Assembly (NCBI GenBank): GCA_945860065.1
Contig: CAMAPI010000001.1
Span: 1-64,000, forward strand
Direction: 5' to 3'
Length of the DNA stretch: 64,000 bases
DNA from: Chryseobacterium gleum
Lineage (GTDB): Bacteria; Bacteroidota; Bacteroidia; Flavobacteriales_D; Crocinitomicaceae
Positions 1 to 64,000 of this stretch are shown in pieces. Within the stretch, counting starts at the first letter, position 1. Every line of letters begins with the position of its first letter. Both the position numbers and the translations under genes were made by a program. The notes beneath the pieces are model-generated. The model had not been told where the DNA came from and ran no database searches. It saw only the letters and a program-made list of their open reading frames with translations.

Positions 1-195
1 GTGGGTGATGGTATTTCCTTCGTCGTGTGTTGTTAAACATACATGTACCTTGTTGTATTCATTGGTCCACGTTGGATGATGGTTTTGTTTCTCTATTTCC
101 ACACTCGCTTTCACCATCCAATCGATGGCCTCTTTGAAAGAAGAGAACATAAACGTTTTCTTGAGTTCATTGTTTGATTCGGTCCAGTTGTTCAT
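1..195 (-). CDS. 4a-hydroxytetrahydrobiopterin dehydratase (pterin-4-alpha-carbinolamine dehydratase), C-terminus cut by window edge
   Basis: Reverse-strand translation MNNWTESNNELKKTFMFSSFKEAIDWMVKASVEIEKQNHHPTWTNEYNKVHVCLTTHDEGNTITH has the family HHP...Y..V...L.THD.G.IT pattern; open to position 1. Confidence 0.8.
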   Translation of the reverse strand, partial: MNNWTESNNELKKTFMFSSFKEAIDWMVKASVEIEKQNHHPTWTNEYNKVHVCLTTHDEGNTITH

Positions 196-215
196 GTAGT
201 AAATGTAGGATAATT

Positions 216-285
216 CTATCACCTATCACGTATAAGTAAAAATGTTTTACACGAACATAAAACAACTAAAAGTAGTGTAAAAACA
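216..285. promoter_or_regulatory. Candidate operator region between divergent genes: tandem CTATCAC-CTATCAC (216-229) and inverted repeat TGTTTTACAC (243-252) / GTGTAAAAACA (275-285)
   Basis: Repeats read directly; located between the divergent dehydratase and XRE-pentapeptide genes. Confidence 0.35.
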
Positions 286-319
286 ACCAAATAGTTAATA
301 TAAAGTGAAGTATATGTTT

Positions 320-327
320 TAACTTTG
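320..327 (+). promoter_or_regulatory. Bacteroidota-type -7 element TAACTTTG for the XRE-pentapeptide gene
   Basis: Matches TAnnTTTG, 25 nt before the ATG at 353. Confidence 0.5.
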
Positions 328-352
328 TCATCAAGCATTTAAAAAAAGAATA

Positions 353-1246
353 ATGATCACAGCGAAATCCATTGGAATGAAATTAACGTCAGCCCGAAAA
401 AGCAAAAACTTCTCTCAGGCCACATTTGCGCAGGAACTAGCGTTGAGTCCGCAGGCGGTTGGAAAATGGGAGCGAGGGGAATCGCTTCCGGACATCATTT
501 TACTGTGTCGAATCGCTGAACTATTGGCAGTCGATTTGAATTATTTTTCGGAACAAGGGTCATCACCTGTAGCTATTCAGGAGAAGGAACTACCGCAAGA
601 ACGGAATTCCACCGAATTGGATGCCATCGATAAAAAGAAAAAGCACAATTGGAACATGTCCGAAAGCAACTGGATAAACGTTGACTTCTCAGGCATAAAA
701 AATATTCAAGAAAGGTTTCATGCTGCCAATGTCAAAAAGTGCCAGTTTATCGGTGCTGATTTATCCAACGTGCAAATGAAATCCAACAACCTGGATTACT
801 GTGACTTTAGCCAGGCAAAGTTGACGAATATGCTGATTCAAAAGTCCAATTTTGCACAGTGTTCCTTGAAAAGTGCGAACCTTAAGGAAACAGAATTTGT
901 CAGTTCTTTTCTTTCATCTTGCGATGTAACAAAGTCAGATTTGACCAAGGTACTTTTTTCCTACGCTGGAATCGACAAACTGAATTTTGACCAAGTCGAA
1001 TTGAACCGAACAGCCTTTGTGCATACGCGTCTATCGAATGTGCAATTCAGTGGCACAATGGACCGCTGTTCTTTCGAGAAATGTTCCTTCAGCAAGGTAA
1101 CGTTTCACAAGGTGAAATTCCTTCAAACCTTTTTCAAATACAATGATTTGAAACGGGTGAAATTCACCGACTGTGAAGCGGACCGACTCACCTATGAGTT
1201 ATTAAAACACGGCAAAGCGGATTTGACTGGGATAAGAGTTGTTTAG
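353..1246 (+). CDS. XRE-family HTH DNA-binding protein fused to C-terminal pentapeptide repeats
   Basis: N-term GMKLTSARKSKNFSQATFAQELALSPQAVGKWERGESLPDIILLCRIAELL is an XRE HTH; the rest is tandem A/C(D/N)LXX-type pentapeptides (GADLSNVQMKSNNLDYCDFSQAKLTN...). Confidence 0.85.
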   Translation: MITAKSIGMKLTSARKSKNFSQATFAQELALSPQAVGKWERGESLPDIILLCRIAELLAVDLNYFSEQGSSPVAIQEKELPQERNSTELDAIDKKKKHNWNMSESNWINVDFSGIKNIQERFHAANVKKCQFIGADLSNVQMKSNNLDYCDFSQAKLTNMLIQKSNFAQCSLKSANLKETEFVSSFLSSCDVTKSDLTKVLFSYAGIDKLNFDQVELNRTAFVHTRLSNVQFSGTMDRCSFEKCSFSKVTFHKVKFLQTFFKYNDLKRVKFTDCEADRLTYELLKHGKADLTGIRVV

Positions 1247-1324
1247 TCTGAGGAATTTGAATTAAACTAGTTGTTCAAGTTACTGTCTGATTAATAAAAC
1301 CGAACTTCTTCCCCTTGAAAATGT

Positions 1325-1332
1325 TATTTTTG
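1325..1332 (+). promoter_or_regulatory. -7 element TATTTTTG for dxr
   Basis: TAnnTTTG match ending 4 nt before the dxr ATG (1337). Confidence 0.4.
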
Positions 1333-1336
1333 TTCT

Positions 1337-2503
1337 ATGAATTCGAAAAAAGGCATCGCCATCTTAGGATCTACTGGATCCATCGGAACCCAAGCGCTTG
1401 AAGTACTGGAAACGTATCCCGATTACTTTGATTTACAAGTATTAACGGCTGGTAAAAATGCCGACTTGTTAATCGAACAAGCGCTGAAATACCACCCGAA
1501 TTCTGTGGTGATTGGCGATGAATCACTCTACCAAAAGGTAAAGGATGCACTTTGGAACCAGGACATTCACGTATACGCTGGCGAACAAGCACTGTGTCAA
1601 GTAGTGGAATCGAATGAAGTTCACACCGTGTTGACAGCTCTAGTTGGTTACGCCGGACTCAAACCAACGATTCATGCGATTGAAGCTGGAAAAACGATTG
1701 CCCTTGCAAACAAGGAAACCTTGGTCGTTGCTGGTGAACTCATCACGAAATTAGCGAAGGAAAAAGGAGTGAATATTTATCCGGTGGATTCCGAACACTC
1801 TGCGATTTTTCAATGTTTGGTCGGAGAATATCAGAATCCAATTGAAAAAATATATCTAACGGCTTCCGGTGGACCTTTCCGTGGATTCACCTATGAGCAA
1901 TTGCAAACGGTGAGTTTGGCGCAGGCGTTAAAACACCCAAACTGGTCCATGGGGGCGAAGATCACCATCGATTCTGCTAGTTTGATGAACAAAGGATTGG
2001 AAGTCATTGAAGCAAAATGGTTATTTGGCCTGCAAACGGATCAAATTGATGTCATCGTGCATCCGCAGTCCATCGTGCATAGTTTGGTGCAGTTTGAAGA
2101 TGGAAGTATGAAAGCGCAAATGGGACTCCCAGATATGAAGCTTCCGATTCAGTATGCGCTAACGTTTCCACAACGACTCCCAACAAATTTCCCGCGTTTC
2201 AATTTCATGGATTACCCACAATTAACGTTTGAAGCGCCAGATAGAAAGGTGTTTAAAAACCTTGACCTTGCTTTTAAAGTCATGGACATGCATGGAACCG
2301 CAGCTTGTTCTTTAAATGCAGCGAATGAAATAGCAGCGGATGCTTTCTTAAATGAAAAAATTAGTTTTCTGGAAATTGCTGAAATCAATCAAGCGGTGGT
2401 CGAATCGGCAAGCAATGTCTTGACTCCAACGTACGAACAGTACGTTCAGGCGGATGAAGTTGCCCGTGAAGCAGCCCGTGAATTTATCCGTAAAATCTCT
2501 TAA
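1337..2503 (+). CDS. dxr: 1-deoxy-D-xylulose 5-phosphate reductoisomerase
   Basis: GSTGSIGTQALEV, ALANKETLVVAGE, PVDSEHSAIFQCL motifs; full length. Confidence 0.95.
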   Translation: MNSKKGIAILGSTGSIGTQALEVLETYPDYFDLQVLTAGKNADLLIEQALKYHPNSVVIGDESLYQKVKDALWNQDIHVYAGEQALCQVVESNEVHTVLTALVGYAGLKPTIHAIEAGKTIALANKETLVVAGELITKLAKEKGVNIYPVDSEHSAIFQCLVGEYQNPIEKIYLTASGGPFRGFTYEQLQTVSLAQALKHPNWSMGAKITIDSASLMNKGLEVIEAKWLFGLQTDQIDVIVHPQSIVHSLVQFEDGSMKAQMGLPDMKLPIQYALTFPQRLPTNFPRFNFMDYPQLTFEAPDRKVFKNLDLAFKVMDMHGTAACSLNAANEIAADAFLNEKISFLEIAEINQAVVESASNVLTPTYEQYVQADEVAREAAREFIRKIS

Positions 2504-5500
2504 AAGAACGCTCGTAATTCCATCGATCCGTTGTGAATGGTTCTGGATGTTCCCGTGTCTCGTCCGCTATATTGCAGCGTCATTTGTAGGTTTTTGGACA
2601 AAGTGCGCTGGTAGCCAATGGTCCAAGTAAAGTTCGTTCCAGGTTTGAGTGATTCCAACAATTCATAACCGATTGCGGATTGCGCGGATCCGGTATAATC
2701 CAATTGAATCCATTTAAATTCTCCTTGAAATCCTCCTTTTTCCGTTTGATTTTGCTTCCACGTAAGTCCAAGTTCTTTGAGCATACACGTTTCGCCACCG
2801 TAAACTGCTTCATTCTGTTTGTTGGAAATCCTTCCCGTTAAAGCATAACGCGAATTCGTGGATCCTTGGTAAATCAAACTTTGCTGAACTTGGCGGTAGC
2901 CATAAACGTAGTTCCTTCCACTGGTGTAATCTGCTAAACTTGACTTTGTGCCCATTTTCGCACTCGATTCAATGGAAAAAGTGGGATGAACATTCCAACG
3001 AAGTAAAATTTCCTGACTTTTCTGGCTGCGCGCATCTTGTCCATTGGCCAATAAATTCTTGGTGTCGTTTTGCTGCACTTGATACTCCGCTGTAAAGATT
3101 TTCCCCATCCGATTGAAGAATAGGGAATTGTTCATGGTAATGGATGAACTGACTAAACTGCTGTTTGCGATATCGTTGAAAAAGGGATTAAACGCACTTT
3201 CCAGGTTAAATTCATTGATTTTCCGCTGCATGCGCAAGCGCGCTTGGTCGGAGAATTTTCCCAGTACTTTTTTCCACGTTTGTTGATCGTTCCAAATGCG
3301 TTCTGGCCGCCAAAAAATACTTTGATTGTACTCGTTTGAAAAGGTGTTTGCGTAGTCATTGCTTGGAATAAAGATTCGAATGTAACTCGCTTGATCAATG
3401 TACTGAGCGATTTCAAATTCATTTAAATCTTTGATTCCGTCGTTGTTGTAGTCAATCCACGTGTAAAGCCCTTGTCCATCATTGACTTTCAAATACTGAA
3501 ACTGTCTTTTCTGTTCCAATCCGGATCCAACTTCATAAAAGGTATTGATGATTAACGCGTTTTTGAAAAATCGTCCTTCGTAATCGATGCGTCCCACCAA
3601 GGAATTCTCCGGTGTTTGCGGAAGCAAAACGCTATCGAGTATTTCCAGCGAACGGTACGCACTTAAAATGGTCAAACGCTGATTTTTGAGCTGATTCCAA
3701 CTGAGTTCTGCCCCAGCTGTTTTCGCTTTTGCGGCATTTCTTAATAGCAAGGAATCACTTCGTTGATCGATGCGTTCGCGGTAATAAAGTTTATATTGAT
3801 AGGAACTGGTGTCCGCATTGGACAGGTAAAACTGATAGTCAAAAAACTGATAACTAGGTGTGCTCATCAAAGAATCTGCGAGGAAAACGTTTCGTTCGTG
3901 ATCATCCTTGTAGCCCAATTTGATATTCCCTAGTTGCTTGGAAAGATCCACGCGGTGTCGCACAAATGAATTGCTTCCATTTGCAGTACTTGCCTTGGAT
4001 GTTAAGGCACTAGCATCCCAATTCGCGGACCATCCGCTTTGCTTCCAATTTCCCTCGGAAAACAAACGCGAACCGTTGAAATCACTGCCAATGGAATAAT
4101 TTTGCGCCTCGAGTTTGGCCAATCCTTTTTGTTTATCCGCCAACTTAATTCCTGTAAGAAAGGAGGTTTGTTGTCCAACAAAGTTTTTGTTTCGCGTATT
4201 CCAATCTCGATCAAATTCAACCTTTCTGTATTGCTCAATGGGACTAAAGGAACGACTTAAATACTCGAAATCCAGATAGGTTTCAAAGGAAACCGCTTGC
4301 CATTGATCTTTTTTCAACGGGATTTGCTGCACTAATTTAGAGCGATTCGAGAATCCTTGGTCATCCTTAGCGTCCAAACGCGAAAAGGTGTTTTGATCAT
4401 TTGTAGTTAGGGCGGACTCGGTTTCAATGCGCATCGTTGGACTCACTTGAAACTGGATTCCAGCGGAGACCATTTGTTTTTGTTTGGGAGTGATCACACT
4501 TCGATTGGGAGAAAAGTCACCTTGTTGAATTCCGGCAACGGGCGCCACCCATTTGTATACTTTTCCTAAGGCATTATACGAATCTAGTACGTAATCTCCT
4601 TTGTTTTGTCCAACATATTGAAAGGATGCTCGGTAATGTGCAAGCGCTGGATCCACGCTAAAAACCAGGACAGAGTCAAACGTGAGGGAATCGATTAATT
4701 GATACAACAATTGATTCTCGCTGTAGCCAACTGAATCGATGCTGTTCACCACTGCCTGCGATAAATCATCGCCAATTTGTGATAGACCATACTTTTGCGC
4801 GCTGCTTAAGTCCTGCTGTAAGGATTGATTTTTCGCGTCTTGCTCACTGTAGGCATTAAACCAAATTTGACCTTTTTTTAATTCAAGTCGCGTTGCGCTT
4901 TGAAGCAGTGAACGTGCATAATTTTGATCGGAGTACTGAAATTCTGCTACAATACGGATGTCCTTGGTAATTAAATGCCGAGAAGTAAAAATAAGTTCGG
5001 AGGTATTGTAGTCAATCGTGTAATCGAATTCTTGTCCGCGCATGAGTAATTTTCCATCGATGTAAATGCGCTCCGTTCCCGAGAGAATGGTAATGAATGG
5101 TTCGTTTTCAGCTCCTCTCAAGCGATATGGACCTTGATTGGCTTCCACTCCTTGAATGATTTGACGGTTGAATTTTCCTTTGGAGAGCGCGACGCTATTT
5201 TGGGTAAACCATTTGGCATCAGTGGCTGTTTTCCCTTGAAATTCTGAACTGATTCCTTGTCCACGTTTTTTGTAGTTCATGAAATATCCGGCCGGCTTCG
5301 ACAACCAAAAATCACCCGTAATTAACTTGAACTGATCGTTCGACAATTGAATGTACACTTGATCGAATTCTTGCAGTTTATTGGTGTTGCCATCCGCTTG
5401 AAGGGGAATATTCGCATCCGAAATAGATGCGGTTAATTTTAAGTTGTCACTAATCATTCCGTTTAGCTCTAAGTTTAAGGCGGAGTTAATCCCCAAACTT

Positions 5501-5952
5501 TGCTTATTTCCAAAGCTCAATCCTCTCGAAATACTGCCATTTTTTGTGATTTCATTCCCTCCAAAAAGAGTTGGATCAGCGGTATTTGCTTCGATCTTAA
5601 ATAGGTCTCGCTCACTAAAAGGACGACCTTGAAAAATGAGCGTAGTGTCCCGTTTTAGATACTGTTTGGTGAAATCAAAGGGCCAAACTTGGTAGGAAAG
5701 TGTTAATGTGTCTGTTGATTCCTCGATTAATCTAAACTTAGCAGAAAGAAAATCGATTTTATAAGCACTCGCTTTTAAGGTATCCTTGCCAACGATTACC
5801 ACAAAGGAACTTGGATAAATACTCAGCGTGTCGATGCGCTTCCACTCAGTGCTAAATTTTTGATGAACGATGCGGTGATTCCCATTTTGGGCTTTTGCTC
5901 CAATGGAAATAAAACAAAACAAGAAGAAGGTCCAAAAATAGTTCGGCATCAT
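2500..5952 (-). CDS. Large conserved outer-membrane beta-barrel-like protein of unknown function
   Basis: Signal peptide (MMPNYFWTFFLFCFISIGAKAQ), alternating hydrophobic/aromatic strands, C-terminal phenylalanine (ELRAFF*), 1150 aa. Confidence 0.65.
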   Translation of the reverse strand: MMPNYFWTFFLFCFISIGAKAQNGNHRIVHQKFSTEWKRIDTLSIYPSSFVVIVGKDTLKASAYKIDFLSAKFRLIEESTDTLTLSYQVWPFDFTKQYLKRDTTLIFQGRPFSERDLFKIEANTADPTLFGGNEITKNGSISRGLSFGNKQSLGINSALNLELNGMISDNLKLTASISDANIPLQADGNTNKLQEFDQVYIQLSNDQFKLITGDFWLSKPAGYFMNYKKRGQGISSEFQGKTATDAKWFTQNSVALSKGKFNRQIIQGVEANQGPYRLRGAENEPFITILSGTERIYIDGKLLMRGQEFDYTIDYNTSELIFTSRHLITKDIRIVAEFQYSDQNYARSLLQSATRLELKKGQIWFNAYSEQDAKNQSLQQDLSSAQKYGLSQIGDDLSQAVVNSIDSVGYSENQLLYQLIDSLTFDSVLVFSVDPALAHYRASFQYVGQNKGDYVLDSYNALGKVYKWVAPVAGIQQGDFSPNRSVITPKQKQMVSAGIQFQVSPTMRIETESALTTNDQNTFSRLDAKDDQGFSNRSKLVQQIPLKKDQWQAVSFETYLDFEYLSRSFSPIEQYRKVEFDRDWNTRNKNFVGQQTSFLTGIKLADKQKGLAKLEAQNYSIGSDFNGSRLFSEGNWKQSGWSANWDASALTSKASTANGSNSFVRHRVDLSKQLGNIKLGYKDDHERNVFLADSLMSTPSYQFFDYQFYLSNADTSSYQYKLYYRERIDQRSDSLLLRNAAKAKTAGAELSWNQLKNQRLTILSAYRSLEILDSVLLPQTPENSLVGRIDYEGRFFKNALIINTFYEVGSGLEQKRQFQYLKVNDGQGLYTWIDYNNDGIKDLNEFEIAQYIDQASYIRIFIPSNDYANTFSNEYNQSIFWRPERIWNDQQTWKKVLGKFSDQARLRMQRKINEFNLESAFNPFFNDIANSSLVSSSITMNNSLFFNRMGKIFTAEYQVQQNDTKNLLANGQDARSQKSQEILLRWNVHPTFSIESSAKMGTKSSLADYTSGRNYVYGYRQVQQSLIYQGSTNSRYALTGRISNKQNEAVYGGETCMLKELGLTWKQNQTEKGGFQGEFKWIQLDYTGSAQSAIGYELLESLKPGTNFTWTIGYQRTLSKNLQMTLQYSGRDTGTSRTIHNGSMELRAFF

Positions 5953-5958
5953 GCCTTA

Positions 5959-5966
5959 CGAAGATA
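5959..5966 (-). promoter_or_regulatory. -7-like element TATCTTCG for the 1150-aa protein gene
   Basis: Reverse-strand TATCTTCG 6 nt before the start codon; one mismatch to TAnnTTTG. Confidence 0.35.
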
Positions 5967-6077
5967 AGGTTGTTGGCTTGATTAACGTTCGAAATGCCAA
6001 TAGATTGTTTAAGAAACGATTATTTTGTTCGTCCATCGACAATTGACTCCGCAACTTAATAATCTTCGTTCGTTTTG

Positions 6078-7349
6078 TTAATCGATGCGATCAAATCCGG
6101 TATACGGACGAAGTGCTTCAGGAATGACGATGCCATTTTCATCCTGGTGATTTTCCAATAAGGCAGCAACGATTCTTGGCAAAGCAAGTGCAGATCCATT
6201 CAAGGTATGACAAAGTTGAGATTTTTTGTCCACATCTTTAAAACGTAACTTCAAACGGTTTGCTTGGAAGGTGTCGAAACGAGAAACGGAACTTACTTCC
6301 AACCATTTTTCTTGCGCAGCGGAGTACACTTCAAAGTCGTAGGTCATGGCAGATGCAAAGCCCATATCACCGCCACATAAGCGTAAAATACGGAACTGAA
6401 GTCCAAGTTTGTCTAAAAGTCCTTTTACGTGTTCCATCATGTCTTCCAATGCTTGTGCGGTATTCGATGGATGTTCAACGCGGACAATTTCCACTTTATC
6501 AAACTGATGAAGGCGGTTTAATCCTCGTACATCTTTTCCGTAAGATCCAGCTTCTCTTCTAAAACATGGCGTATAACCACACATTTTTATCGAGAAATCG
6601 GGACCAGGTAAAATAACATCTCTGTAAATATTTGTCAAGGGAACTTCTGCCGTTGGAATCATGTAAAAGTCGTCCTCTTTCATGTAGTACATTTGTCCTT
6701 CCTTGTCCGGAAGTTGTCCTGTTCCAATTCCACTTGCTTCGTTCACCATCAACGGTGCTTGTATTTCTTCGTAACCTACTTTGCTTGCTTCTTCTAGAAA
6801 GAACTGAATTAACGCACGTTGTAATTTTGCTCCTTTTCCACGGTAAAACGGGAATCCAGCACCTGTCACTTTCACGCCTAATTCAAAATCGATGAGGTTG
6901 TATTTTTTCGCTAAATCCCAGTGGGGCAATGCGTCAAATCCAAAATTCGGTGCGCTTCCTTGCTCGTAAACAGTTTCGTTATCGTTTGCGTCACGTCCAC
7001 TTGGAACAAGTTCATTCGGTACGTTTGGCAAGGTATAAAGCAATTTGGTGATTTGCTCATCTAATTTGTCTACCGTAGACTTTAATGAAGCCTCCTGAAC
7101 TTTGAGTCCAGCCGTACGTTCTTTCAACGAAGCCGCTTCCGCTTGTTTTCCCGCCTTGAATAATTCTCCAATGGAACGAGCCAATTGATTCATTTCCGCA
7201 GCGATGTTATCTAAGTCAGTCTTTGCCGCACGCCATTCAACATCTTTGCTTAGAATCTCGTCTAAAGTCGATTCTGCATGGATATTTCGTTTTAATAGTC
7301 CCTCGACTAAAGCGTCTTTTTCGGCACGAATGCGTTGAATTTCTAACAT
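6078..7349 (-). CDS. serS: Seryl-tRNA synthetase
   Basis: Coiled-coil N-terminus plus class II motifs (IPTAEVPLTNIYRD, CFRREAGSYGKDVRGLNRLHQFDKVE, NGSALALPRIVAALLENHQ). Confidence 0.96.
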   Translation of the reverse strand: MLEIQRIRAEKDALVEGLLKRNIHAESTLDEILSKDVEWRAAKTDLDNIAAEMNQLARSIGELFKAGKQAEAASLKERTAGLKVQEASLKSTVDKLDEQITKLLYTLPNVPNELVPSGRDANDNETVYEQGSAPNFGFDALPHWDLAKKYNLIDFELGVKVTGAGFPFYRGKGAKLQRALIQFFLEEASKVGYEEIQAPLMVNEASGIGTGQLPDKEGQMYYMKEDDFYMIPTAEVPLTNIYRDVILPGPDFSIKMCGYTPCFRREAGSYGKDVRGLNRLHQFDKVEIVRVEHPSNTAQALEDMMEHVKGLLDKLGLQFRILRLCGGDMGFASAMTYDFEVYSAAQEKWLEVSSVSRFDTFQANRLKLRFKDVDKKSQLCHTLNGSALALPRIVAALLENHQDENGIVIPEALRPYTGFDRID

Positions 7350-7368
7350 ATCAGTTTATTTGCGAAAA

Positions 7369-7376
7369 CAAAAGTA
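7369..7376 (-). promoter_or_regulatory. -7 element TACTTTTG for serS
   Basis: Reverse-strand TAnnTTTG match 19 nt upstream of the serS start. Confidence 0.45.
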
Positions 7377-7498
7377 ATGAATTGAGGCGAAAATTCCGCT
7401 CAAATCCAAACGGGATAAAGAAAATAAGTCTGTGGGTTGTTAATAGTACCCTGTTGATTTCTCCTAATTCATTCCCGTTATTAGGACAGCTATTTTAC

Positions 7499-7506
7499 TA
7501 ATTTTG
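7499..7506 (+). promoter_or_regulatory. -7 element TAATTTTG for dut
   Basis: TAnnTTTG match 16 nt before the ATG at 7523. Confidence 0.45.
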
Positions 7507-7522
7507 ACTACAATTAGATAAA

Positions 7523-7957
7523 ATGCAGGTAAAAATCACCAATAAGTCCAAACATGACTTGCCGAAGTACGAAACGACAGGGTCTTCTGGTATGGATATC
7601 CGCGCAAACATCGACGAAGCAGTTTCTTTAAAATCCATGCAGCGCAGTTTAATCAAAACGGGATTGTTTTTGGAAATGGATCCATCCATTGAATGTCAAA
7701 TTCGTCCGCGGAGTGGTTTAGCGCTAAAAAAAGGCTTAACCGTTTTGAATACGCCGGGGACGGTGGATGCAGATTACCGCGGCGAAGTCGGGGTGATATT
7801 AATCAATTTATCCGAAGAAGAAGTCATCATTGAAGACGGCGAACGCATTGCGCAAATGGTGTTTTGTCCCGTTCAAAAAGTAACCTTAACAGAAGTCACG
7901 GAACTCACAGATTCAGCGCGCGGAGCGGGTGGATTTGGGAGTACGGGAGTAAAATAA
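7523..7957 (+). CDS. dut: dUTP diphosphatase
   Basis: [49 protein letters not shown] motifs. Confidence 0.96.
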
Positions 7958-7963
7958 CGTATT

Positions 7964-8974
7964 ATGAATGTAATCATTCCAATGGCTGGAAGAGGCAGCC
8001 GACTTAGACCACATACCTTAACGGTTCCAAAACCACTGGTTCCGGTTGGCGGAAAACCAATTGTTCACCGTCTAGTCGAAGACATTGCGCGCGTCTGTGC
8101 AGAGAAAATCGATGAAATCGCTTTTGTGGTTGGGGAGTTTGGAACCGAAGTAGAGCAAGAATTACTCGCTGTAGCCGAGAAATTGGGAGCAAAAGGCTCC
8201 ATCCATTACCAACTCAAACCTTTGGGAACGGCGCATGCCGTGCTGTGCGCTGCTGACAAATTAAAGGGTCCAGTTGTCGTAGCATTTGCCGATACCTTAT
8301 TCAAAGCCGACTTTAAAATCAGCTCAGAAGATGAAGGGATTTTATGGGTGAAGCAAATCGAAGACCCAAGTGCTTTTGGCGTGATTAAAATGAATGAGTT
8401 GGGTGAAATTATCGATTTCGTGGAAAAACCAAAAGAATTTGTTTCCGATTTGGCGATGATAGGCATCTATTATTTCCGAGACGGGGAGCGTTTACACAAG
8501 GAATTACAGTACTTAATAGACAATGACGTCATTAAAAGCGGTGAATATCAGCTACCTGATGCCCTTCGTCGTTTAACAGAATCGGGAGTTATTTTCAAAC
8601 CGGGAACTGTTTCTGAATGGCTCGACTGTGGTAACAAAGAAGTAACCGTTCATACCAATCAACGTGTGTTAGAATTTGATTATGCCTCCGGACTTTCCAT
8701 GCAAGCCGCAAGCGCAACATGCACAAATTCAGTGATTATTCAACCGTGCTTTATCGGTAAAAATGTGAAGATTCATGCATCTGTTATTGGACCACATGTT
8801 TCCATCGGCGCTGATTCGGTCATCGAAAATGCCATCATACGAAATACAAATATTCAGCAAAATACGCGTATCTCGAATGCGAATATTGTGGATTCCATGC
8901 TTGGCTCGAATGTTGTATATCAGGGACGATCAAAAGACCTAAGTTTGGGTGACTTTAGCACGACACATGAATAA
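7964..8974 (+). CDS. NTP-transferase family sugar nucleotidyltransferase (with left-handed beta-helix C-terminus)
   Basis: N-terminal MNVIIPMAGRGSRLRPHTLTVPKPLVPVGGKPI; hexapeptide-like C-terminus. Confidence 0.88.
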   Translation: MNVIIPMAGRGSRLRPHTLTVPKPLVPVGGKPIVHRLVEDIARVCAEKIDEIAFVVGEFGTEVEQELLAVAEKLGAKGSIHYQLKPLGTAHAVLCAADKLKGPVVVAFADTLFKADFKISSEDEGILWVKQIEDPSAFGVIKMNELGEIIDFVEKPKEFVSDLAMIGIYYFRDGERLHKELQYLIDNDVIKSGEYQLPDALRRLTESGVIFKPGTVSEWLDCGNKEVTVHTNQRVLEFDYASGLSMQAASATCTNSVIIQPCFIGKNVKIHASVIGPHVSIGADSVIENAIIRNTNIQQNTRISNANIVDSMLGSNVVYQGRSKDLSLGDFSTTHE

Positions 8975-10664
8975 AATCCTTTTTCTTATTTGTTGGACAC
9001 TTGTAATTGCTTCATGTGCGAATTTGAAGAAAAAAAAGCAAGTGGAGCACGATGCGGTATACATACATACTTTTCACGAAGGGGTGCGCTTCAAACTCAA
9101 TGGACAAGATCAAGAAGCGATTGATAAGTTTTATGCGTGTTTAGTCATTGATGAAAAGGACGATGCGGCACATTTCGCTTTGGCACAAATTTATTTAGAC
9201 CAAGAGAACATGGACCAAGCAGCCGTTCACACCTTGAAAGCTTCTCAAATTGATCCAAAAAACGAACATTACCAAAGTGAATTGGCGTTCATGTATTTGG
9301 AAGTGAAAAAGTACTCCGAGGCAATCGCTGTGTTCGAAAAACTCCTGAAAAAAACTCCGAATAATCCAACTTTTTATGGAGGTGCAGCCGAGTGCTATGC
9401 AAAACTGGGAGATGTTAAAAAAGGCTTGGATTTATTGAATCGCATGGAAAACAACTTGGGACCCAATCCAGGAATAGCCATTGAGAAATTTATATTACTT
9501 GTTGCCGCTCATCGGGATGAGGAAGCGATCTCGGTTTTGAAATCCGCGAAGAAGAAATTTGAAGGCGAGCCCATGATTATTGCCAATTTGGTGGATTACT
9601 ACTTACAGCACAAACGCTATCAGGAAGGATTCGACTTATTAAAAGAATTGGTTGCCGTGGATCCAAATAACGGAATGGCATTGTTGATGCTTGGGGACAT
9701 GCAAATGCAATCTGGTGACAGCAAAAACGGACTTCAAAACCTCAAGGCAGCGATTAAGGCAGATGGACCAAGCATTGACCAGAAGATGAATATTTTGATG
9801 GCCCTTCAAGGTCAAGAAGTCATGGATCCAGATATGGAGTCATTGGTACTTTATATGCGTAAAAAATACCCTAAGGATGCCAAAGCTCACTCCATTACCG
9901 GAGATTATTATTTCAAAGTCAATCAAATCATCGAAGCACTCGACGCTTACAAATCTGCGGTTCATTGCGATCCGAATGTTTATCCCGTTTGGAATCAAAT
10001 TTTATTGCTTGAATACCAATTTCAACAGTTTGACAGTCTAGCAGTCGATGCGGAGAAATGCATAGGATTTTTCCCAACACAAGCCTTGCCTTATTTTGTT
10101 CTTGGGACTGCATTAAATCAACAAGGCAACTTTCAGAAGGCACTCACTACCTTGGAAACCGGCTTGGATTATGTGCTCAAGGATGCAGACCTAAGAGCAG
10201 AATTTCAAGCTCAAATTGGGGAAGCTCAATTTGGATTGAATCGCAACAAGGAGGGAATTGCTGCCTATGAGTCAGCGAGAAATTTGGCTCCTCAAAATGC
10301 CTTTGTGAAAAACAAGTATGCTTATCGTTTAGCTTTGCATGAATTAGACTTATTGAAAGCTACACAATGCATTGATGAGCTATTGTTGACCTTTCCAAAT
10401 GAGCCAAGTTACCTAGATACAAAAGGCTTTGTATTATTCCAACAGGGAAAATACACCGAAGCAAAATCGTTCTTTGAACGGGCATGTGGAGACCAAGAAA
10501 TAAAAGATAAATCTTGCGCTGAACATTTGGGCGACGTCTTATTTATGTTAGGAAAAAAGGACGAGGCGATGTCCTATTGGCTACGAGCAAAGGAACTAGG
10601 CTCGACAAACAAAGCGCTAAATGAAAAAATCACACAAAAGAAGTATGCAAAACCTGTTTTTTAA
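8967..10664 (+). CDS. TPR-repeat lipoprotein
   Basis: MNKILFLICWTLVIASCANLKKKK lipobox (IASC); many TPR motifs. Internal ATG at 8967 preferred over the ORF-track 8949. Confidence 0.85.
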   Translation: MNKILFLICWTLVIASCANLKKKKQVEHDAVYIHTFHEGVRFKLNGQDQEAIDKFYACLVIDEKDDAAHFALAQIYLDQENMDQAAVHTLKASQIDPKNEHYQSELAFMYLEVKKYSEAIAVFEKLLKKTPNNPTFYGGAAECYAKLGDVKKGLDLLNRMENNLGPNPGIAIEKFILLVAAHRDEEAISVLKSAKKKFEGEPMIIANLVDYYLQHKRYQEGFDLLKELVAVDPNNGMALLMLGDMQMQSGDSKNGLQNLKAAIKADGPSIDQKMNILMALQGQEVMDPDMESLVLYMRKKYPKDAKAHSITGDYYFKVNQIIEALDAYKSAVHCDPNVYPVWNQILLLEYQFQQFDSLAVDAEKCIGFFPTQALPYFVLGTALNQQGNFQKALTTLETGLDYVLKDADLRAEFQAQIGEAQFGLNRNKEGIAAYESARNLAPQNAFVKNKYAYRLALHELDLLKATQCIDELLLTFPNEPSYLDTKGFVLFQQGKYTEAKSFFERACGDQEIKDKSCAEHLGDVLFMLGKKDEAMSYWLRAKELGSTNKALNEKITQKKYAKPVF

Positions 10665-11463
10665 ACTAACCATAGCCTTTAGCTTTATTTGGACCTTGTC
10701 AGCTTGTTCACCCAAGGTTGGAGATGTCTTGGTGAGCGGGGAGAAACTCCCGAAAATTAAAGACAAAGATTTGATTGATAGATTAGATAGTTTGTCGAAA
10801 ATAGAACCTAGAACCTTTTACTCTAAGCTAGACATCAGCTATAAGGATTCGACCATGGACATTTCCATTAAAACCTCTTTAAAGATTATTGCGGATAGCG
10901 CGGTGAGCGCGATTATTACTTATGCCCGTATTCCAATTATGACGGCAATGGTAACGAAAGACACGATTACCGTTGTAAACAAGCGAGAAAAATGTTACAT
11001 CATTCAATCGTTGGATTACCTAAAGACCACCTTCGGCGTGGAGTTCACATATGAAAACATGGAAGAGTTGTTTTTAGGCAAGCCCTTAGACTATAACAGA
11101 GAACAGAAATACTTTGTGGAACATGACCCATATCAATACCAAATTTCCACCCATAAAAAACGCGACAAAAAACGAATGGATCGGCACCCGAAAGAAGACA
11201 TTGTGTTAAATTACACCCTGAGTGATGATGCCAAGTCCCTTCAGCAAACAACGATTGTGAGTCCGAGTGATTCAACGGAAATCACCGTGATTTATGAGCA
11301 ACGTCAAGAAGTGAATGGATTTAATGTTCCTAAAGTGGTTCATTTACACATTAAATCCAAAAAGAAAGGGATTTACATCAAAATGGAGTACGAAAAAGTG
11401 GAGATAAATGAGCCGCAAGAGTTAATAATTGTCATACCAGAGAAATATGAAAAATGTAAGTAG
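10645..11463 (+). CDS. DUF4292-like lipoprotein
   Basis: MQNLFFKLTIAFSFIWTLSACSPKVG lipobox; resembles DUF4292 proteins from this conserved neighbourhood; alternative ATG at 10621. Confidence 0.7.
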   Translation: MQNLFFKLTIAFSFIWTLSACSPKVGDVLVSGEKLPKIKDKDLIDRLDSLSKIEPRTFYSKLDISYKDSTMDISIKTSLKIIADSAVSAIITYARIPIMTAMVTKDTITVVNKREKCYIIQSLDYLKTTFGVEFTYENMEELFLGKPLDYNREQKYFVEHDPYQYQISTHKKRDKKRMDRHPKEDIVLNYTLSDDAKSLQQTTIVSPSDSTEITVIYEQRQEVNGFNVPKVVHLHIKSKKKGIYIKMEYEKVEINEPQELIIVIPEKYEKCK

Positions 11464-12799
11464 CCTTCTGTTTTTCCTCTTCTTTTTCAGCCTGTCTTAT
11501 GGACAGTCAAGTCAAGAAAAACTGAAAAAAGAACAACAAAAACTGGAAAAACGTATTTCCAATACACGGGCATTGTTGTCCAAAGTGAAGTCCAATTCAC
11601 AAGCTTCTTTGAACGAAATCCGCTTGATTGAAAATCAAATCAAAAGCCGAGAAGCGTTGGTTCGAATTTTTGATAATCAAGTGCGCATGGCTGAGATTAA
11701 AATGGTCGAGAAAAAACAAGAGGTGAAACGCTTGAAAAACAGACTGAGCGACTTAAAACGACAATATAAAAAGATGGTGCTCTATGCGTATAAGCACCGT
11801 AGCAGTTATGGACGAGTGATGTACTTGTTGTCTGCGGATAACTACAACGAAGCAATGAAACGAAACCGGTATTTGAAAAAAGTTGCGGGAGTTCAGAAAA
11901 AACAAGCGGCTTTGATTAGGCAACATCAAGCGTTAATTGCGGAGGAAATAACAAATATTTCTTTGGAAAAGGATTCCAAAGTATTGGCGCTTGAGGAGAA
12001 AAAACAAGAACGCGAACTGATTACCAAGGATAAAACGAAGAAAGAAAAATCATACGAGAAGTTTAAAAAAGAGGAGCAGAATTTATTGACACAGCTAAAA
12101 GCAGACGAGCGTAAAAAAGCGGAAATTAAGCAACGACTTGACTCGGAACTGCGACAAGAAATTGCTCGGGAACAAGCGCGTCAACGGGAACGGGACAAAG
12201 CACGTCAAGAAGAAGAAAAACGACTCGCAAATGCGGGAACTACAGCTCCAAAGGCTTCAACTGGTTCAGGCACTAAACCGCAAGAGTCACCTAAAACAAC
12301 ACCAAAAACAAGTGCTGTTGAGCCTACGAGACCAAATGCAGTAACTTACACAGAATCGACAGAAGGTTCAGCTGTTGGAAAAAGTTTTGAAGTAAACCGC
12401 GGACGTTTACCGTGGCCAGTGGAAAAAGGAAGTATTACAGAACGCTTTGGAACCAACCCGCATCCAACGTTGGCGGGTGTTGTAACAAATAACAATGGAA
12501 TCGACATTACTTGTCCGAAATATGCGCGAGTTCGATCGATTTTTGAAGGGGAAGTAACGAGCGTTTTCTCAATTAATGGTGCAGGGAAGTTTGTTGTCAT
12601 TAAGCACGGAGCGTATCGAACGGTTTATGGAAACATGCAAGAAACGTATGTAAGTGTTGGGTCAAAAGTATCTTCCAAACAAGCTATCGGAAGTTTATTG
12701 GCGGATGACAGCGGTGTTTCTGTTTGTCACTTTGAAATTCACTCTGTTGCTGGTGGATTGACCAAAAGTTTAAATCCATCACTCTGGATCGGACGCTAA
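11447..12799 (+). CDS. EnvC-like murein hydrolase activator (coiled coil + degenerate M23/LytM domain)
   Basis: Signal peptide, long coiled coil, C-terminal GIDITCPKYARVRSIFEGEVTSVF...HGAYRTVYGNM...CHFEIH...NPSLWI. Confidence 0.85.
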   Translation: MKNVSSLLFFLFFFSLSYGQSSQEKLKKEQQKLEKRISNTRALLSKVKSNSQASLNEIRLIENQIKSREALVRIFDNQVRMAEIKMVEKKQEVKRLKNRLSDLKRQYKKMVLYAYKHRSSYGRVMYLLSADNYNEAMKRNRYLKKVAGVQKKQAALIRQHQALIAEEITNISLEKDSKVLALEEKKQERELITKDKTKKEKSYEKFKKEEQNLLTQLKADERKKAEIKQRLDSELRQEIAREQARQRERDKARQEEEKRLANAGTTAPKASTGSGTKPQESPKTTPKTSAVEPTRPNAVTYTESTEGSAVGKSFEVNRGRLPWPVEKGSITERFGTNPHPTLAGVVTNNNGIDITCPKYARVRSIFEGEVTSVFSINGAGKFVVIKHGAYRTVYGNMQETYVSVGSKVSSKQAIGSLLADDSGVSVCHFEIHSVAGGLTKSLNPSLWIGR

Positions 12800-14209
12800 C
12801 TTTTTTTGTTGAAGTCCGAGGGCAATAATCATCGCGCACATCCCAAAAATCGGCACGGCCGCCTTATCCGTATCAAGGAAATTATTCAATAAGGCATGGA
12901 TGAAATAGGTAGACAAGGCCATGATCATACTCAAAATCAGAATTCTTGTCCCTGAATCTGATAATGGAATCCGGTTGTATACCATGATACTGGTGTAAAA
13001 AATAGTCGCTACAATTCCTAAGAAGGAGAGTAATCCGATGAGTCCCATTTCTGCTAACGCACCAAGGAACTCGCTGTGCGCATTTCCCATGTCACCAAAA
13101 TTGGTGGAAATAATCGTTAGATTCTGTGGTTCTTGAAAGGGCGCGTATTCAAAGGCGTAGGTTCCAGGTCCATAACCAAAAATCGGTCTTTTTTCAAACA
13201 TCGCAAGGGCGCAACTCCAACGATTGATACGTTCCAAGTTGGAGGCATCCGTGGAAATATTCGTTGCACTTTGCAAACGCTCATCAAACGATTCGGTCGT
13301 ATGATCCTGTTTATTGCGAGACAATTCCATTTGAATGGAATCCCATTTGAATAAAAGTACTAGTAAAACGATGGCAGCAATTCCAGCTAGGGGTTTCCAG
13401 TTGACTTTGTAATAGATTAACCCGCCGATGAACACACACCCAAAAACACTGAGCCAAGCAGCACGCGTATAGGAAAAATATAATCCGGCAAGAATGAGTA
13501 CAATCATCGAAATGATTACAGCTTGGATTAACGGCGCATGTTTTTTATAAAAGTATAATCCAAAAACGAGCGGAACATTTAAGGCAATGATGGCGCCATA
13601 AATCGTGTGATCCTTGAAAAATGGTGACATCACCCAATGACTTTCCTTTTCTCCAAATCCATACATCGCGTGATGTGTAATGGTGTAAATCACCACCATA
13701 CACGAAGAGGTAATGAACAACCAAATAAAGGCAATTCTATTTTTTTCCTTCTGAAAAAAGTGGATACCAAAAAACAAAACGGGCACAATAAACCAAAGTT
13801 TTGCCATTAGAAATTTAAAAGATACGATCGGATGCGAGCTCGTAATGGAGCTAATGAATATCCATATCAGAAAAATTCCAACGGAAAATAAGATGGGTTC
13901 ACGCCATAGATTTTTCGGCATAAATGGACGGTACAGCTGGATGGCAGATAACCAAAGCATTAATCCAAATAACAAGGGTTCACTCGGAATGAAAAGTCCA
14001 AAACTGGAATTAAATTCCTCGATATTGATAGATAACGGAGTGAAAAAGGCAATGGCGATAAACAGTTTTTCCGTTTGAAAAACAGCGAAGTAAATGGCTA
14101 ATAATCCAGCAGGAAAAAGACTAAGATATGCTTGATCTTCCCAAATTAATAATCCAAAGACAAGGGATAATAGAAAACCAACAATGCTGTAAATAACCGT
14201 TTTTTTCAA
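12779..14209 (-). CDS. O-antigen ligase/polymerase (Wzy/WaaL-like) membrane protein
   Basis: Multiple TM helices; periplasmic RINRWSCALAMFEKRPIFGYGPGTYAFEYAPF...NAHSEFLGALAEMGLIGLLSFLG signature. Confidence 0.85.
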   Translation of the reverse strand: MKKTVIYSIVGFLLSLVFGLLIWEDQAYLSLFPAGLLAIYFAVFQTEKLFIAIAFFTPLSINIEEFNSSFGLFIPSEPLLFGLMLWLSAIQLYRPFMPKNLWREPILFSVGIFLIWIFISSITSSHPIVSFKFLMAKLWFIVPVLFFGIHFFQKEKNRIAFIWLFITSSCMVVIYTITHHAMYGFGEKESHWVMSPFFKDHTIYGAIIALNVPLVFGLYFYKKHAPLIQAVIISMIVLILAGLYFSYTRAAWLSVFGCVFIGGLIYYKVNWKPLAGIAAIVLLVLLFKWDSIQMELSRNKQDHTTESFDERLQSATNISTDASNLERINRWSCALAMFEKRPIFGYGPGTYAFEYAPFQEPQNLTIISTNFGDMGNAHSEFLGALAEMGLIGLLSFLGIVATIFYTSIMVYNRIPLSDSGTRILILSMIMALSTYFIHALLNNFLDTDKAAVPIFGMCAMIIALGLQQKKLASDPE

Positions 14210-14213
14210 GATC

Positions 14214-15206
14214 TTAAGCTTCGTTCAATTTTAGCTCTTTGATGCGTTGTTGAATGAGTAAGAAGAACAATCCGAAAATGAATCCACCAATAGTAGAAAC
14301 GAGCACGATGATCATGCGCTTCGGTTTTTCTTTACGATCAGCAACGACGGCTTTTTCCACGACAAATTTGTGATTGAATTTCGCGTTCGCATCCGATTCC
14401 GCTTGTTCATAGGATACACGGAAATCTTCAATTTTCACAATTTTTTCATTGCGTTGGTATTCCAATCCATCATAAACGGAACCATACTTCGAGTTGATAT
14501 CGAGTTTACGCTGAATTTCTGTTTTTTCTGCTGGACTCTTTGAGTCCACTAAAGCTTGGTAAAGTGTCGCGCGTACGTCGTTTGGTAAGACACCCAATTG
14601 CGCTAAATCTTCTAATTGTTTCAACAGGGAATCACGTTCGTGTTCCATTTGTTTTTTCTTTCTGAGGTTGATTTCAAATGCTGGAATGGTACGTTCGCGA
14701 ATCATCTCATTTTTAACGGTATCGATTAAATCAACGATATCATTGGCCATGGCAGCTGCTTTCTTTGGGTTTTTATCTAATACATCAATTTGAATGGAAC
14801 CAAAACGCGTGCGATTGAAGGAAAAGTTTCCGTAATACGCTTTATTTAACTTATAATATTTATTCGGATCGTTTTCTGAAATCTCATAATCTGCTAACAA
14901 ATCGTATTTTTTAACAATTCGGTCCTTAATTCTAGAGGATTGTAAAATCTGAACCAACTGTTCCGCTTGTTCTTCTTCACCAAAGTCCATGGCGGCTGCT
15001 TTCACGTTGCGCTGCGCATCGAAGGAAACATTACCTGATGCCGCAGGGAAAACAATCGCAGAGGATAAATAAAGGGGTGTAATGAGAAAAGATACGATGA
15101 TGGAACCAATGGCCGCAATCGCTGTAATGATTAAAATCGGCTTTTTACTTTTCCAAATGAATTGGATTAAGCCCATACGTTCGTCTTGTAAGTTTATCTG
15201 TGTCAT
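14214..15206 (-). CDS. Wzz-type polysaccharide chain-length determinant
   Basis: TM - coiled-coil periplasmic domain - TM; LYLSSAIVFPA; C-terminal KEKPKRMIIVLVSTIGGFIFGLFFLLI. Confidence 0.83.
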   Translation of the reverse strand: MTQINLQDERMGLIQFIWKSKKPILIITAIAAIGSIIVSFLITPLYLSSAIVFPAASGNVSFDAQRNVKAAAMDFGEEEQAEQLVQILQSSRIKDRIVKKYDLLADYEISENDPNKYYKLNKAYYGNFSFNRTRFGSIQIDVLDKNPKKAAAMANDIVDLIDTVKNEMIRERTIPAFEINLRKKKQMEHERDSLLKQLEDLAQLGVLPNDVRATLYQALVDSKSPAEKTEIQRKLDINSKYGSVYDGLEYQRNEKIVKIEDFRVSYEQAESDANAKFNHKFVVEKAVVADRKEKPKRMIIVLVSTIGGFIFGLFFLLIQQRIKELKLNEA

Positions 15207-15221
15207 ATCAATTTGTCCCCG

Positions 15222-15229
15222 CGAAGTTA
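15222..15229 (-). promoter_or_regulatory. -7-like element TAACTTCG for the Wzz-like gene
   Basis: Reverse-strand near-match to TAnnTTTG, 15 nt upstream of the start. Confidence 0.35.
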
Positions 15230-15282
15230 TGATTTTTGCCGCAAGCTATGACAATAACTCCGAAATTCAAAAAATATTTGAT

Positions 15283-16761
15283 TTAAGACTGACTTAAAAA
15301 TTGATTTTTTATTGGTTTTAGCTCTATGAATTTAAAGACAAGCATTAAAATGAAACCAAGTAAAAATTCTAGTGTTATCTCAAATAACAAAGTGAGTGGC
15401 TCATCACCGATAATATTCCGATCTATCGCGTTAAAGAAAACGAATTGTAAAATGGACAAACCACCAATGAAGCAAATGATATATCCGATCCATTTGAATA
15501 TGTGTTTTAAACCAATGTGTAGTTTGAATAGACGCACACACAAAATAAATTGTGTCAATGCCATGATCAGCTGGGTAACAAAAGCGGTAAATCCAGCGCC
15601 AGCCGCACCATATTTTGGAATGAGCAATACGTTAAGACTCACATTAATCAAAACACCGATGGCAGAAATGATGTTGAGTTCTTTTAAATTTCCATGAGCT
15701 GTCAAAAGAGTGCCAAAAACAAAATTCATGGAAATTCCTATGAAACTCAGCATTAACCAGTAAAATGGATTGATCGATTGCGTATCCGACGTGTATAGTA
15801 GTTGGAAGATGCTTTCTGCATGAAGGATGACAATAAATACAACCACAAGAACTCCACTCATTAGGAAATTTGCGGATAGGACAACTAATTCACGTACTTT
15901 TTGCATGGAATCATGAAGCACATTAGAAAACATGGGAAATAATAATCCTGCGAAGATCATTCCAAACATGTAAAGGGCATCAAGTAGTCGAAATCCCTTT
16001 GCGTAAATCCCTGCCTCTATATTGCCATTCGCTCCTAATTGGTGCAAAAGAATCCCATCAATCCGTGTGTAAATTGACATGAGAATGATGAGTAAAGCAA
16101 AGGGCAAACTTTTTTGAAGAACGGATGTAAAATGACGCAAATCAATGTCCCAGCGAATCTTCCCAACTAGTCTTTTAAAGAAAATGAACGCCAACACAAA
16201 CGTGAGGAAATAACCGAAAGTTTGCAATTGAACAAATAAAGGAATGGTCATTTGATAACCAATAGGTAAAAATAACACCGATCCTGCAGTAATAATCAGA
16301 ATAATTCGATCAAAGACGGAGAAAAATGAATCGAGTTTGTAGCGTTGTAAGCCGGAAAAAAAACCCCTGAAATAGGCAATGAAAACAATGAACAATTGAT
16401 TTAATCCTAGAAAGAACAGCATTTTCATGGCAACAGAGTCATAGCCTAATAAAAAGGCTGCTGAAAAGAGAATCCCGATGTAAAATAGAAATAATACAAG
16501 TCGTAGGATAAGAATGCTACTGATTTGAGATTTAGCTTCTTCTTGGTTTTTCGCTACTGTTTTAATGACGTAATTATTAATCCCCAAATCCATCAGGATA
16601 TTGAGAATTAACGACAAACTTAATAGGGAAAAATACAATCCATAATTGTCGAGTCCAACAACATTTTGAACCTGAGCATCAATGCCAAATATGGCAATAG
16701 GCTTGATCAATAAATTGAGCAGAAGCGAAAACAGTAAGTTAGAAAAAAAAATACGATGCAT
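15283..16761 (-). CDS. Wzx-like polysaccharide flippase (MATE/MOP superfamily)
   Basis: ~12-14 TM segments; N-terminal NLLIKPIAIFGIDAQVQNVVGLDNYGLYFSLLSLSLILNILMDLGINNYVIKTVAKN. Confidence 0.85.
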   Translation of the reverse strand: MHRIFFSNLLFSLLLNLLIKPIAIFGIDAQVQNVVGLDNYGLYFSLLSLSLILNILMDLGINNYVIKTVAKNQEEAKSQISSILILRLVLFLFYIGILFSAAFLLGYDSVAMKMLFFLGLNQLFIVFIAYFRGFFSGLQRYKLDSFFSVFDRIILIITAGSVLFLPIGYQMTIPLFVQLQTFGYFLTFVLAFIFFKRLVGKIRWDIDLRHFTSVLQKSLPFALLIILMSIYTRIDGILLHQLGANGNIEAGIYAKGFRLLDALYMFGMIFAGLLFPMFSNVLHDSMQKVRELVVLSANFLMSGVLVVVFIVILHAESIFQLLYTSDTQSINPFYWLMLSFIGISMNFVFGTLLTAHGNLKELNIISAIGVLINVSLNVLLIPKYGAAGAGFTAFVTQLIMALTQFILCVRLFKLHIGLKHIFKWIGYIICFIGGLSILQFVFFNAIDRNIIGDEPLTLLFEITLEFLLGFILMLVFKFIELKPIKNQFLSQS

Positions 16762-16794
16762 ATCGTTAGTCCTGTTTTTCTATGGCACAGAAAC

Positions 16795-19491
16795 TTAACG
16801 AATTAAGTTGACCGTACCAGTAACAACTACGCGCTCATCCAAATCTGGATTTTTGAAAAGAATGCGGTACGTATAAACTCCTTCTTGCGCATCTAATCCT
16901 TCTTCACCTACTGAGCCATCCCAACCAAACAATACATTTCGTGTTTCAAAGAGCACTTCACCCCAGCGGTTATAAATCTGCATTTCAAAGTTGGAAGGAT
17001 CATAACCAGAATAGAATATTGGTAAGAATACCTGATTGTTTTGATCTCCATCCGGCGTGAAACTATTTGGGATGTAATAAAGCTCGTTGTATTGGTATCC
17101 AATCGAAAAGGACATGCTATCCAAACAGTTGAGGGCTGTTAATGCGATTAAGTTGATGGTATAACCATTCATTGTACTTTGGAAAATATGCGAAGGCTCT
17201 ACTTCGGTAGACATTTGTCCGTCTCCGAAATTCCATATATAATTTGTTGCTCCAGTGGATAAATTGCTGAATTGAACATATTGTGCCTCATTCGTGAAAA
17301 TACTTATAGGTGATTCGAAATCGGCATTTGGTAAGTCTTCCACATAAATGTAATTAGCCATTGAGTTGGAAGCAAAACAACCATTCACCGTTGTAGCCGC
17401 AAGTGTAACATCAAATGTTCCTCCTGTTGGGAAAAGAATCGTAGTGGACGAACCAGTTCCAGTTAAGGCATTGCTTGTCGACCAATTGTAAGTTGCATTC
17501 GTTTGATCTGTCGCCGTAAACGTCACGCCAAGTGGCGCACATCCTTCCACAATGTTTGAACTAAATGTCACGATTGGTAACGGATTCACCGTCACTGTTC
17601 CACTTGCTGGTAAACTTGGACAATTCAATAAAGTGTAAATAACGGTTAGCGTAGTATCTACTAATGGACTCAAGGTCTGACTTGCCCCACCAACTAAATT
17701 CAACGGCCCCCATGTATAACTTCCTCCGGTAAGATTCGGAGTGGCTGTAAGCGTTACATTGTCCCCTTCACAGATCGTTGCACTTGACAAGGTAACAACA
17801 GGAATTGGATTTACCGTCACAATCGCATTGACACTTGGGCTCGTACAATTGTTCAAGGTATAAGCTACTGAATACGTAGTCGTAGTTCCTGGACTCACTT
17901 GAATGGAAGCTGTGGTTTCCCCCGTTGACCATAAATAGGTTCCGTTTGGTAAATTCGCACTTGCATTTAGCGTGGCAACTGAACCAAAACAAATCGTCGT
18001 ATTCGAAGTTGCTGCAACAGGAATAGGATTTACTAAAACTGTTGAACTTGCCGTATCAGTACATCCTTGTAAATTGTAAATCACGGTGTAAGTCGAAGTT
18101 GTATTTGGTGTTACCGTTATGGAATTCCCTGTTGATGGCAAAGGCGACCAAGCATATGTTCCTCCGATTAAATCAACGCTACTTGTTAAGGTAGTTGTAG
18201 AACCAATACAAATGGTATCATTGGCAACTGTTACAATTGGATTCGGTTTAACTATGATATCCGCAGAGACACTCGGAGCAACACAGCCGCTGGCACTTGT
18301 ATAGACCACAGAATATGTTGTACTCGTTGTAGGAGCGGCACTTAAGGAAGCGGTAGTTGCTCCTGTAGACCATAAGTATGTACCACCGGCAGAAATATTT
18401 GAAACGAACAATGTTCCTGTTTGACCAAGACAAATACTGTCATTCACTACTTGCGGTTGAGGAGTGGCTTCAACGGATACTAAAACGGTACTTGTACTTG
18501 TACAGCCATTTACGTTGTATTGAACAGAGTATGTGGTACTTGTCGTTGGATTGACAGACAAAGTTGACCCACTACCTAAAATATTTCCACCTAATGACCA
18601 TGTCCATGTTCCGCCTGCTGTCGATGAACTTGCACTTAATGTTCCTGATCCGCCTTGACAAATCGTAATAGGAGGAACGGTAATCGTTGGTCCAGGATTG
18701 ACAACAACTGCCGTTGTGCCATTCGCTACGCCACAATTTGGGATCGTTACAACTACGGTGTAATTTCCAGCAGCTGCTAACGTTGGTGCGGCAATTGTCG
18801 GATTTTGAATCAAAGAAGTAAATCCGTTTGGACCTGACCAAGCATAGGTGTAAGCCCCCGCCGGATTTGCCGTGGTGGTTAAATTCAATGGTTGTCCAGC
18901 ACAAATCGGACTATTTGAACCTGCTGTAATCGTAGGTGTTAGACAACAGTTGATGTACATCTGAATACGTCCGATGTTGTAATTAACCTCAGACCAGATA
19001 TTTGCCATTGCTGCGCCTGTTCCCGCAGGACATGACTGCATTCCACTGCGTTGTAAAGTCGTATTGAATCCGTTAATGCTTGTGACAAAATTAGCCGGAC
19101 CATAACTGTTCACACAGTTTGCTCCACGAGCACCATACACACCGATGATATCGCCAGATGCAACGGGAATGTTACACGGAACAACTCCTGTAGCTGGGGC
19201 ATTTGTAATGGTAAATAATTGAATAAAACTATTGGTTGTTCCTGCAAATGCCGGAGGTGGACCAGCCGTAAATCTAACGACACGTATGGTTTGAGTACCT
19301 GCCGCATTTGCATCAGGCGGAACGTACAAACCACAAATGGTAAAAGTTGTAGGAGCTGTAAAATGATAGCCTCGAATCATGCTGGTGAATGTTGTCACTT
19401 GTCCACCAACGCTAATTGGTGTGCCTTGGGAAAAGACAGGTGTCATGCTCCAAAGGATAATGCTGAGTAATACTAGTTGTTTTAATTTCAC
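16795..19491 (-). CDS. Secreted Ig/PKD-like repeat protein with type-B T9SS (gliding motility-associated) C-terminal domain
   Basis: Signal peptide; about six ICxG...GC Ig-like repeats, two PKD-like domains, C-terminal YYIPNSFTPDGDQNNQVFLPIF...NRWGEVLFET...GWDG...GVYTYRI...GTVNLIR. Confidence 0.88.
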   Translation of the reverse strand: MKLKQLVLLSIILWSMTPVFSQGTPISVGGQVTTFTSMIRGYHFTAPTTFTICGLYVPPDANAAGTQTIRVVRFTAGPPPAFAGTTNSFIQLFTITNAPATGVVPCNIPVASGDIIGVYGARGANCVNSYGPANFVTSINGFNTTLQRSGMQSCPAGTGAAMANIWSEVNYNIGRIQMYINCCLTPTITAGSNSPICAGQPLNLTTTANPAGAYTYAWSGPNGFTSLIQNPTIAAPTLAAAGNYTVVVTIPNCGVANGTTAVVVNPGPTITVPPITICQGGSGTLSASSSTAGGTWTWSLGGNILGSGSTLSVNPTTSTTYSVQYNVNGCTSTSTVLVSVEATPQPQVVNDSICLGQTGTLFVSNISAGGTYLWSTGATTASLSAAPTTSTTYSVVYTSASGCVAPSVSADIIVKPNPIVTVANDTICIGSTTTLTSSVDLIGGTYAWSPLPSTGNSITVTPNTTSTYTVIYNLQGCTDTASSTVLVNPIPVAATSNTTICFGSVATLNASANLPNGTYLWSTGETTASIQVSPGTTTTYSVAYTLNNCTSPSVNAIVTVNPIPVVTLSSATICEGDNVTLTATPNLTGGSYTWGPLNLVGGASQTLSPLVDTTLTVIYTLLNCPSLPASGTVTVNPLPIVTFSSNIVEGCAPLGVTFTATDQTNATYNWSTSNALTGTGSSTTILFPTGGTFDVTLAATTVNGCFASNSMANYIYVEDLPNADFESPISIFTNEAQYVQFSNLSTGATNYIWNFGDGQMSTEVEPSHIFQSTMNGYTINLIALTALNCLDSMSFSIGYQYNELYYIPNSFTPDGDQNNQVFLPIFYSGYDPSNFEMQIYNRWGEVLFETRNVLFGWDGSVGEEGLDAQEGVYTYRILFKNPDLDERVVVTGTVNLIR

Positions 19492-19493
19492 TT

Positions 19494-22400
19494 TTATCTA
19501 ATTAAATTAACATGACCGACGATCATTTTTCGCTCGTCAAAATTAGGGATTTTAATGAATATCTGATAGGTATATACACCGACTTCTGCATCTTTTCCTT
19601 CTACTCCGTAAGAACCATCCCAACCGATGCTAGGATCATTACTTTCGAATATTATTTCTCCCCAACGATTAAAGACGTAAAATGTATAGTTGTAGTTGTC
19701 TATTCCACTTGTAAATATTGGTGTAAACACCTGATTATTCATGTCTCCATCTGGTGTAAATGAATTAGGAATGTAATAAACCAAACCTGGATCATAACCA
19801 ATATAGTATTGAGCAGTGTCGGTACAACCTAGATTGGAAATAGCGGTTAAAATAACGGTAACTCCAAGCTCATTCCCGACAAATGTATGGTTTGGACCTT
19901 CCTCCGTCGAGGTACCACCATCTCCGAAATTCCATGCATATGTTAAAGCTCCCAAACTATTGTTCATGAAATTCAATGTCTGATTGGGCTCTGTGAACAT
20001 GGTTGAGGATGGTTCAAATGCTGCAATTGGATAATTGTCCACCTGTATGTAATTTGCGATGATCTCTGTTACCGTACACCCATTCAATGTGGTAGTTAAA
20101 GTAACATCAAATCCTCCATTCATCTGGAATTGTAAATTGGTTTGAGAGCCAGCGCCTGTTAAGGCATTACTCGTAGACCAACTATACGATGTGTTACTTA
20201 CATCATCTGCCGTTAAAGTCACCGATAGGGGATTACATCCTTGCGTAATGTTTGCACTAAATGTGGCAATCGGAAGTGGATTTACGGTAATTGAACTCGT
20301 AGCTACAATACTCGTACAGCCATTCAAGGTGTAGTATACGGAAATGGTCGAATCGTTCAAAGGTGAAACCGTCTGACTCGCCGCACCAGCAACTCCTGGA
20401 GTTCCCCAATAGAATGTACCACCTAATAGATTTGGAATGGCAGTGATGATGGCATTGTCTCCCGCACAAATCGTACTATTGTTTACTCCTAATGTTGGAA
20501 CTGGATTAACAGTAACAATGGAATTTACGATTGGACTAAGACAGCCATTTAAATTATATACAACAGTATAAGTGGTCGTGGTAGATGGACTCACTTGAAT
20601 GGTATCATTTATTTGAGTCGTAGACCAAACAAAAGATCCGCCAGTAAGTGGAGCTGTTGCAATCAATTCAGCTGTTTGTCCGTTACAAATGGTCTGATTC
20701 GAAGTGAGCGGGGTAGAAACGGGTTTCACAAAAATTTCTACTGAACTCGTATCCGCACAACCAAGTAAAGAATAAATTACTTGGTAATTTGTTGTCGCAA
20801 TTGGCGAAACCGAAATACTGGATGTTATAGCATTTGAAGGAGTCCAATTATAGGTTCCCCCGGCAAGATTTACGTTGGACGAAATCGTTGTGCTTTGTCC
20901 AACACAAATGGTGTCGTTTTGCGTACTGATTACCGGATAAGGATTTACAATTATGGTCATGCTTGCGGTATTCGCACATAATCCTGCATTTGGTTGGAAA
21001 GTGTACGTCGTTGTCGTTGTATAATTCGGAGCCGGACTCCATGTTCCTGCCACATTGTTTGTCGAAGTTGTTGGCAATGTGAACAATCCATTTGTACAAA
21101 TAGCTGCAATTTGTGTGAAAGCTGGATTGGTATTAGGTGTAAATGTGACCGTAATACTTTCTGTGTCAAAACAACCATTGGCATTAGTACCTGTGTAAGT
21201 ATAGGTTCCCGCTGTTGTGACGCTTAAATTTGCCACACTGGAAACCACCGAAGTACCATTACTCCAAGATGCACTTGTTCCACCAACACCCGTTAATGAA
21301 ATCTGCGTGGTGTTACAATCAAGCACCGTTGCATTGGTATTATTCGTAATCGCAGCTGTTGGAGTTACAATGTTTTGCGTGATTATTTGTGCAGCAGTTG
21401 CTGTACATCCATTAGACCCTGTGACTGTTACCGTATAGGTTCCAAGTGCAGTTACTGAAAGCGCTGCAGCAGATCCAACAACCGCTGTTCCATTCGACCA
21501 AGAATAGCTTCCACCACCTGTTGCTGTTAACGCAATGGTTGCAGAAGTACAGGTTAAAATCGTCGTACTTGGCGTGTTAATTCCAGCAGTTGGTGCAGTT
21601 GTATTTTGTGTAATGGTTGAAGCAGCTGTCGCCGTACAGCCGTTTGTTCCTGTAACTGTCACAGTATAGGTGCCTGGACTTGTAACGTTAAGTGTTGCTG
21701 CTGTCCCGACAACGACCGTTCCATTGGACCACGAATATGTCCCGCCGCCAGTTGCTGTTAAGGTAATACTTGTCGTTGTACAGGTTAATATAGTGGTAAT
21801 TGGCGCCGTAATAGCAGCCGATGGCGCTGTAATATTTTGTGTAATTGTTTGCGAAGCAGTTGCTGAACATCCATTTGCGGCTATTATTGTAAGCGTATAA
21901 ATACCAGGTGTTGTAACTGAAATGGTAGGGGTCACACTGATTAATGCTGGATTTGTCCAAGAAATACTTCCAACTCCATTCGCGGTTAATGAGATACTTG
22001 TATTCGTACATGTAAGGATAGTAGATATTGGAGCCGTTATGCTTACCGAAGGCGCTGTATTATTTTGTGTGATTGTTTGTACTGCCGTTGCTGTACATCC
22101 ATTTGCTGCCGTAACCGTTACAGTATACGTTCCAGGAGTACTTACGATTAATGAAGCAGTCGTTCCAACTATGGCCGTTCCATTAGACCAAGAATACGTT
22201 CCTCCACCAGTTGCAGTAAGAGTGATTGCAGGAGTTGTACATGTCAACACGCTAGTTGCAAGTGCATTAATTTGAGCAACTGGAGCGGTGCTATTCTGGG
22301 TTATTATTTGACTAGCCGTTCCAGTACATCCATTTCCACCAGTGACAGTTACCGTATAGGTCCCAGGGACTGAAACCGCTAAGATGGATGATGTTCCAAC

Positions 22401-25400
22401 AATGGCCGTTCCATTTGACCATGAATAAGCTCCTCCAGAAGTAATTAAATTAATATTGGTCGCTGTACAAGTCAATATCGTAGTTGCAGGAGGTGTTATC
22501 GTTACATTTGGAGCACTAATATTCTGGGTGATGTTTTGAACAGCTGTTGCCGTACAACCATTAGCACCCGTTACAGTCACCGTATATGATCCCGGGGTTG
22601 TCACGACTAGCGTTGCCCCAGTCCCGACAATTGCGGTTCCATTAAACCAAGAATAAGATGCCCCGCCCGTCGCTGTTAAAGTGATACTGGTTAGGGTACA
22701 TGTCAAGACGTTCGTCGTAGGAATGTTAATGGATGCAAGCGGCAAACTAATATTTTGTGTAATTACTTGAGACCCAGTTGCTGTACAGCCATTTGTTCCA
22801 GTAACAGTTACGGTGTACGTGCCGGCAGTGGTTACTGATATACTTGCAGTTGTACCAACTACAGCTGTTCCATTGGACCATGAATAAGTTCCACCGCCAG
22901 ATGCTGTTAATTGGATACTCGTTGTGGCACAAGTTAAAGTAGTGCTTGTTGGTGGTGTAATTACCACAAGCGGCGGAGCAATATTTTGGGTTACGATTTG
23001 TGTCGCAGTTGCCGTACATCCGATTGCTGCAGTTACGGTTACTGTGTAAGTTCCAGGTGTGGTAATCGTTAACGATGCATTTGTTCCGACAACTGCCGTA
23101 CCATTGGACCAAGAATAACTAACACCACCAGTTGCCGTTAGTGTAATGCTTGTTGTCGCACAATTAAGTTCGGTAGAAGTTGGTGGATTAATATTTGCAG
23201 GCGGAGGCGTGCTATTCTGCGTAATCGTGATCGAAGCGGTTGCAGTACAACCATTCGCTCCTGTTGCAGTGACTGTATATGTTCCAGGAAGTGTAACGTT
23301 TAGCGTCGCATTGGCCCCAACATTTGCAGTACCGTTACTCCAGCTATAGCTGTTTCCTCCGGTTGCAACTAAGCTAATACTCGTTGTTGCACAGGTTAAG
23401 ACCGTTGTACTTGGCGGGGTGATTGCTGCTGCAGGCGCAACAATATCTTGCGTAACCGTTGTAGACGCAGTTGCCGTACAGCCATTTGCAGCGGTTACGG
23501 TTACGGAATAGATTCCTGGCGTGGAAACACTCATAATGGCGTTTGTATTTCCGTTAGACCATAAATAAGATCCACCACCAACTGCTGTTAAGGTAATACT
23601 TGTCACCGCACAAGTCAATAAGCCATTATTGCTTGACGTAACACTTGTTGTAGGTGCTGTAATATTTTGTGTAATGATTTGACTTGTACTTGCTGAACAG
23701 CCATTTGGACTCGTCACCGTTACGCTGTAGGTACCAGGAGTCGTTACGGATAAACTAGATGAGGTACTTCCTCCTGTCCAAAGGTACGTTCCCCCACCTG
23801 TAGCGACCAATGTAATACTCGTCGTGGCGCAAGTCAGGATAGTGCTATTAGCATTAATAATTGGAGTTGGAACCACTACGTTTTCTGTAATGGAAATAGT
23901 CGTGGTCGCATCACAGCCATTCGCACCTGTCACCGTTAAGGTATAGGTATTTGCTGAAGATATATTTACGGCTGCCGTCGTACCTATAACACTAGCGCCA
24001 TCGAACCAAGAATAGGTGCCTCCACCTGTACCTGTGAGGGTAATACTCGGCGTTGTACACGTTAGTATGGTCGTAGCCGGACTTGTAATCGCTGCATTTG
24101 GCAATGAAATATTTTGAGTGATTACTTGACTTGAAGTACCTATACAGCCATTTGTTCCAGTTGCGGTAACCGTATAAGTTCCTGGAGTAGAAGCGCTAAT
24201 CAAAGAACTCGTACCTATGGAGCTTGTGCCATTTGACCATGAATAGGAGATTCCCCCAGAAGCTTGTAAGTCAATACTTGGTGTTGTACACGTTAAAATA
24301 GTAGTTGAAGGTGTAGCAATTGTTGAATTTGGCAAACTTATGTTTTGCGTGATAACTTGCGCAACGCTTGATGTACAACCATTCGTTCCTGTAACGGTAC
24401 AGGTATATGTGCCCGGGGCATTTACGGCAATTGTTGCCGTAGTACCAACCACCGTTGTTCCATTCGACCAAGAATAAGTTCCGCCGCCCGTTGCTGTTAG
24501 GTTGACACTCGTTGTTGTACAGGTTAAGATGCTTGTGCTTGGTGGAGTAATGGCTACTACGGGTGGACTGATATCCTGTGTAATGATTTGAGAAGCTGTT
24601 GCAGTACAACCGCTTGCAGAAGTTACAGTTACTGTATATGTGCCAGGACTTGTCACGTTGAGTCCCGAAGCGGCTCCAACTACAGCTGTTCCATTAGACC
24701 AAGAATACGTTCCACCGCCAGTCGCTGTCAAAGTAATGGACGGTGTCGTACACGTTAAAATAGTTGTTGTTGGTGCGGTAATGGCAGCACTTGGCAATGG
24801 ATTGACCGTTACAGTAAGCGTTGCGGTTGTTGCACAAACTCCTGCTGTTGGTGTAAAGGTATAGGTCGTCGTTTGTTGATTGTTCAAAGCAGGGGACCAC
24901 GTTCCTGTGATTAAATTTGTCGATGTTGTTGGCAAGGCATTTAATGCGCCGCCCGCACAAATCGCGGCTATTGGATTGAACGTTGGTGTCACATTTGGAT
25001 TGACAATCAATGTTCCATTGACGTTTGTAGCCCCATCCCATAGCCCACCACCGGCAGCACTATATCCACCATAGGATGTACAGCCATTCATAGCATAACT
25101 GAAGGCGTAATAATAGGTTCCAGGACTTAAACCTGAAATAAGCCCCGAATATTCATCATTATTTGGATTAATTAATGATAGCGGATTATATGTAGCTGCA
25201 CTCCAACTTGTACTTGGCCAGGTTGCCGGATTGGTATTACTGGTATTATACGCAAATTGAACGGTAATTCCCGCACCTTGTCCAGTTGGAGGCGTCACCC
25301 CAGCCTCATATACTTGACCGTAAATGGTCAATGTTTGACCTTGACAAATCGTTGATGTTCCAGGAAATTGAATATTTGCCCAATCAACGACATTGGAAAC

Positions 25401-27371
25401 GGTCACTGTGCCGTTTGCCGATGATGAACTACAACCATTGAGACTGTACGTCACGGAATAAGTTGTTGTGGCAGCTGGAGTAACCGACAATGTTTGTGTC
25501 GTTGCCCCGCCGGGCGTCCATAAATATGTGCCACCACTTTGACTTGCCGTCGCGGTTAATGTTGCGGATGCTCCCGGACAAATAGTACTGGAGTTTACGC
25601 TTAAGGTTGGCGAAGAAGAAACAGTTACCACTCCAGATGCCGGAGCACTGGCACAAGACCCATTGGAGTAAGTTACGGTATAAGTGGTTGTAGTTGTGGG
25701 ATTAACATTAATTGACTGTGTAGTTGCACCACCCGGAGACCACAAATAGGTACCGCCTGTGACCGAAGGTGTTGCGGTAAGCGTGGCTGTTTGACCACTA
25801 CAAATTGTTGCATTATTTACGGTAACTGTTGGACCAGGAACCACAGTTACTACTACCTGATCGTTAGAAGTACAGCCATTTGCAGTAGCGGTAAGGGTGT
25901 AGGTTGTTGTTGCGCTCGGACTGGCAATAGGATTGGCAATGGTTGTGCTGCTTAAAGTTGCTCCAGGAGACCATGAAAGTGTCGTAGGAATTGTACCTGG
26001 ACAACCTGATATCGGGATAGCAATTGTTTGTCCACCGGTTAGAATGGCTAATCCACCACTAATGGATGTGCCTGCACAAAGTACATTATAACCGGCAACA
26101 TTAGAATTGGACGTTCCTTGAGTTTCTAAGTTAAAGGTAAAAGGAGGATTACTTGGTGAGTTAATGGTAATGGTTTGATTAGAAGCAGTCGCATAAGGAC
26201 CACCGGAAGCAATAATCACTCCAAGCGAATTGGTCATATTCCAAGTTGTTTCATCTAAGCTACTTCCTGAGAAAATGTTGACAGCCATTGACCCACCAAA
26301 TCCACCAACCGCGCTCGCAGAGCCATTTAAGGTGGTGGTTTGACCGGTACAGATTGTTACATCAGGACCAGCATTAATCGTTGGCGCTGGACTCACAAAA
26401 ACAGTTACTTGATCTGTGGAAGTACAGGTACCTGAAGTAGCAGTCAAGGTGTAGGTTGTAGTTACCGTTGGATTCGCAGTAGGATTTAACACCGTTGTTG
26501 AACTCAATGTAGCTCCCGGAGACCACACATAGGTGATCGGCAATGTCCCGCCAGTAGTTCCACCACAGCCTGTAACACTCGCAGTGGTTGTTTGTCCACC
26601 AGCTATAGAGCCAGTATTTACGACGGTCCCATTACAGGAAATGGTATATGTTGCATTATTATCGTTAAAAAATCCTTGAGTCTCTAACGAAAAACTATAG
26701 GGACCTGTTCCAACATTGGTTAATGTCACTGTATTCGTGGTTGCGAAAGTGTATGGCCCACCTGACCCAACTGATGTTCCAGCTGCATTATTCAAATTCC
26801 ATGATGTCTCATCTAGAAAACCTGTCCCCGATAATGTGATTGTGATACTTGATGCACTTCCCCCTGTACCTGTACCCGTTCCGGCACTTACCGCCCCGTT
26901 CAATTGGGTTGATTGTCCAGCACAAATAACCACATCTGGACCAGCATTTACAACTGGATTATTACATGGGGGAGTTGGACAAGAAACCACATAGCTCATC
27001 GTAGTAGCAGCGGTTAGCGCAGTGCAGACGTATCTTGATAAATGCACGTAGTATTGTCCAGCAGTTGGACAAGTCCAAGTAAAAGTAGATTGCAAAGCAC
27101 ATTGATCATCCCACGCCCCAAGTAAAGTATAGGCCGAATTGTGTAAGCGCAAGTAAGTGTCTATACTACTTTGTCCACAGGTTGAAAACGTATATGTGCA
27201 ACCCGCAGTAGCCATAAACGGAAACAAAACAACTCCTGATGAATAAGAAGGAGTATACTGAAGTGTTGATGTAGGTGTAATCGGAAACGTAACCGTTTGA
27301 GGCGTACACAGCTGAGCATCTAACGTCGCCGTAAAAAACAGAGAAATGAAAATAAGGGAAAGAAACCTCAT
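19494..27371 (-). CDS. Giant (2625 aa) secreted Ig-like repeat protein with type-B T9SS C-terminal domain, putative adhesin
   Basis: Signal peptide; tandem ~76-aa repeats (LTC..SITLTATGGGTYSWSNGTAVVG...PGTYTVTVTGxNGCTATASQIITQN); C-terminal YYIPNSFTPDGDMNNQVFTPIF...NRWGEIIFES...GWDGSYG. Confidence 0.9.
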   Translation of the reverse strand: MRFLSLIFISLFFTATLDAQLCTPQTVTFPITPTSTLQYTPSYSSGVVLFPFMATAGCTYTFSTCGQSSIDTYLRLHNSAYTLLGAWDDQCALQSTFTWTCPTAGQYYVHLSRYVCTALTAATTMSYVVSCPTPPCNNPVVNAGPDVVICAGQSTQLNGAVSAGTGTGTGGSASSITITLSGTGFLDETSWNLNNAAGTSVGSGGPYTFATTNTVTLTNVGTGPYSFSLETQGFFNDNNATYTISCNGTVVNTGSIAGGQTTTASVTGCGGTTGGTLPITYVWSPGATLSSTTVLNPTANPTVTTTYTLTATSGTCTSTDQVTVFVSPAPTINAGPDVTICTGQTTTLNGSASAVGGFGGSMAVNIFSGSSLDETTWNMTNSLGVIIASGGPYATASNQTITINSPSNPPFTFNLETQGTSNSNVAGYNVLCAGTSISGGLAILTGGQTIAIPISGCPGTIPTTLSWSPGATLSSTTIANPIASPSATTTYTLTATANGCTSNDQVVVTVVPGPTVTVNNATICSGQTATLTATPSVTGGTYLWSPGGATTQSINVNPTTTTTYTVTYSNGSCASAPASGVVTVSSSPTLSVNSSTICPGASATLTATASQSGGTYLWTPGGATTQTLSVTPAATTTYSVTYSLNGCSSSSANGTVTVSNVVDWANIQFPGTSTICQGQTLTIYGQVYEAGVTPPTGQGAGITVQFAYNTSNTNPATWPSTSWSAATYNPLSLINPNNDEYSGLISGLSPGTYYYAFSYAMNGCTSYGGYSAAGGGLWDGATNVNGTLIVNPNVTPTFNPIAAICAGGALNALPTTSTNLITGTWSPALNNQQTTTYTFTPTAGVCATTATLTVTVNPLPSAAITAPTTTILTCTTPSITLTATGGGTYSWSNGTAVVGAASGLNVTSPGTYTVTVTSASGCTATASQIITQDISPPVVAITPPSTSILTCTTTSVNLTATGGGTYSWSNGTTVVGTTATIAVNAPGTYTCTVTGTNGCTSSVAQVITQNISLPNSTIATPSTTILTCTTPSIDLQASGGISYSWSNGTSSIGTSSLISASTPGTYTVTATGTNGCIGTSSQVITQNISLPNAAITSPATTILTCTTPSITLTGTGGGTYSWFDGASVIGTTAAVNISSANTYTLTVTGANGCDATTTISITENVVVPTPIINANSTILTCATTSITLVATGGGTYLWTGGSTSSSLSVTTPGTYSVTVTSPNGCSASTSQIITQNITAPTTSVTSSNNGLLTCAVTSITLTAVGGGSYLWSNGNTNAIMSVSTPGIYSVTVTAANGCTATASTTVTQDIVAPAAAITPPSTTVLTCATTSISLVATGGNSYSWSNGTANVGANATLNVTLPGTYTVTATGANGCTATASITITQNSTPPPANINPPTSTELNCATTSITLTATGGVSYSWSNGTAVVGTNASLTITTPGTYTVTVTAAIGCTATATQIVTQNIAPPLVVITPPTSTTLTCATTSIQLTASGGGTYSWSNGTAVVGTTASISVTTAGTYTVTVTGTNGCTATGSQVITQNISLPLASINIPTTNVLTCTLTSITLTATGGASYSWFNGTAIVGTGATLVVTTPGSYTVTVTGANGCTATAVQNITQNISAPNVTITPPATTILTCTATNINLITSGGAYSWSNGTAIVGTSSILAVSVPGTYTVTVTGGNGCTGTASQIITQNSTAPVAQINALATSVLTCTTPAITLTATGGGTYSWSNGTAIVGTTASLIVSTPGTYTVTVTAANGCTATAVQTITQNNTAPSVSITAPISTILTCTNTSISLTANGVGSISWTNPALISVTPTISVTTPGIYTLTIIAANGCSATASQTITQNITAPSAAITAPITTILTCTTTSITLTATGGGTYSWSNGTVVVGTAATLNVTSPGTYTVTVTGTNGCTATAASTITQNTTAPTAGINTPSTTILTCTSATIALTATGGGSYSWSNGTAVVGSAAALSVTALGTYTVTVTGSNGCTATAAQIITQNIVTPTAAITNNTNATVLDCNTTQISLTGVGGTSASWSNGTSVVSSVANLSVTTAGTYTYTGTNANGCFDTESITVTFTPNTNPAFTQIAAICTNGLFTLPTTSTNNVAGTWSPAPNYTTTTTYTFQPNAGLCANTASMTIIVNPYPVISTQNDTICVGQSTTISSNVNLAGGTYNWTPSNAITSSISVSPIATTNYQVIYSLLGCADTSSVEIFVKPVSTPLTSNQTICNGQTAELIATAPLTGGSFVWSTTQINDTIQVSPSTTTTYTVVYNLNGCLSPIVNSIVTVNPVPTLGVNNSTICAGDNAIITAIPNLLGGTFYWGTPGVAGAASQTVSPLNDSTISVYYTLNGCTSIVATSSITVNPLPIATFSANITQGCNPLSVTLTADDVSNTSYSWSTSNALTGAGSQTNLQFQMNGGFDVTLTTTLNGCTVTEIIANYIQVDNYPIAAFEPSSTMFTEPNQTLNFMNNSLGALTYAWNFGDGGTSTEEGPNHTFVGNELGVTVILTAISNLGCTDTAQYYIGYDPGLVYYIPNSFTPDGDMNNQVFTPIFTSGIDNYNYTFYVFNRWGEIIFESNDPSIGWDGSYGVEGKDAEVGVYTYQIFIKIPNFDERKMIVGHVNLIR
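21129..24791 (-). repeat. Array of 16 tandem ~76-aa (~230 bp) domain repeats within the giant secreted protein
   Basis: Units counted by eye in the translation; 3663 nt = 1221 aa; each unit carries LTC and NGC cysteines (last unit divergent, LDC...GC). Confidence 0.9.
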
Positions 27372-27402
27372 TTAGTAGTAGTAGTGTTTCGTAATAATTT
27401 GT

Positions 27403-27422
27403 TTTAGCAGGCTAAATTTAGC
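27403..27422. promoter_or_regulatory. TTTAGC-AG-GCTAAATTTAGC: alternating half-sites with a perfect 12-bp palindrome GCTAAATTTAGC (27411-27422)
   Basis: Read directly; 32-51 bp upstream of the 2625-aa ORF start, overlapping a TAAATTTA -7-like element. Confidence 0.4.
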
Positions 27423-27505
27423 ACATAATTAACGAACAAACAACAAAACGGTTGCCTAAATAAGATCAAGATTCAGAAGAAAGTTTTTGTTTAAAGAAGA
27501 ATGAA

Positions 27506-28840
27506 TTAAAATTCAAAGGTTTCCATAAACTTCGTCGTGAAATTTCCTTTACAGAAATCCTCGTTTTGCATCAGTTTCTGATGGAAAGGAATGGTTGTTT
27601 TGACACCACCAATCACATACTCGCCAAGAGCTCGTCTCATTTTCGCAATCGCTTCTTCGCGTGTTTGCGCAACAACGATTAGCTTCGAAATCATGGAGTC
27701 GTAATTCGGCGGAATAGTATAACCTGCATAGACATGCGCGTCAATACGAATTCCGTGTCCACCAGGACAATGGTAATCTGTAATTTTTCCTGGACAAGGT
27801 CTAAAGTCCATGTATGGATCCTCTGCATTAATGCGGCATTGAATCGCATGCATTTGTGGGTAGTAATTTTTACCAGAAATTTTATGTCCTGCAGCAATTA
27901 AAATCTGCTCTTTAATCAAGTCAAAATTAATTACTTCTTCGGTAATGGTATGCTCCACTTGAATACGTGTATTCATCTCCATGAAGTAAAAATCACGGTT
28001 TTTGTCCACCAAAAACTCCACTGTCCCAACACCTTCGTATTTTACGGCTTTAGCGGCTTTAATTGCAGCATCTCCCATTCGTTCACGAAGTTCATCTGTC
28101 ATAAATGGAGAAGGTGTTTCTTCTACTAATTTTTGATGACGACGTTGAATCGAACAATCTCTTTCAGACAAGTGACATGCATTTCCGAATTGATCACCAG
28201 CAATTTGAATTTCAATATGACGAGGCTCCTCAATGTATTTCTCCATATAGATACCATCGTTTCCAAAGGCTGCGCCCGCTTCTTGTCGAGCGGAATCCCA
28301 AGCACCTTGAAACTCACTTTCCTCCCAAACAATACGCATCCCTTTTCCACCACCTCCAGCGGTTGCTTTTAAAATAACGGGATACTTGATGACTTTCGCT
28401 TCTTCCTTTCCTTGGGCAACGTCTCTTAACAAGCCAACTGATCCTGGAATACAAGGAACACCAGCAGCAATCATGGTCGCTTTAGCCGTAGCTTTATCTC
28501 CCATCCCTGCAATTTGTTCAGGCAAAGCTCCAATGAACTTGATGCCATGTTCTTGACAAACTCGAGAGAACTTCTCATTTTCTGATAAGAAACCATATCC
28601 CGGGTGAATCGCATCTGCATTGGTAATTTCCGCTGCAGCGATAATATTCGATATGGAAAGATATGATTTCGCCGATACTGGCGGACCAATGCAAACTGCT
28701 TCATCAGCAAAACGAACAGGCAAACTGTCTTTATCAGCTGTTGAATAAACAGCAACTGTTTTAATACCCATTTCTTTACAGGTACGAATCACGCGTAAAG
28801 CGATTTCTCCGCGGTTAGCGATGAGAATTTTCTTAAACAT
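27506..28840 (-). CDS. accC: Acetyl-CoA carboxylase biotin carboxylase subunit
   Basis: [51 protein letters not shown]. Confidence 0.96.
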
Positions 28841-28861
28841 AGTGAAAGATTTTTTCAGCTA

Positions 28862-29335
28862 TTATGCTGGATCTACTAAAAATAGTGGTTGATCGTAATC
28901 TACAGGACTTGCATTGTCTACAAGAACCTTAACAATCTTACCTGAAACTTCAGATTCGATTTCGTTAAATGTTTTCATTGCTTCAATAATGCACAATTTA
29001 TCGCCTGCTTGAATCACACTTCCAACACTTACAAAATCGTCTTTATCTGGACCAGGAGTGCGGTAGAACGTACCAATCATGGGGGATTTTACGGTAATAT
29101 ATCGTGCTTCATCTGTGCTTTCGGATGTAGCAACTGGCGCCGAAACCGGAGCCGCTGCTGCTTGAGCTACCGGCGCAATCGCCGCTGGCGCTGCTGCTTG
29201 AACATAAACGGGTTGTTCACTGAAAGACGCACCATTTTCAATGGCAATTTTAAATCCTTCGTTTTCAATTTCAATTTTACCAATTCCTGACTTAGAAACA
29301 AGTTTAATTAAGTCTTTGATTTCTTCTAAATTCAT
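28862..29335 (-). CDS. accB: Acetyl-CoA carboxylase biotin carboxyl carrier protein
   Basis: Biotinylation motif CIIEAMKTFNEIESEVSG, Ala/Pro-rich linker. Confidence 0.95.
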   Translation of the reverse strand: MNLEEIKDLIKLVSKSGIGKIEIENEGFKIAIENGASFSEQPVYVQAAAPAAIAPVAQAAAAPVSAPVATSESTDEARYITVKSPMIGTFYRTPGPDKDDFVSVGSVIQAGDKLCIIEAMKTFNEIESEVSGKIVKVLVDNASPVDYDQPLFLVDPA

Positions 29336-29366
29336 AACAATGATTTGTTTTTCAAAATTACTAATA

Positions 29367-30356
29367 TTATGAGTTGTACGCCCATTTCAAATAAATAGCT
29401 CCCCACGTAAATCCACCACCGAAGGCAGATAAAATAAGTGTGTCGCCTTTTTTTAATTGTTTTTCGTAGTCCCACAAGCATAAAGGTAAAGTCCCAGCGG
29501 TTGTGTTCCCGTATTTCTCGATATTAATCATCACTTTTTCTTTGGAAAGTCCCATGCGATTTGCTGTTGCATCAATGATGCGTAAATTTGCTTGATGCGG
29601 AACTAACCATTGAACGTCGTCTGATGTCAAATTGTTTTTCTCCATGATTTTCGCAGAAACATCCGCCATATTTGTCACAGCAAATTTAAATACACTTTGC
29701 CCTTCTTGTTTGACATAATGCATGCGATTTTCTACCGTTTTAATGGATGCGGGATGCAAAGATCCACCTGCGGGTTGAACCAAGAACTCGCGTCCAGATC
29801 CATCAGAATGTAAAATAAAGTCCATTACTCCAAGTCCCTCTGTATTTGGTTCTAACAAAACAGCTCCTGCACCATCACCAAAGATGACACATGTGGTTCG
29901 ATCTTGGTAATCAACAATAGAGGTCATTTTATCTACCCCAACAACAATAACTTTCTTGTATTTCCCCGTTTCAATAAATTGTGAACCGGTTGCTAAAGCA
30001 AAAAGAAATCCGGAACATGCTGCATTTACATCAAAAGACCAAGCGTTTTTCATGCCTGTTTTATCACTCAATATATTCGCTGTACTTGGAAACGGGTGAT
30101 CTGGTGTCACTGTGCCACAGATAACCAGGTCAATGTCAAGTGGGTCGATCCCTTTTTTCTCTAAAAGTTGTTTTACAGCCGCTGCAGCCATATCTGATGA
30201 AGCGCCATTTCGCATAATGCGACGCTCTTTAATTCCAGTGCGCGAAGTGATCCACTCATCAGAAGTATCGACAAATTTTGATAAATCTTCGTTACTTAAA
30301 ATGTCATCTGGAACATATCCTTGTACCGCTGTAATTGCTGCTGTAAGTTTATTCAT
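29367..30356 (-). CDS. fabH: 3-oxoacyl-ACP synthase III
   Basis: [56 protein letters not shown]. Confidence 0.96.
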
Positions 30357-30359
30357 CTT

Positions 30360-31298
30360 TTAGTTAAATGCATCGTTTATTTTCGTCGCTAATCCCGAAG
30401 CGGCCACTTCGTAGGAAAGTAACAACATATTTTTGATGGCAATATCATTTGAAATACCATGACCTATAACGGCATTTCCTTTAACACCCAAAATCGGTGT
30501 TCCGCCATAATTTTCATAATTAAAACGGTCAAAATATTCATCGCGGATACCACGTTTTCGCATCAAGTTGTAAATACCCTCTGCTTCTTTCAAAACAATA
30601 TTTCCTGTGAATCCATCACAAACAATGACGTCGGCCACCCCAGTAAACAAATCCCTACCTTCAATATTTCCAGTAAAGTTTAACTCGTCGGATTCGGAAA
30701 GCAACTTATATGCTGCAATGGTCAATAAATTCCCTTTGGAATCTTCTTCACCGATGTTCAATAATGCAACTCTGGGATTCTCCACTCCATGCACGTGCTT
30801 GGAATATAGCGCTCCAAGAACAGCAAATTGATACAAGACATCAGCTTTACAGTCTGCGTTTGAACCTACATCGAGTAAAATGGCTTGAGATCCATCTAGA
30901 GCTGGAAGTGTGGAGGTGATACACGGACGAAAAATACCTGGAACAGTGTTCAATTTGTACATCGCACCAACCAACATGGCTCCGGTGTTTCCGGTACTCG
31001 CAAAGACATCTAAATTGCCCTTAGCAAGCATATCAAATCCAATTGCTATGGAACTATTTGGTTTTCTTGGAATCGCTTTCGTCGGATGGTCGTGATAGGT
31101 AATTACTTCTGGCGCGTGAATTACCTCGAATCCTTGGAAATCTTTTCCACGACTAGCAAACTCATTGCGAATAATTTCTTCATCGCCAAGCAAAACCATA
31201 GTAATATCATTGGACAGAGTTTCTCTCGCCAATAATGCACCATCAATAGTTGCTTTGGGAGCGAAGTCGCCCCCTGAGATGTCTAGACCAATCCTCAT
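30360..31298 (-). CDS. plsX: Phosphate acyltransferase PlsX
   Basis: MRIGLDISGGDFAPKATIDGA; FASTGNTGAMLVGA; VCDGFTGNIVLK. Confidence 0.95.
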   Translation of the reverse strand: MRIGLDISGGDFAPKATIDGALLARETLSNDITMVLLGDEEIIRNEFASRGKDFQGFEVIHAPEVITYHDHPTKAIPRKPNSSIAIGFDMLAKGNLDVFASTGNTGAMLVGAMYKLNTVPGIFRPCITSTLPALDGSQAILLDVGSNADCKADVLYQFAVLGALYSKHVHGVENPRVALLNIGEEDSKGNLLTIAAYKLLSESDELNFTGNIEGRDLFTGVADVIVCDGFTGNIVLKEAEGIYNLMRKRGIRDEYFDRFNYENYGGTPILGVKGNAVIGHGISNDIAIKNMLLLSYEVAASGLATKINDAFN

Positions 31299-31317
31299 TT
31301 AGAAAACGAGTTGGTTC

Positions 31318-31512
31318 TTACTCTGCTGTTGATTCTTTTTCTGCAACTACTTTACCTCGGTAGTATAATTTTCCTTCATGCCAATGAGCATGGTGGAATA
31401 AATGAGGTTGTCCTGTTGTAGGACATGTCGCAACTTGATGAGCCGTCTCTTTTTTGTGAGTTCTACGTTTGTCACGTCTTGTTGTGGAAATTCTGCGTTT
31501 AGGATGCGCCAT
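31318..31512 (-). CDS. rpmF: 50S ribosomal protein L32 (bL32)
   Basis: [21 protein letters not shown]...[27 protein letters not shown]. Confidence 0.95.
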
Positions 31513-31527
31513 AACTATGTATTTATA

Positions 31528-32037
31528 TCAATTTAAATTCTTTAATGCTGCCCAACGTGGGTCAATGTTGTCTTCTTTCTCTTTGGAATCTTGATTCGAC
31601 GTATACTTTTGTATCAGTTGAACCATTTCTTCATTGCATTCATTTTTTTTATGAGCAGATCTCGCTGGCAATGCCAACATGATCATCTCATACATCGATT
31701 GTTGGACGTCGATTTCATAGCTTTCCTTTGGAATAACAATCAAGTTTTCATCTTCAGACTCCTCTTCTCCAAGCACAAAGTAAACGGTCAAATCACCTTT
31801 GATTTTTTGATCCATTTCCTCATTGCATCTTGCACAAGGCGCTGAAACGACTCCTTTTACTTCGAAACTTGCCATAAGCATCGTTTCCTTTTTTTCCAAG
31901 TTTAATTTCACTACTAATTTCCCGTCGTCAACCAACGAATACGGCAAAGATTCAAAGAACGTTTTGTCTAAAGCAAAATCGAAAAGATGCTGTCCTAGCT
32001 TCAATCCAACAAATGGTATCGTGTAAGGACTTGTCAT
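31528..32037 (-). CDS. DUF177 (YceD-like) protein
   Basis: CARCNEEMDQKIKGDLTVYF motif and position directly upstream of rpmF. Confidence 0.85.
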   Translation of the reverse strand: MTSPYTIPFVGLKLGQHLFDFALDKTFFESLPYSLVDDGKLVVKLNLEKKETMLMASFEVKGVVSAPCARCNEEMDQKIKGDLTVYFVLGEEESEDENLIVIPKESYEIDVQQSMYEMIMLALPARSAHKKNECNEEMVQLIQKYTSNQDSKEKEDNIDPRWAALKNLN

Positions 32038-32068
32038 ATCGTTTTTACAATGAACAAAAATGAATCTG

Positions 32069-32076
32069 CAAAATTA
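32069..32076 (-). promoter_or_regulatory. -7 element TAATTTTG for the DUF177-rpmF-plsX-fabH-accB-accC run
   Basis: Reverse-strand TAnnTTTG match in the gap between pdxA and the DUF177 gene. Confidence 0.45.
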
Positions 32077-32100
32077 TAAAATTTATTTGGAATTTTAAAA

Positions 32101-33213
32101 TTATATCGGTCGACCAAACTCTTTCTTGCCACGTTCTTCCTTCGTAAAGGGTAGTGGGTTGGCGTGAATTTGCTTGTTAAACTTTCTATTTTTAAAAATT
32201 TCTACCGCTAAATACAGGGCACTTCTCATAGACAATTCATTCGCCATATTTTTACCAGCGATGTCAAATGCTGTTCCATGATCCGGTGAAGTTCGAACGA
32301 TAGGAAGGTCTGCAGTGAAGTTCACACCATCATCAAAAGCCAAGGCTTTAAATGCCGTAAGTCCTTGATCGTGATACATCGCGAGAACTCCATCAAATTG
32401 ATTTTTTAAGTCTGACCCAAAGAATCCATCCGCCGGAAAAGGGCCAAAAGCTAGAATGCCTTTGTTTTTCGCTTGCTGTATTGCAGGGGAAATAATCTCC
32501 TGTTCCTCGGCTCCTAGCTTGCCATTTTCACCCGCATGCGGATTCAATCCAAATACGGCAATTCTCGGTTTTACGATTCCGAAATCTTTTTTCAAAGATT
32601 GTTCGAATTTCTCAATTTTAGAGAGAATCCCTTCTTTATTGAGCGCTGAACTTACCTCTTTGATCGGAATATGCGTCGTTACCAATGCCACTTTCAATCT
32701 TTCTGAAACTAAAATCATCAGCGCTTCCGGCACACCGGACATATCTGCTAAGTATTCTGTGTGACCTGTAAACTGAAATCCAGCCTTTTGAATGGCATCT
32801 TTGCTAAATGGACTTGTAACTAGGACATCGATTTTTCCTTCAGATAAATCTTGAGTGGCCGCTTCCAATGATTTGAAAGCATAAGAGCCCCCAGTTTCAG
32901 TAGATTGACCAACTTGTAATTCAACATCTTCATCCCAAACATTAATGACATTGATTTTTTTCGCTTGAATTTCACTTGCATCTTTACAGGATATATATTG
33001 GAAATCCTGAAGTTCTAACAACTTTTTATAATGCGAGATGATTTTTGTTGAACCGTATATCACGGGGGTGAAATCATCCAATATGCGTTCGTCTTTTAGT
33101 GCTTTAATCGTCACTTCTGGACCAATGCCGTTTAAGTCGCCCAATGTGATACCGACTTTATACATTTCTTTCGTAGAAACTAGTTCTCTCTCTGCACCTT
33201 GTTCTTTCTCCAT
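32101..33213 (-). CDS. pdxA: 4-hydroxythreonine-4-phosphate dehydrogenase
   Basis: GDLNGIGPEV, TSPFSKDAIQKAGFQFTGHTEYLAD, GLNPHAGENG, MYHDQGLTAFKAL, RTSPDHGTAFDIAGK. Confidence 0.95.
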   Translation of the reverse strand: MEKEQGAERELVSTKEMYKVGITLGDLNGIGPEVTIKALKDERILDDFTPVIYGSTKIISHYKKLLELQDFQYISCKDASEIQAKKINVINVWDEDVELQVGQSTETGGSYAFKSLEAATQDLSEGKIDVLVTSPFSKDAIQKAGFQFTGHTEYLADMSGVPEALMILVSERLKVALVTTHIPIKEVSSALNKEGILSKIEKFEQSLKKDFGIVKPRIAVFGLNPHAGENGKLGAEEQEIISPAIQQAKNKGILAFGPFPADGFFGSDLKNQFDGVLAMYHDQGLTAFKALAFDDGVNFTADLPIVRTSPDHGTAFDIAGKNMANELSMRSALYLAVEIFKNRKFNKQIHANPLPFTKEERGKKEFGRPI

Positions 33214-34601
33214 TATTTATAGCGATTTTTCAAGAATTGATACAACAAACGAACTCCCGTTCCTGTCCCACCATCCCCTTTGTAATTTTCTTTTGAATCC
33301 AACCATGCTGGACCTGCAATATCCATGTGAATATAAGGAGCTTTTACGAAATGCTCTAAAAATTTCCCGGCGGAAATCATTCCTGCATTCGGACCACCGA
33401 TGTTCTTCATGTCCGCAATTTTTGATTTCATGTGTACTTTGTAGTCGTCCCAGAATGGAAAACGAACCACTCGTTCATGAACATCAAACCCTATTTTTTC
33501 CAAATCCTGGAAGTAATCATCTGCTGCATTCCCCATAATAATGGTTGCTTCTGTTCCAATGGCACGAAGTGCTGCACCCGTCAAGGTGGCAGCATCGATC
33601 ACAAGCTCCGGGTCATATTTTGCTGAATATGCCAATGCATCTGCCAAGATCATTCGTCCTTCTGCATCTGTATTTAGTACCTCAATTGTTGTCCCATCAA
33701 ACATCGTAATGACATCTCCTGGTGTGTAGGCATTTCCACCTGGACGATTATCTGTGGCCGGAATGAGTCCAACAATGTGAACAGGAAGTTTTTGTAATGC
33801 AGCAAAATAAATGACCGCAGCCATTGTTGCGCCTCCCGCCATGTCACATTTCATCGTGTCCATGGATCCTGCTGTTGGCTTTAAACTGAGTCCACCTGTA
33901 TCATACACTACCCCTTTACCAACTAAAACGATGGGCTTTTTATTCACGGCATTGTCCGGTTTGTATTCCGCAATGGTAAAAGTTGGCGGATCAACAGAAC
34001 CTTTATTCACTGCCAAGAGCCCACCCATTTTCAGGGATTCTATTTGTGTTTTACCTAAAACATTTACTTGGAATCCTGCTTCTTCACCTAATTTTGAAAT
34101 GGCTTCTGCCAATTGTTCTGCATTCAAATGAGAAACGGGTGTATTGACCATATCTCTGGTCCAAAATACCGCTTTTGACATGGAAGTCAATTCCGTTATT
34201 TGTTCTTTAGTTAACGCGGAACCAACAAAAATCTGCTGAAATTTGTAGTCTTTCGGTTTCGAGAAGTGCTGCGTAAATCGGTAGCTCGACAAAAGCAATC
34301 CTTCTGCTAATGCAATTAATCCTTCAACGTTGGAACCAATTAGTTGAACAGATTCCTCCGTATCACAGATGAGTCCTTCAATAGTAAAGCCTAACACGCG
34401 AATTTCTTCCGTTTTTTGATCTATTTTCACGAGGAAGGTAAATCCATCAACACTTTTGAAATAGTCAAACTTTTTTTCATTGGCTTGAAAATCTGCAATC
34501 GTTTTCGCGGTTAAACCGGAAATCTCCTTGGTGCTGGAATCGATCAAATATATTTTGGAAGCGCAATTAGTTGCTTCGTTGGAATGTTTGAGTTGAATCA
34601 T
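33213..34601 (-). CDS. Leucyl aminopeptidase (M17)
   Basis: VGKGVVYDTGGLSLKP, MDTMKCDMAGGA, NTDAEGRMILADAL. Confidence 0.94.
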   Translation of the reverse strand: MIQLKHSNEATNCASKIYLIDSSTKEISGLTAKTIADFQANEKKFDYFKSVDGFTFLVKIDQKTEEIRVLGFTIEGLICDTEESVQLIGSNVEGLIALAEGLLLSSYRFTQHFSKPKDYKFQQIFVGSALTKEQITELTSMSKAVFWTRDMVNTPVSHLNAEQLAEAISKLGEEAGFQVNVLGKTQIESLKMGGLLAVNKGSVDPPTFTIAEYKPDNAVNKKPIVLVGKGVVYDTGGLSLKPTAGSMDTMKCDMAGGATMAAVIYFAALQKLPVHIVGLIPATDNRPGGNAYTPGDVITMFDGTTIEVLNTDAEGRMILADALAYSAKYDPELVIDAATLTGAALRAIGTEATIIMGNAADDYFQDLEKIGFDVHERVVRFPFWDDYKVHMKSKIADMKNIGGPNAGMISAGKFLEHFVKAPYIHMDIAGPAWLDSKENYKGDGGTGTGVRLLYQFLKNRYK

Positions 34602-34615
34602 GATACGAATTTTTA

Positions 34616-34623
34616 CAAAGGTA
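34616..34623 (-). promoter_or_regulatory. -7 element TACCTTTG for the pepA-pdxA unit
   Basis: Reverse-strand TAnnTTTG match 14 nt upstream of the aminopeptidase start. Confidence 0.45.
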
Positions 34624-34637
34624 GTAAGTTATCTTGC

Positions 34638-35663
34638 TTAGGAATGAAAAATATCATGTCCATAATCTTCTAAAAATCGGTCGATTGCTCTTGGAATCGG
34701 ATATTGGTGTAAATCCTCTAATTTAATAGGCTCTCCATCATCCAGATTCGTTGGATTCCTTAAAATAAAATGACAAAATAAATGTTGATGGGACAACACG
34801 TGTTTGTATTCTTTGGATTGGAAACTTGGCTTAACATCGGACAAATACCGTTCTTTCTCCTTCGGATCACTAAATTCTTTTAATGGAAATTGATACAAAT
34901 GCTGCCAAATATCTTTTTCATTTCGTTTTTCAAGAAGAATCCATCCGTTTTCGGGCTGGAGGATTTCAAACACAAAATAGCGTTGTCGAATAGTCTGCTT
35001 TTTCAATTTTACCGGAAGACTTCCAACAGTCTTTTCGGAAAAAGCGAGGCAATAAACAGAGATTGGACATTCCCCACACAACGGTTGTGAAGGTTTGCAA
35101 TGCAATGCTCCGAATTCCATCATGGCTTGGTTAAATATCCCGGGATTCTTTCGATCTAAAAGTTCATTGGCTAATTTCTCAAAATCTTTTTTCCCTTGTG
35201 TTGAATTAATGGGAATGGACCAATTGTTTAAACGACTTAGTACACGGAAGACGTTTCCATCCAGAACGGCATGTGGTAAATCAAACGAAAAAGAGGCGAT
35301 TGCGGCGGCGGTATATGGACCAACACCTTTGAGCTTCAACAAGCCATCATAACTTTCAGGAAACTTGCCATTAAATTCCTCGACGATTTGCTTCGCTGTT
35401 TGGTGCAAGTTGCGCGCACGACTGTAATAGCCAAGTCCTTGCCACAAATTTAATACGACTTGTTCATCCGCCTTTGCCAAGTCATACACACTTGGAAAAG
35501 CATCAATAAAACGGAAATAATAAGCCATTCCTTGTTCAACACGCGTCTGTTGAAGGATGATTTCGCTGAGCCAAATGAAATAAGGATTCCTGGTTTCTCG
35601 CCAAGGAAGGGCGCGTTTATGGACGTGATACCAAGTGCTTATTTCACCTTGAATTTGGTTCAT
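34638..35663 (-). CDS. mutY: A/G-specific adenine glycosylase
   Basis: ALPWRETRNPYFIWLSEIILQQTRV, LKGVGPYTAAAIASFSF, Fe-S ligands CKPSQPLCGECPISVYC. Confidence 0.95.
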   Translation of the reverse strand: MNQIQGEISTWYHVHKRALPWRETRNPYFIWLSEIILQQTRVEQGMAYYFRFIDAFPSVYDLAKADEQVVLNLWQGLGYYSRARNLHQTAKQIVEEFNGKFPESYDGLLKLKGVGPYTAAAIASFSFDLPHAVLDGNVFRVLSRLNNWSIPINSTQGKKDFEKLANELLDRKNPGIFNQAMMEFGALHCKPSQPLCGECPISVYCLAFSEKTVGSLPVKLKKQTIRQRYFVFEILQPENGWILLEKRNEKDIWQHLYQFPLKEFSDPKEKERYLSDVKPSFQSKEYKHVLSHQHLFCHFILRNPTNLDDGEPIKLEDLHQYPIPRAIDRFLEDYGHDIFHS

Positions 35664-35720
35664 TTGAAAAATAGTTTATAAAAAAAACAAGAAAATTAAC
35701 AATATAAAGTTTCTGTGATA

Positions 35721-35728
35721 TACTTTTG
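35721..35728 (+). promoter_or_regulatory. -7 element TACTTTTG for the HU-family gene
   Basis: TAnnTTTG match followed by CACC, 34 nt before the ATG. Confidence 0.5.
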
Positions 35729-35762
35729 CACCGCATTAAAAATCAATTAACATCAAGAAAAT

Positions 35763-36053
35763 ATGACAAAAGCGGATATCGTAGCTGACATTGCAGAAGA
35801 AACAGGTTTAGAAAGAAACGAAGCCCTTAGAGCTGTTGAGGCGTTTATGAACTCAATTAAATCGTCTTTGGCGAAAGGTAATAATGTCTATTTAAGAGGA
35901 TTTGGTAGCTTCGTTGTGAAAGAGCGTGCTCAGAAAACAGGACGTAATATCTCCAAAAACACGACGATTATTATCCCAGCTCACAACATTCCATCTTTCA
36001 AACCATCAAAAGTGTTTATTGATGAGGTAAAGAATAAGGTAAGCGTGAAATAA
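35763..36053 (+). CDS. HU/IHF-family DNA-binding protein
   Basis: MTKADIVADIAEETGLERNEALRAVEAFMNSIKSSLAKGNNVYLRGFGSFVVKERAQKTGRNISKNTTIIIPAHNIPSFKPSK. Confidence 0.95.
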   Translation: MTKADIVADIAEETGLERNEALRAVEAFMNSIKSSLAKGNNVYLRGFGSFVVKERAQKTGRNISKNTTIIIPAHNIPSFKPSKVFIDEVKNKVSVK

Positions 36054-36078
36054 GATTTCGATATTTCAAAATTTTATT

Positions 36079-36086
36079 TATCTTTG
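36079..36086 (+). promoter_or_regulatory. -7 element TATCTTTG for the 30-aa gene, overlapping the terminator hairpin
   Basis: TAnnTTTG match; its last G is the first base of the hairpin 5' arm. Confidence 0.5.
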
Positions 36087-36118
36087 CACTCCCTTTTTAG
36101 AGGGGGTGCATTTTTTTT
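36086..36118 (+). terminator. Intrinsic terminator-like hairpin GCACTCCC-TTTTTAGA-GGGGGTGC followed by A and T8
   Basis: 8-bp stem (one G-T wobble), 8-nt loop, 8-T tract; 32 nt after the HU-family stop. Confidence 0.7.
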
Positions 36119-36146
36119 GGATTGAAGTAACACTAAAATATATATT

Positions 36147-36239
36147 ATGCCAAGCGGTAAAAAAAGAAAAAGACATAAAATGGCTACGCACAAGCGTAAA
36201 AAACGTCTTAGAAAAAATCGTCACAAGAAGAAGAAGTAA
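36147..36239 (+). CDS. 30-aa highly basic ribosomal-type protein, AURKAIP1/COX24 (mS38-like) domain family
   Basis: MPSGKKRKRHKMATHKRKKRLRKNRHKKKK*; below the ORF-track length cutoff; has its own promoter and terminator-like elements. Confidence 0.8.
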   Translation: MPSGKKRKRHKMATHKRKKRLRKNRHKKKK

Positions 36240-36268
36240 TATCTTCTTATATTTGAGAAGAAAAGGGG

Positions 36269-36292
36269 GCTCATTGATTTCTTTCAGTGAGC
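36269..36292 (+). terminator. Terminator-like hairpin GCTCATTGA-TTTCTT-TCAGTGAGC followed by TTTCATTGTTTC
   Basis: 9-bp stem with one G-T wobble; 30 nt after the 30-aa ORF, before rng. Confidence 0.5.
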
Positions 36293-36323
36293 TTTCATTG
36301 TTTCATCCTGTAAACTTCTAATT

Positions 36324-37871
36324 GTGAACCTAGAACTCGTTGTCGATACCAGGTCAAATGGAATTTGGATCGCATTGTTGCGGGACGGCAAATTAATCGA
36401 ATTACACGAAGACCGTGGAAATTCAGACTTTGCTGTTGGCGACATCTATTTGGGAAGAGTACGTCGTGTAGTTCCTAGTTTGAATGCAGCTTTTGTTGAT
36501 GTTGGATACGAAAAAGATGCCTTCTTGCATTATTTGGACCTTGGTCCTCAGTATCACACTCTAGCTCGATTTGTTAAAGAATCGATGCAAGGAAAGCAAA
36601 ATGTCGCAGACCTGCAATATTACAAACTAGAGAAAGACATTCAGAAAGACGGAAAAATTAGCAATATACTCTCTTCATCGCAGCCCATTTTGGTGCAAGT
36701 TGCGAAAGAGCCTATATCCATGAAAGGACCTCGATTGAGCTCCGAAGTGACGCTAGCTGGACGTTATCTCGTTCTCGTACCTTTTTCAGATAAAATATCT
36801 GTTAGTCAAAAAATCAAAGATTCGAATGAAAAGGACCGCTTGAAGGACCTCATGAATCGAATCAAACCGAAAAACTTTGGTGTCATTATTCGAACAGTGG
36901 CTGAAAATAAATCTACCACAGATTTAGAGACAGACCTTGAAAACTTGTTGGAAAAATGGCGCGGAATGCACGCGAATTTAAAAGGAATTCAACCTCCTCG
37001 TCGTGTATTAGGTGAATTGAATACGACCACTTCTATTCTTCGTGATTTGTTGAATGGAAACTTTACCAATATTCATGTCAATGATCCAGCTTTAGCTTTG
37101 GAGATGAAGGAATACATTTCATCTATTGCGCCTGGACGTGAGAAAATCGTTCGTAACTACGAAGGTAAAATCGACATTTTTGAACGCTTTGCGATCAATA
37201 AGCAAATCAAAACGTTATTCGGCAAAAAAGTTCCCTTGCCTAGTGGTGGTTATTTGATTATTGAGCACACAGAAGCCATGCACGTGATTGATGTCAATAG
37301 TGGAAACCGCAAAGGTGCCGACGGACAAGAATCGAACGCGCTTGCGACAAACATGGAAGCTGCGGAAGAAATTGCGCGTGTTTTGCAACTGCGGGATATG
37401 GGTGGAATTGTTTGTGTCGATTTTATTGACATGCACGAAAAAGAAAACAACAAAATTCTCTTCGAAAAAATGAAGGAATTTATGAAGTCTGATCGTGCTA
37501 AACACAACATGATTCCTCCGTCAAAGTTCGGTATCATTGAAATTACACGTCAACGTGTTAGACCAGAAACGGACATTGAAACATCCGAGACCTGTCCTAC
37601 ATGTGATGGTAGTGGAGAAGTAACGGCAAGCATTCTTTTCTCGGAAGAAATCGAAAATAACTTGAGTTATTTATTGAACGATCGCAAGGAGAAAGGTGTA
37701 ACATTGTTGGTTCACCCGTACTTGGAAGCATTCTTTAAAAAAGGAATCATCAGCAAACAATGGAGTTGGTTCTTTAAATATAAGCAATGGATTCCGGTTC
37801 GTGGGTTAACTGCTCATCATTTATTGCAATATTCCTTCGTGAATAAATCCAACGAGGAAATTACCTTGTAA
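36324..37871 (+). CDS. rng: Ribonuclease E/G family protein (GTG start)
   Basis: VGDIYLGRVRRVVPSLNAAFVDVGYEKDAFLHY (S1), TEAMHVIDVNSG, GGIVCVDFIDM, CPTCDGSGEV. Confidence 0.93.
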   Translation: MNLELVVDTRSNGIWIALLRDGKLIELHEDRGNSDFAVGDIYLGRVRRVVPSLNAAFVDVGYEKDAFLHYLDLGPQYHTLARFVKESMQGKQNVADLQYYKLEKDIQKDGKISNILSSSQPILVQVAKEPISMKGPRLSSEVTLAGRYLVLVPFSDKISVSQKIKDSNEKDRLKDLMNRIKPKNFGVIIRTVAENKSTTDLETDLENLLEKWRGMHANLKGIQPPRRVLGELNTTTSILRDLLNGNFTNIHVNDPALALEMKEYISSIAPGREKIVRNYEGKIDIFERFAINKQIKTLFGKKVPLPSGGYLIIEHTEAMHVIDVNSGNRKGADGQESNALATNMEAAEEIARVLQLRDMGGIVCVDFIDMHEKENNKILFEKMKEFMKSDRAKHNMIPPSKFGIIEITRQRVRPETDIETSETCPTCDGSGEVTASILFSEEIENNLSYLLNDRKEKGVTLLVHPYLEAFFKKGIISKQWSWFFKYKQWIPVRGLTAHHLLQYSFVNKSNEEITL

Positions 37872-38338
37872 TGATTCCACCTGCTTTTTCACGGGAGCAA
37901 ATCATTTCTAAATTAGAAGCCTTTTGTGCTTATCAGGAACGCTGTACCCAAGAAGTTCGAATAAAACTCGATCGCCTGGGTGCCGACGAATCCTTGTCCA
38001 TGGAAGTCATTAAAATCCTAAAAGAAAACAGTTTTTTGGACGATAAGCGCTTCGTAGAAGCATACGTCCAAGGAAAAGTGCGCATCAAGAAATGGGGGCG
38101 ACAGAAAATCAAGGCGGCACTCTTTCAAAAACGGATTGACGCTAAATTGATTCAGGAAGGTGTTTATGCGTTTATCTCCGATGAAGAATACCAGCATGTC
38201 TTGGAATATTTAATCGAACGTAAAAACCGCGAGCTTTCCTCGGAAAAAAATGCCCAAATAAAAAAGCAGAAACTAATGAGGTTCCTGCTTTCAAGAGGTT
38301 TTCAATACGACGAATTTTCTTCGCTGAAGTTAGATTAA
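37871..38338 (+). CDS. recX: Regulatory protein RecX
   Basis: Three-helix repeats (KLEAFCAYQERCTQEVRIKLDRLG; FLDDKRFVEAYVQGKVRIKKWGRQKIKAALFQKRID); overlaps rng stop by 1 nt (TAATG). Confidence 0.85.
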   Translation: MIPPAFSREQIISKLEAFCAYQERCTQEVRIKLDRLGADESLSMEVIKILKENSFLDDKRFVEAYVQGKVRIKKWGRQKIKAALFQKRIDAKLIQEGVYAFISDEEYQHVLEYLIERKNRELSSEKNAQIKKQKLMRFLLSRGFQYDEFSSLKLD

Positions 38339-38814
38339 TTCGGTTTGATAATCGCTGTGGCGCTGTTGATCCAGTTCACAGGACCACCCGCTAAATACCC
38401 TTGTTGACCTATTGGCGTGTAATTTACTTTTCCGTCTTGTAGTTTGTCAGCCGTTGTAAACCAGCACGTTGGATAGCCACGAACAGCAAATTGTTGTTGC
38501 AACATGCGATTCTGTGTTTTTACTTCTTCTGTTTGAATGTTCGCTTTAGGGAAATCTACTTCTACTAAAATCACATTGTCCTGCGCCCACTTTTTAAATT
38601 CAGCTTGCGTAAATACTTCTTTTTGAAGTTTCACACACCATCCACACCAGTCAGAACCGGTGAAAAACAACATCATTGGTTTGTGTTCTTTGTTCGATAA
38701 CTCAATGGCTTTGTTTAAATCGGTATGCCAAACCAAGTCTTCTTTTGCAGATTTTTGTGCAATTGAACTAAGACTAGTTAGAAATAAGAAGGATAATATC
38801 GCAATCGTTTTCAT
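38335..38814 (-). CDS. Secreted thioredoxin-family protein
   Basis: Signal peptide MKTIAILSFLFLTSLSSIAQ; FFTGSDWCGWCVKLQKEVF; GYPTCWF. Confidence 0.88.
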   Translation of the reverse strand: MKTIAILSFLFLTSLSSIAQKSAKEDLVWHTDLNKAIELSNKEHKPMMLFFTGSDWCGWCVKLQKEVFTQAEFKKWAQDNVILVEVDFPKANIQTEEVKTQNRMLQQQFAVRGYPTCWFTTADKLQDGKVNYTPIGQQGYLAGGPVNWINSATAIIKPN

Positions 38815-38938
38815 AGTTTTTTCTTTAAAATTAGTAATAATTGGCGCTTCATCCAAAAACCGTGCAAAAGTTTCACATCTTTTTTTTTCATGCTGGTTTG
38901 AAGAAAAACGATATATTCGTCTACTAAAACCTAAGCTT

Positions 38939-41386
38939 ATGAGATCACTTATACTATTATCTTGTCTATTCAGCTCCTTATCCTTCTTTGCACAAACACC
39001 TACTCAAACCGTTCGCGGAAAGGTCTTTGACAGCGAAACGAAGTTCCCCTTAAATGCGGTAAAAATATCTATCGAAGTAAATGACGGAAAAGTGTACCGC
39101 GCCCTATCTACCGTAGATGGAAATTGGGAAATTGGGAAAGTTCCTGTTGGAAAATATGAATTGAGTGCGAATTATTCGTTTTATGATGGCAAATCGATGA
39201 CCATCGAGGTGAGCTCTGGACGTGAGTTAATCCTTCAAATTCCTTTACAAGAAAAAATTTCTGAGCAAAATGAAGTGAAAGTTTTGACGAAACGACACGG
39301 CGAAGTGATTAATGAAATGGCCTTACTTTCAGCACAACAATTTAGTGTCGCAGAAACAAACCGTTATCCTGGATCTCGCATGGATCCTGCGCGCATGGCT
39401 TCAAATTTTGCCGGAGTGAATGGTGCAGATGACTCGCGAAACGACATCGTCGTTCGTGGAAATTCACCACTTGGTGTGATTTACCGTGTGGAAGGAATCG
39501 ATATTCCCAATCCAAATCACTTTGCGATTGCAGGAAGTTCTGGCGGACCTGTTTCCATCATCAACAATAAGATTTTAGGAAACTCGGACTTCTTTATGAG
39601 TGCCTTTCCAGCGGAATATGGAAACAGTACTTCGGGAGTGTTCGACCTAAAATTGCGCAACGGAAACAACAAGCAGCATGAGTTTACCGGTCAGTTTGGA
39701 TTCCTAGGAACAGAATTTCTCGCGGAAGGACCTCTTTCGAAAAATGGTAAATCCTCGTTCTTAGCCATGGGACGTTATTCAACCTTATCGCTGTTCCAAT
39801 CCTTGGGGATTAAAATTGGAACTTCTGCTATTCCAATCTATGGTGATGGCGCGTTTAAATTTAATTGGCAGCTAAAAAATGGTGGACAACTTTCCTTGTT
39901 TGGACTAGGTGGTGCGAGCGATATCTCCATCATGATTTCCGATAAAAAAGAATACTCACAAGAATTTTACGGAGAAGGTGACCGCGATCAGTATTTTGGA
40001 ACATCTATGTATACAACCGGACTCAACTACAAGAAAACCCTGAATGAGAAAACATACATTTCTTCTACCTTGGCTTTTTCGCAAGAAGAGCAACACACTA
40101 ATCACAACTACCTCAGAGGACGTCAAGTTGATATTACGACAACACCAAATATCATTCAATTCGACACGCTTTATGCCATGATGGCGTACAAGTACACGAT
40201 ACGTAAATTGTCAAGCTATACAGCGGTTAATCACAAAATCAACAAGCAACACTTGATCAAATCAGGAATTATCTTGGATGTCATGAACATGAATTTCTTG
40301 GATTCTTGTTTGAGTGACTTAGATGTTGAAGATTCTTGGCAAGTACGCTGGAATTACCAAGGAACTGCTGCGTTAATTCAACCATTCGTGCAATGGAAAT
40401 GGCGCATCAATGAAAATATGGACTTCTCCGCCGGACTTCACGCGCAGTATTTTACCTTATCGAACAGTGTGAGTCCATTGGAGCCACGTATCGGATGGAA
40501 ATACCGCATGAAAGGCAATCAGTCCATCTTTGCTGGTGGAGGCTTACACAGTCAAACACAACCATATTACACGTACGCATACCAAGTAATGCCCAATTCG
40601 CCAAATAATCCGGCGAGCAACATGAACCTCGGATTCACGAAAAGTATCCACTCAGGAATTGGCTACGAAAAATCCTTCAACAAAGGATTCAACATCAAAA
40701 CAGAAGCGTATTACCAACATTTATACAATGTTCCAGTTTCTATTAATCCTTCATCATTCTCCATGATCAACGTTGGATCAGGATTCTCGCGTTTGTTCCA
40801 AGACTCTTTACAAAATACGGGAACAGGATACAATTACGGCTTGGAATTAACGGTTCAGAAATACTTCGACAAATCGTTCTTCTTCTTGTTTACAGGATCC
40901 GTATTCGATTCTAAATACAAAGGAAGTGATGGTGTTCTTCGCAATACTTCGTACAACGGAAACTACGTGGTGAATTTATTGGCTGGAAAAGAGTTCAACA
41001 TCAATGCGAAAAACACGATTGGAATTGGATTCAAAGTAACAAGAGCTGGTGGAAAACGCTACGGATTAGTCGATGTAGCTGCGTCAAACGCGGCAAAAGA
41101 AATCTTGTTCTTGGATAGCGCGTTCAACGACTACAAATTCCAAGATTACTTCCGTTTGGACTTAAAAATCAGTTGGAGAAAAAATGCGGAGAAAGTAACG
41201 CACGAAATTGGATTGGACTTAGTAAACTTGTTGAACACGAAAAACTTGTTGAGTTTAACGTACAATCCGGCGATTTTACCACAAGACATCGCGAATCCAA
41301 ATTACCAACCGTATAGCAAAAACACCCAACTAGGATTCCTTCCTATTTTCTACTACAAAATTGATTTTAAAGTGGCTAGAAGATAG
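38939..41386 (+). CDS. TonB-dependent receptor with N-terminal carboxypeptidase-regulatory-like domain
   Basis: Signal peptide MRSLILLSCLFSSLSFFAQ; VRGKVFDSETKFPL; plug NDIVVRGNSPLGVIYRVEGIDIPNPNH; barrel C-terminus. Start moved from the ORF-track 38660. Confidence 0.88.
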   Translation: MRSLILLSCLFSSLSFFAQTPTQTVRGKVFDSETKFPLNAVKISIEVNDGKVYRALSTVDGNWEIGKVPVGKYELSANYSFYDGKSMTIEVSSGRELILQIPLQEKISEQNEVKVLTKRHGEVINEMALLSAQQFSVAETNRYPGSRMDPARMASNFAGVNGADDSRNDIVVRGNSPLGVIYRVEGIDIPNPNHFAIAGSSGGPVSIINNKILGNSDFFMSAFPAEYGNSTSGVFDLKLRNGNNKQHEFTGQFGFLGTEFLAEGPLSKNGKSSFLAMGRYSTLSLFQSLGIKIGTSAIPIYGDGAFKFNWQLKNGGQLSLFGLGGASDISIMISDKKEYSQEFYGEGDRDQYFGTSMYTTGLNYKKTLNEKTYISSTLAFSQEEQHTNHNYLRGRQVDITTTPNIIQFDTLYAMMAYKYTIRKLSSYTAVNHKINKQHLIKSGIILDVMNMNFLDSCLSDLDVEDSWQVRWNYQGTAALIQPFVQWKWRINENMDFSAGLHAQYFTLSNSVSPLEPRIGWKYRMKGNQSIFAGGGLHSQTQPYYTYAYQVMPNSPNNPASNMNLGFTKSIHSGIGYEKSFNKGFNIKTEAYYQHLYNVPVSINPSSFSMINVGSGFSRLFQDSLQNTGTGYNYGLELTVQKYFDKSFFFLFTGSVFDSKYKGSDGVLRNTSYNGNYVVNLLAGKEFNINAKNTIGIGFKVTRAGGKRYGLVDVAASNAAKEILFLDSAFNDYKFQDYFRLDLKISWRKNAEKVTHEIGLDLVNLLNTKNLLSLTYNPAILPQDIANPNYQPYSKNTQLGFLPIFYYKIDFKVARR

Positions 41387-42081
41387 TGAAATCGAAGGAA
41401 CTTGGTATTTTAATTGACAAACACCATTATTCAGAAAGCAGTAGCATCCTGAATTTTTATACACTTGAAAAGGGATACGCCAGTTTCATTTTCAAAGGAG
41501 TCAAAAAGAAAGGCAAGTCCTTGAATCAATTGGGCTTATACGAAATAAGTTATTTTAAAAGACCGGAAAGTGAGCTGGGCATCATCCAAACCATGGATTA
41601 TGCCTGGACTCCTTCCAACCTTTATACGCAGCCACAGAAAGTCATGCTGGTCTTTTTCATGGCGGATGTACTCAAGCAAACCATCAAGCAGCAAGGACCA
41701 GATCCGCAGTTGTTCGAATACGTTCAAGCGCAACTCATTGACTTGGAAACCCGCACGGATGACTTTATTTTCCCCACGCAATTCTTGGCGCAATACATGC
41801 AATTCTTGGGTTATGCACCACTTTTTGATGAAGAAGATGCGAGCACTTTCGACATCGAACGCGGCATGTTTACCAATACACCAAGTGGAAGTAAATACGT
41901 GCAGGATCCAGCGGTATTATCCTTTTTGAAAGGACAGTTTTTAAAAGAAACGACAGAAAACTATCCAAAGGATGTCGTTCGAAAAGGCTTAGAAGTTTTG
42001 GTGAATTACGCCGAACTTCACTTACCAAATTTCAGTTTAAAAGTAACGATGGAGGTTATTCGCGATACGCTGTATGCTTGA
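41386..42081 (+). CDS. recO: DNA repair protein RecO
   Basis: N-terminal OB-fold KSKELGILIDKHHYSESSSILNFYTLEKGYASFIFKGVKKKGKSL; position and length; GTG start. Confidence 0.85.
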   Translation: MKSKELGILIDKHHYSESSSILNFYTLEKGYASFIFKGVKKKGKSLNQLGLYEISYFKRPESELGIIQTMDYAWTPSNLYTQPQKVMLVFFMADVLKQTIKQQGPDPQLFEYVQAQLIDLETRTDDFIFPTQFLAQYMQFLGYAPLFDEEDASTFDIERGMFTNTPSGSKYVQDPAVLSFLKGQFLKETTENYPKDVVRKGLEVLVNYAELHLPNFSLKVTMEVIRDTLYA

Positions 42082-42525
42082 TTAGCGCTTGCGTGCAAAG
42101 AAATCTTTCAGTAACTGCTGACATTCCGCTTCCATGATGCCATTTGTGACCAAAGTCGCTGGATGATACAAGGATTTTTCTTGGAGTCCAGCACCGCGAC
42201 GGTCATCTCGTGCACCAAAAACAACTTTGTCGATTTGTGACCAATACAAAGCCCCAGCACACATACAGCAGGGTTCTAAAGTCACGTACAAGGTACATTC
42301 CTTCAGGTATTTTGCACCCAAATATTGTGAGGCAGCGGTGATTGCTTGAATTTCCGCATGTGCCGTAACATCCGTCAGCTTCTCCGTTAGGTTGTGACCT
42401 CGTGCAATGATTTGATTCTTGCAGACAATGACAGCCCCCACGGGAACTTCGTCATGATCGAAGGCTTTTTGAGCTTCCAAATAAGCCTGCTTCATGAAAT
42501 ATTGGTCGTTGAACGGATCTAGCAT
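42082..42525 (-). CDS. tadA: tRNA-specific adenosine deaminase
   Basis: DVTAHAEIQAITAAS, TLEPCCMCAGALYWSQIDKVVFGARD. Confidence 0.94.
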   Translation of the reverse strand: MLDPFNDQYFMKQAYLEAQKAFDHDEVPVGAVIVCKNQIIARGHNLTEKLTDVTAHAEIQAITAASQYLGAKYLKECTLYVTLEPCCMCAGALYWSQIDKVVFGARDDRRGAGLQEKSLYHPATLVTNGIMEAECQQLLKDFFARKR

Positions 42526-42624
42526 AGCACAAGATTAGTAACAATCTCCTTAACCCACAAGCGAATGTTTAGAAGAATTTTAAGCTTTCTGTTGTTTCAA
42601 GCGCCCTTCTTTTTACATTCGGAG

Positions 42625-43161
42625 ATGAAAATGTTGGACCTCATTATTTTACTTCCGCTCATCTACGGAGCCTACAAAGGCTACAAACGTGGATTCATCA
42701 TGTCGTTGTTCATGTTGTTGGCGGTAATTGTTGGATTATATGCAGCCTTTCATTTCACGGATGTTATTGTTTCCTACGGACAAGATCACTTTGAATGGAA
42801 AAGTAAGTACATTTCTCCCATTACCTTCCTCAGTTTGTTTTTAGTAGTCGGCGCAGGAATTTACTTTGGCGGAAAAGTATTAGAAAGTGTCATCAAGTTA
42901 GCAAAACTCTCCATTTTGAATAGTTTAGCTGGCGCCTTGTTGGGCTTGCTACAATGGACCTATTTCGTTGGTAGTTTGTTGTTGATGTTGATTTCTTTTG
43001 ATCAAAAAGAAACGATCATCTCCAAGGAAACGAAGCAGCATTCCCTGATTTTACCGGTGATGACAAGCGTTCTTCACGGCTCCATTCCAGGAGTCAGCTC
43101 TAGTACACTTTTCGAATTTTACGAAACACAAATCAATCCACCGAAACATGAAACACCTTAA
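42625..43161 (+). CDS. CvpA family membrane protein
   Basis: MKMLDLIILLPLIYGAYKGYKRGFIMSLFMLLAVIVGLYAAFHF; four TM segments. Confidence 0.82.
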   Translation: MKMLDLIILLPLIYGAYKGYKRGFIMSLFMLLAVIVGLYAAFHFTDVIVSYGQDHFEWKSKYISPITFLSLFLVVGAGIYFGGKVLESVIKLAKLSILNSLAGALLGLLQWTYFVGSLLLMLISFDQKETIISKETKQHSLILPVMTSVLHGSIPGVSSSTLFEFYETQINPPKHETP

Positions 43162-43660
43162 GTTCATCCTCTTTCTTTTAGTCGTTCAGCAGTTCAGCGC
43201 ACAAGGTATTTTAGACCGAAAAGAACCAAAGAAAGTCGTTAAATCTGGACCTTACCTCGGCATTCAAAGTGGACGGTTCTATGCGGGTGAAGTTGGCATC
43301 GAAAAACAATGGAAACGCTCGGACAAGTTCCTCGAATCAACGACCAACGCGCTCCACATGGGCGTCAATTACTCCTACGATTTCTCTAACTTCAATCCAA
43401 TTTTAGGCTACGACCTTGGCTTCTGGCACAAGGAAAACACCGTCGGACTCACCTACGGAATGAACTTCTGCATGCGCACCAACTTCGACCAGTACCGCGT
43501 GGGCATTTGTCCAACAATTGGCATCAAAATCCTCCAATTCCACATTCAAACCGGTTATCATTTGTTGGCGCCTTTCAATCGCAACAATGCTTCCTTCGAT
43601 GCCAATACGATTTTCTTGAGCGCACGCTTTTTAATTGTGAATGAGCGAGAAAGGAAATAG
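43148..43660 (+). CDS. Secreted/outer-membrane protein of unknown function
   Basis: Signal peptide MKHLKFILFLLVVQQFSAQ; beta-rich; overlaps the CvpA-family stop by 14 nt. Confidence 0.6.
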   Translation: MKHLKFILFLLVVQQFSAQGILDRKEPKKVVKSGPYLGIQSGRFYAGEVGIEKQWKRSDKFLESTTNALHMGVNYSYDFSNFNPILGYDLGFWHKENTVGLTYGMNFCMRTNFDQYRVGICPTIGIKILQFHIQTGYHLLAPFNRNNASFDANTIFLSARFLIVNERERK

Positions 43661-43719
43661 GGGAAATAGGTGGCTTTCGATTCCCTCGAATACATGAGCC
43701 ATAATTAATGAAATCCATT

Positions 43720-43727
43720 TATCTTTG
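43720..43727 (+). promoter_or_regulatory. -7 element TATCTTTG for the 857-aa T9SS protein gene
   Basis: TAnnTTTG match 16 nt before the ATG at 43744. Confidence 0.5.
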
Positions 43728-43743
43728 ATGAAACTCATAGAAT

Positions 43744-46317
43744 ATGAATCAACTTGGATCTTTTGTTTTTTGTTTGTGCTTTTTGTTTCTTTCTCTTCGA
43801 AATGATAAACTTTTTGCTCAATTAACAATTAACGCAAATCCTGGAACACCCGTTTGTTTAGGCACATCTGTTACGCTCACTGCATCTGGAATTGTAGGTG
43901 CAACATATAGTTGGTCTCCGGGTGGAGCCACAACATCAAATATTACTGTGGCGCCAAATTCAACTACGACTTATACTTGCACAGCGATTTCTGGAGGAGT
44001 TTTTACAGCGAGTTATACACTAACAATGAATCCATCTCCGATTTCCAACGCCGGTTTAGATTTCACGAAAACATGTGTGTCAAATCCAACTGGAGCAACA
44101 ATCGGAACGACAGCAATTGCCGGGAACACCTACGCTTGGACACCAACTAACGGTTTAAGTTCATCTACGATTGCTAATCCAACAGCAAACCCTTTGTTTA
44201 ACACGACTTATACACTGACCGCAACAAATACAGCAAATGGATGCTCTTCAACCGACCAAGTCATCGTTACCGTGAACACCTTCCAACCAACGGCAAACGC
44301 TGGTTTGGACTTCACCACAACATGTATTTCCAACGTGAATGGAACCAATATCGGTTCGACATCAGTTACCGGAAATACCTATGCTTGGACACCAGCAACC
44401 GGATTGAGTTCCGCTACCGTTTCGAATCCAACAGCGAATCCAAGCACAACGACTACCTATACCTTAACTGCGACAAATATTTCTAGTGGATGCACCGCGA
44501 CGGATCAAGTGTTGGTGACGGTAGATAACCAAGGTCCAACAGTTAATGCCGGAATCGATATCTCTAAAACATGTGTGAGCAATGTCAATGGTGCAACGAT
44601 TGGAATGACGCCGATTGCAGGAAATACCTACACGTGGACACCAGCAAGCGGACTCAGTTCCACTTCGATCGCCAATCCATTTGCCAATCCAACGACCACA
44701 ACAACGTACACCGTTTCATCAACCAATCCAACTACGGGATGTACATCCACCGATCAAATTGTAGTGACCGTGAATAATACACCGCCAACGGCCAATGCTG
44801 GACTCGATGCCACGGTGAGTTGTAACACCAATGTCGGAGGAGCTATTCTTGGAACGCCAACCGTAGCAGGAAACTCGTATTCTTGGACACCAAGTACCGG
44901 ATTGAATTCCAGTACACTTTCCCAACCAACCGCGAATCCTTCCACGAACACAACGTATAACTTGATGGTGATGAATGCCTCCAGCGGATGTATGTCGACA
45001 GATCAAGTTGATGTTAGTGTAAACACTACCCCTGCGACAGCGAATGCGGGTCTAGATGGATCTGTGAATTGTTTGAATAGTGGAACAGGCTTTAGTATCG
45101 GTTCGACACCTGTTGCGGGAATGACCTACGCTTGGACACCATCCACTGGACTTAGTTCGGCAACGGTTGCGAATCCAACGGCGAATCCAACTGTGGCAAC
45201 TGTTTATACGGTAACAGCAACGAACGCCGCGAGTGGATGTACAGCCAACGATCAAGTGACGGTTTTCATTAATACACAAGTTCCAAGTGTCGATGCTGGT
45301 TTGAATCAAATCATTTGTGCGGGAACACCCGTGACCTTAACTGGAAATGGTTCCGGAGGTGCAACGTTCCAGTGGGACAACGGAATTCAAAATGGCGCAA
45401 CTTTCGTTCCAACAACGACAACAACCTATACCTTAACAGCAACCGCAGCCAATGGATGTTCGTCCACAGACCAAGTGATTGTGGCAGTGAATTCCTTGCC
45501 GAGCGTCAGTGCAGGTCCAGATGTACAGTCATGTAATGGAAGTCCCGTAACCTTAACAGGATCAGGCGCTTTGACCTACACTTGGCAACCAGCCATTCAA
45601 AATGGACAAGCATTTATTCCGGTCAACTCCAGTGCGTTTATTGTCACTGGAACAGATGCCAACAATTGTTATTCTACCGATACGGTTAACGTGGCGGTTG
45701 GACAAGCGACATCGAGTACCTTGAATGAAAGTGCCTGTGATTCCTATACCTTGAACGGACAATCCTACACGCAATCAGGAACATACGCACAAGTCATCAA
45801 CAACACAAGTGGATGTGATTCCACCATCACCTTAAACTTGAACATGGAATTTTCACCAATTACGCCGGTGATCACCTTAACAAACGGCGTAACCATGACT
45901 GTGGATGCTCAGGCAAATGCTAACTTACAATGGATCAATTGCTCAGATTTAACACCCATTGCTGGCGCGACTGGCGCAACGTTTACAGCATCCGTGAATG
46001 GTGTATATGCGGTTGTTGCGAGCAACGCGTGTGGTTCGGACACTTCGGAGTGTAGCACAGTGAATAGCGTTGGATTAGAGACACTTTCGAGCAACGGGAT
46101 AAGCATATTCCCGAATCCAACGAATGAGTTACTGACGGTACAAGTTCCAGTTGCATTCCTTGGAAGTGAATGGAATTTGGTCGACATCCGCGGACGTCAA
46201 GTGCTAAACGGACAAGTAGACATCGAACAATTTCAACTGAATCTTTCCGACCTCGCACGCGGAAAGTATTGGTTGTCCCTTGGAACCAATCAACCGATTC
46301 AAGTGGTGAAGAATTAA
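43744..46317 (+). CDS. Secreted repeat protein with type-A T9SS sorting domain
   Basis: Tandem ~83-aa repeats (ANAGLDxxxxCxSN...GNTYAWTPxxGLSSxTxANPTANP...TTYTLTATNxxSGCxxTDQVxVTV); C-terminal SIFPNPTNELLTVQVP...VDIRGRQVLNGQVD...LSDLARGKYWLSL. Confidence 0.88.
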   Translation: MNQLGSFVFCLCFLFLSLRNDKLFAQLTINANPGTPVCLGTSVTLTASGIVGATYSWSPGGATTSNITVAPNSTTTYTCTAISGGVFTASYTLTMNPSPISNAGLDFTKTCVSNPTGATIGTTAIAGNTYAWTPTNGLSSSTIANPTANPLFNTTYTLTATNTANGCSSTDQVIVTVNTFQPTANAGLDFTTTCISNVNGTNIGSTSVTGNTYAWTPATGLSSATVSNPTANPSTTTTYTLTATNISSGCTATDQVLVTVDNQGPTVNAGIDISKTCVSNVNGATIGMTPIAGNTYTWTPASGLSSTSIANPFANPTTTTTYTVSSTNPTTGCTSTDQIVVTVNNTPPTANAGLDATVSCNTNVGGAILGTPTVAGNSYSWTPSTGLNSSTLSQPTANPSTNTTYNLMVMNASSGCMSTDQVDVSVNTTPATANAGLDGSVNCLNSGTGFSIGSTPVAGMTYAWTPSTGLSSATVANPTANPTVATVYTVTATNAASGCTANDQVTVFINTQVPSVDAGLNQIICAGTPVTLTGNGSGGATFQWDNGIQNGATFVPTTTTTYTLTATAANGCSSTDQVIVAVNSLPSVSAGPDVQSCNGSPVTLTGSGALTYTWQPAIQNGQAFIPVNSSAFIVTGTDANNCYSTDTVNVAVGQATSSTLNESACDSYTLNGQSYTQSGTYAQVINNTSGCDSTITLNLNMEFSPITPVITLTNGVTMTVDAQANANLQWINCSDLTPIAGATGATFTASVNGVYAVVASNACGSDTSECSTVNSVGLETLSSNGISIFPNPTNELLTVQVPVAFLGSEWNLVDIRGRQVLNGQVDIEQFQLNLSDLARGKYWLSLGTNQPIQVVKN
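44041..45288 (+). repeat. Five tandem ~83-aa (~250 bp) repeats, followed by two shorter related domains
   Basis: Counted in the translation: NAGLDFTKTC, NAGLDFTTTC, NAGIDISKTC, NAGLDATVSC, NAGLDGSVNC; then DAGLNQIIC and SAGPDVQSC. Confidence 0.88.
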
Positions 46318-46336
46318 GAGCAAAATCCCTATAAAC

Positions 46337-46370
46337 AACAAAGCCCCAACGTTTCCGTCAGGGCTTTGTT
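46337..46370. terminator. Bidirectional intrinsic terminator AACAAAGCCC...GGGCTTTGTT
   Basis: Perfect 10-bp inverted repeat with 14-nt loop between convergent stops at 46317 and 46391. Confidence 0.75.
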
Positions 46371-46390
46371 AATTCTATAAGCTAAACTTC

Positions 46391-47944
46391 TTACAAGTCA
46401 AACTTAATTCCTTGTGCTAAAGGTAAGCTGTCAGAATAGTTGATGGTATTTGTCTGACGACGCATGTATACTTTCCATGCATCAGATCCGGACTCGCGTC
46501 CACCACCTGTTTCTTTCTCTCCACCGAAAGCTCCACCGATCTCCGCACCAGATGTTCCGATGTTGACATTCGCGATTCCACAGTCAGATCCTGCTGCTGC
46601 TAAGAACGCTTCGGATTCTTTTAACTCATTGGTCATGATGGCAGATGAAAGTCCTTGTGGAACACCATTTTGTAAAGCAATCGCTTCGTAAACGTCTCCG
46701 CTGTATTTCATCACATAAAGAATCGGTGCAAATGTTTCGTGTTGCACAATCGCAAAATGATTCTCTGCTTCGATGATACACGGTTTCACGTAGCAACCAG
46801 ATTCATAACCTGGACCACTCAATACACCGCCTTCAACCAATACTTTTCCTCCTTCTTTTTGAGCTGCCTCAATCGCATGAAGGTAATTGTTCACCGCATC
46901 TTGATCGATTAATGGTCCAACGTGGTTGTTTTGATCCAATGGATTTCCAATGCTTAATTGTTTGTATGCAGATGTCAATGCTTCCGTTACTTTATCGTAG
47001 ATGGATGCATGAACAATCAATCGACGTGTCGATGTACAACGTTGTCCAGCTGTTCCAACTGCACCAAATACCGCTCCTGGAACGACCATTTTCAAGTCCG
47101 CACTTGGCGTGATGATAATCGCATTGTTTCCACCTAATTCCAATAAAGAACGACCTAAACGCTCTCCAACTGCTGCTCCAACAGATTTACCCATGCGCGT
47201 AGATCCCGTTGCAGAAATTAACGGAACACGTCCGTCGTTTGCCATTAATTTTCCGATTTCAGCGTCGCCGATGATCACGTTAGATACTCCTTCTGGAACG
47301 CCATTCGCTTCAAATACTTCTTGTGTGATGCGTTGACAAGCAATCGCTGTCAAAGGTGTTTTCTCTGAAGGTTTCCAAATACATACGTCTCCACATACCC
47401 AAGCAAGTGCCGTGTTCCAATTCCATACCGCAACTGGGAAGTTAAACGCGGAGATGATTCCAACGATTCCAAGTGGATGGTATTGTTCGTACATGCGGTG
47501 TCCTGGACGCTCAGAATGCATGGTTAAACCGTACAACTGACGAGAAAGGCCAACGGCAAAGTCACAGATGTCAATCATCTCTTGTACTTCACCAAGTCCT
47601 TCTTGAAGTGATTTCCCCATTTCGTAAGAAACCAATTTTCCAAGTGGCTCTTTGTAAAAACGAATGCGCTCTGCTAATTGACGCACGACTTCTCCGCGTT
47701 TTGGTGCGGGAATTTTACGCCATTCAACGTAAGCACCTTGTGCTTTTTCAATTAAAGCATTGTAATCTGCTGCTGTAGCAGATTGAACGGAAGCAATTAA
47801 TTTTCCATCTACAGGGGAGATGGAGTCAATAGTTGCTCCTGTTGTATTCATCCAGTTACTTCCTGTGGAAGCACCTGAATTTGTGGATTGAATTCCAAGT
47901 TGTGCTAGAATTCCTTTCATTTCTTCTGATCCGATTGTTGACAT
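46391..47944 (-). CDS. Aldehyde dehydrogenase, ALDH7/antiquitin-like (L-aminoadipate-semialdehyde dehydrogenase type)
   Basis: FNFPVAVWNWNTALAWVCGD, ATGSTRMGKSVG, ELGGNNAIII, GTAGQRCTSTRR, GGEKETGGGRESGSDAWKVYMRR. Confidence 0.92.
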   Translation of the reverse strand: MSTIGSEEMKGILAQLGIQSTNSGASTGSNWMNTTGATIDSISPVDGKLIASVQSATAADYNALIEKAQGAYVEWRKIPAPKRGEVVRQLAERIRFYKEPLGKLVSYEMGKSLQEGLGEVQEMIDICDFAVGLSRQLYGLTMHSERPGHRMYEQYHPLGIVGIISAFNFPVAVWNWNTALAWVCGDVCIWKPSEKTPLTAIACQRITQEVFEANGVPEGVSNVIIGDAEIGKLMANDGRVPLISATGSTRMGKSVGAAVGERLGRSLLELGGNNAIIITPSADLKMVVPGAVFGAVGTAGQRCTSTRRLIVHASIYDKVTEALTSAYKQLSIGNPLDQNNHVGPLIDQDAVNNYLHAIEAAQKEGGKVLVEGGVLSGPGYESGCYVKPCIIEAENHFAIVQHETFAPILYVMKYSGDVYEAIALQNGVPQGLSSAIMTNELKESEAFLAAAGSDCGIANVNIGTSGAEIGGAFGGEKETGGGRESGSDAWKVYMRRQTNTINYSDSLPLAQGIKFDL

Positions 47945-47963
47945 ATTTATTTAATTTGTTGCA

Positions 47964-47971
47964 CAAATTTA
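47964..47971 (-). promoter_or_regulatory. -7 element TAAATTTG for the aldehyde dehydrogenase gene
   Basis: Reverse-strand TAnnTTTG with a TTG 17 nt further upstream. Confidence 0.5.
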
Positions 47972-48076
47972 CACATTTCTATTGCTCGCAAGGGTAACTT
48001 TTGTTGAAGTCCGGTATAAATCGAAAAGCCTCACTGCTTTCTGTCCGGCTGACCTATATTTTAGTGATAGTTTTTG

Positions 48077-48084
48077 TAACTTTG
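48077..48084 (+). promoter_or_regulatory. -7 element TAACTTTG for aspS
   Basis: TAnnTTTG match 18 nt before the ATG at 48103; supports that start over 48001. Confidence 0.5.
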
Positions 48085-48102
48085 CCTTTCAAAATCAATG
48101 TT

Positions 48103-49848
48103 ATGTATCGCTCGCACACTTGTGGTGAATTAAGAATGGAAAATGTAGGGAACACCGTAACCTTAGCAGGTTGGGTACAACGTTCCCGTGATTTAGGTGG
48201 GATGACTTTTGTGGATTTACGCGATCGTTATGGAATCACTCAGTTGGCATTTAACATGGAAGTGAACGCTGAATTAGGCGAGCAAGCACGTAAGTTGGGA
48301 CGTGAATATGTGATTCAAGTGACGGGTACAGTCATTGAACGCAGTAGCAAAAATTGCAACATGCCGACGGGAGAGATTGAAATGAATGTAACAGAAATCA
48401 AAATCTTAAACGCAGCGAAACTTCCACCATTTACCATCGAAGACGATACCGACGGAGGAGATGAAATCCGCATGCAATACCGTTACTTAGACTTGCGCCG
48501 TAATCCAGTTTTGGAGAAATTGCGTTTGCGTAACCGTGTGTCATTGGAAACAAGAAAATACTTGGACGCTAAGGATTTCTTAGATGTCGAAACACCTGTC
48601 TTAATCAAGTCGACACCGGAAGGCGCACGTGATTTCGTCGTGCCAAGTCGCATGAACGAAGGACAATTTTACGCATTGCCACAATCGCCACAAACCTTCA
48701 AACAGTTGTTGATGGTGAGTGGATTCGATCGCTACTACCAAATCGTGAAATGTTTCCGCGATGAGGATTTACGTGCCGATCGTCAGCCAGAGTTTACACA
48801 AATCGACTGTGAAATGGCGTTTGTGGAACAAAATGATATCCTAGAAATGTTTGAAGGATTAATCAAACATTTATTCGCGGAAGTACGTGGCGTGAACTTC
48901 GAAGGAGCTTTCCCAAGAATGAGCTACGCAGAAGCAATGAAACGTTATGGTTCCGATAAACCAGACATCCGTTTTGGAATGGAATTCGTTGACCTAACGG
49001 AAATTGCACAACAAAAAGAATTCGTTGTATTCAATAGTTCAGAGATGGTTCTAGGAATCAACGCAGTTGGCTGTTCGGAATACACGAGAAAACAATTAGA
49101 CGAGTTAACCGAATGGGTGAAACGTCCTCAAATCGGCGCCAAAGGATTGGTGTATGTGAAATACAACTTAGACGGTACCTTTAAATCAAGCGTGGACAAA
49201 TTTTATGAGGAGTCCGACTTGAGAGCAATGGCTGAAAAATCAGGAGCTCAACCAGGAGATTTATTGTTGTTGTTAAGCGGTGAAACGGCGAAAACCAGAA
49301 AGCAAATGAACGAACTTCGTTTGTTAATGGGAACGCAACTTGGCTTGAGAAATCCAAATGAATTCGCACCATTGTGGGTTTACGACTTTCCATTGTTAGA
49401 GTGGGATGAGAACAGTGAGCGTTTCCACGCGATGCACCATCCATTTACATCTCCGAAACCAGAAGATTTACATTTAATCAATACAGAACCAGGAAAAGTA
49501 CGTGCGAATGCCTATGACCTTGCCATGAATGGTGTGGAATTAGGAGGAGGATCGATTCGTATTCACGATAGAGATCTTCAATCGCGCATGTTCGACTTAC
49601 TTGGATTCACGAAAGAAGAAGCACAAGCACAATTCGGATTCTTGATGAGTGCCTTCGAATACGGAGCGCCGCCACATGGTGGATTAGCCTTCGGATTAGA
49701 TCGCTTGGTGGCAACGATGGGTGGATCAGAGTCCATTCGCGACTACATCGCGTTCCCGAAAAATAACAGCGGAAGAGACACGATGATTGATGCACCATCA
49801 CCATTGAACGACGCACAATTAAAAGAATTAGGGATTAAATTATCCTAA
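48103..49848 (+). CDS. aspS: Aspartyl-tRNA synthetase
   Basis: [74 protein letters not shown]. Confidence 0.96.
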
Positions 49849-49859
49849 GTTGAAAAAAT

Positions 49860-49880
49860 GTTGATGTTTCGCTCAACTTT
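49860..49880 (+). terminator. Weak terminator-like hairpin after aspS (GTTGA-TGTTTCGC-TCAAC-TTT)
   Basis: 5-bp stem plus short T run, 12 nt after the aspS stop. Confidence 0.25.
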
Positions 49881-49979
49881 TGTGTAAAACGTTTGTTAGA
49901 ATGGATAGGAAGTCACTCGTACTTCTACTAATTTTACTGCACCATAAGTTCCCTTATTCTCATAGCTAAGCATCTCAGA

Positions 49980-50765
49980 ATGAACGCACGCATCGAAAAA
50001 TTACAAGCAGAAATCGCTGATTTAAGACAGCAATTGGTGGATCATCCACTGTATGCTCAAATTCAAACGTTGGAAGATTTCCAATACTTCATGGAACAGC
50101 ACATTTTCGCTGTTTGGGATTTCATGAGTTTATTGAAAGCCCTACAACGCGGATTAACATGTGTTGAAGTTCCTTGGTCACCAAAAGGAAGTCCAGAAAC
50201 CCGCAGATTCATCAATGAGATTGTTCTTGGTGAAGAATCGGATACCGATGCCGATGGAAAAGTTTCTAGTCACTTCGAAATGTATCTGGAAGCGATGCAA
50301 CAAATTGGCGCAAACACCTTGCCTATTTACCAACTAACAGAGTGGATTTCCTATGGAAAATCAGTGGAGGAAGCTTTGTATCAGTTGAATATCAACGAAG
50401 AGACGAAGGACTTTGTTCGTTTTACGTTTTCCATCATCGAAACAGGAGAATTGCATAAAATCGCCGCGTTATTCACTTTTGGACGCGAAGATTTAATTCC
50501 AGACATGTTTATTGAAATCCTGCGTGAAATGAGCTCACAAGGACAGGAAAATATATCAAAGTTATTGTATTACCTGGAACGCCACATTGAAATCGATGGC
50601 GGCGACCACGGGCCAATTTCCCTGCGTATGATCGATGAAATTTGCGAAGATGATGCTGAAAAATGGCAAGAAGCAACGGAATGTGCGAAACAAGCCTTAG
50701 AAATGCGGATTAATTTGTGGAACGGATTACTTACACCGTCTTCGACATTGTCAAGCGAGGATTAA
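49980..50765 (+). CDS. DUF3050-like (heme-oxygenase-fold) protein
   Basis: DHPLYAQIQTLEDFQYFMEQHIFAVWDFMSLLKALQRGLTCVEVPWSPKG; ERHIEIDGGDHGPISLRMI. Confidence 0.78.
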   Translation: MNARIEKLQAEIADLRQQLVDHPLYAQIQTLEDFQYFMEQHIFAVWDFMSLLKALQRGLTCVEVPWSPKGSPETRRFINEIVLGEESDTDADGKVSSHFEMYLEAMQQIGANTLPIYQLTEWISYGKSVEEALYQLNINEETKDFVRFTFSIIETGELHKIAALFTFGREDLIPDMFIEILREMSSQGQENISKLLYYLERHIEIDGGDHGPISLRMIDEICEDDAEKWQEATECAKQALEMRINLWNGLLTPSSTLSSED

Positions 50766-52225
50766 CTCCAAGAAGTACCTTCTTTTCCGTCTTTCACTAC
50801 AATTCCTGCAGCGGCTAATCCATCGCGGATTTTATCGGAGGTCGACCAGTCTTTATTCGTTCGTGCTTGTTGACGTAAGTCAAGAACTAAGTCCATCACT
50901 GGGGCTAATTTTCCGTTCTCTGATTCCTGTTCGGACATCAATCCTAAGACATCGTAGACAAAGGAGTGCATCGCCTGTTTTAAGGCGTCTCTATCTTCAA
51001 CAGAAATACTTGCGTTACCATCGTTGATGAGGTTAATGTATTTCACTCCTTCAAACAAGTTCGCAACTAAAATCGGCGCATTGAAATCGTCGTTCATTGC
51101 GGTGTAAAAAGAAGCAATCAAGGCAGCGACATCAAAAGAAGAAGTGGATGTTTGCACTTTTTCCAATGTTTTCAATCCTTCCATTAATCGGGCAAATCCT
51201 TTTTCAGATGCGTTCAATGCTTCTTGTGTAAAGTCTAAGTTGCTGCGGTAATGCGCTTGCATCATAAAGAAACGAAGAACATTCGCACTGTAAGGTTTGT
51301 CGAATAATTCGGTTGTCCCTTCGATGATTTCTTTCGGTAAAAAGTAATTCCCGAGGGACTTACTCATTTTTTGTCCGTTGACATTGAGCATATTTGCATG
51401 CATCCAGTAATTCGCAGGATTACATCCTACAGACGCACAACTTTGTGCAATTTCGTCTTCGTGATGTGGGAATTTTAGGTCCATGCCACCACCGTGGATG
51501 TCGAATTGTTTTCCTAAGTATTTCGTACTCATTGCGGTGCACTCAACGTGCCATCCTGGATTCCCATCTCCCCAAGGTGAACGCCAAATTTGCATATCAT
51601 CTGGATTCGCTTTTTTCCAAAGCGCGAAATCCGCAAAGAATCGTTTTTCTTCCTGCGCATTCAAATTACGCGTTTCGTTTTCTAATTCGTCTACTTTTCG
51701 TCCGCTCAAGATTCCGTAATTGTAATCTTGCATATAGCGTTTGGTATCGAAATACACCGATCCATTCACCACATATCCATAGTCATTCGCTAAAATTTGC
51801 TCAATCACTTCAATTTGTTCTTGAATGTGTGCAGTAGCAGTTGGCTCGATGCTTGGTGGCAATAAGTTATAGATGCGTTGTAAATCTTGAAAACGAACAT
51901 TGTATTTATAGACAATTTCCAAGGACTGTAGTTGTTCCGCACGCGCTGCTTTTCCAATGGAGTCCTCCTCGTTACCAGCACTGTTGGTAATGTGTCCGGC
52001 ATCTGTGATGTTGCGCACGTATTTCACTTGGAATCCAAGTTGTAATAAGTAACGATAGATAAGGTCAAAGTTAATGAAGGTACGCATATTCCCCATGTGT
52101 GGCTCGCTGTAAAGTGTCGGCCCACAGACATACATACCAACAAAGTTTTCATGAATGGGTACGAAGGCTTGTTTTTCACCTTTCATACTATTGTAAATCA
52201 CTACGTTTTTCTGTTGATCTTTCAT
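50762..52225 (-). CDS. cysS: Cysteinyl-tRNA synthetase
   Basis: YVCGPTLYSEPHMGNMRTFINFDLIYRYL; GWHVECTAMS; HGGGMDLKFPHHEDE; KMSKSLGNY. Start at MKDQQKN preferred (promoter at 52243-52250). Confidence 0.95.
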   Translation of the reverse strand: MKDQQKNVVIYNSMKGEKQAFVPIHENFVGMYVCGPTLYSEPHMGNMRTFINFDLIYRYLLQLGFQVKYVRNITDAGHITNSAGNEEDSIGKAARAEQLQSLEIVYKYNVRFQDLQRIYNLLPPSIEPTATAHIQEQIEVIEQILANDYGYVVNGSVYFDTKRYMQDYNYGILSGRKVDELENETRNLNAQEEKRFFADFALWKKANPDDMQIWRSPWGDGNPGWHVECTAMSTKYLGKQFDIHGGGMDLKFPHHEDEIAQSCASVGCNPANYWMHANMLNVNGQKMSKSLGNYFLPKEIIEGTTELFDKPYSANVLRFFMMQAHYRSNLDFTQEALNASEKGFARLMEGLKTLEKVQTSTSSFDVAALIASFYTAMNDDFNAPILVANLFEGVKYINLINDGNASISVEDRDALKQAMHSFVYDVLGLMSEQESENGKLAPVMDLVLDLRQQARTNKDWSTSDKIRDGLAAAGIVVKDGKEGTSWS

Positions 52226-52242
52226 CTTCAATTGCATTAGAA

Positions 52243-52250
52243 CAAAGTTA
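52243..52250 (-). promoter_or_regulatory. -7 element TAACTTTG for cysS
   Basis: Reverse-strand TAnnTTTG match 17 nt upstream of the 52225 start. Confidence 0.5.
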
Positions 52251-52377
52251 GCGAAAAGTTCTAAGTCTTTTAAACTAGATTGCTTTCGCTTCATTCAAAC
52301 CAGCACATTTTCCACTTTTTTGTTAGTGTAATACCTGAAATCGCTTAAAAAAGTACTCTTTTAGAAGATTACGGCAC

Positions 52378-52385
52378 TATTTTTG
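52378..52385 (+). promoter_or_regulatory. -7 element TATTTTTG for the DUF4783-like gene
   Basis: TAnnTTTG match 13 nt before the ATG at 52399. Confidence 0.45.
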
Positions 52386-52398
52386 TTAAAATTGCGCT

Positions 52399-52770
52399 AT
52401 GAATTCGATGTTGGCATTTCTTACTGGACTCCTTTTGATCTTGAAATTTCCAAGCGATATTCCGTATGCGAGTATTCAGCGTTCGATGGAAATGAATGAC
52501 GCGAAAACGATTGTTCATATGGGCAAGGATAAACTATCCTTGAATGTTCAAGGAAAAGAATCCGTTTATCCCATCGCGCAGGCAGAAATGATTTTACAAG
52601 GATTTTTCACGAAATATCCGAAGGGATCATTTGTTTTTAAATTCAAAGGAAAAGAATCCGGAGAGGACAACTATACGGTTGGCACCTACACAGCAAAAGG
52701 AGAAACGTTCCGAAGCACCTTTCATTTCCGCACCGGAAAATTAGAAAGTCTGTCGATTACCAACGAGTAA
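52399..52770 (+). CDS. DUF4783-like secreted protein
   Basis: Signal-like N-terminus; QAEMILQGFFTKYPKGSFVFKFKG...YTVGTYTAKGETFRSTFHFR. Confidence 0.75.
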   Translation: MNSMLAFLTGLLLILKFPSDIPYASIQRSMEMNDAKTIVHMGKDKLSLNVQGKESVYPIAQAEMILQGFFTKYPKGSFVFKFKGKESGEDNYTVGTYTAKGETFRSTFHFRTGKLESLSITNE

Positions 52771-54693
52771 TTATCCTTGTTGACCTCTATTTTCCTTCAA
52801 GGTATTGAAGAAAATCACTGCGTATCCGGCTGTGAGCATCAAGTGGAATGGAACCATTCCCAAGTCACCATAAATCGCGCGGTTCATTGCTGTGAAACCG
52901 AATACCACCATCAAAACGCCTTCGGCAATGTTAATGATTGATAAACTTTTTTTGTCGTATTTGTTTCCAGTAAACTCATCTTTTTTCGCCACATTGAATT
53001 TCGGTGTACGAACAAACGAACTTTTAATCCCTAAGTATCCTTCTATTACCGCAACGGCATTGCTTAACGACAAGGCCATTGAAACCGTTAGGAATTGCAC
53101 GAAGCGACCAATAAAGCGGAATACATCACTAAAGAAATTTCCTGTTTTATCTCTGTAAGCATTCCAATAGTAAAATGCCAAAAATACCGTACTGGATAAA
53201 AAGAATGCCCCAACTTGGATAAAGAAATTTAAATCTGAGAAGGAATCTTTGATGTGAAGAACCGGCAAGCTCAACAAGGAAAGAATCAAGATGAAGACAA
53301 ATACGGAAGAATTAAATAAATGCGCCAATCCATGTAAACGGTCAGAGAACTTCAATCCTTTAGTCGTCACAATACGTTTCCACATTTTAATGAAGACCTC
53401 TGCACCACCTTTCATCCACCGGTGTTGTTGACTTTTCAAAGCCGACATGGTAATTGGTAATTCTGCTGGAGATTCTACTTCTTCTAAGTAATTGAATTTC
53501 CATCCACGCATCTGTGCACGGTAGCTCAAGTCTAAGTCTTCAGTGATGGTATCGTGTTCCCATCCACCGGCATCTTCGATACACGCTTTTCTCCACACTC
53601 CCGCTGTACCGTTGAAGTTGATGTAGTGTCCTTGTGCATTGCGTCCACCTTGCTCGATGGCAAAGTGTCCATTCAATCCAAATGCTTGCAATTCCGTTAA
53701 AAGCGAATACGTTTTATTCAAGTGTCCCCAACGCGTTTGAACGACACCAATTTTATCCGTGTTGAAGTATGGCATGGTGCGCAATAAGAAATCTTTGTCC
53801 GGAACGAAATCTGCATCGAAAATGGCGATGAACTCTCCTTGAACTTGGTCCATGGCTGCATCTAATGCCCCTGCTTTGTATCCAGTGCGATCTGTGCGGT
53901 GAATGTGCTGAATGTTGATTCCACGTGCCGCAACTTCCGCTACTTTTTTCGCAATAATATCTTTCGTTTCATCGGTAGAATCATCCAATACTTGAATTTG
54001 GAATTTATCTAGTGGATACTCAAATTCAGCAATCGTATCTATGATGCGATCAGCGACATACATTTCGTTATACATCGGCAATTGAATGGTTACCTTTGGA
54101 GCATTAGCTAAATCAAATAGGGGCTCCACACGACTTTGTTGTGCTTTGCGTTGTTTTCTGTATGCAAATGCCAAAGATAATTGCACCATACTGTAATAGA
54201 AAATTAACAGAAGGCAAATACCATAAATCACTAAAATGACTTTCGCCAACACATGTGACCAATAGTGTTCTTTCACAAATGTTCTTCCTTTTTCTGTGAC
54301 TTTACGGTCACCCCAATTGAACATCCATGATACCTCCAAATTAGCTGTAAATGGTTGTGTTTTGCTAAACGTATAGTGAACTAGGTGTTGTTTGGCGTTC
54401 GTTTCGAAAACTTTTAATGTATCGGGTCTGTAATCTTGATCGACTAACATTAAAATGTTCTTTCCAATAGGCACATGTTTGAAGGTAAACACACCATTTT
54501 CATCTGTTTCTGCAGAGAAGACTTTACCCGTGACCGTTGAGGTTAAGCTCACCTTCACTTTTTCCACTTCATTGTGGGTTTTGTAGTCAACTAAGTAACC
54601 TTCAATTTTCTTAGAATACTGAATTGGGTCCTTTGTAGCATGTGCACTGATTGTCGTAACAAAAAGCGCGATAAGCAAGAAAAAATTCCTCAT
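52771..54693 (-). CDS. Membrane glycosyltransferase family 2 with N-terminal carboxypeptidase-regulatory-like domain
   Basis: QLPMYNEMYVADRIIDTI, DDSTDETKDII, FDADFVPDKDFL, EDLDLSYRAQMRGWK, QQHRWMKGG (QxxRW); start MRNFFLLIALF rather than 54801. Confidence 0.9.
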   Translation of the reverse strand: MRNFFLLIALFVTTISAHATKDPIQYSKKIEGYLVDYKTHNEVEKVKVSLTSTVTGKVFSAETDENGVFTFKHVPIGKNILMLVDQDYRPDTLKVFETNAKQHLVHYTFSKTQPFTANLEVSWMFNWGDRKVTEKGRTFVKEHYWSHVLAKVILVIYGICLLLIFYYSMVQLSLAFAYRKQRKAQQSRVEPLFDLANAPKVTIQLPMYNEMYVADRIIDTIAEFEYPLDKFQIQVLDDSTDETKDIIAKKVAEVAARGINIQHIHRTDRTGYKAGALDAAMDQVQGEFIAIFDADFVPDKDFLLRTMPYFNTDKIGVVQTRWGHLNKTYSLLTELQAFGLNGHFAIEQGGRNAQGHYINFNGTAGVWRKACIEDAGGWEHDTITEDLDLSYRAQMRGWKFNYLEEVESPAELPITMSALKSQQHRWMKGGAEVFIKMWKRIVTTKGLKFSDRLHGLAHLFNSSVFVFILILSLLSLPVLHIKDSFSDLNFFIQVGAFFLSSTVFLAFYYWNAYRDKTGNFFSDVFRFIGRFVQFLTVSMALSLSNAVAVIEGYLGIKSSFVRTPKFNVAKKDEFTGNKYDKKSLSIINIAEGVLMVVFGFTAMNRAIYGDLGMVPFHLMLTAGYAVIFFNTLKENRGQQG

Positions 54694-54723
54694 TTGTGAG
54701 CGGAAAAAAGATGTAAAAAAAAG

Positions 54724-54731
54724 CAAATATA
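54724..54731 (-). promoter_or_regulatory. -7 element TATATTTG for the glycosyltransferase gene
   Basis: Reverse-strand TAnnTTTG 30 nt upstream of the 54693 start. Confidence 0.4.
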
Positions 54732-54734
54732 AAT

Positions 54735-56897
54735 TTAATCTTTCATTAATGTCATTTCGTCGACTAAGTGTTTGGCATCGGAGTAAATATCCATCACCCA
54801 AAGTACGTAGCGAATGTCCACCACAATGTTTCGGCAGCGATTCGCATCGAACAAATAATCACTCATGGTACTTTCCCAAGAACGGTCAAAATTAAGTCCC
54901 ATTAAGTATCCATTTTTGTCTAAAACAGGTGAGCCAGAATTTCCTCCCGTCGTGTGGTTAGATCCGGAGAAACACACCCATAAATCGTCTCCTTGTGCAT
55001 ATGGACCGTAGTTTTTCGCTGTGTGCAATTCTACCATTCTTGGTAACAAAGCGAAATCTGGATTCCCTGTGTTGTATTTGGCAATGATTCCGTCCAAGGT
55101 TGTGTGCTCCGTGTAACGCATGCCATCCGTTGGCGCGGACCCTTCTAATTGTCCGTAAGTAATGCGCAAGGTTGAATTCGCATCTGGCCAATGTTTTTTA
55201 GTTGGGAACATCGTGTACTTTCCTTCCACGTATACTTGCATCAAGTTGTTGACACTTGTTTGAAAGGTGCGATACGCGGGAACGGTTTCATTTCTAAAGG
55301 ATTGAAAATATTGGTAAAAGTGTGTGTATCCCACATCTCTATTCAGTTTTTTCAAGGATTTTTCATTGAATCCATTTAAAAAGGCCAGGTAACGGTCTTG
55401 ACTTGTGAAAATCGATGTGGTGTAGATTTGATTAGCCATTCCTTTGACGTAATTCACAAACCATTCTGTAGCTACAGAATATTTGACATCCTTTGTAATG
55501 ACTTTCCACTCTTCCGTATAATCGAAATAGGCTTTGGTTTGATCGTTGAAGATTTTCCAATCGACGTCGCTGTTGTAATTTTTGAAGAATCCTTCCGCCG
55601 ATGTTTTCATTTTATCAATGACTTTCGTTAATTCACCATTTTCGGTGTACTTGGCATAATTAGTTACCAAATCCTCCATTCCACGCACGAGTTTGAAGTA
55701 TTCTGGCCCGTAGGAAAAATACTCAGCACCCAATGCGTACTTGAACTCAATCCGCTGATCTTTTTCCACCAATGCATTCAATTGATTGACCACTTCCGCA
55801 TATTTATTCCATTCTGGCTTACTCAATGCCATTTCCTTGTAGGCTTTTTCTTCTTCCAACTTGAGTTGAACTGCTTGTAGGTTTTTTAATCCTTCAATTT
55901 GACCAATCCACTTTTTCCAAGAATTCGCAATACTTGCTTGTTTCGCCGAATATTGAATACGTGTTAAATCCGAATTTTTCATTCCTTCATCAATCACCGC
56001 TAAAGAAAGGTCGCGCATGTGAATACGTGCCGGACGCTCTTTCTCAATGATGAATTTCAAGTACGAGGAAACGACATGTTGCTCCGTTTGACCGGGAAAT
56101 CCGTATACCATCGTAAAGTCACCTTCTTGACGGTTTTGAAAAGAAATCGGCAAATAATGCAAAGGTGTATAAGGAACATTGTCCGGAGAATATGCTGCTG
56201 GCTTGTTGTCTTTTCCCGCATAAATGCGAAAGACAGAGAAATCACCTGTATGACGTGGCCAAACCCAGTTATCCGTATCCCCACCAAATTTTCCAATGGA
56301 ATTCGGAGGTGTTCCTACAAAACGCACATCCAAGAACACTTCTTTCAACATTAAATAATAATCGTTCCCGTAATTGAAGGCCTTGATTTCTGCTTCGTAA
56401 TGCGTTCCAACGATTGCAGCCGCACATAATTTCTTGATGTTCGCGAGAATCATTGCTTGATCACTTTTTGAACTCGCTCCCATCAACACATCCTTCGTTA
56501 CATCGTCAATGCGGACAATACGCATCGCTGTTAATCCTGGATTCGTTAATTCGTCTGATTTGTTCTTTGCCCAAAAACCATTTTTCAAATAATCGTGTTC
56601 GAGTGAGGAATGCGATTGAATTTGTCCGTAACCACAATGGTGATTCGTCAACAATAAACCTTGACTCGAAACTAGCTCCGCTGTACATCCACCACCAAAT
56701 TGTAGAATGGCATCTTTAATACTCGTAGAATTAATACTGTAAATATCTGCAGCGGAAAGCTTCATGCCTTTTGCTTTCATATCTGACTCAAAAGCAGCAA
56801 TTAAAGAAGGGATAAGCATGCCTTCTTCGGCCTGCGCCACGAACAATCTAGCAACGAATACAAACAACAGGGATGCGCGCAATAAAATCAATTTCAT
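54735..56897 (-). CDS. S46-family dipeptidyl peptidase (DPP7/DPP11-like)
   Basis: GGGCTAELVSSQGLLLTNHHCGYGQIQSHS; KFGGDTDNWVWPRHTGDFSVFRIY; SGSNHTTGGNSGSPVLDKNGYLMGLNFD. Confidence 0.94.
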   Translation of the reverse strand: MKLILLRASLLFVFVARLFVAQAEEGMLIPSLIAAFESDMKAKGMKLSAADIYSINSTSIKDAILQFGGGCTAELVSSQGLLLTNHHCGYGQIQSHSSLEHDYLKNGFWAKNKSDELTNPGLTAMRIVRIDDVTKDVLMGASSKSDQAMILANIKKLCAAAIVGTHYEAEIKAFNYGNDYYLMLKEVFLDVRFVGTPPNSIGKFGGDTDNWVWPRHTGDFSVFRIYAGKDNKPAAYSPDNVPYTPLHYLPISFQNRQEGDFTMVYGFPGQTEQHVVSSYLKFIIEKERPARIHMRDLSLAVIDEGMKNSDLTRIQYSAKQASIANSWKKWIGQIEGLKNLQAVQLKLEEEKAYKEMALSKPEWNKYAEVVNQLNALVEKDQRIEFKYALGAEYFSYGPEYFKLVRGMEDLVTNYAKYTENGELTKVIDKMKTSAEGFFKNYNSDVDWKIFNDQTKAYFDYTEEWKVITKDVKYSVATEWFVNYVKGMANQIYTTSIFTSQDRYLAFLNGFNEKSLKKLNRDVGYTHFYQYFQSFRNETVPAYRTFQTSVNNLMQVYVEGKYTMFPTKKHWPDANSTLRITYGQLEGSAPTDGMRYTEHTTLDGIIAKYNTGNPDFALLPRMVELHTAKNYGPYAQGDDLWVCFSGSNHTTGGNSGSPVLDKNGYLMGLNFDRSWESTMSDYLFDANRCRNIVVDIRYVLWVMDIYSDAKHLVDEMTLMKD

Positions 56898-56973
56898 ACG
56901 TACGTTTTATAGCGGCTAAGATACGACGATTTCAGATAGACACAATAGCTAAAATCAAAGCACAATAATTACG

Positions 56974-56981
56974 TATCTTTG
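56974..56981 (+). promoter_or_regulatory. -7 element TATCTTTG for ribF
   Basis: TAnnTTTG match 16 nt before the ATG at 56998. Confidence 0.5.
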
Positions 56982-56997
56982 CGCCACATTTCAATGT

Positions 56998-57936
56998 ATG
57001 CGAATATTCGAAGGACTTACAGATTTAACACCCATCAAAAAGGCAGTTGTAACGATTGGCACCTTTGATGGCGTGCACATTGGTCACCAAGAAATTCTCA
57101 AAACGGTTATTTCCGAGGCAAAAAAAATCGGTGGAGAAAGTGTGCTATTGACCTTTTATCCGCATCCGAGAATGGTCCTTTACCCCGAGGATAAGGGTTT
57201 GCTTTTATTGCAAACGCAAACGGAGAAATTGGAAAAACTGGCCAGTATAGGACTCGAGAATGCCGTGATTTATCCCTTCTCAAAAGAATTCGCTGAATTT
57301 TCCGCCAAAAGTTTTGTCGAGGAAATTTTAATCAAAGGACTTCAAGCAAAGAAAGTGATTATTGGTTACGACCATCAATTTGGACATCAGCGCGAAGGAA
57401 ATTTGGCTTTTTTACAAAGTTATGCTGACCAAGGATTCTTTGAATTAATGGAAATCCCAGCCGAGCAAATCGATGAAGTATATATTTCTTCCTCGAAAAT
57501 TCGAAATGCCATTTTGGAAGGAGAAATGTCCACCGCAAATTCGTGTTTAGGCGCAGCATTTGAACTCACCGGAACTGTAACGCTTGGATTACAGAATGGA
57601 CGTCGCATCGGATTTCCAACGGCAAATATTCAACTGAAAGATGCGCACAAAATCATTCCAGCGAATGGTGTATATGCGGTGAAAATCGAGGTAGAAGGCA
57701 AACTACAAACTGGAATGATGAACATCGGATGGCGTCCAACCGTGGAAGAGGAAAAACTAGAACGCAAGATTGAGGTGCATCTTTTTGATTTTAACCGAGA
57801 AATTTATGGTTCGGAGTGCCGAGTGGAAGTACATCAATTTTTCAGACCGGAACATAAATTCCCTAACTTAGAGGGGTTAAAAGCTCAAATTCAACAAGAT
57901 GAAGCAGCTATTCGCGCTTTTTTTCATACTGCTTAA
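56998..57936 (+). CDS. ribF: Bifunctional riboflavin kinase/FAD synthetase
   Basis: VTIGTFDGVHIGHQEIL; GYDHQFGHQREG; SSSKIRNAILEG; GRRIGFPTANI; NGVYAVKIEV. Confidence 0.94.
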   Translation: MRIFEGLTDLTPIKKAVVTIGTFDGVHIGHQEILKTVISEAKKIGGESVLLTFYPHPRMVLYPEDKGLLLLQTQTEKLEKLASIGLENAVIYPFSKEFAEFSAKSFVEEILIKGLQAKKVIIGYDHQFGHQREGNLAFLQSYADQGFFELMEIPAEQIDEVYISSSKIRNAILEGEMSTANSCLGAAFELTGTVTLGLQNGRRIGFPTANIQLKDAHKIIPANGVYAVKIEVEGKLQTGMMNIGWRPTVEEEKLERKIEVHLFDFNREIYGSECRVEVHQFFRPEHKFPNLEGLKAQIQQDEAAIRAFFHTA

Positions 57937-58474
57937 CTTTCTCAGTGTTGCGCAGATCAATCATGGACACGTGTACCTGTGGAATGAACTTGCAGGAGTA
58001 AATCCGGATACCATTCGCGCCATTTCACTCGAAAAAATGAAATTGGATTCCCTCCCGAATGAACTTTGGAAGTTTACGAATATCACCTACTTAAGCCTAG
58101 AGAAAAATCAACTTGCCAACTTGCCTGAGGACTTCAATAAGTTGACGCAATTGACGGAATTGAACATCGCAAAAAATAAATTCACCTTTTTCCCCTTGGT
58201 CATATGCCAACTTCCCAATTTGAAGAAATTGAACGCATCCCGAAACCGTATAGAGTCCATCCCAAATCAAATCGAAAACTGCAGTCATTTGGAAAGCATT
58301 GATTTATACGATAACCTCATCGGTGAGTTTGGAACTGGGATATTTCAATTGAAGGAATTAAGGACCTTAAACATCGAGGGAGTGATGTATGGAACCAATT
58401 TCGCCGATGACTTAAAACGCAAACTTCCAAACGTTCAACTCTTGCTCGATCCGCCTTGCAAGTGCTTGAACTAG
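57899..58474 (+). CDS. Secreted leucine-rich-repeat protein
   Basis: Signal peptide MKQLFALFFILLNFLSVAQ; ~23-residue LRRs (ITYLSLEKNQLANLPEDFNKLTQLTELNIAKNKFTFFP). Confidence 0.8.
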   Translation: MKQLFALFFILLNFLSVAQINHGHVYLWNELAGVNPDTIRAISLEKMKLDSLPNELWKFTNITYLSLEKNQLANLPEDFNKLTQLTELNIAKNKFTFFPLVICQLPNLKKLNASRNRIESIPNQIENCSHLESIDLYDNLIGEFGTGIFQLKELRTLNIEGVMYGTNFADDLKRKLPNVQLLLDPPCKCLN

Positions 58475-58550
58475 GTGAAAAAAACGAATCCCTTTTATCA
58501 AGTTGTCCTTGACTTGAAACTATTTCCTACCTTCGTGTAAAACAAGAATT

Positions 58551-59225
58551 TTGGATCTTATCAACCTTATTTTTCGGCTCGGTGTACTCTTTGCCATCTA
58601 TGGATTTCTCTGGTTTTTCATCGAACTTGGATTGAAATTATTGATCGGTGGACGCAAGCGAACACTTGGAGAAATCTATTTGATTAAAACCGTGAAGTAC
58701 TTGTTTCTCGTAAACGTGACCTTTCTCTTTTGCTTGGAACAAATGGAAGAACCTGTTTTTCAAGTGAATTACTTGAATCTGGCGCCAAGCTTCATTGTTT
58801 TAATGGTGTACTTCTTAGGGAAACTCCAACAGAAAGAACAACGCATTCAGATGATGACCAACTTTACACAAGGATTGCAAGAGGCGCCTTTTAACCGTCA
58901 GTGGGAGTTGGCTTTAATTGTGTTGAGTGGCTGCACCTTTGCTGGACTCATATTTTATCCACAGTTTTCTGAAAATGCCATTTCTACATGGTTTCAAAAG
59001 AGTATTTTGGACATTGAAAATACCGTTTTGATTGGATTTGTATTTAAAATGATCGGGTTTTTCTTTTTAATCGGGATGTTCTTTAAGATGCTCAACGCAC
59101 TTAACTACATCGTTTCAGGAAAACCTTTGGTAAATGTGAAAACAGGATTTGGAACAAAACAAAGAAAATCTGATGATTCATTTGATGATTTTGAAGAAAT
59201 TGACGACAATAAACTTTCGGAATAA
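58551..59225 (+). CDS. Membrane protein of unknown function (TTG start suggested)
   Basis: Several TM segments, acidic C-terminal tail; start codon uncertain. Confidence 0.6.
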   Translation: MDLINLIFRLGVLFAIYGFLWFFIELGLKLLIGGRKRTLGEIYLIKTVKYLFLVNVTFLFCLEQMEEPVFQVNYLNLAPSFIVLMVYFLGKLQQKEQRIQMMTNFTQGLQEAPFNRQWELALIVLSGCTFAGLIFYPQFSENAISTWFQKSILDIENTVLIGFVFKMIGFFFLIGMFFKMLNALNYIVSGKPLVNVKTGFGTKQRKSDDSFDDFEEIDDNKLSE

Positions 59226-59503
59226 TGGCACACTTTGATGAAAAAGAATTAATCGAACGATCGAATGACATCATCCATTCATTGACAAAGTTGGTCATGG
59301 GTGAAAAACCTGGGTTTTTGTCTGGAAGCGTCTATAAAAAAATGGAAATGCATCCGCGCTTGAGCACTATGAAGACATTGTACGCCAGTTTTATAATGGA
59401 TTTTAAAGGTTCTTATGAAGATTCAGCGAGTTTAAAAAAACTGACCGATTTCCGCTACGAAATCGTTGAGTTATTTGACTCTGAATCACCTTCAGAAAAC
59501 TAA
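59225..59503 (+). CDS. Small conserved hypothetical protein (92 aa)
   Basis: 1-nt overlap with upstream stop (TAATG); colinear with rnpA. Confidence 0.6.
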   Translation: MAHFDEKELIERSNDIIHSLTKLVMGEKPGFLSGSVYKKMEMHPRLSTMKTLYASFIMDFKGSYEDSASLKKLTDFRYEIVELFDSESPSEN

Positions 59504-59515
59504 GCAAACGATACC

Positions 59516-59905
59516 ATGGAATTTACCTTCGGGAAAGCGTATAAATTATGTAGTGTCAAGCGAATTGACCGTTTGTTCTCCGAAGGAAAGAGATTAAAGG
59601 CATATCCTATTACCGTTATGTTCCAAGAAACCGAAGAGGAAATGGAACACGCTTTTCAAGTCATCTTTTCCGTTCCGAAAAAACGAATGAGGCATGCACA
59701 TGATCGAAATTATGTCAAACGCTGTTTTCGCGAAATACTGCGAATCAATAAATCCGTACTTGAAAATCATTTGATAAAGTGCAACAAAAAAATCAATTTC
59801 GCTCTGATTTATCAATTGAATGAACGCATGCCTTACCAAGAATTGGAACAAAAATTGCTAGACGCTATCACAAAACTAATAAGCGAAATCAAAGATGAAA
59901 AATAA
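59516..59905 (+). CDS. rnpA: Ribonuclease P protein component
   Basis: Basic; FGKAYKLCSVKRIDRLFSEGKRL; FSVPKKRMRHAHDRNYVKRCFREILR. Confidence 0.9.
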   Translation: MEFTFGKAYKLCSVKRIDRLFSEGKRLKAYPITVMFQETEEEMEHAFQVIFSVPKKRMRHAHDRNYVKRCFREILRINKSVLENHLIKCNKKINFALIYQLNERMPYQELEQKLLDAITKLISEIKDEK

Positions 59906-61535
59906 ACTTCATGTGATCATTTGGATCATGCTAACATGCTTTACTTTCCAAACTTCATGGACTCAGTCCAATGGATTCGAAACCCTGAAAAGTTTGGAAA
60001 TCATGGATCAAATTTATGAGAACCTTGACCTATACTTTGTCGATGAACCACAAAACGGAAAACTTTCGAAAACGGCGATTGATGCCATGCTCAAAGAATT
60101 GGATCCGTACACCGTTTATTACCATGAGTCGAACATTGAAGATTACCGCATTTTAACCACTGGACAATACGGTGGAATTGGGGCACTGATTCGTCAAATA
60201 GGTGATTACACGTTTATTTCCGAACCTTATGAAGATTGTCCAGCAGCAAAAAGCGGCATCAAAGCTGGCGATAAAATTTTATCGATTGATGGCAAAAACA
60301 TGGCAAAGAAAACCACCGATGAGGTTTCAGATGCCTTGAAAGGACCAAAAGGAACAAGCATCGAAGTGGAAATTGATCGCAAAGGTGAAGGCCTGAAGAA
60401 AATCACCATCGCACGCGATGAAATTAAAATTCCAGACGTGCCTTATTTCGGCATGCTAAAAGGCGAAGTGGGATATGTGAAATTGAATAGCTTTACCCAA
60501 ACAGCTTCCGCTGATGTGAAAAATGCCATTCAGAAGTTACAGGCTGATGGAGCGAAACAGTTGGTGCTGGATTTGAGAGGCAACGGCGGAGGACTATTGA
60601 TCGAAGCAGTGAAAATCGTTAATTTCTTTGTGCCGAAAAATCAAGTAGTGGTGACCACAAAAGGACGCGTCAAAGAGGAAAACCGCGTCTATACAACCTT
60701 GGAAGAACCATTTTCACAAGACATGCCTCTCGTTGTACTCGTGGACGGTGGATCCGCTTCGGCAAGTGAAATTGTTTCTGGCGCTCTCCAAGATTTAGAC
60801 CGCGCGGTAATCATTGGTGAAACAAGTTTTGGAAAAGGATTGGTACAACGAACCTATGATTTAAAATACGGGTCCAAAATAAAAATTACCATCGCTAAAT
60901 ACTATACTCCTTCTGGACGCTGTGTGCAACGCTTGGAGTATTATGACAAAGAAAATAATGCGAAAGTCAAAGAAATCCCGGACTCTTTATTGAAGACCTT
61001 TCAAACAAAAAATGGACGAAAAGTCATTGATGGACGTGGTATTGAACCAGACCTGAAAGTAGAAAGCCCTGATTTAAGTCGTTTGACAGCGGTTCTACTT
61101 ACGAGTAATTTTGTCTTTAATTACACGACGGATTATGTTTTAAGTCATCCAACGATAGCGAAAGCGGAGGAGTTTAAATTGTCTGATTCGGAATACGAAG
61201 ATTTTCAAAAATATGCGCTCGCACAAGAATTTAAGTATACAACCGCTTCTGAGGAATCCTTGAAGAAGATGAAGGAAACCGCTGTAAAAGAAGGTTATTT
61301 CGAAGAAATAAAAGCGGATTATGAGGATATGATTTCTAAAGTAACGCCTTCGAAAGAAAGGGACCTTATGAAATTTAAAGCGGAAATAAGCGAAATCTTG
61401 GAAAATGAAATTATTTCGAGGTATTTCTTTCAAAAAGGCAGAACAGTGGCGTCCCTTAAAAATGACATTGTCGTACAACGCGCGTTGGAAGTTTTGACAA
61501 ATGTATCGGAGTACAATACTATTTTGAAGAAATAA
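59895..61535 (+). CDS. C-terminal processing peptidase (S41, PDZ domain)
   Basis: PDZ YGGIGALIRQIGDYTFISEPYEDCPAAKSGIKAGDKILSIDG; LDLRGNGGGLL; GGSASASEIVSGALQDLDRAVIIGETSFGKGLVQ. Confidence 0.94.
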   Translation: MKNKLHVIIWIMLTCFTFQTSWTQSNGFETLKSLEIMDQIYENLDLYFVDEPQNGKLSKTAIDAMLKELDPYTVYYHESNIEDYRILTTGQYGGIGALIRQIGDYTFISEPYEDCPAAKSGIKAGDKILSIDGKNMAKKTTDEVSDALKGPKGTSIEVEIDRKGEGLKKITIARDEIKIPDVPYFGMLKGEVGYVKLNSFTQTASADVKNAIQKLQADGAKQLVLDLRGNGGGLLIEAVKIVNFFVPKNQVVVTTKGRVKEENRVYTTLEEPFSQDMPLVVLVDGGSASASEIVSGALQDLDRAVIIGETSFGKGLVQRTYDLKYGSKIKITIAKYYTPSGRCVQRLEYYDKENNAKVKEIPDSLLKTFQTKNGRKVIDGRGIEPDLKVESPDLSRLTAVLLTSNFVFNYTTDYVLSHPTIAKAEEFKLSDSEYEDFQKYALAQEFKYTTASEESLKKMKETAVKEGYFEEIKADYEDMISKVTPSKERDLMKFKAEISEILENEIISRYFFQKGRTVASLKNDIVVQRALEVLTNVSEYNTILKK

Positions 61536-61548
61536 GCGTTAGAATCCT

Positions 61549-62994
61549 ATGTTGAAACGTTATTTCGGACCTCAAATTCATCGCCGAGTACATTTTTTTG
61601 TGCTTGCGCTATTCATAGTTGGGGTCGTTTGCAGTAAATTCTTGATGTCGATGGGACTCCTCCTGGGAGTACTGAATCTTTTGATTGAAGGAAATTTTCG
61701 TTCGTATGCTCAACGTTTACGCGAGAATCCACTCATCCTTTTCGTCTTGCTTTTTTATGTTCTACACCTCTTTGGATTAATGTGGTCAAGTAATTTGGAT
61801 TATGGCCTTGACGATATCCGAAAAAAAACATCCTTACTATTGATTCCTATTATTGTTGGATCTCAACCCATTCCTAGTCCAAGGGCATGGTCTAGACTCA
61901 TTCAATACTTCGTGCTCATTTTAGTCGGCACGGCGCTAATCAATTTCATTTCGTATCATTTTTTCGCTGAAAAACTGATTTTAATCGACATTCGTGATAT
62001 GTCACTTTTCGGGTCGCATATCCGCTATGGAATCCTCATGGGAATCGGATTGGCGTTTTGTTTGGAGCGCATTTACCAGGGAGCAAAATACAGAAATGGA
62101 TATATTTTCAGCGCCATTTTCTTTTTGATTTACTCCTTTTACAGTCAAGTATTGTCTGGTTTGATTGCGGTGAGTATCGTACTTATTGGTGTACTGGTTT
62201 TTATCCTAGTGTTGCGCAAACAATACGTGATTTTAAGCTCCTCGTTTTTATTGGTGCTTATCTCTTCACTTGGCTTATTCTATTACTTGTCCCAGCCAGT
62301 CATTTATCCGATTCCATGTCGCGAAAAATACAACGAAATGGAGTCCGCATGGAATCAACGTTCTCCTTTGAATTACGACAGTTTGGATAAACGCAAACAG
62401 CCCGTAGCTTCTACATTAGAACGGTATTTATCCTCCAAAGGACTTTGTGCCAATGCAGCGGGTGTCCAAAAACTAACAAGAGAAGATATTCGTTTCATTC
62501 AAACGGGATTTGCAGATGTACATGAAACTTATGGCGGAATTCAAGCCAGGTTATTGGACATTCGTTACCAACTTCACCATGCTACAAATCCATCCGGACA
62601 TTCCGTATTGGAGCGAATTGAATACTGGAAAAATGCATGGGCAATCATTGAAAATTATTACTTGATAGGCGTTGGCACAGGAGATGTCGATGATGCGATG
62701 CAAGAAATGTACAACATTCGTAGTTCGCCATTGACCGAAGAACGCAGATTGCGCGCGCACAATTCTTACTTAACCTACTACTTGACCTTCGGAATCTTTG
62801 GGTTTTTGTTTTTCCTCTATTTTCAATTCAAGTTCATCATCCAACAATGGAAATGGAAGCAATGGATTGGTTTTCTTTTTGGCATCATTGCATTGGTGAC
62901 CTTTTTGTTTGAAGACACCCTTGAATCACAAATGGGCATCACGATGTTCGCGTTTTTCTATGCCGTATTTTCAAGGAAATTGACAACTCAGTAG
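61549..62994 (+). CDS. O-antigen ligase/polymerase-like membrane protein
   Basis: Multiple TM helices; SVLERIEYWKNAWAIIENYYLIGVGTGDVDDAM...LRAHNSYLTYYLTFGIFGFLFFLY. Confidence 0.8.
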   Translation: MLKRYFGPQIHRRVHFFVLALFIVGVVCSKFLMSMGLLLGVLNLLIEGNFRSYAQRLRENPLILFVLLFYVLHLFGLMWSSNLDYGLDDIRKKTSLLLIPIIVGSQPIPSPRAWSRLIQYFVLILVGTALINFISYHFFAEKLILIDIRDMSLFGSHIRYGILMGIGLAFCLERIYQGAKYRNGYIFSAIFFLIYSFYSQVLSGLIAVSIVLIGVLVFILVLRKQYVILSSSFLLVLISSLGLFYYLSQPVIYPIPCREKYNEMESAWNQRSPLNYDSLDKRKQPVASTLERYLSSKGLCANAAGVQKLTREDIRFIQTGFADVHETYGGIQARLLDIRYQLHHATNPSGHSVLERIEYWKNAWAIIENYYLIGVGTGDVDDAMQEMYNIRSSPLTEERRLRAHNSYLTYYLTFGIFGFLFFLYFQFKFIIQQWKWKQWIGFLFGIIALVTFLFEDTLESQMGITMFAFFYAVFSRKLTTQ

Positions 62995-63013
62995 ATACGT
63001 CCTTGATTTTTAT

Positions 63014-63021
63014 TAACTTCG
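63014..63021 (+). promoter_or_regulatory. -7-like element TAACTTCG for gldA
   Basis: One mismatch to TAnnTTTG; 7 nt before the ATG at 63029. Confidence 0.35.
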
Positions 63022-63028
63022 CTTTGCG

Positions 63029-63928
63029 ATGTCAATAGAAGTAAAAAACCTGTTTAAATATTACGGAGAACAAGCCGCAGTGCGGGATGTAAGTTTCTCT
63101 GTCAACAAAGGTGAAATCGTAGCTTTTTTAGGTCCAAATGGGGCCGGAAAATCTACCACCATGAAAATCATGACCGGATACATTCCTGCTAGTTCAGGAG
63201 AAGTCTTTATCGGCGGAATCAAAGTGGACATAGATGAGTTAAAAACGCGTCAAATAATCGGTTATTTACCAGAAAACAATCCGCTTTATGTGGATATGTA
63301 TGTGCGAGAGTACCTCGAATTTGTTGGGCGAATTTATAAGGTGAAAAACCTGAAGGCGCGCGTAGCAGAAATGGTGCATGCGGTCGGACTAGACGTCGAA
63401 CAAAATAAAAAAATCGGAGCTTTATCCAAAGGATACCGTCAACGTGTTGGTTTAGCGCAAGCCATCATTCACGATCCGGAAGTATTGATTCTCGATGAGC
63501 CAACCACTGGATTGGACCCCAATCAATTAGTGGAAATCCGTGAGTTGATTCGTCAAATCGGGAAACAAAAAACCGTTTTACTTTCGACGCACATTATGCA
63601 AGAAGTGGAAGCGATTTGTGACCGTGTGATCATCTTATCCAAAGGTCAAATTGTAGCAGACGATAAAGCAAAAACATTGCAACAGGAATTGGAACACCAA
63701 ACGGTTTATGTTGAATTTGATGCACCAGTGACAAAAGCACAATTGGCAAAAATGCCAAATGTGAGCAAGGTGGAAGCTTTGGAAAAAGGATGGTTGATTG
63801 AGTCCTTGTCGACAGAAGATTTGCGTAAATCGCTTGCACAATATGCACAAGCTCAAAATTGGTTGATTCTTACCTTGAACATCGAGCAAAAATCATTAGA
63901 AGAAGTATTTAAAGAATTAACAAAATAA
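63029..63928 (+). CDS. gldA: ABC transporter ATP-binding protein, GldA-type
   Basis: Walker A GPNGAGKST, LSKGYRQRVGLAQAIIHDPEVLILDEPTTGLDPNQ; GldA-like N-terminus MSIEVKNLFKYYGEQAAVRDVSF. Confidence 0.85.
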   Translation: MSIEVKNLFKYYGEQAAVRDVSFSVNKGEIVAFLGPNGAGKSTTMKIMTGYIPASSGEVFIGGIKVDIDELKTRQIIGYLPENNPLYVDMYVREYLEFVGRIYKVKNLKARVAEMVHAVGLDVEQNKKIGALSKGYRQRVGLAQAIIHDPEVLILDEPTTGLDPNQLVEIRELIRQIGKQKTVLLSTHIMQEVEAICDRVIILSKGQIVADDKAKTLQQELEHQTVYVEFDAPVTKAQLAKMPNVSKVEALEKGWLIESLSTEDLRKSLAQYAQAQNWLILTLNIEQKSLEEVFKELTK

Positions 63929-63929
63929 G

Positions 63930-64000
63930 ATGCCAACGAATTTTATCGAAGAGTTACAGTGGAGAGGGATGATACACGACATCATGCCCGGAACAGAAGA
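63930..64000 (+). CDS. tyrS: Tyrosyl-tRNA synthetase, N-terminal fragment truncated by window edge
   Basis: [24 protein letters not shown] matches the conserved TyrRS N-terminus. Confidence 0.85.
   Translation, partial: [23 protein letters not shown]

Follow-up and report, generated by a model that had tools for sequence, protein, structure and literature searches.

A putative terminator–promoter joint between the HU and bS22 genes of Crocinitomicaceae

Bidirectional terminators and promoter-proximal attenuators are cases in which a single short hairpin is shared by two transcription units or lies near a start site. Here we describe a junction in the Crocinitomicaceae that resembles these systems in placing a single short hairpin at two units, or close to a start. 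It differs from them in that its two units are co-oriented, and in that the predicted start site cuts through the hairpin instead of leaving it inside the leader. A search of mainly open-access literature for overlapping promoters and terminators returned nothing directly comparable. The joint is compact and well supported by comparison, and the parts that it varies are already known.

The window, that is the whole stretch of DNA analysed, comprises 64,000 nucleotides; the genes and elements mapped on it below lie on the forward strand. The gene of an HU-family DNA-binding protein of 96 aa (35763..36053; Pfam Bac_DNA_binding, E 2.6e-29) is followed by that of a 30-aa ribosomal protein of the bS22/bL38 (AURKAIP1/COX24, mS38-like) type (36147..36239) and then by rng, a gene of the RNase E/G family (36324..37871; TIGR00757, 436 bits). 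The 30-aa reading frame was assigned through PDB chains 9i5v_10 (E 1.2e-10), 7jil_5 (E 3.8e-10) and 8fmw_V (E 1.1e-5), which are S22/L38 or AURKAIP1/COX24-domain proteins in solved ribosomes; its Pfam COX24_C score was under the cut-off. The HU gene is preceded by a -7-like element, TACTTTTG (35721..35728), that fits TAnnTTTG by sequence. An Rfam search of 35600-36500 found no family at its gathering score. Weak hits, to PyrR and others, seem to reflect resemblance to terminators, and a leader or riboswitch reading was dropped.

Where might transcription of the bS22 gene begin? The consensus of the primary sigma factor of Bacteroidota (sigma-ABfr/sigma-A) consists of TTTG at -33 and TAnnTTTG at -7 (PMC7366714, PMC9723704). 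The sequence TATCTTTG (36079..36086) is a sigma-A-type -7 box of this kind. Since the primary promoter box of Flavobacterium psychrophilum maps to -12..-5 (PMC9723704), the start (+1) is predicted near 36091. Enrichment of A 5 nt past the G of TAnnTTTG in this genome, 0.48 at +1 and 0.36 at -3, points to the same position; A36088, at -3, is the alternative. The candidate -33 element is TTTC (36056..36059, about -35 to -32), right after the HU stop codon; some species of the family have TTTG. A T-rich element at about -36..-33 is conserved among the family junctions, T being present in 84% at -35 and 90% at -34 (61 junctions), with TTTG or TTTC there in many. The putative promoter is thus like other Bacteroidota sigma-A promoters in its TAnnTTTG box, in a T-rich element about 22 nt upstream and in intergenic enrichment, the motif being 5.3-fold denser between genes than within genes of this genome. 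It is unlike them in that the bases after the box also form the outer part of a terminator's 5' arm, and in that the predicted +1 falls in a C-rich run of C and T instead of on a purine. This would be an unusual initiator, the nearest purine being A36088.

The terminator hairpin (36085..36110) takes its first bases from the end of the -7 box. Its arms, GCACTCCC (36086-36093) and GGGGGTGC (36102-36109), are closed by T85-A110 and continued by T94-A101 and T95-G100, giving 11 pairs and a 4-nt loop; a T8 tract follows (36111..36118). The last base of TATCTTTG, 36086, is the first base of GCACTCCC. The first-pass annotation had described a box at 36079-36086 running into a stem at 36086-36109 with T8 behind it, and this layout is exact to the base. 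The full hairpin folds at -18.3 kcal/mol (z -5.8), a value equalled by none of 200 shuffles. With its G+C-rich 11-bp stem, 4-nt loop, adjoining T8, position right after the upstream gene and co-varying stem, it has the features of an intrinsic (rho-independent) terminator. It departs from the usual form in that the final base of a conserved promoter box is also the first of the 5' arm, and in that the whole stem would be present only in transcripts that come from upstream.

We consider it probable that these elements form a shared terminator–promoter joint. Polymerase arriving from HU would copy the GCACTCCC...GGGGGTGC stem in full, then the T8, and halt there by intrinsic termination. A sigma-A-type promoter, its box ending on the first base of the stem, would initiate bS22 about 5 nt on, so that in the new RNA the 5' arm would be missing its outer 5 bases. 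Such an RNA should elongate, because the truncated arm cannot form a stem adjoining the T-tract. The RNA from 36091, CCCUUUUUAGAGGGGGUGCAUUUUUUUU, has a folding energy of -6.0 kcal/mol (z -1.1) and a stem ending about 5 nt short of the T-run, and on this model the transcript of the joint's own promoter would escape termination. The start position and the efficiency of termination are both predictions. Read-through from the same promoter would probably serve rng as well. About 40 bases would thereby both end the HU unit and begin the bS22 unit, and the joint would split two genes that are close neighbours without it in many other Bacteroidota.

Would such a joint insulate the downstream gene, as the first-pass annotation proposed? 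In one sense it would, by blocking read-through into bS22. The promoter itself would be left unshielded: with the T-run 20-27 nt beyond the predicted start, the geometry led us to reject protection of the promoter from passing polymerases. Since polymerases from HU cross the promoter before they meet the T-run, the joint would stop read-through, not promoter occlusion.

Two observations concern the gap between bS22 and rng. A second strong stem-loop with a poor T tail (36265..36296) was recognized there from sequence and folding, and most family members have a stem at the same place, though of very different sequence (GGCTCAGTGA/TCATTGAGC, AACTTAGTAGG/CTACTAAGTT and GTCCGTACA/TGTGCGGAC among the variants). 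It may act as a partial terminator and so fix the ratio of bS22 to rng, or it may belong to the leader of the RNase gene. We also considered TATATTTG (36249-36256) as a further promoter serving rng but dropped it, as it is not conserved in the sister species (L003-L007).

Could the overlap of box and hairpin be an accident? In 458 kb of this genome we counted 53 strong terminators and 729 TAnnTTYG, from which our arithmetic gives about 0.4 expected overlaps; one was seen. A single overlap therefore proves nothing. There is no genome-wide enrichment of overlaps either in these 458 kb or in 400 kb of a second genome (G017), where one weak case was found, and at one per 458 kb the overlap is not a general design of the genome. 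These figures would suit the reading in which the terminator alone works, TATCTTTG is a chance match and bS22 is made by read-through from HU, and so would the many other Bacteroidota in which the two genes stand 15-60 nt apart with a promoterless gap. The family comparison tells against it.

To make that comparison the HU–bS22–rng locus was fetched through the Rng gene from 95 of 100 relatives, together with named genomes. The named relatives by Rng protein are Crocinitomicaceae, Fluviicola and Brumimicrobium among them. The gene order persists far outside this family; there HU and bS22 usually have the short promoterless spacing just described or are separated by another gene. Within the family, TAnnTT(T/C)G is kept at a fixed distance upstream of bS22 in 62 of 63 distinct junctions. 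In 47 of the 63 a T-run follows a stem whose 5' arm begins 0-2 nt from the box's G. The T-run and outer stem are absent from the other 16, yet 15 of these still have the box. On a well-supported Rng tree, loss of the T-run requires 7 events, of which well-supported branches force at least 5. Since the box survives in nearly all junctions that lost the terminator, we conclude that the promoter is selected on its own account. The joint is not essential, because it was lost several times while the genes were retained.

These counts bear directly on the first-pass annotation. Its view of TAnnTTTG as a real promoter is well supported by them, and the alternative it allowed, that only the terminator works, is contradicted by the survival of the box. 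The reading by chance match is further opposed by the conserved T-rich element at -36..-33 and by tRNA clusters elsewhere in the order that the same box precedes (described below); we regard it as highly improbable. On the sequence comparison, conservation across the family rules out a chance origin of the overlap.

How is the stem itself maintained? Over 42 distinct sequences 95.8% of cells are paired, and 5 of the 10 pairs have changed on both sides. None of 500 shuffles did as well, and every slid register was worse. Variability is highest on the loop side (C-G/U-A, G-C/U-A/A-U), while the outer pairs are nearly invariant. Such compensatory changes, which occur separately in the tRNA context, and retention of the T-run in 47 of 63 junctions argue against a promoter that works alone, with stem and T-run as relics or neutral. 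That the terminator was lost 5-7 times and the promoter retained is what this reading would predict; we nevertheless find it barely credible.

A more discriminating test is offered by CACT at -4..-1. These bases lie upstream of the predicted +1, so only transcripts derived from upstream contain them. CACT is intact at 46 of the 47 loci with a T-run and at none of the 16 without (Fisher 5e-14, kinship ignored). Among phylogenetically independent pairs all 4 informative ones agree, a number with which the test (p 0.125) cannot reach significance. The sole exception with a T-run (L028) has CTCT and a matching change in the 3' arm. Since CACT tracks the T-run, the outer stem appears to be held for termination of upstream (HU) transcripts. 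Together with the covariation of the stem, this coupling supports the earlier proposal that the hairpin is a terminator for HU. At the level of sequence, then, the comparison shows a conserved promoter, a stem conserved with compensatory change and an outer stem that tracks the T-run.

The coupling of CACT to the T-run also bears on whether the hairpin is solely a 5'-terminal stem-loop of the bS22 mRNA, acting in stability or regulation, the T-run being incidental. Most loci do have a folded 5' end, at -4 to -10 kcal/mol from +1, and four promoter-only loci (L037, L040, L045, L046) keep an in-transcript stem with paired changes. But a stem-loop of the mRNA leaves CACT, upstream of +1, with no reason to follow the T-run so strictly, and the stem that remains from +1 is negligible at five loci (L034, L035, L039, L042, L047). 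We judge this reading very unlikely.

Other structures were seen in the HU–bS22 gap of particular species. The stem of the four promoter-only loci is a different one, lying wholly or mostly inside the predicted transcript and without a T-run; stems in promoter-only species include CCATTTTAA/TTAAAATGG, CGTTTTAAA/TTTAAAACG and CACCTGTT/AACAGGTG. A Crocinitomix-like genome (L150) has the box followed by an independent perfect hairpin, AAAACTTCCTGATAATCAGGAAGTTTTAT, that lies entirely in the leader, downstream of the start. Two loci of family f10 (L058, L064) carry a promoter-like TACTTTTGCAGTCC about 50 nt upstream of bS22, within the 3' end of a gene that stands between HU and bS22.

What if transcription began not at +1 but at A36088? 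The RNA would then fold at -10.6 kcal/mol, pairing ACUCCC with GGGGGU in a hairpin of 8 bp that ends 3 nt before the T-tract. On this model an attenuator-like hairpin would be left and partial early termination is possible: some bS22 transcripts would end after about 25-30 nt, and the element would set or regulate the output of bS22 and, elsewhere, of tRNAs. The A at -3, the sole purine near +1, shows 90% conservation. From -3 the family loci have a median fold of -9.5 kcal/mol and a gap to the T-run of 2 nt; in L038 and L051-L055 the stem starts exactly at -3 and abuts the T-run; and the layout recurs often at translation genes. On the other side, the flavobacterial box at -12..-5 (PMC9723704) and the enrichment of A at +1 (0.48), not at -3 (0.36), favour the downstream start. 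The CA after TTTG is kept in hairpin-less promoters too, and the usual retention of the outer G-C/C-G pairs, upstream of -3, is left unexplained. A start-proximal attenuator is therefore possible but unlikely, and we retain the shared joint as the preferred reading.

Is the layout confined to this junction? A covariance model of the joint found matches at further junctions in Flavobacteriales. A blind search of 249 genomes of the order with the pattern TTTGCACYC...GRGTGNTTTT matched 75 places, whereas the reversed pattern matched 7. Among 50 loci from this search, 44 form a stem of 7 or more pairs, and 43 of these have the full TAnnTTTG; of the 6 others, 1 has it. The best independent context is that of family f9, where TACATTTGCACYCC, stem and T-run stand ahead of a tRNA-Thr-Tyr-Gly-Thr cluster. 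Its variants, TACATTTGCACTCCC..GGGAGTG or TACATTTGCACCCC(C/T)..GGGGTG with a T-run, lie 72-80 nt before the cluster; a gene of the S30AE/HPF type (hpf) is just upstream wherever called, and an EF-Tu-type gene (tuf) is downstream in L291, L296 and L297. This stem co-varies independently (97.3% paired, 4 pairs with two-sided change, none of 500 shuffles matching its covariation). Single cases precede a TatA-type gene (L290), a TypA-like GTPase gene (L245) and, read by eye in a fragment without a Pfam match, a methionine aminopeptidase-like gene (L298); others lie between lipoprotein-like genes (L249, L250, L260). These sequences suggest that the shared stop/start layout was built more than once.

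In the rpsL leaders of one genus (L251-L256) we also noted, before the S12 gene, a hairpin close to the start whose T tail is weak: TATCTTTGCACCCCTCAAAG, with a co-varying 3' arm, GTTTGGGGGT or GTTTGAGGAGT, right after the box. That this is a looser form of the joint is a lead only.

These contexts permit a wider proposal, in which Flavobacteriales reuse the joint as a regulatory module (TAnnTTTGCACYCC, co-varying stem and T-run) at translation genes, with the choice of start, A(-3) or +1, as an on/off switch. The translation genes in question are bS22, tRNA-Thr-Tyr-Gly-Thr-tuf and the TypA-like GTPase, with rpsL in the looser form. If the proposal were true, a new transcript would carry a working terminator or not according to which of the two starts was used; we think the proposal decidedly unlikely.

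For the shared joint itself the comparison over dozens of species indicates that a terminator and a promoter of the same strand can share bases, so that the full stop signal would be carried only by the upstream transcript. Recurrence at unrelated junctions suggests that the layout is a compact means of separating two tandem genes. For Bacteroidota it would provide a ready-made insulating promoter part that can be tested, and a caution as well: predicted terminators in this phylum can conceal promoters.
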